Assembly: GCA_963971305.1 (NCBI GenBank)
Contig: OZ020305.1
Span: 3,443,001-3,507,000, forward strand
Source of the DNA: Arcuatula senhousia
Lineage: Eukaryota > Mollusca > Bivalvia > Mytilida > Mytilidae
Length of the DNA stretch: 64,000 bases
Direction: 5' to 3'
The translations under genes and the position numbers were made by a program. Below, in pieces: positions 1 through 64,000 of this stretch. Position 1 is the stretch's first letter. Each line of letters starts with the position of its first letter. Under the pieces are notes generated by a model, which had not been told where the DNA came from, searched no databases, and saw only the letters and a list, made by a program, of their open reading frames with translations.

Positions 1-3000
1 GTTGGCTACGATCAGCCGATATCGGACCAATTGTAATCGAAAGGTGAGATATCGAGGTATTTAACCTTTTTCAACAATGGTGATTAATCTCGACTGTTTC
101 GATTAGGGATAGGCTGTGATTTTAGATAAAAGTGTCTAAGGGTTGGTCTTTTCGACCTCGATTTCAACTCGGTTGGTTACAATCAGCCGATATTGGACCG
201 ATTGTAACCGATATGTGAGATATTGAGGTATTTAACCTATATCGCCGATAGTGTTTAATCTCGAGGGTTTCGAAAAGGGATAGGCTACGATTTTATATAA
301 AAGTGTCTAAGGGTGGGTCCTTTCGACCTCGATTTCAACTCGGTTGGCTACGATCAGCCGATATTGGATCAATTTTAATCGATATGGGAGATATCGAGGT
401 ATTTAACCTATATCGCCGATAGTGTTTAATCTCGACTATTTCGATTAGGGATAGGCTTCGATTTTATATAAAAGTGTATAAGGTGGTTCCCTTCGACCTC
501 GATTTCAACTGTATTGGCTACGATCAGTCGATATTAGACCGATTGTAATCGATAGGGGAGATATCGAGGTATTTAACTTATATCGCCAATAGTGTTTAAT
601 CTCAACTGTTTCGATTAGGGATAGGCTGCAATTTTATATAAAAGTGTCTAAGGGTGGGCCCCTTAGACCTCGATTTCAACTCTATTGGCTACGATCAGTC
701 GAAATTAGACCGATTGTAATCGATAGGGGAGATATCGATGTATTTAACCTATATCGCCGATAGTTATTAATTTCGACTGTTTCGATTAGGGATAGGCTGC
801 GATTTTAGATAAAAATGTCTAAGGGTGGGTCCCGTCGACCTCGATTTCAACTCGGTTGGCTACGATCAGCCGATATCGGATGGATTGTAATCGATAGGTG
901 AGATATCAAGGTATTAAACCTTTATTGTTGATAGTGTTTAATATCGACTGTTTCGATTAGGGATAGGCTGCGATTTTATATAAAAGTGTCTAAGGATGGG
1001 TCCTTTCGACCTCGATTTCAACTCGGTTGGCTACGATCAGCCGATATTGAATCAATCGTAATCGATAGGGTAGATATCGAGGTATTTAACATTTATCGCC
1101 AATAGCGTTTTATCTCGACTATTTCGATTAGGGTTAGGCTTCGATTTTATATAAAAGTGTATGGGTGGGTCTTCAACTCGGTTGGCTACGATCAGCCGAT
1201 ATCGGACAAATTGTAATCGAAAGATGAGATATCGAGGTATTTAAACTATATCACCTATAGTGTTTAATCTCGACTGTTTCGATTAGGGATAGGCTGCGAT
1301 TTTATATAAAACTGTCTAAGGTAAATCCCTTCGACCTCGATTGCAATTCGGTTGGCTACGATCAGTCGATATTGGACCGATTGTAACCGATATGTGAGAT
1401 ATCGAGGTATTTAACCTATATCGCCGATAGTGTTTAATCTCGACTCTTTCGATTAGGTATAGGCTGTGATTTTAGATAAAAGTGTCTAAGGGTTGGTCTT
1501 TTCGACCTCGATTTCATCTCGGTTGACTACAATTATCCGATATTGGACCGAATGTAATCAATAGGGGAGATTTGGAGGTATTTAATCTATATCACCAATA
1601 GTGTTTAATCTTGACTCTTCCGATTAGGGATAGGCTGCGATTTTAGATTAAAGTGTCTAAGGATGGGTCCATTCGACCTCGATTTCAACTCGGTTTGTTA
1701 CAATCAGCCGATCTTGGATCGATTGTAACCGATATGTGAGATATCAAGGTATTTAACCTATATCGCCGATAGTGTTTAATCTCGAGGGTTTCGAATAGGG
1801 ATAGGCTGCGATTTTATATAAAAGTGTCTAAGGGTGGGTCCCTTCGACCTCGATTTCAACTCAGTTGGCTACGATCAGCCGATATTGGATCAATTTTAAT
1901 CGATAGGGGAGATATCCAGGTATTTAACCTGTATGGCTGATAGTGTTTAATCTCGACTATTTCGATTAGGGATAGGCTGCGATTTTAGATAAAAGTGTAT
2001 AAGGTGGATCCCTTCGACCTCGATTTCAATTCGGTTGGCTACGGTCAGCCGATATAGGACCGATTATTATCGATAGATGATATATCGAGGTATTTAACCT
2101 ATATAGCCGATAGTGTTTAATCTCGACTGTTTCGATTGGGGTAGGTTGCGATTTTATGTAAAAGTATCTAAGGGTGGGTTCCTTCGACCTCGACGCTGAT
2201 AGTGTTTAATCTCGACTGTTTCGATTGGGGTAGGCTGCGATTTTATATAAAAGTGTCTAAGGGTGAGTCCCTTCGACCTTGATTTGAACTTGGTTGGCTA
2301 CGATCAGCCGATATTGGATCAATTGTAATCGATAGGTGAGATATCGAAGTATTTAACCTAAATCGCCGATATTGTTTAATGTCGGCTGTTTCGATTAGGG
2401 ATAGGCTGCGATTTTATAAAAAAAATGTCCAAGAGTGGGTCCCTTCGACCTCGATTTCAACTCGGTTGGCTACGATCAGCCGATATTGGACCGATTGTAA
2501 CCGATATGTGAGATATCGAGGTATTTTACCTTTATCGCCGATAGTGTTTAATATCGACTGTTTCGATTAGGGATAGGCTGCGATTTTATATAAAAGTGTC
2601 TAAGGACTTTTCCTTTCGACCTCGATATCAACTCGGTTGGCTACGATTAGCCGATATTGGATCAATTGTAATCGATAGGGGAGATATCGAGGTATTTAAC
2701 CTATATTACCAATAGTGTTTATTTTCGACTGTTTCGATTAAGGATAGGCTGCGATTTTATCTAAAAGTGTCTAAGGTAGGGTCCCTTCGACCTCAATTTC
2801 AACTCGGTTGGCTACAAACAGCCGATATCGGACCGATTGTAACCGATATGTGATATATCGAGGTATTTAACCTATATCGCCGATAGTGTTAAATCTCGAA
2901 TGTTTCGATTAGGGATAGGCTGCGATTTTATATAAAAGTGACTAAGGGTCGGTCTCTTCGACCTCGATTTCAACTCGGTTGGCTACGATCAGCCGATATT

Positions 3001-4387
3001 GGATCAATTGTAATCGATATGGGAGATATAAAGGTATTTAACTTTTATCGCCGATAGTGTTTAATCTCGACTGTTCTGAATAGGGATAGGCTGCAATTTT
3101 ATATAAAAGTGTCTTAGGGTGGCCCCTTTGACCTCGTTTTCAACTCGGTTGGCTACGATCAGCCGATATCGGACGATTGTAATCGATAGGGGAGATATCG
3201 AGGTATTTAACCTATATCGCCGATAGTGTTTAATCTCGACTGTTTCGATTAGGGATAGGCTGCGATTTTAGATAAAAGTGTCTAAGGGTTGGTCCCTTCG
3301 ATCTCAATTTCAACTCGGTTGGCTACAATCAGCCGATATTGGACCGATTGTTATCGATAGGGGAGATATCGAGGTATTTCAATCTAATTGAAATCAGCTG
3401 TTTGATCAAACAGCTGATTTTAATTAGATTGGAGGTATTTAACCTTTATCACCAGTAGTGTTTAATCTCGACTTTTTCGATTAGGGATAGGCTGCGATTT
3501 TAGATAAAAATGTATGGGTGGGTCCCTTCGACCTCGATTTCAACTCGGTTGGCTACGATCAGCCAATATTGGACCAATTGTAATCCAAAGGTGAGATATC
3601 AAGGTATTTAACCTATATCACCAATAGTGTTTAATTTCGACTGTTTCGATTAGGGATAGGCTGCAATTTCATATAAAAGTGTCTAACGGTGGGTCCCTTC
3701 GACCTCGATTTCAACTCGGTTGGCTACGATCAGCCGATATTGGATCAATTGTAATCGATAGAGGAGATATCGTGGTATCTAACCTTTATCGCCGATAGTG
3801 TTTAATCTCGACTATTTCGATTAGGGATAGGCTGCGATTTTATATAAAAGTGTCTATAGCTGGGTCCCTTCGACCTCGGTTTCAAATGGGTTGGCTACGA
3901 TCAGCCGATATTGGACCAATTGTAATCGAAAGGTGAGATATCGAGGTATCTAACCTTTTTCAACAATGGTAATTAATCTCGACTGTTTCGATTAGGGATA
4001 GGCTGTGATTTTAGATAAAAGTGTCTAAGGGTTGGTCTTTTCGACCTCGATTTCATCTCGGTTGGCTACAATCATCCGATATTGGACCGAATGTAATTGA
4101 TAGGGGAGATTTGGACGTATTTAACCTATATCACCAATAGTGTTTAAGCTTGACTGTTCCGATTAGGGATAGGCTGCGATTTAAGATTAAAGTGTCTAAG
4201 GATGGGTCCATTCGACCTCGATTTCAACTCGGTTGGTTACAATCAGCCGATATTGGACCGATTGTAACCGATATGTGAGATATTGAGGTATTTAACCTAT
4301 ATCGCCGATAGTGTTTAATCTCGAGGGTTTCGAATAGGGAGAGGCTGCGATTTTATATAAAAGTGTCTAAGGGTGGGTCCTTTCGAC
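1..4387 (+). repeat. Satellite family A, about 171-bp tandem array
   Basis: About 26 head-to-tail copies of a degenerate unit of roughly 171 bp. Each unit is recognisable by GTTGGCTACGATCAGCCGAT, then GAGATATCGAGGTATTTAAC, then TTTCGATTAGGGATAGGCTG, then AAAAGTGTCTAAGG. Units start near 1, 172, 343, 513, 684, 856, 1027, 1181, 1351 and so on. Copies differ at many positions and a few are shortened (near 1,150 and 2,190), so this block is old and poorly homogenised. One copy near 645 carries a GGGCCC (ApaI) site. Mussels have a described ApaI satellite of similar length, but I cannot confirm identity with it. No gene is present; short ORFs here are chance. Confidence 0.95.
3380..3431. mobile_element. 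52-bp palindrome inserted in satellite A with 9-bp target duplication
   Basis: The 26-base left arm (3380-3405, starting CAATCTAATTGAAATCAGCT) and the right arm (3406-3431) are reverse complements with one mismatch and no spacer. GAGGTATTT occurs immediately before (3371-3379) and after (3432-3440). In all other monomers this stretch is present once, so the palindrome is an insertion with a 9-bp duplication. It is too short to code for anything. A 9-bp duplication fits Mutator-like or Merlin-like transposition; that assignment is inference. Confidence 0.85.
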
Positions 4388-4642
4388 ACCCTATCCCTAG
4401 TCGGAACAGTCGAGATTAAACACTATCGGCCATATAGGTTAAATACCTCGATATCTCCCCTATCGATTACAATCGGTCCGATATCGGCTGATCGTAGCCA
4501 ACCGAGTTGAAATCGAGGTCGAAGGGACCCACCCTTAGACACTTTTATCTAAAATCGCAGCCTATCCCTAATCGGAACAGTCGAGATTAAACACTATCGG
4601 CCATATAGGTTAAATACCTCGATATCTCCCCTATCGATTACA
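4388..4642 (-). repeat. Inverted satellite A segment (about 1.5 monomers)
   Basis: The family A unit continues here in reverse complement: TCGAGATTAAACACTATCGG and GAAATCGAGGTCGAAGGGAC are the reverse of forward-array motifs. The orientation flips at TTTCGAC|ACCCTATCCC (4387/4388). The segment ends at TATCGATTACAA where family B begins, so it is a short inverted bridge between two satellites. Confidence 0.9.
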
Positions 4643-6532
4643 AAAAGAGTGTAAATTAAGCCTAGGGGTATAGGTTCTTCCCCCTTGTGGAAAAATCCCC
4701 ACGCTAACAGGCCCAATGGGACTGGGCTGATTTTGAAGGAGGGTCCATGCGGTCCACATCCTATATGGTCAATATCCCTACTATTTTCCGGTTTGTAAGA
4801 AATCCGGGTCCAAAAAGAGTGTAAATTAAGCCTAAGGGTATAGGTTCTCCCTCCCCTGTGGAAAAATCCCTACGCTAACAGGCCCAATGGGACTGGGCTG
4901 ATTTTGAAGGAGGGTCGATGGGGTCTACAACCTATATGGTCAATATCCCTACCATTTTCCGGTTTGAAAGAAATCTGGGTCCAAAAAGAGTGTAAATTAA
5001 GCCTAAGGGTATAGGTTCCCCCCCCCCTGTGGAAAAATCCCCACGCTAACAACCCAATGGGACTGGGCTGATTTTGAAGGAGGGTCCATGGGGTCCACAA
5101 CCTATATGGTCAATATCCCTACCATTTTCCGGTTTGTAAGAAATCCGGGTCCAAAAAGAGTGTAAATTAAGCCTAAGGGTATAGGTTCTCCCCCCCCCCG
5201 TGTGGAAAAATCCCCACGCTAACAGGCCCAATGGTACTGGGCTGATTTTGAAGGAATGTCCATGGGGTCCACAAGCTATATAGTCAATATCCCTACCATT
5301 TTCCGGTTTTTAAGAAATCCGGGTCCAAAACGAGTGTCAATTAAGACTAAGGGAATAGGTTCTCCCCCCTGTGGAAAAATCTTCACGCTAACAGGCCCAA
5401 TGGGACTGGGCTGATTTTGAAGGAGGGTCCATGGGGTCCACAACCTATATGGTTAATATCCCTACCATTTTCCGGTTTGTAAGAAATCCGGGTCCAAAAA
5501 GAGTGTAAATTAAGCCTAAGGGTATAGGTTCTCCCCCCCTGTGGAAAAATCCCCTAGCTAACAGGTCCAATGGGACTGGGCTGATTTTGAAGGAGGGTCT
5601 ATGGGGTCCACAACCTATATGGTCAATATCCCTACCATTTTCCGGTTTGTAAGAAATCTGGGTCCAAAAAGAGGTTAAATTAAGCCTAAGGGTATAGGTC
5701 CCCCCCTGTGGAAAAATCCCCACGCTAACAGGCCCAATGGGACTGGGCTGATTTTGAAGGAGGGTCCATGGGGTCCACAACCTATATGGTCAATATCCCT
5801 ACCATTTTCCGGTTTGTAAGAAATCCGGGTCCAAAAAGAGTGTAAATTAAGCCTAAGGGTATAGGTTCTCCCCCCCCCCCCCCCGTGTGGAAAAATCCCC
5901 ACGCTAACAGGCCCAATGGTACTGGGCTGATTTTGAAGGAATGTCCATGGGGTCCACAACCTATATAGTCAATATCCCTACCATTTTCCGGTTTTTAAGA
6001 AATCCGGGTCCAAAACGAGTGTCAATTAAGACTAAGGGAATAGGTTCTCCCCCCTGTGGAAAAATCTTCACGCTAACAGGCCCAATGGGACTGGGCTGAT
6101 TTTGAAGGAGGGTCCATGGGGTCCACAACCTATATGGTTAATATCCCTACCATTTTCCGGTTTGTAAGAAATCCGGGTCCAAAAAGAGTGTAAATTAAGC
6201 CTAAGGGTATAGGTTCTCCCCCCCTGTGGAAAAATCCCCTAGCTAACAGGTCCAATGGGACCGGGCTGATTTTGAAGGAGGGTCTATGGGGTCCACAACC
6301 TATATGGTCAATATCCCTACCATTTTCCGGTTTGTAAGAAATCTGGGTCCAAAAAGAGGTTAAATTAAGCCTAAGGGTATAGGTCCCCCCCCCTGTGGAA
6401 AAATCCCCACGCTAACAGGCCCAATGGGACTGGGCTGATTTTGAAGGAGGGTCCATGGGGTCCACAACCTATATGGTCAATATCCTTACCATTTTCCGGT
6501 GTGTAAAAAATCTGGGTCCAAAAAGAGTGTAA
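4643..6532 (-). repeat. Satellite family B, older block with 4-monomer higher-order repeat
   Basis: Eleven units of about 170 bp begin near 4642, 4813, 4983, 5154, 5328, 5497, 5667, 5833, 6010, 6179 and 6349, each opening AAAAAGAGTGTAAATTAAGC or a variant. Variant units recur in the same order: the CGAGTGTCAATT unit at 5328 and 6010 and the GAGGTTAAATT unit at 5667 and 6349. Spacing is 682 bp, so a four-monomer block is present twice. The C-run length varies between copies. Its reverse complement matches the downstream array, so this is the same family in opposite orientation. Minus-strand ORFs of 61-111 codons here are satellite shadows. Confidence 0.9.
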
Positions 6533-9500
6533 GGCTTAATTCACACCTTTTTCGGACCCATATTCCGGACAAACCGGAAATTGGTAGGGATATGGACCAT
6601 ATAGGTTATGGACCCCATGGACCCTACTCCTAAACCACCCCAGTCCCATTGGGATTGAAAGCGTGGGGATTTTTCCACAGGGGGGGACAACCTGTATCAC
6701 TAGGCTTAATTCACACCTTTTTCGGACCCATATTCCGGACAAACCGGAAATTGGTAGGGATATGGACCATATAGGTTATGGACCCCATGGACCCTACTCC
6801 TAAACCACCCCAGTCCCATTGGGATTGAAAGCGTGGGGATTTTTCCACAGGGGGGGACAACCTGTATCACTAGGCTTAATTCACACCTTTTTCGGACCCA
6901 TATTCCGGACAAACCGGAAATTGGTAGGGATATGGACCATATAGGTTATGGACCCCATGGACCCTACTCCTAAACCACCCCAGTCCCATTGGGATTGAAA
7001 GCGTGGGGATTTTTCCACAGGGGGGGACAACCTGTATCACTAGGCTTAATTCACACCTTTTTCGGACCCATATTCCGGACAAACCGGAAATTGGTAGGGA
7101 TATGGACCATATAGGTTATGGACCCCATGGACCCTACTCCTAAACCACCCCAGTCCCATTGGGATTGAAAGCGTGGGGATTTTTCCACAGGGGGGGACAA
7201 CCTGTATCACTAGGCTTAATTCACACCTTTTTCGGACCCATATTCCGGACAAACCGGAAATTGGTAGGGATATGGACCATATAGGTTATGGACCCCATGG
7301 ACCCTACTCCTAAACCACCCCAGTCCCATTGGGATTGAAAGCGTGGGGATTTTTCCACAGGGGGGGACAACCTGTATCACTAGGCTTAATTCACACCTTT
7401 TTCGGACCCATATTCCGGACAAACCGGAAATTGGTAGGGATATGGACCATATAGGTTATGGACCCCATGGACCCTACTCCTAAACCACCCCAGTCCCATT
7501 GGGATTGAAAGCGTGGGGATTTTTCCACAGGGAGGGACAACCTGTATCACTAGGCTTAATTCACACCTTTTTCGGACCCATATTCCGGACAAACCGGAAA
7601 TTGGTAGGGATATGGACCATATAGGTTATGGACCCCATGGACCCTACTCCTAAACCACCCCAGTCCCATTGGGATTGAAAGCGTGGGGATTTTTCCACAG
7701 GGGGGGACAACCTGTATCACTAGGCTTAATTCACACCTTTTTCGGACCCATATTCCGGACAAACCGGAAATTGGTAGGGATATGGACCATATAGGTTATG
7801 GACCCCATGGACCCTACTCCTAAACCACCCCAGTCCCATTGGGATTGAAAGCGTGGGGATTTTTCCACAGGGGGGGACAACCTGTATCACTAGGCTTAAT
7901 TCACACCTTTTTCGGACCCATATTCCGGACAAACCGGAAATTGGTAGGGATATGGACCATATAGGTTATGGACCCCATGGACCCTACTCCTAAACCACCC
8001 CAGTCCCATTGGGATTGAAAGCGTGGGGATTTTTCCACAGGGGGGGGGACAACCTGTATCACTAGGCTCAATTCACACCTTTTTCGGACCCATATTCCGG
8101 ACAAACCGGAAATTGGTAGGGATATGGACCATATAGGTTATGGACCCCATGGACCCTACTCCTAAACCACCCCAGTCCCATTGGGATTGAAAGTGTGGGG
8201 ATTTTTCCACAGGGGGGGACAACCTGTATCACTAGGCTTAATTCACACCTTTTTCGGACCCATATTCCGGACAAACCGGAAATTGGTAGGGATATGGACC
8301 ATATAGGTTATGGACCCCATGGACCCTACTCCTAAACCACCCCAGTCCCATTGGGATTGAAAGCGTGGGGATTTTTCCACAGGGGGGGGACAACCTGTAT
8401 CACTAGGCTCAATTCACACCTTTTTCGGACCCATATTCCGGACAAACCGGAAATTGGTAGGGATATGGACCATATAGGTTATGGACCCCATGGACCCTAC
8501 TCCTAAACCACCCCAGTCCCATTGGGATTGAAAGTGTGGGGATTTTTCCACAGGGGGGGACAACCTGTATCACTAGGCTTAATTCACACCTTTTTCGGAC
8601 CCATATTCCGGACAAACCGGAAATTGGTAGGGATATGGACCATATAGGTTATGGACCCCATGGACCCTACTCCTAAACCACCCCAGTCCCATTGGGATTG
8701 AAAGCGTGGGGATTTTTCCACAGGGGGGGACAACCTGTATCACTAGGCTTAATTCACACCTTTTTCGGACCCATATTCCGGACAAACCGGAAATTGGTAG
8801 GGATATGGACCATATAGGTTATGGACCCCATGGACCCTACTCCTAAACCACCCCAGTCCCATTGGGATTGAAAGCGTGGGGATTTTTCCACAGGGGGGAC
8901 AACCTGTATCACTAGGCTTAATTCACACCTTTTTCGGACCCATATTCCGGACAAACCGGAAATTGGTAGGGATATGGACCATATAGGTTATGGACCCCAT
9001 GGACCCTACTCCTAAACCACCCCAGTCCCATTGGGATTGAAAGCGTGGGGATTTTTCCACAGGGGGGGACAACCTGTATCACTAGGCTTAATTCACACCT
9101 TTTTCGGACCCATATTCCGGACAAACCGGAAATTGGTAGGGATATGGACCATATAGGTTATGGACCCCATGGACCCTACTCCTAAACCACCCCAGTCCCA
9201 TTGGGATTGAAAGCGTGGGGATTTTTCCACAGGGGGGGACAACCTGTATCACTAGGCTTAATTCACACCTTTTTCGGACCCATATTCCGGACAAACCGGA
9301 AATTGGTAGGGATATGGACCATATAGGTTATGGACCCCATGGACCCTACTCCTAAACCACCCCAGTCCCATTGGGATTGAAAGCGTGGGGATTTTTCCAC
9401 AGGGGGGGACAACCTGTATCACTAGGCTTAATTCACACCTTTTTCGGACCCATATTCCGGACAAACCGGAAATTGGTAGGGATATGGACCATATAGGTTA

Positions 9501-11672
9501 TGGACCCCATGGACCCTACTCCTAAACCACCCCAGTCCCATTGGGATTGAAAGCGTGGGGATTTTTCCACAGGGGGGGGACAACCTGTATCACTAGGCTT
9601 AATTCACACCTTTTTCGGACCCATATTCCGGACAAACCGGAAATTGGTAGGGATATGGACCATATAGGTTATGGACCCCATGGACCCTACTCCTAAACCA
9701 CCCCAGTCCCATTGGGATTGAAAGCGTGGGGATTTTTCCACAGGGGGGGACAACCTGTATCACTAGGCTCAATTCACACCTTTTTCGGACCCATATTCCG
9801 GACAAACCGGAAATTGGTAGGGATATGGACCATATAGGTTATGGACCCCATGGACCCTACTCCTAAACCACCCCAGTCCCATTGGGATTGAAAGCGTGGG
9901 GATTTTTCCACAGGGGGGGACAACCTGTATCACTAGGCTTAATTCACACCTTTTTCGGACCCATATTCCGGACAAACCGGAAATTGGTAGGGATATGGAC
10001 CATATAGGTTATGGACCCCATGGACCCTACTCCTAAACCACCCCAGTCCCATTGGGATTGAAAGCGTGGGGATTTTTCCACAGGGGGGGACAACCTGTAT
10101 CACTAGGCTTAATTCACACCTTTTTCGGACCCATATTCCGGACAAACCGGAAATTGGTAGGGATATGGACCATATAGGTTATGGACCCCATGGACCCTAC
10201 TCCTAAACCACCCCAGTCCCATTGGGATTGAAAGCGTGGGGATTTTTCCACAGGGGGGGACAACCTGTATCACTAGGCTTAATTCACACCTTTTTCGGAC
10301 CCATATTCCGGACAAACCGGAAATTGGTAGGGATATGGACCATATAGGTTATGGACCCCATGGACCCTACTCCTAAACCACCCCAGTCCCATTGGGATTG
10401 AAAGCGTGGGGATTTTTCCACAGGGGGGGGACAACCTGTATCACTAGGCTCAATTCACACCTTTTTCGGACCCATATTCCGGACAAACCGGAAATTGGTA
10501 GGGATATGGACCATATAGGTTATGGACCCCATGGACCCTACTCCTAAACCACCCCAGTCCCATTGGGATTGAAAGCGTGGGGATTTTTCCACAGGGGGGG
10601 ACAACCTGTATCACTAGGCTTAATTCACACCTTTTTCGGACCCATATTCCGGACAAACCGGAAATTGGTAGGGATATGGACCATATAGGTTATGGACCCC
10701 ATGGACCCTACTCCTAAACCACCCCAGTCCCATTGGGATTGAAAGCGTGGGGATTTTTCCACAGGGGGGGACAACCTGTATCACTAGGCTTAATTCACAC
10801 CTTTTTCGGACCCATATTCCGGACAAACCGGAAATTGGTAGGGATATGGACCATATAGGTTATGGACCCCATGGACCCTACTCCTAAACCACCCCAGTCC
10901 CATTGGGATTGAAAGCGTGGGGATTTTTCCACAGGGGGGGACAACCTGTATCACTAGGCTTAATTCACACCTTTTTCGGACCCATATTCCGGACAAACCG
11001 GAAATTGGTAGGGATATGGACCATATAGGTTATGGACCCCATGGACCCTACTCCTAAACCACCCCAGTCCCATTGGGATTGAAAGCGTGGGGATTTTTCC
11101 ACAGGGGGGGGACAACCTGTATCACTAGGCTCAATTCACACCTTTTTCGGACCCATATTCCGGACAAACCGGAAATTGGTAGGGATATGGACCATATAGG
11201 TTATGGACCCCATGGACCCTACTCCTAAACCACCCCAGTCCCATTGGGATTGAAAGCGTGGGGATTTTTCCACAGGGGGGGACAACCTGTATCACTAGGC
11301 TTAATTCACACCTTTTTCGGACCCATATTCCGGACAAACCGGAAATTGGTAGGGATATGGACCATATAGGTTATGGACCCCATGGACCCTACTCCTAAAC
11401 CACCCCAGTCCCATTGGGATTGAAAGCGTGGGGATTTTTCCACAGGGGGGGACAACCTGTATCACTAGGCTTAATTCACACCTTTTTCGGACCCATATTC
11501 CGGACAAACCGGAAATTGGTAGGGATATGGACCATATAGGTTATGGACCCCATGGACCCTACTCCTAAACCACCCCAGTCCCATTGGGATTGAAAGCGTG
11601 GGGATTTTTCCACAGGGGGGGACAACCTGTATCACTAGGCTTAATTCACACCTTTTTCGGACCCATATTCCG
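6533..11672 (+). repeat. Satellite family B, homogenised 170-bp array (about 30 copies)
   Basis: About 30 near-identical units of 170 bp open with TAGGCTTAATTCACACCTTT and contain CCATATAGGTTATGGACCCC and GGGGATTTTTCCACAGGGGG. Differences are almost confined to the G-run length (six to nine), a T-to-C change giving GGCTCAATT, and occasional GTGTGG for GCGTGG. The array breaks off inside a unit at 11,672 (ATATTCCG|CAATTCTGC). Identical 68-codon minus-strand ORFs repeat every 170 bp. They arise because the unit is not a multiple of three and happens to stay open in overlapping frames; they are not genes. Confidence 0.95.
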
Positions 11673-14094
11673 CAATTCTGCACAGGGTCTCATAGCCGTT
11701 TAATTTATTTGCCCCCCCCCCCTTTTGAAGATGTTAATATTTAAAATGTATTAATTTTTATTAAGTTTCCGTAGTAAAAAAATGTTAAAAAAATAATCCT
11801 TGATAGTCTATCATAAGTATCAAAAATATAGACATGTGGTTTTATTTTGAGTGAGCTCTTAAGACAATATTAATTAATTCATTTTACATATGTAAAGCAA
11901 TCAACGTTTGACATTTCCTGATAAAGATAGACTTCAGTTTAATTAGTTTAAAGTGAAGTATTTTTTGAGGATGCCGAACCGGAAGTATTTCTTTTTAAAA
12001 TAGTTTTTGACCGATATGCACTTTCTATGGGTCAAAATCCAAACGTTTATTTTAGCCCATAAAAAACCCATGTCTATTTTTAAGGTTGAAAAGGGGGTGA
12101 TTTTTCGATTCATTTTAATACCCGCAAGCGCTCTGCAGACACATGATTGGGGCCAGAATTTCTTTGTCAATAAGGAATAAGACTTAGCAGTAATCAGAAC
12201 AAAAGAATTTAACTCTTCTATCAAACGAGGTAGAAAAGTGCCATTGGGTTGTTTACGCTGTTGTCAAGACCTTTAAAAAGTTATTAAACGACACTTTTGG
12301 ACAAAATTGTTCTTAAATGCGGATTAAACATTTATTTCTTAACTTACATACGAAATATTACGACCGAAAATGTTTTACGTTTACAAATATTTTAACTTTT
12401 GTATCAAATGGGGGGTGTTGTTATTTACTGTTACACTTTTTTGCCCGTAACAGGAAAAATCTACAAAAAATTCCAGTTACACTGTAAATGTTTTCCTATA
12501 AATTGATGCTACAATCAAGGTGGCACCTCAATCATTTACAGAGATACGTAATTCTAAAGTTGGTTCATTTTTAGTGCCTGTGTTATAACTATTTACCCAA
12601 CGAACACACCCGTCCTTGACATTGCGATAAGTAACAAAAGAAAAATGCTATTTATTCACTAAAATATTTTTATAAAAATAGTTTCATTAAATTTGTATGA
12701 AAATTAAAAAAAATAAAACAAATTTTCATTTAAAAAATCAAAAGGATATTTAATTCATTTTGAGTTGCGAGGATTTGACCTACTTAAATACAAATCAAAA
12801 TACACAGACAACATTGAATAACGACCAATCTTGTGTTTTGTTGATCTTTGATCGCTTAATCCAAACTAATAGAGAACCGGTTTTATATAAGATTGATAAA
12901 CAAATTGAATGATAAGTACCCGTTAAGAAAACAAAAACAATGTGTATCGCTTGAGTAGCAACACAAACTGTTTATATAAGAATTTGATTCAAATAATTAT
13001 AGGTTTTGTTCTTTGTTTCAAAATGTATTTTTATGCATCTTGTATAGTAATATTATAAATAAGTTAATTCGTTTTAATGTATAGAAACTGTACAAATTTG
13101 ACGGCTTTTGTATATTCCACGCCTCCTCCTTTTCAAAGTCATTTCAAAACTTCCCTGCAATTAACAAGTTTCCTTTTCAAGGTTAACAGTGGTCGTTTGC
13201 ATTAGCCTCAACAGCGTCATAATTCATGGAAAACAGTCGCACAAATTTAATATAATCTGAACAATATATTTTATCATGGCAATGTCGGGTCCAGAGGGGT
13301 GATGATCGGGGTTTTGAATCCCCTTTCCATTGAATAATTTTGTTACTTTCGTGCAAGTTTTTTGCGGAATTGACCCCCTCCTCCTTTCCTCAGTAAACTA
13401 TAAGCGGTACCCCCCCCCCCCTTCTGCTGTGAATCAATTCTGGATCTGTCCCTGCAACAAAAGTTTTCCTATCCAAATGTTAAAATTAAAAGATAAACGA
13501 TGCATGAATTAGAATTTAGATGGAGGTAGCATTTCAAAATTATGTAAATTATATATCTGTTATTTCTTTTGCGCAATGTTACATCTCTATAAAAACCTAT
13601 CAAACGCGCCACTTGTACTTGGTCAAATATAACATTAACCCCCCTGAAATTACTTGACTACGGGCTATTCAAAAGTGTTACACTTTTTTGCCCGTGTACA
13701 TAGAATTTTTCCGATTAGCTGATTCGGTGTCTTTTTGTATTCGCAATTACTAAAGCGAATGTGTAGGTGGCACCCATGGAAATAAATACACAGGAATTTT
13801 TTAACAAAAACAGAGTATCAGTTCCGCTTGGCCTTAACGACATGTTTGTGTTAAAATAATGAATCTCTATCATTAGGTATGGTGATTTAGATTGTATTCA
13901 TAGAGGCAGAAATATGTCTAAACCTTACCTTTTAAATTACAAGTCGCTTAATCCAACACCTGATTTTTAATCGCATATTGTATAAGAGTGCATCTCACCT
14001 TAGCGTCATGTATTTTTAAGGTACTATTTTTAACCTTTTTACAGGAGAGCGAAAAAATAAGGCAGATAATTTTTTAACGGTGAAAAACGGACTG
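11673..14094. other. AT-rich sequence without a recognisable gene
   Basis: Long A/T runs, a C-run at 11,711 and another near 13,411. CACTTTTTTGCCCGT occurs twice (near 12,435 and 13,681), suggesting a diverged duplicated repeat. The short ORFs at 11,943-12,224 (minus) and 13,330-13,512 (plus) have no recognised motif. Confidence 0.6.
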
Positions 14095-14253
14095 TTAGTA
14101 ACCAGTAACTTTCCTATTTAGTTTTTTTTTAGAATAAGGAATAAGTAACCAGTTACTTATTCCCTATTTGGTATTTTTTAGAATAAGGAATAAGTAACCA
14201 GTTACTTATTCCTTATTCAAATAAGGAATAAGGAATAGGGAATAAGTAACCAG
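14095..14253. repeat. AATAAGGAATAAGTAACCAG inverted repeats
   Basis: Units of GAATAAGGAATAAGTAACCAG type alternate with their reverse complement (CTGGTTACTTATTCC). They form several overlapping hairpins, the strongest around AAGTAACCAGTTACTT. Simple inverted-repeat DNA; no coding content. Confidence 0.8.
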
Positions 14254-14271
14254 CTTGACGCTTCTTCTGGG

Positions 14272-17210
14272 CTGTGGTTTTGCCATATACAAAGTAAACA
14301 CAAATATGTACTGTGCTTATTTATTATCTTTAATTATTATAGTTGTAAACAATAATACAAACACATCACATTGTGTATTCATTTTTTTTTACTTAATTAT
14401 CTTGTTATTCTTATGTTACTGTATAGTTCTGGTCTGTCTTTGTCAAAATTTTTTATATGTAATATGCCACCAGTGGGACCAAAATAGACACATAAAGAAT
14501 TGAATTGAATCATAATGCTTCACCTCGTAACATTTGGTACGGACGAACGAACAGGTGGATGCACCCAAACACTAATATGCAATACGTTCGTAGATGGGCA
14601 TACACATTTCGCCCGCTTGCAGCTTATTTTTTTCATGAATTGTCCGACGAACTATGAATTATTTGGCGTGGCCTCATCTGTCAAACTTTCCTAAAAATCC
14701 ACCATTAAACTAAAAATGTGTGTTTAGTCACAGATGGCCCTCCCGTGCTGAAAATGTATCAGAGTTATGGACCTTACCTAGAACTTAACCAAAGTCGTTC
14801 ATGCTTAAAATATAGGTCACTGCGACTTACTAGAGGATGGTGTAGTGCTACCCAAGACACATCTAGTGGTGGAATATCATTTACCCTCAACATCTAGTAT
14901 CCGAGTTATAGACCTCAATCAAGAACTTAAGCAAAGTGTTACTGACGTATGTACGGACGGACAAGGGTAAAACTATATGGCCGATCCACATATGGTCGGG
15001 CCATAAAAATAGCGAGAACAGACAAACGGGTACACGTCTATGGTAGAGTATAGGAAACCATGAAATAATGTTGAATTATTGAATGCCAAAATGCTAATCT
15101 AATTATAACTTGTGATGTCTAAGCTTCCTGTAAATTAATATGTAATACTCAGTAGCGGATCCAGGGGGGTGTCACCCGGTGCACGTGACACCCCCTGAGG
15201 TTCACAAGTATGATTTCACTGGCACACTTCTATATAAATCGGTCACACAATTAAGTCTAGCTCCATGGCTAGCTACCTACATGTAAATTGCTAAATAAAC
15301 ATGCCAAAGGTTAATTACAACGTACGCTTGTGACAACACTCATTTTACCTTTTGTTAATTAAGTTCTTTTGATCAGTGATTTGATAGATAACACTAAAAA
15401 TTTACGTTTTCAATAATGACATAAAGAATCTCTTCAAATTGTATAATTTGTAAAAATCCACATACATGACATATATATGGAGAAATAACGGCGTAAAGTA
15501 CTCGCATATGAAAAGTTCTGCATAAATTCTAATTTTTTTTCCGAAATTATATTTGAGCCATGTTTATACTGTTCAGAAATTTTAGGAATTATAAATTCAT
15601 TAGTTGCATTTATGCATACAAATTTTGACGAAACTTTGCCCCTAAAACATTATATTCTTATTTGTACGTGTTCACGGGCATAGAACGCAATGAGAGTCGA
15701 TATTTTTGTTCAACCATCATCTGTCTATTAATGAACCTTTCACCAGGGACCGACTTTCAGCTGGTTGTCAAAAACCCGTTCAGTTTCCACTGGAAAATAG
15801 GCCCACAGCAGCGCTAAGTCTTGTCGGTAAAAGTCCACTAAAAGGCTCTCAGAAACTTTACTGGGATGTGTGCACCAGGTTGTTGAATGAGACATGCAGC
15901 CCTGCATGTCATATTGAATACCGTCGACTCGTGACGGCTAACCATAGTGGTGCACCGTGTGGGGAACAATTCTCGCACATTAAAGAACCCTGTTGCAGGT
16001 TTTGCTAATAGTAGGATATGTAGGCTCCTCATACAGGAAGCTGATTTGCACGTTCGTATCCATCAATCCTAAGTTTTACAGAGGAAAACAAAACTTTCTT
16101 CCCTGATTGCCTTTGACTTCCTATTTCCTTCATCATCATTTCATGTTCGTTGTGTCACCCATTTCATGTTTATCTCACTGATATAGCCGCCGAAATCGTA
16201 CTTCTTGGGAGTTTTGAAAGAATTTCGCAACCTGCTTCAGTATAAACGAATGATAAATTTATCACTATAGAAAAATCTACATATGACATTTGATGGCCTC
16301 TTGAATACGTCTTTGCTTTTTCCTTGCTCTTTTTCCATATTGCCACTTTTAAAGCTTGGCTCATGACAATCCAATACACAATTTGACATTTTTCCCGTTT
16401 GGGCTGAAAGGGGCCGCTTCGGAGGTTGCACGTGCAACTGCACGAACTTAAATTATACTCTAACAAAAGAACTATATTACCGACTTTACAAAGGTAAAAA
16501 TCTTTTTTGTTTCATGCTTAGCATGTTAGTTAACAGGGGAGATCACCATCTTAATAGAATGATTTTGTTTTTTAATCTTGAACTTTTTGACTTTTTGTCA
16601 TTTGGTGACACCCCCCCTGACGAAATCCTGGATCCGCCCCTGATACTTTTAGTGTCGGTTACACCGAAAATATCTGAAAGCCAAGGAAATTTAGAATGGA
16701 CACACACGTGTCTGTGCTTCTTCCTCAAAACGTCATTTCATGGGACAGATAATCAGTATCATTAAAAAAGAATAAGCCTCGAGGAATAAGCTTCTTTTAT
16801 TAAATTACGATTTTCTTTTATTACTTTTTCATCTACAATTCAACAATTATCACGATTATACCGAATAAAGTTTTGGTGATTAAACATATATTTTACATGT
16901 TTTATATAACATATTTCATTTCTGGATGCATTAATTATCATTTCATTACTAATAAATTGTAAAGATTAACTACCGTTTGCTATTGTAACTAGTGTAAACA
17001 AATTTATCGGTTCCCCCTCTGACGTTGCACAATCAGTGGAATTATATCGCGAAAGCGGAAGTTATAAAGGTGAGATTTAAAGAAATTAACACTAAATTGT
17101 CAATATCTTTGTTATTTGTCATCGGAATCAAGTCGGGTTTTTTGCTTTGATCTTAGAAAATTAAGATCTATAAAATGAAATAAAGTTGTTATGGGCGTTT
17201 TAGTTGCACT
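14272..17210 (+). mobile_element. Truncated copy of TTAA transposon, split by a nested insertion
   Basis: This region is an inverted copy of 47,129-48,585. The right end reads GTTTTAGTTGCACT followed by TTAA at 17,211, exactly the terminus of the intact element there. The left end is missing: similarity stops near 14,272. Inside lie a LINE-like 3' tail (to about 14,510, ending AAAGAATTGAATTGAAT), a 146-bp-family unit (14,735-15,010), and a 1,495-bp transposon at 15,149-16,643 absent from the sister copy. Confidence 0.85.
15149..16643. mobile_element. 1.5-kb inverted-repeat transposon (GCGGATCCAG ends), TAC duplication
   Basis: The ends are TCAGTAGCGGATCCAGG and its inverted partner GGATCCGCCCCTGA, followed inward by GGGGTGTCACC on both sides. 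TAC occurs at 15,146-15,148 and again at 16,644-16,646. The inverted sister copy near 47,694 has the uninterrupted site with one TAC, which proves insertion. A 3-bp duplication suggests CACTA-, Harbinger- or Zator-like superfamilies, but the class is unresolved. The ORF at 15,706-16,008 (100 codons, Cys-rich end) matches no transposase I recognise, so this is probably non-autonomous. Confidence 0.85.
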
Positions 17211-17214
17211 TTAA

Positions 17215-17744
17215 TGATTTTGAATGGCCCATTCTCTGGATCCAAACCCAACAAACAAAACTTAAACAATATGTTGCGGGGAGTCGTGTATATCCTACAG
17301 GCGGATCAAGTAATTTTGAAAGGGTTTCCGCTTCTAGTCCTTTGAGGACGGAAATGGGCTCTATGTCAATTTTGCCGATTATCTACAAAAACAATAATAT
17401 TTTCGAATGAAAGATGGGGGTTTCAGCCCTGTTTGACACGTCACTGTACAGAGCCACTTGATGGTCTATTATTTTGTTTCCGTGTCACGCATACCGCCAC
17501 TACACCATACGAAAAACAAGAAAATAGCATAATTAAATTATTCAAAATACAATTTTAATGGCCTTTTTATAAGCGCAATGCAAACTAACTTGTTTCAGCT
17601 GAATGAGTAAATTAAAATTGTTTTTCTCTATGAGGTAAATACAACAACAAAAAACTGAATGCAGTTTATCATAAAATGGTTACGAAAAAACAACCAGTCA
17701 AAACAAAACTTCGCCGAGCCCATTTTTCAAAAGCAGACCAAAAT
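17215..17744. other. Unassigned AT-rich interval
   Basis: No gene or clear repeat seen. The ORF at 17,204-17,410 overlaps the transposon terminus and is not supported. Confidence 0.5.
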
Positions 17745-18510
17745 AAATTACAGTTACAAAACTAGAAAATGTGCCTATGAGCCACAGGATAGCCCTCCCG
17801 TTCTTGAAATGTCATTGACCCCAATGTATATAACCTGGGTTATCGACCTTAACCAGATTCATTCATGCATAAAATAAAGGCCACAGTGACATAATTTCTA
17901 GTGGGTGGTGGAGTCCTACCCAAGACCCATCGAGTCGTGAAATATCATTGACCTCCAACGACTAGTATGCAAGTAATTGACTTAACCAAAGTCATTTATG
18001 CATAGAATAATAAAGGTCACAGTGACCTTATTTCTAGTGAGTGGTGTCATCCTATCCAAGACACATCTAGTGGTGAAATATCATTGACCCCCCAACATCT
18101 AGTATCAAAGTTATGGACCTTAACCAAGAACTAAACCAAAGTCGTTCACGCATAATATATAGGTCATAGTTACCTAATTTCTAGTGGGTAGTATCACCTT
18201 ACCCAAGACACATTGAGTGGTGAAATATCATTGACCCTCAACATCTAGTATCCAAGTTATGGACCTTAATCAAGAAGTTGACCAAAGCCTTTCATGCATA
18301 AAATTTAGGTCACAGTGACCTTATTTCTAGTTTGTGGTGTAGCCCTACCCATGGCCAAGACCCATCTAGTGGCGAAATGTCATTGACCCCCAACATCCAG
18401 TTTCTGAATAATGGACCTTAACCAAGAACTTAACCAAAGTGTTACGATAGACGTACGGACGGACGGACAAGGGTAAAACTATATGGCCGTTCCACATACG
18501 TGGTCGGGCC
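17745..18510 (+). repeat. About 146-bp tandem repeats with GACGGACGGAC tail
   Basis: Four to five degenerate units, each with GTCACAGTGACC, ATTTCTAGTGGGTGGTGT, AAGACACATCTAGTGGTGAA and AACATCTAGTATCCAAGTTA, spaced about 140-146 bp. The block closes with GTACGGACGGACGGACAAGG and CACATACGTGGTCGGGCCAT. The same tail is at 14,950, 26,340-26,410 and, inverted, 47,850. It is a dispersed mollusc-type repeat, probably internal to a transposon. Confidence 0.8.
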
Positions 18511-18739
18511 ATATATATTACTCCTTTTTGGCTCCAAATGACAATTAAGGGAGGGGGTGTCACCAAAGCAATCCTCAATTTCGTAAATCCACTACTTGAC
18601 AAAAATGAATTGGTTAAATGAATTTGAAATCGGACAATATTAAGTACAAAACGTTGGACCCTAATTCCATACTGCCAAAAAGGAGTTTGCAAAAAATAAT
18701 CCTCCTCCTTCTTGATGAAAAAAGGGACCACCTAAATCA

Positions 18740-19070
18740 ATTACTTATATTGTTTAAAGGTAAGACATACAGTACCATTGCCAAATTTCATAGCAATTGG
18801 TCAACCAAAACCAAAGTAATTGTGGGAAAAATAAAATATTTGATTTTTTTTTCTTTTGGACCCCTAATTTCTAAACGAACGAAGGACCGGGGGTCCCCAA
18901 ATTCAATCCCATCCATCCTATATAACATCATTATCAAATTTCATAGCAATCGAATAACCAGAACTACAGTTATAGTCAACAGACAACGACGACGACGACA
19001 TCATACCATAATTAATGTGTCTGAATTTTTTTGCGGTCTTAAAAAAACAGGTAGAGTAAGTTACCTTATG
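18740..19070 (+). repeat. Dispersed repeat with GACGACGACGACATC tract
   Basis: Contains TTTCATAGCAATTGGTCAAC and AGACAACGACGACGACGACA followed by TTTTTTTGCGGTCTT. The same arrangement is at 37,985-38,290. A diverged interspersed repeat; the 152-codon ORF across it is not supported as a gene. Confidence 0.6.
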
Positions 19071-19199
19071 AATTAAAAAGGCCAAGTGTCGGTACTTCAG
19101 ACATTTCAATATATATTGGTGTTTCAGCCATCCAAGTTATATGGCGCCAAATCCGTCCTAGGCTTGCATTGTGATTAACTTTTAGAACGATAAAATCCA

Positions 19200-19870
19200 T
19201 CTTGACAACAAGATTGCAACATCTAGCCAATACCTACATATTATGACAATTAATCATACAAAAGTTCACCAAAATCCGCGCTCGCTGAGTGTTCCTATGA
19301 CTTAAAATGAACAAAGTCGATCAAGTCAAATAACTCCCATATAGTTTTATTATTGAATCAAAATGGCGATGATCAAATATATATCATGACAAATATCCTA
19401 AAATATTCATCAAAATCCGTTGGGCGGTCTCAGATGAATTGACAAAGTGTTCCTATGACCTAAAATGAAGGAAGTCGATAAAGTCGCATTACTCCTATAA
19501 AATTTGTCGAATAATGATGGTTGTGTGGTATGATCAACAGTTACTACATAATTATCATGACAAACAATCCTACAAAATTTCATCAAAATTCGTTTAGCGG
19601 TCTCAGAGGAGTTGCGCTCACAAACTGCTTAAATAACAAAGTCGATAAAATCTCATAATTCCTATAAAAATTGTCAAATCAAAATGGCGGTGTGATATGG
19701 TCCACAAGTACAGGACAGTACATATCATGACAAACAATCTTACAAAATTTCATCAAAATCCGTTAAGCGGTCTTAGAGCAGATGGACTCACAAAATCGTG
19801 ACGGATGGACGATCGGACGAACTCCATTAAATTACTAGGTCCCGTCGCGTTGTGGCGGGGGACAAAAAAT
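19200..19870 (+). repeat. Degenerate tandem units with CATCAAAATCCGTT motif
   Basis: Four or five diverged units carry CATGACAAACAATCCTACAA, TTTCATCAAAATCCGTT and GGTCTCAGAGGA, at irregular spacing of about 135-205 bp. The block ends GGACGGATGGACGATCGGAC and CCCGTCGCGTTGTGGCGGGG. Another mollusc-type interspersed repeat, without coding potential. Confidence 0.65.
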
Positions 19871-21194
19871 GCAATCGAGAAACCTAAAATGTCTCATAAG
19901 TAACTCCAATTTGACGACTCGAAATGGCGTTGGGATATGACGACCATCCTACAAAATTTCAGCAGTTTCAGAGGAATTGTTATCACAAAAGTGTTATTTG
20001 CGAAGCCTTCGTCGAGTTGCAATGACGACAAAAGAAGCAAAGGTACCAATATGGCATCCGAATGTCAATAAAAGTCCGAAAGGGCAGAATCCCAGTAAAC
20101 ACAAACAAGTATAGGGCGAAAAAAAAACCAGACAAGATATGAAACACGGAAACACAAAACCACTGAATATCAATCAACAACGCGAAATCTAGTCGTATAA
20201 TGAGAGTGAACTCATGTGCCCCGGAAGAGTAAGCGCTTCCTGCCTGCTATTGCACACCCGTCGCGCTGCCAATTAATTTACATTTCAGTGTGTTAAATCC
20301 GGTAAAGGAAGACAAAAACACACCCCTATGATAAACCTATATCTGCAAACATCTGAGAGATGGAAAACCCATATTTGTCCATGAGTGCATGATGTCAACA
20401 GCTGGGTCTACCGTAAGTTTCTTGAGTGACGACAATATAGGTTTGCTTAGAAAAACGACTAATTTTCTTATAGACTTTAATTTTCCTAATCAGAAGTAAA
20501 GAAGAACATGTATTCTGTCGGATGCCAAATAAAAAGGCAAAGACAAATCCGGTGGAAAAAGTACAATACGACAATACGTACGATATATGCCCAATGAAAC
20601 AACTGAACTGCTATCGGCAATGTTTAGTCAGGTTTTTCGAAAGAGTTTCTGCTTCATAAATTTTATAAACTGACCTATCGGACGCACTGCCATCAAGTGT
20701 TTGCAGTGTATATGTCAAATTCAGTTAAGGACTAGCTCGATCTTTGACAAACCCACATAAGTACACGTCTGCAGGAATACTCGTGTTTGCAAGAATTTAT
20801 TCGATAAGGGGAATGAAAACGAAAAATAGTATGAGTCTAAAGTAAAACGAAACTAATAACTCCAACTTATGCATATAGTATATAAATAGCGTATATACTT
20901 TCAATATGAGAGTGCTATATACACTCCTAACACGCGAATCGATCCAGGAATTTTTACTAATCTCCGCAAAAGATTTCTCTTATAATCAACTGCATTAACT
21001 TAATACTTATCAAAGCGAATCAAATGAAATAACTTTTTTTAAAAAAACATTGAGGCTGCTGCGCTCGTTGAAGGTTCGAAATATAAATTGTACATTCGTC
21101 AAATTATTGAATTGTCGAACTCATGGAACTAAAACATTTCCTCATGGACACCAATTGTAAATAAATTGTTAATGTGGAGATCCACTCCGACTTT
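19871..21194. other. Interspersed-repeat remnants, no gene
   Basis: The stretch 20,090-20,245 resembles 38,440-38,545 (GTAAACACAAACAAG, then GGAAGAGTAAGC..TTCC), so it is a dispersed repeat. The rest is unique AT-rich sequence with no supported ORF. Confidence 0.5.
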
Positions 21195-21430
21195 CCATAC
21201 GACATAAAATAAGGGTTATGAAAAATCCTTAACATGTTACTAAAAATCCGGGCCATGTATTTACCCAAGAGTACCCCAGAATACCCAAAAATACCCCAAA
21301 ATACCCAAGAATACCCAATAATACCCCAAAATACCATAACATACAATGAAGATTATACGTATATTCAATATATTTGTAAAATTCAATGATAACAAAAAGA
21401 TGATTTAAGTACTTTTTGATAGTTTTCTAC
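21195..21430 (-). repeat. Copy of a GGGTATTCTT-rich repeat, inverted partner at 27,256
   Basis: ACCCCAGAATACCCAAAAAT-type units (minus: GGGTATTCTGGGGTA) lie beside AATATATTTGTAAAATTCAATG and AAGTACTTTTTGATAG. The same order appears in reverse at 27,256-27,425. It lies just downstream of the LINE 3' coding end and may be its 3' untranslated region. Confidence 0.7.
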
Positions 21431-21467
21431 TTTCCTACTTACTTTCCTACTTTGTCTGTTATATTGT

Positions 21468-21975
21468 CTACAGTCGACAATATCTCATCTCTCTCTTGAA
21501 AGAGTTGATTGACTTGGCTTGTACTGTCCTATCGGGGAGGCTATTCCATTGGTTCACCACACGATTGCTGAAGAAGAACTTTCTAATGTCCTTACGACAA
21601 TAATCTTTTGCTAGTTTCATTGGGTGACCACGGGGTTGACGAGCTGATGGTGAAAAGAACATTTGCGAAGGAGTTTTGAACATGCCTTTCAAGTATTTAA
21701 ATGTTTCAATCAGATCAGATTTACGACGTCGATCCTGAAAAGATTCTAAGTCTATGGGTTCCAAGGACAGATTTAAGCACTTTTTCTGAACACGTTCGAG
21801 TTTTGTAATGTCTGATATTTGCCACGGGCTCCACACAGGGGATGCATATTCAAGTCCCGGTCGTATAATTGAGGAATAAAGCGTAGTTATTTTCTTCTTT
21901 GTAAGTGAGGTGAAACAACGTTTGACCAGTCCAATTTTCTGATAGCCTTTACGAGTTATATTGCTACACTGAGAG
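21468..21975 (-). pseudogene. LINE reverse transcriptase, C-terminal fragment
   Basis: The minus strand encodes the conserved region after the polymerase domain of jockey/CR1-like LINE proteins: KIGLVKRCFTSLT, then LYSSIIRPGLEYASPVWSP, ERVQKKCLNL, RRRKSDLIETFKYLKG, and NRVVNQWNSLPDRTVQAKSI near the end. About 170 residues are open in one frame, up to CSNITRKGYQ where unrelated DNA begins. No catalytic motif lies in this part; those are 2.7 kb away at 24,641-25,604 on the same strand. I read the two as one LINE copy split by insertions, with about 60 residues lost between them. This is a dead element, not a gene. Confidence 0.85.
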
Positions 21976-22330
21976 AAAAAAATAGTCACCGTGACTATTT
22001 AAAATAGTCATAGTGACTGTCCATTCAACAACTAACCTGAAAGTCAAATTGACTAATCACATAGTCAAGTTTACTAGTTTGCATAGTACACTTGACTTAC
22101 AGACAAAGTCAACTTGACTAAGAGTAAAGTCTGTTTGACTATTGTCATTAGTGTTTTTGACTATTTTTATTGTCCATTTGACTATTTGGATGGGTAGATC
22201 TGACTATTCTAACTAGTCTGCTTGACTTTTTGGCTAGCGAATTTGACTATTCTGATTTGTCTTCTTGACTATTTTGTATGGTACTTTTCTACTATTTCAA
22301 TTAGTCGTTATGCCACTATGATAATTTGTG
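21976..22330. repeat. TTGACTAT/AGTCAA periodic array
   Basis: Starts with a 19-bp palindrome (AATAGTCAC-C-GTGACTATT). The left part has AGTCAA..TTGACT inverted pairs. The right part has TTTGACTATT-type octamers about every 20 bp (for example near 22,133, 22,157, 22,179, 22,200, 22,223, 22,242, 22,267). No coding content. Confidence 0.75.
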
Positions 22331-22449
22331 CTCCTTTTTCACTGGTGCTTTTGAATGTTATTCCATATATTTTTATTGTTTTTGCCCTTTTGGTTTGTGC
22401 TTTTGACTATGCATGTATAAGTATAAAAAGTTATTCAAAATACTGAAGT

Positions 22450-23480
22450 TTTCCAATTTATTTATTTATTCACAGTAAACAAATTTCAACAGGAATTGCA
22501 AAAGACAATTGGCTAAGAATATTATGTAAATATATTGCTTCATGCATCAAACTTCTATTTTCAAGCAAAAACATATATTCAATATTAAAAATAAAACATT
22601 GAAAAACAAAAACATTTAGAAAATGAGAGAATCAAGTTTTACTACCAACATTTATGCAACTAGATTTTTTTTCTGAACTATTTCTCACCCAACATTTCAA
22701 AAGGCACGAGGATTAAAATCACCTCTCCAATTGAAAGCAAAGGGATAGAAATCTGGATCACTTAATGAATTTAGATATTTTGGGGGTTTATTTTACTTTT
22801 TATGGAAGCTTATAAAGATTGACAGTGACTGAGTATACACTATTCTAAATTATAAATTTTTAGGAAAAGAAAAAAAATTCCAACTTTGTATAAAATAGGA
22901 CAAATATCTATTCATTTCCACTTTTTTGCAATGAATAAAAAAGAATTAAATGGTTGTTTGTGCACATGTTTTGTGTAACATTTTTTTTAAATTAAAAAGC
23001 ATTAAAAGTTTCAATGAACACTGATGTCATTTCTTGGTTAATTTCACATTGTCCTTCAATGCAGTATAACTATTTCTTCCTTGACCACAACTCATGGTTT
23101 TACAAACTTAATTCTGTACCATTCATAAACTTCAAAAACCCTTCTTCGTGTCTCTTTTTTTAGCTTCACTGTTACAACAAATTTCGAAACCTGAAATAAA
23201 ATACAAAATAAGATTTTGCAAAATATTCTTCTTGATTCATATATAAACAGATTTAGTTATTAAAAGTAAAACATACACAAGACCTAATAGCAGTATATGT
23301 TTGTTACATTCGAGTGACATTAGTTTAACAGTTTTTTAGGAGTTTTGATCATCTTAGGCATGTTGTTTTTTGTTGCCGTTGTTTATTTAAATCGGTGTCA
23401 AGCATGCTCTGAGGGTTTAAGACTTGAGTTTATGTAGACTCCTAGAACTGTTTGTAAGTAAACACCATTTAATGAATAGA
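22450..23480. other. AT-rich sequence, no gene
   Basis: Very A/T-rich, without a supported ORF or recognised repeat. It may belong to the element containing the TTGACTAT array, but no end was identified. Confidence 0.5.
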
Positions 23481-23528
23481 AGTATTGAAATACAAATGAC
23501 AACAAAGTTCCAGACAATGAATTTTGCT

Positions 23529-23572
23529 ACGCCTGACGCGCGTTTCGTCTATTCAAGACTCATCAGAGGCGC
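23529..23572 (-). ncRNA. Hammerhead ribozyme, type I (copy 1)
   Basis: Minus strand, 5' to 3': stem I GCGCCT; core CTGATGA; stem II GTC, loop TTGAATA, GAC; core GAAA; stem III CGC and GCG, cleavage triplet GTC, then stem I partner AGGCGT. Stem I gives six pairs (one G-U). Stem II gives three. Stem III comes from the self-complementary ACGCGCGT with no loop. All conserved core bases are present. A loopless stem III is typical of retrozyme and Penelope hammerheads, which usually act as dimers. Cleavage would release 356-nt RNA monomers. Confidence 0.85.
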
Positions 23573-23889
23573 TCTACCAAAAATATTGAAAATGCCAAAC
23601 ATTATATAAATATGAAGAGCACAGAACAATAAAACAAAACAAAAAAACAAACTGGGGAACCAAATTATTACTAAGATAATCAACCTATGTCTGGGGTAGG
23701 AAGAACCTTAGAGTTTAGACAATTTTGAAATTTAGACGGATAATTTAAAGCTTTGGTGTTTTCTCCAACTCAAAAGTGTTGGTGCCGGAGCGGGCTAACC
23801 TCGGGGAATTAAAACTCCACCAGCAGTGCTAACCTTCACGTGTGTTCGAAATACAAATGACAACAAAGTTCCAGACAATAAATTTTGCT

Positions 23890-23933
23890 ACGCCTGACGC
23901 GCGTTTCGTCTATTCAAGACTCATCAGAGGCGC
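23890..23933 (-). ncRNA. Hammerhead ribozyme, type I (copy 2)
   Basis: Identical in every stem and core position to the copy at 23,529-23,572, so the motif is conserved between tandem units. Confidence 0.85.
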
Positions 23934-24245
23934 TCTACCAAAAATATTGAAAATACCAAACATTATATGAATATGAAGAGCATAGAACAATAAAACAAAA
24001 CAAAAAACAAGGGAACCAAATTATTACTAAGATAATCAACCTATGTCTGGAGTAGGAAGAACCATAGAGTTTAGACAATTTTGAAATTTAGACGGATAAT
24101 TTAAAGCTTTGATGTTTTCTCCAACTCAAAAGTGTTGGTGCCGGAGCGGGCTAACCTCGGGGAATTAAAACTCCACCAGCAGTGCTAACCTTCACGTGTG
24201 TTCGAAATACAAATGACAACAAAGTTCCAGACAATAAATTTTGCT

Positions 24246-24289
24246 ACGCCTGACGCGCGTTTCGTCTATTCAAGACTCATCAGAGGCGC
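24246..24289 (-). ncRNA. Hammerhead ribozyme, type I (copy 3)
   Basis: Identical to the two downstream copies: CTGATGA, GTC/GAC stem II, GAAA, GTC cleavage site and the GCGCCT/AGGCGT stem I are all intact. Confidence 0.85.
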
Positions 24290-24601
24290 TCTACCAAAAA
24301 TATTGAAAATACCAAACATTATATGAATATGAAGAGCATAGAACAATAAAACAAAACAAAAAACAAGGGAACCAAATTATTACTAAGATAATCAACCTAT
24401 GTCTGGAGTAGGAAGAACCAAAGAGTTTAGACAATTTTGAAATTTAGACGGATAATTTAAAGCTTTGATGTTTTCTCCAACCCAAAAGTGTTGGTGCCGG
24501 AGCCGGCTAACCTCGGGGAATTAAAACTCCACCAGCAGTGCTAACCTTCATGTGTGTTCGAAATACAAATGACAACAAAGTTCCAGACAATAAATTTTGC
24601 T

Positions 24602-24640
24602 ACGCCTGACGCGCGTTTCGTCTATTCAATACTCATCAGA
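24602..24640 (-). ncRNA. Truncated, mutated hammerhead (copy 4)
   Basis: The core CTGATGA and GAAA remain, but stem II reads GTA..GAC (one pair broken). The sequence leaves the repeat just before CTCTGATGA, so the 5' strand of stem I is mostly lost. Probably inactive. It marks the 5' edge of the array. Confidence 0.7.
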
Positions 24641-25604
24641 GATTCCTTTACCCTTCAAACTACACATTTTTTAGCATTAAAGTTAATCAACCATTGCTGA
24701 GACCATGCTAAAAAGCAGTTGAGATCTTTTTGAATATCTTTACATTCTTCTAAGTTTCTAGCAGGTCCATATAGTTTTGTATCGTCAGCAAACATTTTAG
24801 CAGTAATTTTGGCCAGTGATGGCTAGTCGTTTACGTATAAGAATAGCAGAGGTCCATGTATAGAGCCATGAGGGACTCCACTTGATACATTTGTCCAATC
24901 GGAATGACCATTTCTGAGCAAGACTCTCTGTTTTCTGTTAGTGAGAAAGTTCCTTAACCATACTAAGATGGGACCTCTTACACCATAATGCTCAAAATTG
25001 TATAATAAACGTTCATGAGGAACAGTGTCAAAGGCCTTAGCAAAGTCTAAATAAATAATATCTTCTGGAATATTACCATCAAAGGATAATGTCCAATCAT
25101 TTAAACATTCTAAAAGTTGACTTACACATGAGCATTTCTGTTGGAAACCATGTTGATCACATGAGATTATATCATTGGTGTTAATAAATTTCAGTAGTTG
25201 ATCTTGTATTTATATATATGAGACGTTCGAGAAGTTTGGCTATCTGACTGGTTAAGGTTACTGGTCTTTAATTTTGACAGAGTCTACGTGATCCAGACTT
25301 AAATATAGGTGTAATTTTGCCTAACACCCAGTCTTCAGGAATTTATCAGTTTGTATTGAATGGTTGAAAATTATTTCAAGTGGTATCGCAAAGTTAGGTG
25401 TCTTGCGTAAGACATTGACATGGATGTTATCTGGGCCACTAGACTTGAAAGGCTGTAGATTTGACATCTTCTTACGGATTTCCTCGGAACTAATAGGTCT
25501 CGTGTAAAATGAGCTTTGGGTTCTTGGTGTCTTAATTGGAATACTATGGTGAAGTGGAGGTGCCACAGTAAGGACTGAACTGAAAAATCATTTAAAGCTT
25601 CGGC
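24641..25604 (-). pseudogene. LINE reverse transcriptase, N-terminal and catalytic part (degenerate)
   Basis: Minus-strand translation shows LQPFKSSGPDNIHVNVL, then PEDWVLGKITPIFK, DFAKAFDTVPHERLLYNFEH, SSGVPHGSIHGPLLFLY and KMFADDTKLYGP: the fingers and palm of a jockey/CR1-like reverse transcriptase, including the Ala-Asp-Asp catalytic pair. It is broken by single-base frameshifts near 25,340 (before the PEDW motif) and 25,580 (after ALNDF), and by an in-frame TAG after LYVND. Its C-terminus is the fragment at 21,468-21,975. The 5' side is cut by the element starting at 25,605. Confidence 0.85.
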
Positions 25605-25739
25605 TTGAATTCAAAATTTATAAGATTTTTAATTTCCCATGGTAAAAATGAAAACACCATGGGAATGTGTCATTTTCCCATGGGATTTAATCAAAATCCA
25701 ATGGGAATAATTTTCACGAGATATTACCGACTATGGTTT

Positions 25740-26420
25740 ACCGTTGACAAACTGGAGACAGTCTTAAAACTAGATAATGTGTCTATGAGCCACAGGATGG
25801 CCCTCCCGTTCTTGAAATATCTTTGACCCTCAATGTGTATTACCTGGGATATGGACCTTTACCGAGAAATTGATCAAAAGTGTTCATGTGTAAAATATAG
25901 GTCGCTGTGACCTAATTTCTAGTGGGTGGTGTCACCTTACCTAAGACACATCTAGTAGTGAAATATCATTGACCCCCAACATCTAGTATCCAAGTTATGG
26001 ACCTTAACCAAAAACTTAACCGAAGTAATTCATGCGTAAAATATAGGTCACAGTGACCTAATTTCTAGTGGGTGGTGTCACCTTACCTAAGACACATCTA
26101 GTAGTGAAATATCATTGACCCCCAACATCTAGTATCCAAGTTATGGACCTTAACCAAGAACTTAACCGAAGTCATTCATGCATAAAATATAGGTCACAGT
26201 GACCTAATTTCTAGTGGGTGGTGTAGCCCTACCCAAGACCCATCTGGTGGTGAAATATCGTTGACCCCCAACATCTAGTATCCGAGAAATGGACCTTAAC
26301 CAAGAACTTAACCAAAGTGTTACGGACGGACGTACGGACGTACGGACGTACAGACGTACGGACGTACGGACGGACGGACAAGGGTAAAACTATATGTCCG
26401 ATCCACATACGTGGTCGGGC
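25740..26420 (+). repeat. 146-bp tandem repeats with GACGTACGGACGG tail
   Basis: Units starting at GACCTAATTTCTAGTGGGTG recur at about 25,910, 26,056 and 26,202, exactly 146 bp apart. A run of GGACGTAC/GGACGGAC tetramers follows, then CACATACGTGGTCGGGCCAT. Same family as 17,745-18,510; this copy is more regular. Confidence 0.85.
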
Positions 26421-26995
26421 CATAAAAAATAACGGTGTGTGATTTTTTGGCAAAAGGAGGATAATAGTAGAAAACAGGTAGAATGCAGACAAGGATTATA
26501 CTTCTGTTGACCATTTTCACCTATCGTCTTTTTCTTTGTTAAAAGCCGTGCACAGGATTTTTTTTTTTTTGGGGGGGGGTGTTGAGAGACTGTGTCCATT
26601 TTGCAAGTGTAACGATAGCCGGCAATACCCCGTGATAATGTGATAAAGCTTGTTAATGATTGTGTACCAGTCTACAATTACACTAGGCATACTATATACA
26701 TATTTTTGTCAGGTCTTATCAATTGCAGTATAACACATGCATGATTTTAAAACATTCCATAACAATTGTTATTTGGTGAAAGACATTATAACAACACAAT
26801 AAATATTTTTTTATAACATATATAGCTTCTACAACGGGATCGAGTTGATTAAGGAATTTTTAACATCAAGGGAAATAAATTTGATATTTTAATGGCGAGG
26901 CAAGAGGTGCAAAATATTTTCCACAACTGGTTGAGAGGTTGATAAATCGGATGAAAATTAGAGAAACCAACTTATACATGTACAATGACGTTTTA
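26421..26995. other. Interior of the CCATGG element, no gene
   Basis: AT-rich, with a T-run then a G-run near 26,560-26,579. No supported ORF. Confidence 0.5.
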
Positions 26996-27255
26996 TTTGT
27001 CCCATGGTCATGGAAATTTTAATCTCCCATGAGTATTTATTTCTCCTATGAGATTTTATCAACCTCCCATGGGATTTAATATGCTCTCATGGGATTTAAT
27101 TTTCCCAATGGTAATTACAATTTTTCATGGGATTTAAATAACCATGAAAAAAATTATTCCTATGGGATTTTTAGAATTACCATGGGATTTTCATTAAATC
27201 CTATGGGAAAATGACACATTTCCATGGGAAATTAAAAATCATATTGAATTCAAAC

Positions 27256-27425
27256 TATCAAAAAAGTACTTAAGTCAACTTTATATTATCATTGAATTTG
27301 ACAAATATATTGAATATATGTATTATCTTCATTGTATTTATGGTGTCCTTGGGTATTCTGGGGTATTCTTGGGTAAATACGTGGACCCCTAAAAATCTTT
27401 AGACTCTATTTGCCTATATAAAGTG
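27256..27425 (+). repeat. Inverted partner of the 21,195-21,430 repeat
   Basis: AAGTACTTAAGTCAACTTTA, CATTGAATTTGACAAATATA and GGGTATTCTGGGGTATTCTT occur in the reverse order and orientation of 21,195-21,430. The 5.8 kb between is therefore bracketed by inverted copies of one repeat. Confidence 0.7.
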
Positions 27426-27645
27426 TTAGTAAAAACTGAGACAATACTCGATAAGAGTGTTCCTTGTACGTTGGAGGCCCAATATGGATAGTCTATTGCT
27501 TTGGTCACATGCAGCCCATGGTGGACTTACAAAGCTTTTTGACACATGCATCCTGTGGTGGTCTTTAAAATGCATATTTGACACATTCATATATGGCACA
27601 GGATACGGTTACGGCAAATTTGGGCAAAACCGTAACAATAAGAAA

Positions 27646-28456
27646 TTCTTATTGTTACGGCAAAGACGAAAATCGGGAACGGATGACGGGATGGAGACCG
27701 AATCATTTACGACCGTAACAATAAGAAATTTCTTATTCTTACGGCACTTATTATTACGGCAAATAGATGTATCCATATAACGACGATATGAAATAAAGAG
27801 TTTATTAATTTATACAATCCAAGCAGGCAAAAAAATCTAATAATCTAAATTTAACTCAAAGTTATTCTGATAACTTATTGCACATGCAACATAACCAATA
27901 AGTGGATTTCGGGTTTTGTATTTCTGGTGAAACCATTCAAGGCATCCATCACAGACGATAACAAGTTGTACGTCTACATCTATCTTGAGTTTTAAAGCAT
28001 GGTCTATGATTTAATTTTTTTCCCAAAACCAAAAAAATTGATCTGGTCCGTCCATTGTTTACAATTTAAAAGTATTAGATGATTTTTTAGAACATAGGAG
28101 TGTATACAGAAGAGATCGAGTTCTCTTTAACCGGGGCACTCACTACGGCAAACAATTTTATTCAACAAAGAGAAGAGCCCGGAGAATGTTTTCTAATACC
28201 AACTACCGATGAGCTGAATTTATTCTTTTATTCTTTTATTGTCACTTAATTCAATTATTAGTAATAATAGCGAAAGAAGTTAACTATAAAATATTTATAA
28301 TTGTCTATGGTAAATATCATTATGCCAATTTTATCGTCCATGCCGTAAGAATAAGTGCCGTAATAATAAGAATATCCTTATTGTTACGGTCATAAATGAT
28401 TCGGTGTCCGTCCCGTCATCCGTTCCCGATATTCGTCTTTGCCGTAACAATAAGAA
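27646..28456. mobile_element. Fold-back element with CCGTAACAATAAGAA palindromes
   Basis: The left arm (27,646-27,760) and right arm (28,342-28,456) are about 115-bp inverted repeats with only scattered mismatches, around a 580-bp centre. Each arm contains palindromes built on CCGTAACAATAAGAA. At the outer left edge (27,630-27,660) is a perfect 31-bp palindrome with one central base. The centre has no supported ORF. The right arm ends 16 bp before the terminal-repeat-like block at 28,473. Confidence 0.8.
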
Positions 28457-28472
28457 TTATATCCAGAAAAAA

Positions 28473-28840
28473 AAGGTTGGTATTGTATTTAGGGTTTTTG
28501 GCCCCTACGATTTTAGAAAAAAGGGCCAAAGGGGACTAAAACGGGTGTATCGACAAAACTATTGTAGAATGTTTATTATTCATTCAATTTTGAAAATTCT
28601 TCTTTTGTTAAATTGCTAATTGAATTCTGTCACCTAGATGTGTCAATGGTTTTGGTAGTTGTATTGCTATAGGGGGGCAAAGATGGGCCACGACCTTAAA
28701 CTCAACTTTTTAATTTTGGTCTGATTTTCAAAATCTTTTTTTCATTGGAATTCTTGTGCAAATCCCTGCCTGTATTTTTCAGTCAGATTTGCAATATCTC
28801 TTACAGTTTTAGAGAAATTAGGGATCAGAGAGCCAAACAT
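28473..28840 (+). repeat. Left long inverted repeat flanking the Mutator-like gene
   Basis: Begins AAGGTTGGTATTGTATTTAG and contains GGACTAAAACGGGTGTATCG, GTAGAATGTTTATTATTCAT, GATTTTCAAAATC, AATCCCTGCCTG and AGAAATTAGGG. Every motif recurs in reverse order and orientation at 37,595-37,972, on the other side of the gene at 29,102-37,260. Long inverted termini of hundreds of base pairs are a Mutator-like hallmark. Another copy in direct orientation is at about 61,829-62,075, so the block also exists alone. Confidence 0.75.
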
Positions 28841-29101
28841 ATCAATTAATGAAAAAACAAGACTTTTTCAATTTGATGCTGATATGTAGATATATATAAA
28901 TTTGTTACTACAATCATGTTAATGTTCGTATACAGTAACTTACATGACTTACTACAATAAACTCTGATTTAGAAAGTTATAAATAAATTTACAATCTAAT
29001 CAATTATAATCCAAATAACAATTGACATTGATTATAATTTAGCAAATATCCTAAGTCTGTCATTCCATAATGATTATTTCAACATACATTACTGGTAATA
29101 G

Positions 29102-32100
29102 CTATTCTTCATTACCAAGAAAGTTCACAACCTTTTGAACAACTTTTCGATTGTTACTTATTCTTGGCTTTCCATTTTCTGTTCTTTCAGAGAATAAGTA
29201 ATATACTCCATCAAAGCCATCCCTCTGATAGGCTGTTTTCAAATGGGTAAAGGACAAAGAAGAACATTCAAGTTTTTTAAAAATTTGTCTAGAAATAACT
29301 TTTGCTCTGAATAAATGTTCTAGGGAATCTTCATTAGGTACAACACCATGGCTTGTTACTTGCTGAGTTGAAAAAAAATGAACAGATTTAAGATCATCCA
29401 CTTTTCCAGAGTTCTTTACCAGAGACTGTAGAACTCTACAATCTTCTAAGGCATCATGAGCAGAATAGGATTCCTCCAGTAATTTGTGAGCCAAATATTC
29501 CTGTTTGTGGTTTTCAAATGTTGGGTGTAATTTTCTAAAGAAGGGGAGAGTGTCACAAAATCCAATTACATATCTGCAAAAATGGTTCCAAAGGTTATAA
29601 GATTTCAACTGATTAAAAAGGATGATACTGTCAAACAGCTTGTTGTTATGAGCAGCAAGAACAATGAGTTTACCATTTACAGAAAGAGCAATAAGAAATT
29701 GAAGAAAATCCAGCAGTACTTGTTGAGGATGCTTGTGGGTTACAGGTTTATTATGGTGGAAAAGCTCATTTGTCAGTTCATTAAAACGTATTCCTGTAAC
29801 TCTGGATGCATCTTCTGAAATTATCTGGCTAGGTGTTGCATAGTTGTTGAATACGTCCTCCTCATGTATTGCAGCTATCTGTGTTATTGAACTATGCCTA
29901 CCTACAAATGTAAAAAAAAACATGTAATACAGTGTTTTTGCATTTCAATAAAAGTTCAAAATTTAAGTAGATGCTTAAAAGAAATACTAATTCTACTATC
30001 GAAAGACCTGAAATCAAAGTCTGAACCTCAATTGCACGGCCAATAACCACAAAGCATCTAAGAAGAGCTTTTGGTGATTTTTTTTTTTTACTGTCAATAT
30101 GTACTCATTACCTTATTTTACACTTGTGTCTTATAACCCTGTTAGGGGATCCTAAGATTGTACTGGAAAAGGTTATGGAGTTTGTCACATTAAAACCTTG
30201 TTCCACAACCGGCCACCATTTCCTTTGAAAAGCCTTTAACAGGTAAGGACAATGCAACTTTCAATTAGTTCAGTATGTTTTTGCATTATTTTGCATTTTT
30301 AGTGGTTCTATGAGATTGATCATTCCTGTTTGGAAATTTGGTTATTATCTTTATTTAAAATGCCATAAAATCATCTCTAAAGGGAAGGTGCATATCTTCA
30401 ATGTGCATGAGTTCGAAAGATCCAGTATAAGGTTATGGAGTACTCAATTAATATAACAGGTACCAATTATTTTTGCAAGAGTTACAGTAACTTGACTCAA
30501 AGATTTAGATGCCAGTAAAAATGCTGAAAGGCATCTGATATCTCTTCATTGTCTCAAATTCAAAAGGTACCCTGAAAATGTAGTGAAAAATGTCGGCTTG
30601 TTAAACAGGAAGTAGATAATCGACAGACCTGAAAATGTATCCCAACATATGGGACCCCTACCTGAAGCTACATACAAAATATTTGAAAAGCCTACGATTA
30701 ATAATAGTTGAGATATCTGTAATGCAAATTGTGATCACAGACTGACTGACCGACCAGTCCAAAACATTATACCCTTAGCAACTTTGTTGCGTGGGGTATG
30801 ATAAGTGTATGAAACATAACCTACATAAACAAGCAGCAATGTAAAAGATTCATAACAGAGGAAGGCCAATATAAATATCAAGAAATTAAATTCATACCTA
30901 GCCCTGTAGTCTCTAAATCATAGTAAACTAGAACATTTTCTGTACAGTTGTCTGCTGATGGTCCAGGAATTTCTGTCAAGTCAGGTTCTTGTGTTTCAGC
31001 TGAAAAAAAAGAATAAATCTTGAAACAGATATATGACTGGTGCACTAATAACAATAATAGAATGTCAAAAAATTCAGATTTAATCATTATGAAAGACAAA
31101 GGGCAATAACTCTTACAACCATATTCAATACCTAAATATTTTGTGAAAAAAACATAAACAGATTTTTTTTTTTGTGAAAGCAATCCCCAATCCATTTAAG
31201 TATTTGATGTGACATGTATTTTTTTTTCTTTTTACACACAACATAAGTGATGAGTAGTTGCTGATAAAACCATAATACCTCCCTCTTCTCTGAAAATGAG
31301 GTGCATGTAATATAAACATCATGTAAAAACATCATACCGATTACGTTGGAGCAGTACGTGTCCCCCTCTCTGATTTCTGCACTTCTAGTCTCGGATGATC
31401 TTTGGCTCTTCAGTTTTTGACGTTGTAACTGTTAAAAATATATATGTATATACATGTAGGAAAGACTTGCATGTTGAAACTTTCCAATTTGAAGCAGACA
31501 AGTACTTTGCTTTGTACAGAAAAGATTTTGTGTATCATTCAAACTTGTCTTTTTTTTTAATTCTAAGTACTGAGTACATGTACAATAGTTTTTTTTTCTA
31601 TTTTGAGTGATTTATAATCTCTAGGTCCAACATTGAATTTCATTCATGAGGATTAATTTTTCAAAATTACAATTTGATGCTTTGAAATGTCTGATAAAAA
31701 AAAAATTTCGAAAAAGAAAAATATCTATATAACTCAAACCTTGAATTCTTTTGTTTTTGATACAATCCTTTTCCTTTTAACATCTTTATCTCTGATAAGA
31801 GCTGCAGCTGTGGTTGCATTCCCAGGACTAAGCCCTAGTTCTTTATGGACCTGAAAAATAATTTTCATATCATATAGCATATAATTATATGTTACCAAAG
31901 TATTCTGTATGTTATTATAAAATATTATGCAGAAACTAAATGCATCATTTATACATTGGTTGTATTGACAAAAATGATATAGTCATTGTTAATGTAGATG
32001 TGCTAATATACATACATGTATTAATAGGGTATATTGTACATGTAATTTGGCTTGAGTTTTGGTTCCTGGCAGAATGCAAAGCCAGTTCACATGTTTTTGC

Positions 32101-35100
32101 TTTAAATTCATTCATGATCTCTTAATAAGTTTTATTAAATCATTCATACATAACATGGATATGTACAAACATCCTGTTTATTTGCTGTGGTTATTTTTGT
32201 ACAATATTCAAATCTTTAGTTATTTCTTTTCTTTCTGTAACACATTGCATAAAGATTAAATACATTTTTTTTTTACCTCCGCAACATATTGATAGCCTTC
32301 ATTTTTCTGGCATACAGCAGCTGACAATCTGTGAGCCAAACTACTACTTTCACTGTAATGTTTGTCCTTTGGGGCTTTTGATCGGAGAGTATTGTTGAAA
32401 CTTTCATTCACATTGCTAGAGTCAAGTTTACTTAATTTGTGTGCATCAAGGTTGGTAAAGACTTTCAAAAGCTCTTTCTTCAGATTTTCATTCTTTAGGT
32501 CAGAACCCCATGGCAAATTTTTGTGCTTAGCTTTCGGGTTGGCCTTTAGGTGACACCAATCTCCACAGTCCATATGGTTTCCAAATTGGTGAAGAACAAC
32601 TGATTTAAGGCTTTTCTTTATGTTTTCTTCATTCCCTTTGTTTTGAGCCAGCATGAATGAGAAGCTTTTAATTAGGGCATTTATAGTTTTGACAGATAGT
32701 TCTTTGTATTGGCCTTTCAATTTATACAGTTTGTTAGATACATTCTTTTTCACATGGTTAGTGTCACTAACTTTCTCCAGCGAAGAACTAACTTCACACC
32801 TTGCCCTGTTGAAGCCAGTGCAGTCGTCATCTCCTATTAGGGTCACAATGGGATTTTCTTTATTCTTTGCATCTTTCAGGATTTCAACTATCATGTCAGG
32901 CTCCATTGATTTTGCCGATCCACTCCAGTTTTTCCTACAGATATGTTTTCCTGGCATCTTCTTCTTTACTTTAGCTATGTCGCATGTTCTACACTTTTTA
33001 AATCTAGCGCTGTAACCGATTATTTTTCCAGTCTTCTTTCCAATTAAAGATGCTGTGCCTACAAAACAAGAAAAGTGCATTTTATAACTAACTAATATTT
33101 TACATTGTGATGTGTTGTAGGTTAACACCCTTTCCAAGTAAATGGACGTTACAAGGCAGGTTAAGAGATGAATATTCCATTACAGTGGAACAGCTATCTG
33201 CTAAGTCCATGTTTTGCTATGGGAAATCCCAAAAATTATTTTAATCAAATTTTGATAAATAAAAGGTGTACATCCACATTATCACACAGATTGTGTGAAG
33301 ATCTTATGAAAATCCATCAATGGAATTTAGGAAAAGTTGTGGATTAGAGATGCATGGTACCCTGAGGTGTATAAAACGATAGAAGGACAGAAGTCACCCA
33401 TATCACCATATATACCCTCCACTTTTCAAGCAGTGGGGAAAAAAACTAAGGGTAAACAGAAAAACAAGTGTTGACGTTTAAGGATGTTCGCTACTATTAT
33501 GGAAAATAAATAGGTTTCAAATTTCATTCCTTAAATAAAAAGATAAAAGGAAAAGGTATATAATAAGAAAACAAGAGGCTCCCAGGAGCCTAAATCGCTC
33601 ACCTGGTCTTGATGTCAACCCTATGAAAAACTTTGAAGAGCTTAATAAGCTGAGCATTTAAGCAAGCAAAAGCTTTTCTCTATCTGCAATAGTTTTCATT
33701 CTTTAGACCAAAAACACTATTTTTCGCCATTAAGGGGCTTTAACCCCTATAAGGGGTCATCTGACAACTTCGACGCTATGGAGACTTTTGTAGAGCTAAA
33801 TGAGATGAACAATTTAGCAAGCAACAACTTTTCTCTATCTGCTATAGTTTTCATTCTATAGGCTAAATACATCTTTTTTTGCCTTTAAGGGTCTGTAACC
33901 CCTATAAGGGGTCATCTTACAACTTCGACCCTAAGGAGACTTTTGTAGAGCTAAATGAGCTGAACATTTAAGCTAGCAACAGCTTTTCCCTATCTGCAAT
34001 AGTTTTCATTCTATAGGCAAAAAACACTATTTTTTGCCTTTTAGGGGCTGTAACCCCTAAAAGTCGTCATCTGACAACTTCGACCCTTATGAGACTTTTG
34101 TAGAGCTAAATGAGCTGAACATTTAAACAAGCAACAGCTTTTCTCTATCTACAATAGTTTTCATTCTATAGACCAAAAACACTATTTTTTGCCGGTAAGG
34201 GGCTGTAACCCCTATAAGGGGTCATCTGACAACTTCGACCCTATGAAGACTTTTGTAGAGCTAAATGAGCTGAACATTTAAACAAGCAACAGCTTTTCTC
34301 TATTTACAATAGTTTTCATTCTATAGGCCAAAAACATGCAAAAACGCTATTTTTCACCTTTAAGGGGCTGTAACTCCTATAAGGGATCATCTGACAACTT
34401 CGACCAAATGGAGACTTTTGTAGAACTTTTGATGCTGAAGCAGTAGCGTGGCATCAGATTTCATCTATCTCTTATACTTTTTGATTTACAAGCCAACAAC
34501 AGTAGTTTGACCCCCCTGGTCTATTTTTAGTAACGGTGGCCATGTTTTTCGACAGATCAAAAATAAAAACACAAGTTTGGTGCAGGACACCCTAAGGATC
34601 ATTCATACCAAGTTTCATTAAATTCTGTTCAGTAGTTTCAGAGGAGAAGATTTTTGAACAATTGTTAACGGACGACAGACGACGACGACAGACGACGACG
34701 ACGGACGCCAAGTGATGGTAAAAGCTCACATGGACCTTTGGTCCAGGTGAGCTAAAAAATTGATAGGTTTGTGACCTTGTTTTCAAGATAATTGACCTTA
34801 AAGTTTTGGCCGGAAAAGGTTTTCTCTGACTTTTTCATAGGTTTAGCACTAGCACTATTTAGCTGTTAAAACCCATGATAGAATAAATAGGATGATAAAA
34901 CTTTGTTTTAAGCCTCTTTAGACATATTAAAGACATTAATTGATTACAAGAAAATAGGGGGCTCGTGGACAAAAAAATCAACCCTATTTTGATGGTAAAA
35001 ACCAGAGGAATACGAAAAAAATGACAGAAATCTCAAAACAAGACTAGCCAGCATCCTTTAATATCAGACATGCAGAAACTTGTAATTACCAGACAAACTA

Positions 35101-37260
35101 TTGAAACATCTTCCGGATCCTCTTCTCTGGAAAGCCCCATCTGCAGATGCTGCTATACCTGGTGCAGATGAATCCACATCAACATGTGTCTCAGTTTGTA
35201 AGATACCTGAAAAATAAATTTATTAGGCAGTGATAAATTTTAAAAGAAAATGGAAACATGCTAATACATCTCTAACAAAACAATGTAAGTTCCAATCAGC
35301 ATATCATTTTCTATTGTTCTTGGTATGTCACATATAAGTATGATACGTGAAGATTAGACTTTGTTTATTGCTTTAGAAGTTTAAATATCTCCTCATAGAT
35401 ATTAAGTTTTATAATTTAATGCAAAAAACAAACAGGAAGTAGAAGTCTGATATGTCAGAAAATATATTCAGATGTACAGTTTGTCAACTGAACTACCGTA
35501 CCAAATTTCAAATCATTCTCATGAACAGTTTTGTAGAAAAACTTGTGGATTTTTTTAATATTGGCCAAGTCTTAAATCACTGTAAACAGGAAGTAGAATT
35601 TATATAGGTCTGAGGTTCCCTTTTTTTTTTGTCATACTCAGATAATACTTAACCACCTTGCTATAAAATTTCAAATTTTTATTATCTACGAATTCTGAGA
35701 ATAATTACATGTACAATGTATATAGACAAACTTGTTTCAATGTTTGGATAATTTTTTCACAAGTAACTGTATGCACATTACAATATGATGCTAGTTGTAC
35801 ACATATTTGAAATGTACATGTAAAATGACTGAGCTATTTCAATTATCCAAAACACTGATATTTTGTTTTATCAGCAATTAGCAGCTTTTCCCTTTGATCT
35901 CATCTGTATGGGGTTTTTTTACAGATAAAAAGAATATTATATATTCCTTTTTGATACTACATGTATCTATATCTAGTCTCATATTAGACTTGTCCTATGG
36001 GACTTGTGTGATACTCTGACACCTAGATATAGATTTTTTTGACAATAAGTTTGTTTGGTCTTTGTTAAAATACTGACCTATCCTACTTCATTACATTTTC
36101 ATCTTGTCAGTGTAACCCAATTTCAGCATTTACAAATTACAGACAATCACTGTAGTTATACTGTACAAAAAATCAGATGTAATTTGTCAACTCCGAACAT
36201 TTCCAACAAAATCACTGAATTGCATTAATTCTATTGTTGAATTTGAATCCGTTTCATTTTATACCATTGCAAGCACGTCAATATTTAGGACATAAGAAAA
36301 TACGTCATAGAAGTATTTTATTGATTTTGGGTCTAAAAATAGCATTTGTTTTACAGTGTGTCAGCTTAATTCTGTTCTTTAATAGATTCAGTATTTTTTT
36401 TTATTATAGACAAAATATTATGAAATTTATTTTCACTGACATTTAAATAAAAAATGCTGAATTTTGACAGCATGCCGAAATTGGGTTGCCCCACATTATG
36501 CTTCAAATCAATCAATCAATCAATCAACTTTTATTGCCATATAAATCTCTGGATTTGTGACAAACACAAGTAAAACAATAAAATTTCTAAATGAAAATGT
36601 TTTTTAACAGATTTTGATTTTCAGATGATAGTCATAACATAACTTATTTGAAATAAAAATTATGAGTTTTCACAAAAAGAAAAGGACTAATATAATACCT
36701 GTTGCAAGCTTAGTGTTCACATCGAAAATCCTAGGACCATGGACTGCATTGTGGGTTTTACCCATCGCCACACGAGCAAAGTCATTGCAGCTGCTACATT
36801 TTATAATAAGGTGTCCACACAGTCCAGCTGGTAAAATTCCTATTCTGTCTTTAAAGTTTAAACAGGAATTACATTTCTTACATTTCATGTTCTCAAACAA
36901 AGTTTCAAGATCTATTACAAATCTTGTGTTTCCAACTGGCCTCAGCTTTCCAGAAAAAAACAAATCATTAACTTCATCAAAAGATGTAGAAGACTGATAA
37001 CTGTGATCATGATGTAAAGAATCTGTAGCTGTAGAGTTATAACATGTTGCTGTTGCAAAGGATGTATCAAAATCATGTGAAAAAGATGTATCAAAATCGG
37101 GTGTAGAAAAAGCATCAAAAATGGGCGTAGAAAGGGTATCAAAATCGGTTGTAGAAACAGGTGTAGAAATAAATGGTTTGGAAATATTATTCAATCTGTT
37201 TTTGTAAGTCTCTGCTTGTCTGTTCTTCAAAAAACGACCGTCTTTCCTTCTGCTCGGCAT
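29102..37260 (-). CDS. Mutator-like transposase fused to DEDDh exonuclease
   Basis: Seven exons (minus): 37260-36699, 35206-35090, 33058-32277, 31850-31740, 31428-31338, 30999-30898, 29901-29102. All introns are GT-AG and phases agree, giving 854 residues. Start ATG at 37,260 (MPSRRKDGRF). Residues 1-187: Ser/Thr/Asp-rich stretch, then a Cys-pair zinc ribbon (CKKCNSC, CSSC). About 205-485: Mutator-like transposase core with ADGAFQRRG (D210), a CRTC..HIC cluster, NWSGSAKSMEPD, LIGDDD and SDTNHVKKNVSNKL. About 490-570: linker. About 577-760: 3'-5' exonuclease with D582-L-E584, D679 (HNNKLFD) and H737..D742 (HDALED), so all five DEDDh residues are present. Role inferred: DNA transposition with end-processing, or a domesticated nuclease. 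Introns carry other repeats. No in-frame stop or frameshift. The transposase assignment is from family resemblance; the fusion and splicing are predictions. Confidence 0.8.
30140..30355 (+). repeat. Penelope-type 3' tail remnant (in intron)
   Basis: GGATCCTAAGAT, ACAACCGGCCACCATTTC, AGGTAAGGACAATG and TCTATGAGATTGATCATTC correspond in order to the sequence after the reverse transcriptase at 55,075-55,285. It lies in the last intron of the Mutator-like gene. Confidence 0.65.
33571..34757 (+). mobile_element. Hairpin-ended element with 156-bp internal repeats (intron)
   Basis: Begins with a hairpin (AGGCTCCCAGGAGCCT) and ends with a second one (GCTCACATGGACC..GGTCCAGGTGAGC). Between them are five units of about 156 bp, each with CTATCTGCAATAGTTTTCAT, CCCTATAAGGGGTCATCTGA and CTTTTGTAGAGCTAAATGAG, then a GACGACGACGG tract. 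The same ends occur inverted at 41,397-42,643. No coding capacity. It lies in the second intron. Confidence 0.8.
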
Positions 37261-37594
37261 GTCGTCAGGTGCTTGTTTACATTACCGTAAACGGCGCGAA
37301 AGTGTGTCGTAATCGATAATATTGAAAATAAAAGGTAGATATTATCTTTATAACTGTTTAAAATTTAAAAGAATGATATTTTAGAATATTTTTATATATA
37401 TATTTACCAATATAGCTTATCTTGTCAATTAATTTTATTTTTTCAAAATTCTTACAGTTCAACAACCGAAAACCGCCCGAGTTGCGCAAAGGCTAAAAAC
37501 GCGTTTCAGATCGGGCCTCGTTAACAATTGGCTGGCCCACTAGAACAAATTTATTTGTGTAAAACTATTTGATGTAACAAATTTTTAAATAAGG

Positions 37595-37972
37595 ACCTTT
37601 TTTGCCCCTTCGACCCCTAATTTCTCAAAAACAGTAAGAGATATTGCAAATCTGATTGAAAAACGCAGGCAGGGATTTTCACAAGGATTCCAATGAAAAA
37701 AAATTTTGAGAATCGGACCACAAATAAAAAAGTCGATTTTTAGGGTGTGGCCCCTTTTTGACCCCCTGTAGCAATGTAACGGTGCAATAAATATCAAAAT
37801 CATTGACACATTTAGTTGACAGAATTTTATGAGGAATTCCTTGAAAAAAGAATTTTCAAAATCGAATGAACAACAAACATTCTACAACAGTTTTGTCAAT
37901 ACACCCGTTTTAGCCCCTTTTGGCCCTTTTTCTAAAACAGTAGGTACAAACCCCAAATACAATACCAACCTT
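37595..37972 (-). repeat. Right long inverted repeat flanking the Mutator-like gene
   Basis: Reverse-complement counterpart of 28,473-28,840. From the outside inward it reads (minus strand) AAGGTTGGTATTGTATTTGG, AGGGCCAAAAGGGGCTAAAA, CGGGTGTATTGACAAAACTG, ATTCGATTTTGAAAATTC, AATCCCTGCCTGCGTTTTTC and GAGAAATTAGGGGTCGAAGG. It lies about 340 bp upstream of the start codon. Divergence between the arms is visible, so if they are termini the insertion is not recent. No clear 9-bp duplication was found outside them. Confidence 0.75.
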
Positions 37973-38015
37973 CCTTTAGTGGTTACAAACATCATATCAA
38001 AATTTCAAAACAATT

Positions 38016-38176
38016 CAGAGGCGGATCCAGAGATTCTGAAAAGAGGGGGCCCACTGACTGGCCAAAGAGGGGGCCCGCTTCGGTCACGCTTCAATGATTT
38101 CCTATATATTCAACCAAATTTTTCCGCCAAAAGGGGGGGCCCGGGCCCCCCAGGGCCCCCCCTGGATCCGCCTATG
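38016..38176. mobile_element. 161-bp miniature element with GGCGGATCCAG ends
   Basis: Ends CAGAGGCGGATCCAG and CTGGATCCGCCTATG are inverted repeats. CAATT lies on both sides (38,011-38,015 and 38,177-38,181). The interior is rich in GGGGGCCC blocks. The GCGGATCCAG core matches the ends of the 1.5-kb element at 15,149-16,643, suggesting a related family, although the apparent duplication is 5 bp rather than 3. Confidence 0.75.
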
Positions 38177-38181
38177 CAATT

Positions 38182-39455
38182 GGTCAACATTTACTCAAGT
38201 TATCGCACGGAAACCAAATGTTCCCAGACGACAACGACGACGACATCGCCATAACATTATACGATCGCAAAATTTTGCGGTCGTATAAAAACTGTTTTTA
38301 ATCGGACTATGTAAATAAATATTCAATACCTAAATTTATAAATACACATGTGAAAGTGTAAGTTCAAAGAAATTCTATCAAGACATTGTTATTCTCCGGA
38401 AGAAGCAAAGAGGCCCCAATTAGATTGTCATAAGTCTGAAACCAGTACTGGTAAACACATGAAACACAAACAAGATCATAAAGTCCAAAGTCATAAAAAG
38501 AATGCACTCAAGTGCTCCTGACCAGAAGAATAAGCAGTTCCTTAGCAAAGACTTATTATAATTTACAGAGTAACTATTAAGGGATTTGATATCTTGACCT
38601 GAATCTTGTGTGGCTTGACTTAAATTAACCAGTATGAATTAATGTGTACCTTTTTTGTTTTAAATATCATAAATGGTGTGTTGTACAATATCAAATAAAC
38701 ATGATAAATGAGATGAAAAGTGACCAAAATTATGCACTCAAACCAATTCTCTGTCAAAAATTTCTAAGTAAATTTAGGAGCTTGTGAAAATGACCAAGAA
38801 CCTATTGACACAAAACCTGAGAAAATTAAAACTAGTTTATTTTTTTCTCAGCACAAACAAATTAAAATGTGTCTCAAATCAAAATCTTAAACCTGTAAAT
38901 GGTTGATGTTTATGCAAAATTCTATGATGAGCCCCTTAACAATAAGCTCTGGATAAATTCATTGGTATTAGACAAAATGATTGACCAATGGAACTCAAAG
39001 TATAGGTAGACAGACAAAAAGCTGAATGCTTTATATATACTCAACAAAACTAAAATGACAATGTCAGAACATTTCTAAAGTGTAAGATCGTCATTTTAAG
39101 GGGCCTTTATGTTGAAAGTTTAATGACTTCAAGCATTAATGTATCGTATATAGCACAGATTTACAGAAATTACAAACAGAATGTCAAATGTACAACATTT
39201 TTGTGATCTATATATACAGGAAACAACTGCTGAATCTTTACAGACAGATATTGACATGATTGAGAAAATATAACATGGTTCATTTTCAAAAGTAAAAAAA
39301 GAAAGAGAGAAAAAGATAGATTATCTTAAATTTAAAAATGACTTAACTGTCAGACTCTTTAATACCAGTACAAAATTTCAAAATCCCCCAAATGTAATTT
39401 CAGCTTCAAAGAAATATTAGTAGTAATTTACATTTTGTAAATCATGAAAATGAAG
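38182..39455. other. Intergenic repeat remnants
   Basis: 38,182-38,290 continues the GACGACGACGACATC family also seen at 18,740-19,070. 38,440-38,545 resembles 20,090-20,245. The remainder is AT-rich with no supported ORF; its upper part would be downstream of the RNF145-like gene. Confidence 0.55.
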
Positions 39456-39460
39456 ATAAC

Positions 39461-39466
39461 TTTATT
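39461..39466 (-). terminator. Candidate poly(A) signal of the RNF145-like gene
   Basis: AATAAA on the minus strand (TTTATT on plus), about 95 bp past the stop codon at 39,561. Position and sequence fit; no transcript evidence. Confidence 0.4.
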
Positions 39467-39560
39467 CAATTTATGTCATGTATGTGCATACATGACATAT
39501 ACATTGTATGAACACGTAATATCTTGTATACAACCAAAATTTAATGCATGTATATGTATA

Positions 39561-41281
39561 TCACATTTGGTTAACATTTTCAATATTCAGCTCAACACTA
39601 GAGTCTGTATCATGGCCAGACAAATCAACACTATCATCAGATGATTCGTTATTTTGTCCTCCCACTAAGTCCTCACCTATGTTACCCCCTGGGCTGTCTG
39701 TGTTACCCTGTTTTGGTTTCTCCTCTATCTTCTTATGGCACATGGGACATGTGTCCTTAACATACAACCACTTCCTCAGGCAGGTAGCATGGAAGAAATG
39801 TTTACATGGTGTCACTTTGGCTTGAGTCATGGATGAGAAACAAATTGGACAGACATCACTGAGGTTATTGAGCTCTTCCTCTGTCGCCTGGGGCAACGAC
39901 TCCACCCTAGCCACAGCCTCCCGTCTAAGAAGAAATGTCTTCCATCCAGTTTGTAGTCTCTTATACACATTGAAATAACAGTGTATGATCAGTATTCCAG
40001 AATTTATCCAGCTCCAGTGGCCAACAAATGTCTCCTTGAGGCCAAAACACACAACAAACAGAGCTACGAAAAATTCTAAAATTCTCACAGTTGCTCTTGT
40101 GTAATAAATTACATCATCTAATTTATCCCATGAGTTCTCACGTAAAGAGTCATATAAGAACAGGAAGTAGACGATCAAGGATCCTATGGCTTGTACTGAA
40201 GTCATAATACTACTAGATATGATCACTAACAACCAGAAATCCAGGCTGAAATATTGGCAGATAGTGTATGTCATATATAGGGGAAACATCCAGAGAAATG
40301 TGAAGAGAAAAATGGCTCGGACATGTTTCAAAATGTTCCTGTTGTGTGATGCGCTCAGAGACAACAGAATAGGGTCTGATATCTCATACATTGATTCAAT
40401 GAGTGAAGATATAACAATGAAGAGCAATATACTCATGAGAAAGGTCCTCTGTAATGGTTTAAGGTCTGTCAGGCCTGTCTGGAAGGCTATCAGTAACATG
40501 GTCCCTCCTTCTGTCCAACCCCAGAATGTATCATTGTCATTGGCGTAGTCCCAACCTTGTAGGAATATCTTGGTCAAGGTCAAAAGGAAGAAGGATACAT
40601 ATGAAATTGTTACGCTTAGTGCAATCAAACTGACTGGTGTCGCACAGCATTCTCCAACAACGGCTAATAATATCATGGGAAAACCCTCCTTCAATATGAA
40701 ACTTGTTCCTACTTTCATCAATATGTAAAAATGTGATGCAAACATATATAACCAGAATACTACAAGCTGGATTCCAATGTTTAGGGTGTTCCATGCGGCA
40801 AAAATAACAGGGAGATATCCAAACTCTTGTATGGCTTCTGATAACTTCTGTAGCAGAACTCTTATGGTCTCAAAAGTGTGGTGAAGATTATTAAAAACTG
40901 TGATCACTAAAACTAAAACGATAAAAACTGTGGCAAAGTTGTGAGCAGCTTCTATAGAATCTGGTGGCAGGCCTATGATTTTGGCAATAACTGGCAAAAC
41001 AAATGCCAGAAAAACAAATCTGATCCAATTTGAAATTTCTAGAAGATAACATATTAATGCTGCTGTGATACATTGTACCAATAAATGTAGAATTATTCGG
41101 TGGATGTGTGAGAAACTTGATAGGAATGTCAGGCTTTGATATTCTTCCGTAAGCTCAGTCACGACAAAGAGGTGGGACATGTACCAGTTAAAGCATGTCA
41201 AGGCAAAGTAGATTATATAGCTGTACAGGTTCACCAAGTTCTTGAGAGGTAGGGTGGCAAGAGTAATGGCAAAACATAATG
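39561..41281 (-). CDS. RNF145: RNF145/TRC8-like membrane RING-H2 E3 ubiquitin ligase (3' exon)
   Basis: One long exon encodes about 573 residues to the stop at 39,561. It is the C-terminal nine-tenths of the usual protein of about 660-690 residues. The 5' edge is a splice acceptor (TTCTTTTTCAG at 41,282), so the initiator exon or exons lie upstream and were not found. At least ten hydrophobic segments fill the first 430 residues, covering the sterol-sensing-like membrane domain; WGWTEGGTMLLIAFQTGL, DPILLSLSASHNR, LDDVIYYTRATVRILEF and GWKTFLLRREAVARVESLP are family signatures. A RING-H2 domain follows (CPIC, CKHFFHATC, KWLYVKDTCPMC), then an acidic Ser/Asp-rich tail. Family members sit in the endoplasmic reticulum membrane and ubiquitinate sterol-pathway proteins such as HMG-CoA reductase. 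Overall pattern is closer to RNF145 than RNF139, with mixed features. Intact throughout. Confidence 0.88.
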
Positions 41282-41396
41282 CTGAAAAAGAAAACAAATT
41301 TATTTCTCATTAGGCCATTATAAAATGATTCCAAGATTCTCATCTAAATTTCTTGACAATACATGTATGGGACAGGTTGCTGTTGGCAAATTCAAT

Positions 41397-42643
41397 TTTT
41401 TAGCTCACCTGGACCAAAGGTCCATGTGAGCTTTTACCATCACTAGGCGTCCGTCATCGTCTGTCGTCTGTAAACAATTTTTCAAACGTTAACTTGTCTG
41501 ACACCATAAGTCCAATTGCAACCATACTTGGTATATTTGTTAAGTGGCATTATGTGTACAAAACTATTGATCGGATTTTTGATTCGTCAAAAAACATGGC
41601 CGCCATGGCTAAAAATAGAACATAGGGGTAAATTGCAGTTTTTTGCAAATACCTCAAATACGGTAACAGATATCAAAATCCTAGCTGAATAAAAGTGATC
41701 AGCACCTCAAGATCTACCTGCCCAGAAATTTTCAAAAAGATCCAACAACCGATGTAGGAGTTATTGCCCTTTTTCTGGATTTTTCATAATTTTGCACTTA
41801 TTTAGCCCTATATTTGAAAACTATACAAGATATTTCAAAAATTCAAATTGCATATAATTAAGCACATCAAGATCTTCATTTCATGTAATTAGGTCAAAGC
41901 CGTAGGACCATTCCTTTTAGGAGTTATTGCCCTTAAAACGTCAAAATTTACCATTTTTCATTACTTTTTCCCTGAATTTCAAAGATTAACTTTTCTGACA
42001 CCATAAGACCAAATGCATTTAAACTTGGTACACTTGTTTAATAGCATATATGATACAATTTGTTGGTTCAGATTTTTGATTTGTCAAAAAACATGGCCGC
42101 CATGGCTAAAAATATAACATAGGGTAAATTGTAGTTTTTTGCAAATACTGTAAACCAATTAATTTTCGTGGCTACAAACTTTCGCGGTTTCCTTAGAATG
42201 AACATTTTCACGGAGATAATCTTTCAGGGTTTGGTAATTCTCCATCATTACAACCTTTTCACTCAGACTGTTTCACGGCTATAAACTTTCGCGTATGCAA
42301 AGCTTCCGCGAATCTCGCGAAAGTTTATAGCACGGGAAAATTAATTGGTTTACAGTAACTCAAAAATGGTTAAGGATATCAAAATTGTGCAAGAATCAAA
42401 AGTGCTCAGCATATTAGGATCTACCTGTCCTGAAATTTTGAAAAAGATCCGACCACTGATGTCAGAGTTATTGCTTTTTTTGTATTTTTTTCAAATTTTG
42501 CACTTATTTAGCCCTATATCTTGAAAGCTATGCAAGATATTTCAAAAATTTAAATTTTATATGGTAAAGCACGATAATATCTACAAAATATGTGTATCTG
42601 TATAGTTCAGGTGAGCGATTCAGGCTCCTGGGAGCCTCTTGTT
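41397..42643 (-). mobile_element. Hairpin-ended element, inverted relative to 33,571
   Basis: Starts TTTTTAGCTCACCTGGACCA with a 13-bp stem hairpin (one mismatch) and ends AGGCTCCTGGGAGCCTCTTG, the same two ends as 33,571-34,757 in reverse. The interior differs: two diverged copies of about 515 bp (TTTCTGACACCATAAGACC, AACATGGCCGCCATGGCTAA, TTTTTTGCAAATAC). The second copy is interrupted by a miniature element. It lies just upstream of the RNF145-like exon. Confidence 0.8.
42148..42355. mobile_element. 208-bp Tc1/mariner-type miniature element
   Basis: CTGTAAACCAATTAATTTTC at the left and its inverse (GAAAATTAATTGGTTTACAG with one extra base change) at the right, flanked by TA on each side (42,146-42,147 and 42,356-42,357). 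It also has CTTTCGCG inner inverted repeats. The undisturbed counterpart of the site is in the first 515-bp copy near 41,640 (GCAAATACCTCAAA), supporting insertion. TA duplication fits Tc1/mariner. Confidence 0.8.
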
Positions 42644-42846
42644 ATTTTTTATCCATTTTGTTAAAATATTTTGCCATTGTAAAGAAAATTGGCCAAATTA
42701 AAACAAAAAAAATCTCCAAAAATCAGAATAAAATTTTTTGAGAGGCTGAAATATTCTGGGCAGGAGGGGATGAGAATCTAGCATATTTTTTTAGAATGGC
42801 CTTATTTAAACAGTTTTTACTTCAAATGTTTATATTATAATGTCTA

Positions 42847-43037
42847 AGGGCTATTCCAGAATTAATTGTATGGGGGGAGTCGGAAGGCACTATAATTAAG
42901 ATTGTATGGGTGGTTGTATTATTAGAAATTTCTCAAAGGCAATTAACATTAGGGGAAAAAAATAAAATTTTATGCATGGTGGGTATAAAAAAGTGCCTTC
43001 CGATCACCCCCCATACATTTATTTCTGGAATAGCCCT
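42847..43037. mobile_element. 191-bp miniature element with AGGGCTATTCCAGAA ends
   Basis: About 45-bp inverted termini: AGGGCTATTCCAGAA..GTATGGGGGG..CGGAAGGCAC on the left and GTGCCTTCCG..CCCCCCATAC..TTCTGGAATAGCCCT on the right. No coding content. The target duplication is unclear. Confidence 0.75.
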
Positions 43038-43609
43038 GATTTCTTTTACTAAGTTTTGAAGGTATTTCATACTTTCATGGTTTTTGCTTGTTGTTTAGAG
43101 ATTTTGTTCCTTGCTTGCATTGTCTGATTTTTTTTTAACATTTTTTTTAAAACTTATATGACTGAGTTTGACTGGTCACGATTATGTATCAAAATGCAAA
43201 CAACTTTTTCGTTTTGCTATAAATTCTGTCTCTTAAGTAAACCTTGTTTTATATATTGTATCCTTAAAAAAAAACATTATTCCAGTGGTCAGGTTGGTTG
43301 TTTGACATGAGGAACAGGAATAGGAAAATATATCAAACAAAATTCCTGGTTTGAGAAATATTTACATTCATTTGTTTTTGTAAAAAAAAACCTTCGATCA
43401 TCACCAATAGTCCTGATAGTTATAAAAATAACATGATTTTATTTTCACAAGTTACTGGATATCAGGTCACATATTGTTTTCAATATATTGTAGATTTTTA
43501 CTCTTACAGATGATTAAGGGTGTTGTATTATGTGCACTTATTCCACTTTAATTTGTCATGTATGATCAATTATTCTTTGAGTTGAACAGTTGACCACCCG
43601 TACGAAATT

Positions 43610-44060
43610 TTCTACAGGATTCCTGCAGGACAGTTACAGGAAAATTAACGTAATCTTACAGTAATGTTTTTTTCCTGTAATATTTTTAACGTACATGGAA
43701 AATCAATATTTTTACTGTAAGGAAATTTAATATTCCTGCTAAGATATTACTGCAACAAGACAGGAATATAAATTTGTCCTACCGTAATTTTTGAGAGGAT
43801 CAAGAAAAGTGAACGGAATGTTGGACTTAGAAATTTTTCATCGTCTTCTTTACAGGAATGTTGAACTTTTATTATTTTTTAAACAGGAATATTTGACTTA
43901 GAAATTTTCATCACTTTCTTTACAGGAATATTGGACTTGATAAAAATTGTCATCATCTTCTTAACAGGAATATTAGCTGATTAGACTTAGACAATTTTCG
44001 TGATTTTCTTTACAGGAATATTTTACTTTGAACATTTTCATTGCAGAAATATTGAAAAGA
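43610..44060. repeat. ACAGGAATATT subterminal repeat cluster
   Basis: TTTACAGGAATATT or close variants recur about every 45-60 bp (near 43,852, 43,892, 43,920, 43,960, 44,013), several followed by ACTTAGAAATTTTCATC. It lies just beyond the stop of the CACTA-like gene. Short subterminal arrays are typical transposase-binding sites of CACTA elements, so this may be one end of that transposon; inferred. Confidence 0.6.
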
Positions 44061-47000
44061 TTGACAAAACTGTTTCTTCTTCTGCATTAAAAAAATAATA
44101 ATAAAGTATAAATATTGTCACATACATTCTAAAACATGTATAAAGCTGGTGTGTTTAAATTATTTTATTTTGTATGCCAAACTTCGGGCCAAACTCACAC
44201 ATATGTCACACTGTACTTCAATCACCTTCAAGTCTGTTTGGGAATCTGCAGATGTAGCATTTTGCATTTGGAATCTGCAAAAACATGCAGCTGTCCTTTA
44301 TATCTATTATAGGCACAATAGAATAGGAGTCCTTTAGTTCAACTGACAAAATGAAACACATCCTATCATAGGGTCTTTTGCATTTGATATTCTGAATAAT
44401 AGCGACATTGTTAGTAAGATCAAACGATATAAAAACTTTTACAAGGCCAAATTGAATATCTTCATTAGCTTGATACATAATTGCAGCATTGTTTCGCTTT
44501 TTCATTCTGCTATAATCAAGTCCATATATAAGACTCCCATGAAATTCCATTCTGGTAAAGGAGTTGAAGGTATCTGTAGTGGGACCATGACCTAAATAAT
44601 CACTAACAAGATCAAATTCATCCTTCGTTAATTTTTTCGGTTGAATAGCACCCAGGATATAGACATCACGCTCAAGTTTCTGGCCTCGTTTTAAGCCTTG
44701 GGAATATTGAATAATATTGAACACCTTTTCTACTTGAGATCCCTTTTCAATACACTTTTGCTTTAACTCGGGTAATTTCTGAACAAATGAAATGCCTGTT
44801 ATTATCTGGCTATCTATATTTTGTGTTCCTCTAATCAACTTTAAAATAAATCCATTTTTGTCCTCAAATGGGAAACAGCTTGTTGTATATAAAGGTCCAA
44901 GATCACGAACACAGTCAACCAGGTGAACAAGTTGGTGAATGTTAAGTGTCATATATTTAGTATCATATAATTTCGAAAAGTTGTCACAAAATGAGAATAG
45001 CATGTTCTCAGCAATCATAAGGTCATCATCTCTAGAACCATTAAGGAGTAGAATGTGGATGGCATTTACAAGATTCAAATAGTGATTAAAACGATCTCTG
45101 TCTAAAATTCCCTGAAGAACAGGTGCTCCATAGAATAAAAGAAATGACCTGAATTCGGACGCTTTCCAATATTTAAGATGATTTTGAATCGTTCTTGGTA
45201 ATCTGGTTATGTTTAGAGTGGGTAAAACTGAGAGAAGTCTCTCATCGACTTCTTCAACAAAATGATAAAAACTGAAATTCCTACTCACAAAACCTTTATC
45301 AAACCATAATTTAATCAAAAGTTTCTGCACTCCCAGTAGGATACCATGCATGTAGTCTATGGCCATGCCATTTACTAAGTTAAAATTAGGAAATGCTATC
45401 AACCATGATGGCCCTTTTATGCCATTGACAACCTTTGGCTTTTTCCCTTCCGCCTGATTTATTGAAGCTGTTTCAGCATCTCTAATAACATTCTCTCTAC
45501 TTCGTTGGGGTCCTTTCGGGTTTTCTGTGTCATACGGAAAAACGTGAGCATGGCCTTTTCCAACGGCAGCTGTTTTGCCGGGCTGCAAGCACTTCCAACA
45601 ACTGTAAGCGCCGTTATATTGGATTGAATTACACAATAAACATCTTGCTGGCAAGTCAGCAGTTCCAGCTAGAAGATACCCTTTGCAGATAAAGTCACCA
45701 CTCTCAGGCGAAAAACAATCGATTCCCCTGTTCATTTTCTCCATAATGTGTAACAATGGTTTCAAAAATGTGTTCATAGCCGGCTTTTTACTGTCAAACC
45801 ATAGCGCTGCTAATATCATGTTGTCTTTTAGCACACGTAAATTATATGGTAGTTCGTTTATCATTAAATAAATAGGCCAAATCGAAATTTTGCTACTCTT
45901 GAAAACTGGTGCCCCATCTGTGTTGAAGGTAAATGAAATGTTATTAGGCGATGAAAGCGGTCCAGAATTATTAAAAAGTGATCTGTAAATTTTGCCATCG
46001 TATATATCTCTATAAAGTCCCGACGTTTTGAAGTAACTAAATTTTTCTTGCAGCTTTGAAAAGAATCCGTCTTGAGCAAACAAATTTTGAACTTGATTTA
46101 TGATTGGAACTTGTAAAAAGTAGGATTTATTTGATGGCAAGTCCATTTGACAATGAATGTTCGGACATTTCTTAAGTGTTTTGTCTATGATATACGTACA
46201 ACAGACAGAGCAATAGAAGTGTTTTTCGAGGGGAGTTTTTAAATGAGTGAAGTACTTGTTAAAAGCATATATCGTATTGCACAAATTATGGCCTTCCGGT
46301 AAAATCATTCCAATCAATGTTAACAACATTTCAATTGCTTCTCCGGTTAAATTGAATTTACTTGTAAATAATGCAAGTAATAACATGAATGCTCCAACAG
46401 TAACAGCGGATCCCGGATATAGCTCCTTTTTATCAAAGTCGTCATCAGCTGACACTATAGCATCTTCTGTCTCGGAATATAATTCTTCGCATTCATAAAA
46501 AACATCATCAGGCTCTTCAGTATTGTCTATTGTATAATCATCATCTATCATGTCGTCTAAATTAACTGTACAGCTGTCAATCCAAGCTTTAAGTCCATCG
46601 TTCGTGTCCGAGTCAGTCAACGTATGTTTCTATTTCTATTGTTTCTTCAAGAAAACTATTGTCGAATACATTTTCAACTTGCTCCAGGCGTTCAGTTTGC
46701 CATGCTTTCTGCATATCATTAGCCGTTGGACTCTCAGGTTCCTCTGAATTATACTGGCCATCAAGCTGTATGTTAAGGACAGCGATTTCCTGTAATAAAA
46801 TTAAAAAGGGGTGTCCATGAACACATCTAAGCTAACACCAGTTCGGAATTGACAAACACATGCAGCATGATTCAGTTAAATGATTCAAAACTTTCTATAA
46901 TCGTTTCTAGTCTTTTTCGATATTCCAAAATGGTAAATTCACACAACTGCAAGGAGATCTTATAAAATATGATATTCCTCATTTTCACGGTCAATGGTAA

Positions 47001-47128
47001 TTTCCCCAGTATCACGCCGGGCATGCCGACACAATAAACATAATGTATCTTAAAGCACAACTAACGCGGAGTTTGTGTCCGCGGTCCGTTGTGGCCAAAT
47101 TAGCATTAAGTCAATAGCTCCGCGTTAA

Positions 47129-49751
47129 AGTGCAACTAAAACGCCTATAACAACTTTATTTCATTTTATAGATCTTAATTTTCTAAGATCAAAGCAAAAA
47201 ACCCGACATGATTCCGATGACAAATAACAAAGATATTGACAATTTAGTGTTAATTTCTTAAAATCTCACCTTTATAACTTCCGCTTTCGCGTAACTAATT
47301 CCACTGATTGTGCAACGTCAGAGGGGGAACCGATACATTTGTTTACACTAGTTACAATAGCAAACGGTAGTTTATCTTTACAATTTATTAGTAATGAAAT
47401 GATAATTAATGCATCCAGAAATGAAATTTGTTATATTAAACATGTAAAATATATGTTTAATCACCAAAACTTTATTCAGTATAATCGTGATAATTGTTGA
47501 ATTGTAGATGAAAAAGTAATAAAAGAAAATCGTAATTTAATAAAAGAAGCTTATTCCTCGAGGCTTATTCTTTTTTAATGATACTGATTATCTGTTGCAT
47601 GAAATGAAGTTTTGAGGAAGAAGCACAGACACGTGTGTGTCCATTCTAAATTTCCTTGGCTTTCAGATATTTTCGGTGTAACCGACACTAAAAGTATTAC
47701 ATATTAATTCACAGGAAGCTTAGACATCACAAGTTATAATTAGATTAGCATTTTGGCATTCACTAATTCAACATTATTTCATGGTTTCCTATACTCTAGC
47801 ATAGACGTGTACCCGTTTGTCTGTTCTCGCTATTTTTATGGCCCGACCACGTACATGTATGTGGATCGGCCATATAGTTTTACCCTTGTCCGTCCGTACA
47901 TACGTCCGTAACACTTGGCTTAAGTTCTTGATTGAGGTCAATAACTCGGATACTAGATGTTGAGGGTCAATGATATTCCACCACTAGATGTGTCTTGGGT
48001 AGCACTACACCATCCTCTAGTAAGTCGCAGTGACCTATATTTTAAGCATGAACGACTTTGGTTAAGTTCTAGATTAAGGTCCATAACTCTGATACATTTT
48101 ATGCACGGGAGGGCCATCTGTGAATCATACACACATTTTTAGTTTAATAGTGGATTTTTAGGAAAGTTTGACAATTGAGGCCACGCCAAATAATTCATAG
48201 TTCGTCGGACAATTCATGAAAAAAAATAAGCTGCAAGCGGGCGAAATGTGTATGCCCATCTACGAACGTATTGCATATTAGTGTTTGGGCGCATCCACCT
48301 GTTCGTTCGTCCGTACCAAATGTTACGAGGTGAAGCATTATGATTCAATTCAATTCTTTATTTGTCTAATTTAATTGGTCCCACTGGTGGCATATTACAT
48401 ATAACAAAAAATTGACAAAGACAGACCAGAACTATACAGTAACATTAGAATAACAAGATAATTAAGTAAAAAAAAATTGAATACACAATGTGATGTGTTT
48501 GTATTATTGTTTACAACTATAATAACTAAAGATAATAAATAAGCATAGTACGTATTTGTGTTTACTTTGTATATGGCAAGAAGTTTTAGAAGAGAAAATC
48601 TATCATGATGATCTGATGTTATTTTAATAACAAAAGAAATGGATACTTTTTACTAATTAAATATATTGAAGAACTTCTAAATTTTACTTTGTCTGTTTGC
48701 AGAGGGCACCAAGGGACTATGCTGTAGGATATGCGTGATGTTTTTAACATGTATTATTTTACTGTAAACGTAATAAACTTTTAGACGCTAACTATGAACA
48801 TTATATGCCCACCAACACTATGAAGCCATTTATTGCAAATACTGTGGACTCAAGGAATTTATTTATTTTATTTTATTTAATTGTATATTTTATTTTATTA
48901 TGTTTCTATTTCAATACGATAATACAACACTGAATTTGAGAAGATGCTCGAGTTTGAAATTACTTGCCCCCAAATTGTTAATTGCCCCCCTATGGTGACA
49001 TATTGGTTGTCTTATTTCGTTTAACTTCACACCTGTGTTTGTTTGGTCGTCGCAAAAGGTAGACCGTAGTCCATACTCAGCATGTGTTAAATAATTAAGG
49101 TAATTATCATAAGGACTGGAATCCTGACACCGTCCAATTCCGACAGAGACCTGCATATTAGACATATATGATTTAAATTAACACTTTGGACCATAAAGAC
49201 AACACAACTGTTTAAAATAGATATGTTCCTTTGATTGCATCATGTATGTGTACTGATTGCTGCAGTAAAAACTTTCAATTTTGTGGAAATCTGACAATTA
49301 TAATTGCTTTAAATCATAGGATTTAACCAAGGAATTTGAGTACTTTAATTCCTTGATTTAACATTTTATACAAATTTTAAAAGGTCTAAACTTCATTCCT
49401 GTGACGGCCTACCTTTTTAAAATATTATTTGGTGTAAAATGTATTGTTAAAAACTGGAAAATGTATATATTTGTTCGTTGGGTATTTTTTAAATATTAAA
49501 AAAAAAAAATTGCCAACGAAATTATTTATATTTTATTGCGGATATCTTGTGCATTACTTCCGGTTTAGCTCGCATGTAATTCTTTTCCGGAAATATCGTT
49601 GATTAGATTTTGAAAGGTGCGAAATTTTGCACTTTAAACACTCATATCTCCGTTATTTGTCAACGGATTTTGATCGGATTTTTTGCATTGATCTTAGAAA
49701 ATTAAACACTTTTAAATAAGATTAAGTTGTTATGACCGTTTTAGTTGCACT
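47129..49751 (-). mobile_element. Complete-ended TTAA transposon (2.6 kb)
   Basis: TTAA at 47,125-47,128 and 49,752-49,755 brackets inverted ends starting AGTGCAACTAAAACG. The similarity continues inward for about 110 bp (GATCTTAGAAAATTAA, GTTATTTGTC). TTAA target use points to Kolobok or piggyBac superfamilies. The interior has a 146-bp-family unit (47,840-48,120) and a LINE-like tail near 48,345-48,575. The minus ORF at 48,911-49,165 (84 codons) resembles no transposase I know. It lies in an intron of the CACTA-like gene. A truncated sister is at 14,272-17,210. Confidence 0.85.
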
Positions 49752-49755
49752 TTAA

Positions 49756-50588
49756 TGTTCTCCGCTCCGCGTTCGTTGTGCCGGCCCCGTCTCCGGTTCG
49801 TTTTGTCGGGATACCCGACGTGCAGTATATCGATATATTTTACTTCAGGGAAAACAAAAAGTCCTTCCCTTACAGGTTAGATGGTCGGTCGGTGCCTATT
49901 TTTCAAAACAATTAAGGGTATTACGTTTCCGCAAATTTAAAGTTGGCTTTTCCGCAAATTCCGTGTCGACCTTTGTACTTAACCATATGTTCAATTCTAT
50001 AGCGATTTGGGGAACATTCTTGTTTTTTAACATGCCAGACGTTCATGTGTATATTGCTAAAAGGAGCATTCTTATTAATTTTCAACAAACTTTAATGTAT
50101 ATAGTGCTAGTTTTCCAATATTACGGTTTATAAAACGATTCTTACAACATAAGAACGTGTAATATTCTTTCTATTTAAAGTGGAAAAAGTCGCGCCTCTT
50201 TCTGCCCAAAGTCCTACTAATTTGAAATAATGATCACATAACCATGTGATTAAACAATATAAGATGAGTTAGATGTTCCTACTGTGATGGCCCGGGGAAA
50301 AATGTGCATTCCTCGATAGTCCTCGCCGATTTCGTAATTTTAATGCCCCCCCCCCCCATTTGGACAGTGAAGATCATCTTTATTTGACTTTGGGAGCGGT
50401 CATTTATTATCGTTAGGGTGGTGGAGATGAACATTTTTTTGTGCCACCCCCTATATAAACTGAAAATAATTTTTGATGCCCCCCCCCCAAAAAAAAAAAG
50501 TAATACATGTTGTACAAGATATTAATTACATTTTTCAACGCCACCACCTTTCTACACTGAAAAAACCCAATCATTATAGGTATAATAC
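49756..50588. other. Intron sequence of the CACTA-like gene
   Basis: A GC-rich patch near 49,760-49,815 (CTCCGCTCCGCGTTCG), then AT-rich DNA with C-runs at 50,347 and 50,480. No further coding exon seen. Confidence 0.5.
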
Positions 50589-50735
50589 CTGTCGATCCAT
50601 AGTTTGTTCGTCATCTACAACGTCGTGTTCTTGTATTGTAAGCCCGATTGTAAGATCCGTTTCATAGGAGACCCTCGTCTCCTCGCCTGTCTTGTAGGGC
50701 CCTCGGCGTTTACGTTTTGGATCTGGGCCGTCCAT

Positions 50736-51351
50736 GATGGTATTTACGTTTATTAAACACAGTCAAACTGATTTAGCAGATTATCTTAGATAACAACAGG
50801 GTACCGGCATTTTGAATCTGATGTAGTGAATATTTTGAAGAGGGACAATAAGGTAGTCATTAATGATTAACTAAAGTCAACCGTTGGGGTCAACGAATTT
50901 AAAAAAAATAATAAAATAAAACATAAATTACATAGATCTAGATATTAATTTATGAATTCTCTGCTAATGTGGGATTACCTCTTTTTTATACTAGTATAAG
51001 AAAGCTCCTACATCCGTGGCACAAAAGTAAAAAGAAATTTTAAGATCTGCTCGAACTACATCATTTTCTTGTTTTTTTATTAATAATTGTGTATTTACGT
51101 AATCTTATAACCTTTCCTTATTTCGCTTTTATTTTTATTTTTTACAAATCATGCATGCATGATATTGTATTATTTTACCCCCAATCGGAACCTCTGTGAG
51201 GCCTCTTATTTGTGACGTCAGATTATACGCCACAAAACGTTCTAATAAGTGGGTCACATTGTGATATTCAAAAGTTATAGAACGTGTGGCTACATTATAG
51301 AGAAATTTTAACCTAAAATATTAAATTATTGGTTGAATATTTAACATAAAA
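50736..51351. promoter_or_regulatory. Divergent intergenic interval between two first exons
   Basis: The 616 bp separate the minus-strand start at 50,735 from the plus-strand start at 51,352, so any promoters must overlap here or be in upstream exons. AT-rich, with no definite TATA or initiator that I can defend. Confidence 0.35.
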
Positions 51352-54300
51352 ATGTTCGCGTGCATATATTTTGAGGAAGATCGTTCCATAAGTGTCGTTG
51401 GACAAAAGGACAAAGATCTGAAAGTTGTGGAGGGACGTTTTGAAACACGGGCAAATGTTGAGATGATCTGGAAAATTAACCAGGATAGAAAACTCTTCCA
51501 TGGAACAATAATTCGAACACATGGTAAGAAAACTATCTTTACAATTTATCATCATGTTATTATGGCAAAAACAAACCCACAGGGATCTGTTTTTATATAC
51601 TATCCCATATAATTTTACTATCATAATGCGTAATGTGCGGTTCCAATGAAGAAAAGTTTCAGTTAGAAAAAAAAAAACAGCAGAAATTTTACACACACAG
51701 AGAGTCTGGCATAAATGACGACGGACCGTCTTACAAAGTGAGGCGGTCAGGAAACTGACTGAAGACAATTTTTGTATTGAAAAATTTTCTGACTTCCTAC
51801 CAACCTAAAACAGAATTGATAGAGCTATGAAAATCCAACATGTAGTCAACTAGGAGGACAATCAAGTGAATCAACCCCTGAAGAAGGCAATCTACCGAAA
51901 CGTCGGGGCTATTTGTAGCAATTAAAACGAAAATCGGATATTTGTATCAGCTTCCGTCAACGCCCCAGTTTTTACATATACCATTTCTGCTTCCGTATAA
52001 ACAAAAAAACTCCAAATTTCTCACAACAAATTTCTGTTATGCTAAAAATACGATATTGCTGACCTCGTAAACTGTAAGTCATGTCTATGAAATACTTTTT
52101 GAACCAGAATACTGTGTGTACACAATTATGTACATATGATATGGGCTGTTTAAAAAAAAATGACGCAATTCCTTTTTCACTCCTTAATTTTCATATTTAT
52201 CATTTTAAATAAAGACTTTTTGTTCCTAAGTATGTATTTCTATGTACAGAAACTTCATGCAAAATTTCATTACTCTATCTTTATTCATTCAAAAATGGTC
52301 ACTTAGTTATGTAGTCAAAATTGTCAGGAGTGTAACACTTTTAGTGTGACATTTAGAAAATACTCTTTACTTCCATATGACACTTTAAGAAAACCACTTA
52401 TTCAATACAAATAAAGTGTATTGTATCATAAAATTGCAAACCTCAGCAAACTGTTGGTATATGATTGGTTTATTTATGTTTAATAGTAAAACGTAGACGG
52501 ATAGTTTCAAGTAGCTTGAACCCAAAAATAAATGCATAAAAAATTGTCACCAAGCTGCATTAGACTAAATTTTTTTTAATAGAAAGATTGTCTATCATCT
52601 GAAGAAAATACCAGCTGATCAAGTGGATATTTGGACTGAAATAAGAAGCACCATAATGTCTGTTAGCAGCTTCATTCAAATTTTATTAGCTCTGAAAATT
52701 CACTTTTATGAGCATGTCAGGAGTGTAACATTCGTCTTTAAGAGGGTGCTGTTCCAATATGATGATGTTCTACATGTCAATTTTGGGTTTAATTTATTCA
52801 GCTAGCTGTCCTTAGTTAAAAATTCCCCCAAGTGGCAATTTCATGTTCACTATTTATATGAAATATTTGAATAAGTGGTGTCAGGAGTGTAACACTTTTG
52901 AAAATGTCAGGAGTGTAACGCTTTAATTTGTTGGATAACTTGCATTTAAAATATAATTAACACTTTTTGTTGACTTTTAACCAAAACTAGATATCTTTCA
53001 TGAAAAATTATGTTTGTTTTAGATTGATTTGCAGTCCATAACTTGCTTTTTGCCACTCAGACTGACTTCTGAATGGATGTTGCAATGTGTGAGCTATAGC
53101 AATTCATATTTTTAAAAAATATACATTTTTTTCATATGGTTGATCATAAAAAAACTACATGAAATGAAATAGTCCAAGTTTATGCAGCAACAATCTATTC
53201 TCTGATTATAAATTCATTACAAGACCTTTATACCATCCAAATAAAAATGTAACACTTCTGACATATTTGAAAATAACTTGTATACTACTAATTTTTAATC
53301 AAATAATGATCAAATTGTTCCTTAAAGCAATATACAACTGTTAGATCATGATCTATACACCTATGTATTACCAGGGTTCACCACAGCCTATTCAAGGGCG
53401 GTGCTCCCCCACTCTTGAATTTGGTTCCCCCACCCTTGAATTTTGAGCTCCACACTAAAGTTTGACTTTATGCCTATAAACAATTGTTATTTTTAATAGA
53501 AAATGTATGTATTTTGTGATTTATAGCCAAAACTCAACTGGGAAAACAAAGAACAAGACTTATAACACTATTTTGAATTAAAAAAATGTAATTCAAAAAT
53601 TTTTGAGCTAGTGAAAGCGTCATTGCAGATTTGCACCACTCTTGGATTTTGAACTGTGGTGATCCCTGATTACATATATGGTACAATTGTTGTTTTGGGG
53701 ATGTCAGGAGTGTAACACCACTTTTGAGCTACAAATTTTAAATATTTCATACAAATTGATGAAATAAGTTATGTTAATTGAAGTTTTTGTGCTTTGGCAA
53801 AAAACCTCAAGTCAAAAAGTGATATACTGATCATAATATGTATTGTTTCAAGCTAAATATTTGCTATGTCAGGAGTGTAACAGTGATACTGGATACCTAA
53901 ACTTCACAAAATTCCGTACAAAGAAAGGTATATAGCTGGATCTTCATCATGTTCAACTACAGAGCTTTCCGTTCATTTAACTAAAATCTTGTCTGCTGTC
54001 AAAGAAGGTCAACAAGCATACTGCGACACTATTTATAATCGTAGTGGAATTAACCATATGTGGATTTTGAAAAACTCAAAAGATTTGTTAGATCATTTTA
54101 AATCTAGATCATTTTCTGAGGTTCACTCTTTGAAAACGTTCGATTTTTCAACTTTATACACTACCTTGCCACACGAAAAACTAAAATGTCGCCTGAAAAA
54201 ACTTCTCGAAAAAGCCCTTTCAAATTCAAGGAATTTTGTTGTTTTGGGTTATAATTCTACATTCTTTTCCAAAACATCTTTCAAAGATAAAATTTGTTAC

Positions 54301-57300
54301 ACACTGGAACAAGTTTGCAGTATGCTTGATTTCCTCATTGACAACATATTTGTCACCTTCGGAGGAGAGATTTTTCAACAACAAATCGGCATTCCAATGG
54401 GCACAAACTGTGCTCCTCTCCTCGCCGATTTGTTTTTATACTCTTACGAGACTGAATTTCTTCAGGGACTCGTAAAGAACAAGAAGATGAAAGAGGCAAG
54501 GTCATTTAATCTTACATTCAGATATATTGACGATGTCCTTTCTATCAATAACACTTCATTTGGTAGTTGGATTCCTTCAATATATCCTCCGGAATTGGAG
54601 ATTAAAGAGACCACCGAATCTAATTGCTTCACGTCTTTCTTGGATTTGCACCTCGAATTTGACCCAGGTGGTCATCTCAGTACAAAAATTTACGATAAAC
54701 GAGACGATTTTAATTTTCAAATTATTAATTTACCTAATATACAGAGCAATATACCTACTTCTCCTGCATACGGTGTTTATATTTCTCAACTTATTCGATA
54801 TGCCAGAGCTTGCACACATTTCACAGATTTTTTGATCAGACACCGGTTTCTTCGTGACCGACTTTTGAAGCAGGGCTATAAGAAAATACGTCTCATACGA
54901 TCACTAAAAAAATTCTTTCTTCGTTATCAGCCATTAGTAGAAAAGTTCAAAATTGAGTTAAAAGATATGATAGTTAAATGTTTTAATTAGTGTTTGACTG
55001 GTGTGCTGTACTGAGATGATCACCTCAATATCCCTATTGTGTCTCACAACTATGTTGTGTTCTATGGTCATTACCGGATCCTAAGATCGCAATGGAAGAG
55101 GGAGGTTTGGCGCCATAAAACCTGGTTTAACCCACCATTTCGTTAGAAATGCCTGTACCAAGTCAGGACCATTGCGATCCACCAGTTCTCCGGTATGACT
55201 GATTCGTTTTTGTCATTTTCTCTGGACTATGAGATTGATCATTCAAGTTCGGTAGTTTTGTTATTACCTTTATTTATCCAAAAAATGAGCCCAAAAAGCT
55301 GTCATAAAAATGCTGATATTTTTTTCTGATGTATTTTCTTTGCAAATGCTTAATAAATTTCAAAAATTGAATATATTTGAGTCCTTAGCATGTATACTAG
55401 TTGGACGACTTTTAACTTATTTGATTTTTTACCACCTATGTCACACTTTTGCGTCATTTTTTTTTAAACAGCCCATATAGTTATTGAAACACTTATTTCA
55501 TGTTTCAATTAAGTTTGTTGGCCGATTTTTCGAGCTCTGTTAAAAATTATGTACATCTGCAAGGGGACAAGCCCCTGTTTGTACCGGTGCGACTAAACAG
55601 AGTATGGAAGAGTCTGTTTTTAAAGGATCTGGTAGAGTTGGGTGTTACTATATTGCTTTTTATGCCAATCTCTAATTATTATACTATATAAGCATTATTT
55701 TGGTTTAAAATAAATTTTTTTTCTATATACAGACCTCGGATGGGGAAAGCTTGTTGCCCCGTTCCCCATTCATGATGCCCAATTCCCCATTCACGATTCC
55801 CCATCCACGATGCACGTTGCGCACTTTACACTTTACAGGTTAGTTATTTACCAATCATTAACCACATCATTAAAACTGACCAACCATCCAAGAGAATATT
55901 GTCCTGTACCTGTGTGACTGCCAACTCGTACCACGTCAACTTGAATAGAAATTGCAAACTGACGTAGTGTCCATTGCAAACTCATTTGACTACCAACTTT
56001 TACTATACATTAACTTTTAATTCATATAGTATTTTAATTTTATGTGAAGCCATTCCCAAAATGATATGCACACATGCACAATGTTCCTTTTAACGTAAAT
56101 AAAAATCACAAAATGTCTTTTTTTTTGGTAAAGTGCTAAGACATTGTATTACAATTCAATTTCGGGCTACAATATAAAGAAGAAATATTTTATTTCTGCT
56201 TAAAGTGTTAAGATACATGTATATTTAGTTGTGTCCAAATCAAGTTTTTCAACATTGGTTTTCATGTAAAAATTAAGCACTGTCTGAATGAAAAACTTTT
56301 TTTTTTTCAGAGGACAAAAAGGTGCTGGATGACTTTGCCCAGCTAGCCAACAAGAATGTGGTGCAACCAAACATCAAAAAGCCATATCAAATTGCAGTTG
56401 ACTTGCTCTTGGTTTATGACCCAGCAGAAAAAACATCTGGAAAAAGAGAAAGGAAACTGACCGAGATTGCAAAAGAATCACAAGAACAGGATGAAGAAGT
56501 AAGCCCCAAAAAGAAGGCCAAAAAACAGGCTAAAGATTCCGAAAAAGAGAAATCAAAAGAAGACAATGGAGGGAGCATGGAGAATGGAGTTAGCCCTAAA
56601 AAGAAAACAAAAAAACAGGCTAAAGATCAAGAAAAAGAAAAACAAGCTGATATCAAGAATAAATCGGCTAAAAAGAAAATTGAATTAGCAACCAATTTAA
56701 ATACTGTAAACACAAACAAGGATATCATACAGTATTGCAACTTATATTCACAATTTGAAGATGACTATGATAATACAAATCCCACAACTGAAGAAACTGC
56801 ATTGTCTGCTGTTGGAAGGCAAGTTGTAAATGCAACCTCTATTGTTCAGGGAACATACCCTACAGATGGGAAAAGCTTTATGAAAATTCCAGGTAAATAA
56901 TTTATGTTATACTATATATATTATACACAGAGGCAGATACTGACCTACAGAAAAAAAATTATATTGCCGCGAGCACGCAGCAGGAGTCCCCATACATAAT
57001 TTACTGACCCTCAGGCCTGCATTAATTCTTATTACTAGTTCAGTTACTGCCTCTGTAACAAATATATCCTACCGATAGTGTTTTAACCTTTGAAATTCAT
57101 TAAAATATTTTTGTAATCACGCCAATTTTTTGTTGTATCAATGACGTAAAAATTCTACTGACCCTGTATACTTGCTTATACTTGCTTTGATTGAATAATT
57201 ATTTGGTCTTCACATGACGTCAAATAACCAATCAGTAATGTCGTTTCATACTGGAAGTAGGATATTGTATTTTATCATGTGTCTTTTGGAACACTACTTG

Positions 57301-60300
57301 GGCCGTATCATTAAAATTAATGTAGATTCTCATCTCCATCTAGTACTACACATGTTCTTGATATTGTAATTGATATTGTTCATGAATGAAAAGTCAATAA
57401 AAAAGAAAATCACTAAGAATGACTATAGGTCTGTATTTTTATGGGCAAAGTGGTTAAGCTCTCTTAATAGTTATAATGCCATCACTACATCATTCTATTG
57501 TTGTCTACGCAGGAAAATGCTAACACATATCTACATGCATTCTTTCTTTTAATATTGCAGTGCCTCCACCAGAAATCATTGCTTTTTTTAAGGCTTTGGA
57601 CAGACCAGATGTGAGGGCATTTGTTCAGGCATTTAGTAGTCATTTTGACCAAGCAATTTCACATGATCACCAGTTTTACGAGGTAAAATTTGTAAAGTTT
57701 ATACAAAATGACAAGAGGTATACAATTTTGCAGTGGGCATTATTGATTTAACCATGTGTACTGTGAGGCTACAAAATGAAGTAAAGTATGTGCTGTTACA
57801 CATATTTTATTAGTCACATGTTAATATTAAGTTAACGTATCAACAGTCTCATAAAATCAGTAGTGGTTCAAATGTAATGTTTAAATACAGCAGTCAAATA
57901 TAGCTATACATGTACAATGTATCAAACATTGTGATTCTATGAAAAACATTAAATATTTCATAATAAAAGTACATGTGAATTGTTTGAAATTTAAAAATTC
58001 AATATTCATAATATGAAATGGCAATGTTAGTGAATGTTGGGGAAAAAAAACCAATTTTCTCAATATAAATGACTTGTCAAACAGAAAAAATCATCCAAAC
58101 TAAAATTTATTTTAAAAATAGCTCTTTATTGAATACACATTGTATGAATCGTGTGGAAATAAAACAGATATTCTTGATCCTGTTTTGTTTTGAACATATA
58201 GTACAAAAATGTAAGTTAATGATAACTATTTAAATATTTTCCAGACTGTATCTGTGAGCCAAGACATGCCATATTATCAACAAATGGACAATACATGTAG
58301 CTACGATAGTTCTGGCTTTAGCAGTTCTTTTAACCAGCCTCAGCATGTAAGCTTATTATGAAATTATGTTCAATTGTTAACTTAATAATGATTTTTTTTG
58401 GGGGGGGGGGGGGGGGCAAGAGAAAAATATCTGCTTGATTTTTATGCCCCGCCAACTCTGTTACGGGGTACCGGTATATAGTTTTTCTGTCTGTTCGTCC
58501 ATCTGACCGTTCGTCCGTCACACTTAACATTTTCGTCCATTTCGAATAAGTTCTTCAAATTTTGCACACTGGTTCATTATGAAAAGTACTACACATTGCA
58601 CCTGCAAATTTGTAATTACCTTCATGTCTGTCCGTTTGAAAAACTTAGGTTTACCTTTCAGGTTGACCTTTTTTGAGACATCATACTGAACAAAGAGAGA
58701 TAATCCAAACTAAAATTTTTCATGCTTATTAATCAAAGCTGCCAGCGCGCGGGGCATCAGTGTTGTTCTGACACATCCTTGTTTTGGGTCTGATTGTATT
58801 TTTTTTATTACAGTCATACATCATTTAGGTAGTTTCTAAAATGTTTTTTCCAGACCAGAGGGAAGGGGATAAAAAAACATGAACTTTTATTTCTGAAAAA
58901 AAATAAGCAGGTAAATAAAACCAAGTCATTATTCTAATATGATGTCATAGATACATTAGCTATAGAAACACTACCTTGGTTTAATCTACAATTAATTGTG
59001 AATGTCTATCATGTACGTGTACAATTATAATAATTAGCATTCTATAAAACATTAAGGAGCGCTTATAGCTAAAATTTTAATAGCGAGCATTCGTGCCCGC
59101 TCGAGCGGAGAGCTCTACGGTATTTGTTTCCGCGAGAAATTTGCTAATGCTGTTTTAGATTTTTTATGGTCCGGAAAGGGTTATTATTTTTACAGGGCCT
59201 GAGTGAATGTTAAAATAATTTATAAGAAAAGAAATAATCCTTAAAAAAAATAATAAATTGCGCTTTTTACAAGAAAATTATATTCTTAAAATAATGAATA
59301 CACATAAGCTGCTCGTTTCGTCTTGGTTATATGCACGTACGAAACTAACGTGTCTCGAAGCTCAATCGCCCCGTATCATCTCGCCCCAAATACATTATAT
59401 AAACAAAATGTAGTCCCTTTTAGCTATGCTCGCATTTAGGCATTGCCTTCTCCATATTATAAGAATTAGAACCATGATCTATTAGTATTGTACCATAGGT
59501 TAAAATTAGTGTTATTGTTAATATTTTACCTTTAGTGGTCAAGTATATTACATGTGTATTACACTTAAATGTTAAATGAAATGTATTTGCCATGTTGAAA
59601 GTCTGTTTCATCAGAAGTGTTTAATGATATGGTTAAGTTCATTGTTTATGGATTTTTTTTTATTCAGTCAGCACAATCATCAGTTCTTCCATCTGGCTCA
59701 GTTGGCACACAGTCTTCACAACAACAGTATCCTAATTCACAGTTTTTACCTCCTGGTCCTGGTACATTTTTAGCTCAAAACTCAACATTTCTGGATCATT
59801 CTACATTTCAAAGTCCACTGTCAAGTTTTCAACATGTTCAAGGCCATCAAACATTTCTACCTCAGACTCAGAAATCAGCACCTGTTATAGCCACAGCAAC
59901 ATCAGCATCAGGAGAAGCCAGTTGTTTAAACCAGAATCAGGTATTTCGAAAAACATGGAGATATTAAGTACCACTTTTTATAAGAACCATGCAAAAAGCG
60001 ATTCATGGGTGGAAAGCCTACACCACTTTATTATTGATATGTTACTCCTACTAGCACCCTGATTCAATATTTTGTACTCTTTTTCCAAACATGCATTGGT
60101 CCTAAGAGAAAAAATATATATAGAATGCATTGGAAAATTGTAAGAAAGGGAGATAACTCTGAAAACTGTCAATAATTTCAATAGAAACCATTGTAACAAA
60201 ATGGCAAGATTTCTCCAAGGACCAGACAGTTATGAGCAAAATGTTATTTATTTCTTATTTTGTATACTTTGAACAATCTTTTGTTAAAAATAAACCACTG

Positions 60301-63018
60301 TAGCAAGTTTTTATAGATGAATCACTTTTCTTCAATTTTGCATGATTTTTAGGTGGAGTACTACTTAATTAAATAGTACATTAAACACCAAACAAAAACA
60401 GTGGATTCCTTTTATTAGCATAAGCAATTTGTCAGAGAAATTTATGCAATTAACCAAATGACCCCATTAAGTGCAATGTTAATTTTAAACAGAAAATACA
60501 AAGAATTTATATAAATTTGCCTAATTATCAAATGTGTTGAGTAATTAGAACACCCAGGTGACACTTTTATTGTACCCTAATGCTAGTAAAAACAAATGAG
60601 GCATAAATGTAGGTTGTAAAAACATGTTTTTATAACTTTTACCAAACACACTTCAAAGACCTCGTTAAGAAAACATATGATTTTGACAGGTATCAAGGTG
60701 ATTTTTGAAAGTTTCAAGTCAATTCACAGGAATTTTGTTCTTTTTCTAAGATTTTCAATGCAATTAAATGAAATTTTTAACATTAAAAGTATAGGAAAGT
60801 ATAGGAAAGGGTTTGGTGTAAAATCATATTCAATAAAGAGGATTATTCTGATAAGAGGAAGTCGATTAAGTGGAATCCACTGTATTCTGAGTAGTAACTT
60901 TAGTCAATGTTGTAATTCATGATTGAACTACAAAATATTATACATGTAGATAGTATTTGTTATTATTGTTGGGATACATTGGCACAAATGAAAACAAACA
61001 GATAATTGAATACATTGCTAGTTAAGCAAGACTGGACTTGGTGCTGGCACCACAGTCATGCTTTACTAACTTTTTTATAGTGTATACTGTAAAAGTATTA
61101 TTTGTTCTTTGGGTCCCAATTTTCGTGGTTTTTTGTGGGTCAACCCAGTCATTCAAACCATGAAATTTGATTCCTAACGAAATGCAGATTTTCCACTGAT
61201 TTTAATAGTTGAGCTTTTAATCCATGAATTTAAGAATCCACAAACATTTAAATTTTTCCCAATCCACAAAAATTGATACCCATACATAAAAGTACTTTTG
61301 TTATTCATGTTCACAGCTACGGTTATCAGATAGACTGGAGTTTCACGAGCATGATCCGAGTGAACAAGAATTCGACAGTTTGAACCAGGACAAATCATCA
61401 ACTACAGACATGATAGAGGTATGTGTGTGAAAAATGAATATAATTATTTTTATTTGTGGTCCGATTTTCAAAATCTTTTTTTTCATTAGAATCCTCATAA
61501 AAATCCCTGCCTGCGTTTTTCAATCAGATTTGAAATATCTCTAACCGTTTTTGAGAAATTAGGGGTTGAAGGGGCAAAAAACGCCATTTTTCAAAGTCTG
61601 TTTAGGCATATAGTTATATACTAAAAATAAAGTTGTAGCGGGCCCGCCAATTGTTATGAAGTTTTAATATGATGATTATATCCAGTAAATAAAGGTAATA
61701 ACAAAACTACCGAACTTGAATGATCAATCTCATAGTCCAGAGAAAATGACAAAAACGAATCAGTCATACCGAAGAACTGGTGGATCGCAATGGTCCTGAC
61801 TTGGTACAGGCATTTCAAACGAAATGGTAAGGAATTTTGGTATTGAATTTAGGGTTTGTGGCCCCTGTTGTTTTATAAAAAAGGGGCTAAAACGGGTGTA
61901 TTGACAAAACTGATGTAGAATGTTTATAATTCATTAAATTTAAAAAAAAAATTTGGTCCAACTTTTAAAATCTTTTTCCATTGGATTCCTTATGAAAATC
62001 TCTGTCTTAATTTGCAATATTTCTCTTACAATTTTTGAGAAATTAGGGGTCAAAGGGCCAAAAATGTCAATTTTAAAATACATGTATATAAATAAGGCTT
62101 ATTTTTGTATTAGATCATAGATATTAAAGTAAGTACAAATGTGTCAAATGTGCATTTTAAAGTCCAACACAGGATCGTGTGTCAAAAAATTTTGTAAGTT
62201 CACCATGGGCTTCATGTGACAAAAGCAATCTATTGACTATCCATATTGGGCCTCAAACAAACAGGGTTCAACTTGTTGCGGTCGTATCATGCTGCGCTCG
62301 GCGTAGCTTTTTATTCAAAAGTGTCCACTCCAGTATGTTTACGGAAGCTAATAATTTGGGAACCAAAAACAGTGGGGTAAACTGTAAATTTTGGGACTTT
62401 TGCATAGTTTTGAAATAATTTTGTTAGGAGAAACAGTCGATATTCAGAGTTAATTATAGCAAACAATGGTTTTATGCCATAAAAAATATAGAAGCACTAT
62501 AAGAAGTTCTTTATTTAGTTTTTTTTTCAATTTATTTTTTATGTATTAAGAATCTGATTAAAGAACTAATTTTTCATTTATCATTGAAACAACCCTAGAC
62601 CCTACAATGCTCATTCAATGTACATGTATATTACCGGTACTGTTGTAAAAATGAGCCTCTTATTCCTGGTTCCTATATTTATTAACATCCGTATCTGTTT
62701 TAGCTAATGTCACATGCACACTTTTCAATGGTGTCTATTTATTAGTATCACACAGGTTACGAAACCAGAGGCTTTTAAAAATTATGTGATATTTTGCTTT
62801 TCCTTCTACGATTCAGTTAATACAATGTACACTACTAAGTACCATGACAGAAATCAATTTTCATTTACTGAATAAAAAAATAGATCATTTTATATGTTGT
62901 TTTTGTTATTTATCGTTAGGCAAAGAATCAAGATACTAACACCTTAGCCAATAATCTGCGCCGAACATCTCCAAGAAAAAACAGCAATTTATATGCAACG
63001 AAAGACAGTAAAAGAGAA
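51352..63018 (+). CDS. Lys-rich then Gln/Ser-rich, presumably nuclear protein (3' incomplete)
   Basis: Eight exons with matching phases: 51352-51523, 56311-56892, 57561-57682, 58245-58346, 58854-58910 (19 codons), 59668-59940, 61317-61418, 62920-63018. This gives 503 codons so far; the last donor (GTAAGT) points beyond the window. Start ATG at 51,352: MFACIYFEEDRSISVVG, a compact N-terminal domain of about 75 residues ending near LDDFAQLANKNV. A strongly basic region follows with two copies of SPKKKxKKQAKDxEKEK, a likely nuclear localisation signal. Next comes PPPEIIAFFKALDRPDVRAF and long Ser/Gln/Pro-rich, low-complexity exons (SVLPSGSVGTQSSQQQYP). Some animal BEN-domain proteins have a similar short N-terminal domain, but no BEN domain is visible; treat that as a weak guess. 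Intron 1 (4.8 kb) carries the 52,141-55,476 transposon. Confidence 0.65.
51875..51908 (+). ncRNA. Degenerate hammerhead-like relic
   Basis: CCCC, then CTGAAGA (core should be CTGATGA), a short AGG..CC stem, GAAA, a CG step, cleavage-type GTC and GGGG pairing with the initial CCCC. The layout is that of Penelope-associated hammerheads, but the core substitution should prevent cleavage. It sits 2 kb before the Penelope fragment. Confidence 0.4.
52141..55476. mobile_element. 3.3-kb DNA transposon with perfect terminal repeats
   Basis: Left end ATGGGCTGTTT, nine A, TGACGCAA. The right end (55,449-55,476) is its exact reverse complement, 28 of 28 bases. TA/AT dinucleotides flank both ends (the duplication could be read as TA or AT). 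The interior repeats TGTCAGGAGTGTAAC at about 52,323, 52,716, 52,880, 52,904, 53,701 and 53,866. A Penelope-like fragment (53,887 to about 55,290) is inserted inside. No transposase ORF of its own is seen. Confidence 0.85.
53887..54990 (+). mobile_element. Penelope-like element reverse transcriptase (5'-truncated)
   Basis: An open frame runs from TAC at 53,887 (YWIPKLHKIPYKERYIAGSS) to the stop at 54,990, about 367 residues. No ATG is needed to see it; a stop precedes it directly, so the element is cut at its 5' end. It shows FDFSTLYTTLPHEKL (first catalytic Asp), QQIGIPMGTNCAPLLADLFL and FRYIDDVLSINN (Asp-Asp pair), then ELEIKETTES, KIYDKRDDFNF, YGVYISQLIRYARAC and a KKFFLRYQPLV thumb region. 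No GIY-YIG endonuclease is visible. The roughly 300-bp 3' tail (CATTTCGTTAGAAATGCCTG, ACCAAGTCAGGACC, to ATTACCTTTATTT) recurs at 30,140 and 61,685. No internal stop, so the insertion is fairly young. Confidence 0.9.
55477..56310. other. End of intron 1 of the plus-strand gene
   Basis: Contains a small degenerate direct repeat, CCCCATTCATGATGCCCAAT type, at 55,755-55,815. Otherwise AT-rich, ending in the polypyrimidine tract and CAG at 56,310. Confidence 0.55.
56893..57560. other. Intron 2 of the plus-strand gene
   Basis: Bounded by GT at 56,893 and AATATTGCAG at 57,560. No repeat or exon recognised inside. Confidence 0.55.
58443..58790 (+). repeat. Interspersed repeat (GCCCCGCCAACTCTGTTACG)
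   Basis: Starts TATGCCCCGCCAACTCTGTT, has TCTGTCTGTTCGTCCATCTG and ends GCGCGCGGGGCATCAGTG..CATCCTTG. This layout of price-tag-like GTCCGTC runs is common in mollusc interspersed repeats. Intronic and non-coding. Confidence 0.6.
61440..62075 (+). repeat. Two copies of the Mutator-flank repeat around a Penelope tail
   Basis: 61,440-61,585 matches the inner half of the 28,473-28,840 block (GATTTTCAAAATC, AATCCCTGCCTGCG, GAGAAATTAGGGGTTGAAGG). 61,829-62,075 matches the whole block, including the outer GGTATTGAATTTAGGG and GGGGCTAAAACGGGTGTATT. Between them, 61,685-61,828 is the Penelope 3' tail in reverse orientation. All intronic. Confidence 0.7.
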
Positions 63019-64000
63019 GTAAGTTTACTTTGGACAATTTTAAAAGTTCTGAATGAAATGTTGAAAGTAAATGTTTGAAACATAATAAGTTTATAAAACA
63101 TTTCTTAGATGCAGTTATAAATTATTAGTTTTCCTTGACCTCGGATCTTATATTCCTACTGCCTGGATGTGACAATTGGGATACACAGAAAATAGTGATA
63201 TCAAGGAAAGAATGTCATAAATATCTATTTCATTGTCATATTAAGTACTATTCCACATAAGGATCAGGCAGGGGGTGGCACATCGATTATCTCCAATTTC
63301 AGATTTAGGGGTATAGATGCATTCATTTAACCAAAAAACAAACTCAATGCAGTTTTTACGTCTTAGTATGTATTTGGTGCCTAGATATTTTTTGACTGGT
63401 TATATAGGAGAAAAATATGGCGGGAAATTTTCCTGTACTTTTCACTATACAATGTAACTAAATTTTGACTGGTAATATCTCCTAAACCCAAGTTAGACTG
63501 AAAAATTTAGTGGTCAAAACAAAGTTTACTGGGGTTGCTTTACCTAATTCTGTTGAAATTTTTTGTGTATTTATTATCAATGTGCCACCCTATTAATGGT
63601 GTCTGCCTGATACTTAGAAAAAGTAGTACTTAAATAATTATTACATTCATTCCTTTGTAATAAATTTCAAATACTAAACATAAAATATGTAATTTCAGTA
63701 ATAATAGGGGATTATTTAGCAATGATTAATTTCAACTAAAATCACTTCATAATGGGATTTCGAACTAATTTTTCACACCATTTAAAAATGCAGCATTCTG
63801 ACAAAATTTATTGTCCCCCTCCCTTTTGCATAAGCAGATGACAGTATAGAAATTTGCCTTTTCATCTGGTCTATCCAGAATTGATTTATGGAGCAAAACT
63901 AATGAGAACAGCTTTTATGGAATTTTATGAAATTTGGACAGTTGATAGGTTATTAAGTAAGAAAGCTCTTGGTTTTTTTTAATCAACACAATTGAGACTA
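63019..64000. other. Start of the next intron of the plus-strand gene
   Basis: Begins GTAAGTTTAC. AT-rich, with no recognisable exon or repeat before the window ends. Confidence 0.55.

Follow-up and report, generated by a model that had tools for sequence, protein, structure and literature searches.

A 64-kb stretch of the Arcuatula senhousia genome (64,000 nucleotides, hereafter the window, whose positions are used throughout) carries what we read as a DNA transposon copy that is incomplete and most likely belongs to the KolobokD lineage. In its gene the copy joins a predicted Kolobok transposase to a predicted DEDDh 3'-5' exonuclease, followed by a PML_C domain, and on the same reading, to which we give a probability of about 0.8, its flanks belong to a dispersed repeat, R, that the element invaded and that was later rearranged.

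The gene lies on the minus strand, where seven exons between 37260 and 29102 predict a protein of 854 amino acids without an internal stop. The intron borders are all GT-AG and the exon phases are 1,1,0,0,1,1. In tblastn comparisons, exons 1, 2, 3, 5, 6 and 7 were matched by a protein of Mytilus galloprovincialis (P0001), and exon 4 was additionally matched by a protein of Crassostrea gigas (P0003). Among the 40 proteins listed, P0001 is the nearest to the window product, with 69% identity over 77% of the query. The borders, the open frame of 854 codons and the matches of relatives to the exons bear out the phase-consistent seven-exon gene proposed in the first-pass annotation, and the exonuclease residues that it named (D582, E584, D679, H737 and D742) were all found exactly at those numbers. 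The features of the gene are as follows.

36699..37260, minus strand: exon 1, with the start codon and a cysteine-rich stretch (by eye), ending ...IFDVNTKLATG; 66% identity to P0001 residues 1-179
35090..35206, minus strand: exon 2, with the first catalytic aspartate, D210, and the SADG motif (gene model and P0001 match)
33565..34755, no strand: 155-bp tandem-repeat element inserted in intron 2
32277..33058, minus strand: exon 3, transposase core with the CCHC finger, the second aspartate, DxxH, the H/C positions and the catalytic glutamate E445
31740..31850, minus strand: exon 4, linker (gene model and P0003 match)
31338..31428, minus strand: exon 5, linker (gene model and P0001 match)
30898..30999, minus strand: exon 6, start of the DEDDh exonuclease with D582 and E584 (gene model and Pfam)
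29102..29901, minus strand: exon 7, remaining exonuclease (D679, H737, D742), PML_C and the stop codon
29329-29114, minus strand: PML_C (PF25244), residues 780-851 (Pfam, E = 1.5e-19)

Pfam further placed the family PF20700 at residues 194-395 (E = 3.6e-55) and RNase_T at residues 579-746 (E = 6.4e-10). The PML_C domain had not been part of the first-pass account.

The transposase carries the residues D210, D303-D305 and E445, with a DxxH motif at D325-H328. A CCHC finger (C249/C252/H265/C267) lies behind the first aspartate, and a set of H/C positions (H383/H388/C391/C395) lies ahead of the catalytic glutamate; the motifs of exon 3 fall in columns that are invariant in an alignment of 14 proteins. 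The set typical of a Kolobok transposase, namely DDD/E, C/DxxH, an H/C finger between the second D and the E, and a CCHC finger, is therefore present in the window protein at conserved columns. Kolobok elements are described as having TTAA target sites and 5'-RR ends (Kojima and Bao 2022, PMC9587614). The same paper named the KolobokD lineage in 2022 by its CCHC finger and its DEDDh (DnaQ) exonuclease, recorded it in molluscs, arthropods and cnidarians, noted the similarity of the exonuclease to Exuperantia, TREX and ERI1, and proposed that the exonuclease degrades transposition intermediates from the 3' end (PMC9587614). The first-pass annotation, which knew of no described function for such a fusion, is superseded on this point by that proposal. 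The window family resembles KolobokD in encoding a DEDDh exonuclease together with a Kolobok transposase, and the window copy differs in being incomplete.

Related copies elsewhere in the genome gave the ends of the element. Four of them (C1, C7, C1050 and C1667) share 97-99% identity where their sequences align, measure 6.5-6.8 kb and each hold a frame of 681 amino acids, which in the C1 copy contains the transposase core, the exonuclease and PML_C. Their inverted ends read AGACCAAAC(A/C)GCCTAT and lie inside TTAA. Around the C5 and C14 copies, inverted 16-mers next to TTAA read AGACAAATCCCACT(A/T)T and GGG(A/C)ATACGATACAGT, each matching at 15 of 16 positions. TTAA with 16-bp inverted ends matching at 15/16 was thus found in three families (C1, C5 and C14), whereas the same search in 200 shuffled regions scored 14 at best and most commonly 11. 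TTAA stands at both ends of six copies from the three families, whose terminal dinucleotides are AG, AG and GG, that is, 5'-RR. When the flanks were joined over one TTAA, an end-to-end genomic match at 99-100% was obtained for three of the four insertions (C1, C7 and C1667); for C1050, no empty site was present among the matches listed (40 of 6797 candidates scored). Such empty sites could be recovered because the copies had inserted into repeats whose other members are empty, and since the matches run over a single TTAA, the TTAA was duplicated on insertion. We conclude that related full-length copies are bounded by short 5'-RR inverted ends in duplicated TTAA.

The gene had been annotated as Mutator, with inverted repeats of about 370 bp outside both ends of the unit. 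Elements of the Mutator (MuDR) superfamily make target-site duplications of 8-10 bp. The inverted repeats do exist: a single gapped alignment joins 28457-28837 to about 37601-37988, and the ungapped arms are 82-85% complementary. The left repeat matches at least 39 other places (40 scored of 3318 candidates), and BLAST of seven dispersed copies (L002-L008) resolved a repeat R of about 1.27 kb, composed of a head, two units (U1 and U2) and a tail. Five of the seven dispersed copies have two units, the second being truncated in L005, and two (L006 and L007) have one; in all five two-unit copies the units are in direct orientation. The parts of R and the recognisable element end in the window are as follows.

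27462..27594, plus strand: head of repeat R, 97-99% identical to L002-L008
28448..28905, minus strand: unit U1 of repeat R, the left inverted repeat of the first-pass annotation; not an element end
37517..37524, no strand: right (5') element end at a TTAA of the invaded repeat R, reading CTCG and then TTAACAATTGG
37521..38015, plus strand: unit U2 of repeat R, the right inverted repeat of the first-pass annotation
38177..38291, plus strand: tail of repeat R, with the palindrome ACGATCGCAAAATTTTGCGGTCGT near its end

The order of these pieces suggests that the element inserted inside an R repeat, between its units, and that U1 was flipped later. The reversal of U1 would most simply be a local inversion, and a fold-back sequence at about 27595-28458 would now lie at its break. 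The 370-bp repeats were rejected as transposon ends: they are an independent dispersed family, direct elsewhere, and they bracket none of the eight other element copies examined. The first-pass annotation had itself named repeats that occur independently and never bracket other copies as a refuting result, and for the repeats this is the outcome in the eight copies. In the relics C4 and C6, fragments of R lie on just one side, at a distance of at least 1.4 kb. A Mutator-like element with 370-bp terminal inverted repeats could draw on the Pfam name of PF20700 ('Mutator-like transposase') and on the presence of an inverted repeat pair in the window; against the duplicated TTAA and short ends of the related copies, and with the long repeats belonging to a separate family, we regard it as very improbable. 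The window gene is instead most likely KolobokD, an assignment made from sequence motifs and from the TTAA sites of relatives.

The window copy itself is incomplete. A conserved helical transposase exon, corresponding to P0001 residues 180-263, was absent in tblastn from its expected place in intron 1 (35207..36698, minus strand). A profile of this exon gave nothing significant in six frames of the 64-kb window. Of six other copies scanned with the profile, four (C1, C7, C5 and C14) scored 1e-17 to 1e-22 and the relics C4 and C6 were negative. We considered that the missing exon might be an error of the gene model and rejected this, because the profile is negative window-wide and positive in four of six other copies. 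At the right end, the dispersed copy L002 reads AAAC and then TTAACAATTGG at the matching site, and the window reads TTAA-(A)CGAGG, which differs from the Kolobok 5'-RR; its boundary could be off by one base. One further site, C6:57089600, carries this end, which was also seen with that site's flank on contig C1529. A left end that could partner it was found neither in the 64-kb window nor in 28 kb around the C4 relic, and a genome search with 28890-29100 matched only the window and C4. Because a transposase exon and one end are missing, the window copy is probably unable to transpose by itself.

Loss of part of the transposase could also mean that a KolobokD gene has here been domesticated as a host nuclease, its transposase having degenerated while the exonuclease and PML_C were retained to defend the genome, as with Plex9. 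The missing exon, the intact exonuclease residues and the 854 codons without stop or frameshift agree with this, the more so when set against the C4 relic, which with C6 is the nearest relative of the window copy and whose exonuclease-PML_C region, where compared, is interrupted by 8 stop codons and 8 gapped codons. However, the C6 relic, which is broken and keeps exon 1 and part of intron 1, is 97% identical to the window over 181 codons of exon 1. This identity implies that the family moved fairly recently, so that youth explains the open frame and selection is not needed. Elsewhere in the transposase core the frame is likewise open and D, D and E are present, and the dN/dS ratios of the window against C4 and C6 (0.46-0.59, pairwise against relics) are not strong. 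We therefore consider domestication of this copy improbable and retain the reading of an incomplete transposon.

The fusion extends well beyond the window. Among the 40 proteins listed, those that combine transposase and exonuclease come from Mytilus, Crassostrea, Saccostrea, Pinctada, the hemichordate Ptychodera flava, the wasp Leptopilina and Thrips palmi. In 28 aligned proteins, hand-picked from those 40, Pfam identified the transposase in 28, the exonuclease in 23 and PML_C in 21. The D/E/D/H/D residues are intact in all 24 fused rows that cover the five columns (29 rows in total). In the A. senhousia genome, 108 stretches matching the exonuclease (query, exons 6-7) form 94 loci, and at least 111 stretches matching the transposase (query, exon 3; 146 of 185 candidates scored) form at least 98 loci. 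At 64 or more of the 94 exonuclease loci, a transposase lies upstream on the same strand at 0.2-8.4 kb (12-kb limit); among the matches listed, none of the 94 has one downstream or on the opposite strand within 13 kb. The other 30 loci have no transposase within 12 kb among the matches listed, and 23 of them span less than 600 nt. One of the 30 is the C4 relic and another (C10:23298161) shows a transposase by profile; some could be host genes. Exonuclease dN/dS was below one in all 20 listed near-copy pairs with dS above 0 (ratios 0.07 to 0.83), although with few changes each and copies shared between pairs these ratios are a weak measure of selection. A 21st pair had dN 0.003 and dS 0, and the listing excluded pairs below 60% identity or with a stop. 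The predicted fusion of transposase and exonuclease is a genome-wide trait of the family, and the first-pass proposal of a transposase joined to a DEDDh exonuclease with intact catalytic letters is supported, as part of a mobile family.

The C-terminal part of the protein has relatives outside transposons. A DEDDh-type domain followed by PML_C is common to KolobokD proteins and the shark PML-like proteins P0066, P0068 and P0080. By model comparison, the closest folds were Plex9.1, then Exuperantia, then TREX1/2; the matches span model residues 63-266, and the PML_C part is hardly covered. For a full-length model of P0001 (mean pLDDT 75.6), the best 50 of 484 PDB matches all concerned exonucleases or polymerases and say nothing about the transposase part. 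Sequence comparison gave 3.7e-17 for PolC and 4.4e-12 for TREX1 at best, and the SAM-like part of Exuperantia showed no significant sequence similarity (second domain, -1.4 bits). The sequence relationships make it clear that the module is homologous to zebrafish Plex9.1 and the shark PML-like proteins and, more distantly, to Exuperantia. Plex9.1 (PDB 9mrc/9mrd) differs in being a fish host gene without a transposase, and TREX1/TREX2 and bacterial PolC/DnaQ are more distant in sequence, with no PML_C domain reported for them in this analysis. The PXL domain of PML isoform 1 shares the EXO-like plus SAM-like arrangement, its Pfam domain PML_C being also that of the transposon protein, whereas it has lost the active site, binds G-rich RNA/DNA and has no transposase (PMC12934764). 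Drosophila Exuperantia (PDB 5l80) differs as a pseudo-nuclease that binds RNA, and it is the one exception to the statement in that report that the SAM subdomain of PML-1 has not been found in other nucleases (PMC12934764).

PML does not occur in the main text of the KolobokD paper (PMC9587614), so neither the PML_C domain nor kinship to PML or Plex9 is given there. As far as could be searched, the conserved PML_C behind the KolobokD exonuclease and this kinship are unreported. In KolobokD, PML_C follows an exonuclease whose active site is intact; the arrangement is present in many copies and is joined to a transposase, and the KolobokD proteins offer an apparently active relative of the PML-1 module that is available to assay. 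The kinship gives an evolutionary hypothesis for an orphan domain of the much-studied human protein PML, and with the fusion one could ask what a DNA transposon gains from an exonuclease of the proofreading type.

How the parts might work together can be proposed by analogy. The transposase would excise the element at TTAA, and the tethered exonuclease would digest free 3' DNA ends, either those of the donor site or those of intermediates that have failed; it may trim or clear donor ends held by the same protein. PML_C, taken as the SAM-like part of PML-1, would help to hold nucleic acid, because in both PML-1 and Exuperantia the SAM-like part has a share in binding it. The main rival for the function of the exonuclease is a TREX-like one, in which it degrades stray linear transposon DNA and so shields the element by keeping host DNA sensors silent. 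TREX1 degrades stray DNA, and it follows Plex9.1 and Exuperantia among the closest folds. Yet a role at DNA ends would account no less well for an exonuclease that is covalently bound to the transposase, and we think shielding rather unlikely.

The direction in which the module travelled is a separate matter. Tentatively, we suggest that the exonuclease-SAM tail of the tumour suppressor PML and, in jawed vertebrates, the Plex9 nucleases that restrict retrotransposons, perhaps also fly Exuperantia, may be domesticated KolobokD parts. A nuclease that served a transposon at DNA ends would have passed to the host, and in PML-1 its active site would later have been lost, leaving a reader of nucleic acids. 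The opposite course, in which a Kolobok element on a single occasion took up an old animal EXO-SAM gene, the ancestor of PML exon 9 and Plex9, is likewise a serious possibility. We compared the two in trees whose rows were reduced from 164 to 132 to 116 by removing 22 near-duplicates, rows with less than 75% of the exonuclease columns and rows of 88% identity or more. For the EXO-only tree, nine further rows that were short or odd were dropped and the outgroup was cut to 8 rows. The tree that includes the SAM part also left out Exuperantia, P0113, P0115, P0116, P0118, P0120, P0121, P0138 and rows with fewer than 225 filled columns. The outgroup was bacterial except for P0138 (a green alga), and both the trees and the sequence comparison were made without human PML. 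The structures 9l8b and 9l85, which we take to be vertebrate, were labelled so in the trees; 9mrc is from zebrafish (PMC12934764). Capture from a host draws on the EXO-only tree, whose base is left open with bootstrap not settled, and on the AU test, which did not reject a topology that unites all remaining ingroup rows to the exclusion of the vertebrate genes (p = 0.276). On the other side, neither of the two trees joins an invertebrate row to the vertebrate clade as its supported sister. The trees lean weakly towards a possible transposon origin of the PML/Plex9 module, since in the one that includes the SAM part the vertebrate clade is nested, with weak support (94/80), within KolobokD.

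The empty sites of three related full-length KolobokD copies elsewhere in the genome (contigs C1667, C7 and C1), in which the flanks join over one TTAA, are visible because these copies landed in repeated sequence, which is tandem in C7. In the window itself, we recorded the following features around and within the incomplete copy:

24823-25209, minus strand: reverse-transcriptase fragment (RVT_1, 6e-11)
25813-26318: tandem units at a spacing of 146 bp, 82-88% alike
27595-28458: fold-back sequence with arms of 118 bp, 92% complementary
33565-34755: tandem-repeat element in intron 2 of the transposon's gene, with six units of ~155 bp each, a stretch rich in (ACG) and one end that looks like a hairpin
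39564-41306, minus strand: open frame of 581 aa that matches TRC8_N (E 4.6e-113) and also contains a RING finger
61447-62316: second copy of dispersed repeat R, diverged (72-87% in pieces)

The fold-back sits at the break that separates the head of dispersed repeat R from its unit U1. The element in intron 2 resembles the pearl/Helitron-like repeats of bivalves, and related pieces were found in three dispersed copies of R (L004, L005 and L008) and at 41397-41632 of the window. We conclude that the 581-aa frame is an RNF139/TRC8-like host gene adjoining the transposon.

The exonuclease-PML_C pair was also found without a transposase. In P0041/P0042 of Crassostrea virginica (predicted protein of 1357-1432 aa), a PHD-like zinc finger (zf-HC5HC2H) is joined to it in place of the transposase, and a host gene may have captured the pair separately. 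A relative labelled as sturgeon (P0097, Acipenser sinensis), whose record is marked UNVERIFIED_CONTAM, carries E,E,D,H,K at the exonuclease residues. This could represent catalytic loss in a vertebrate exonuclease protein, similar to that in PML isoform 1, whose exonuclease-like domain lacks the active site.
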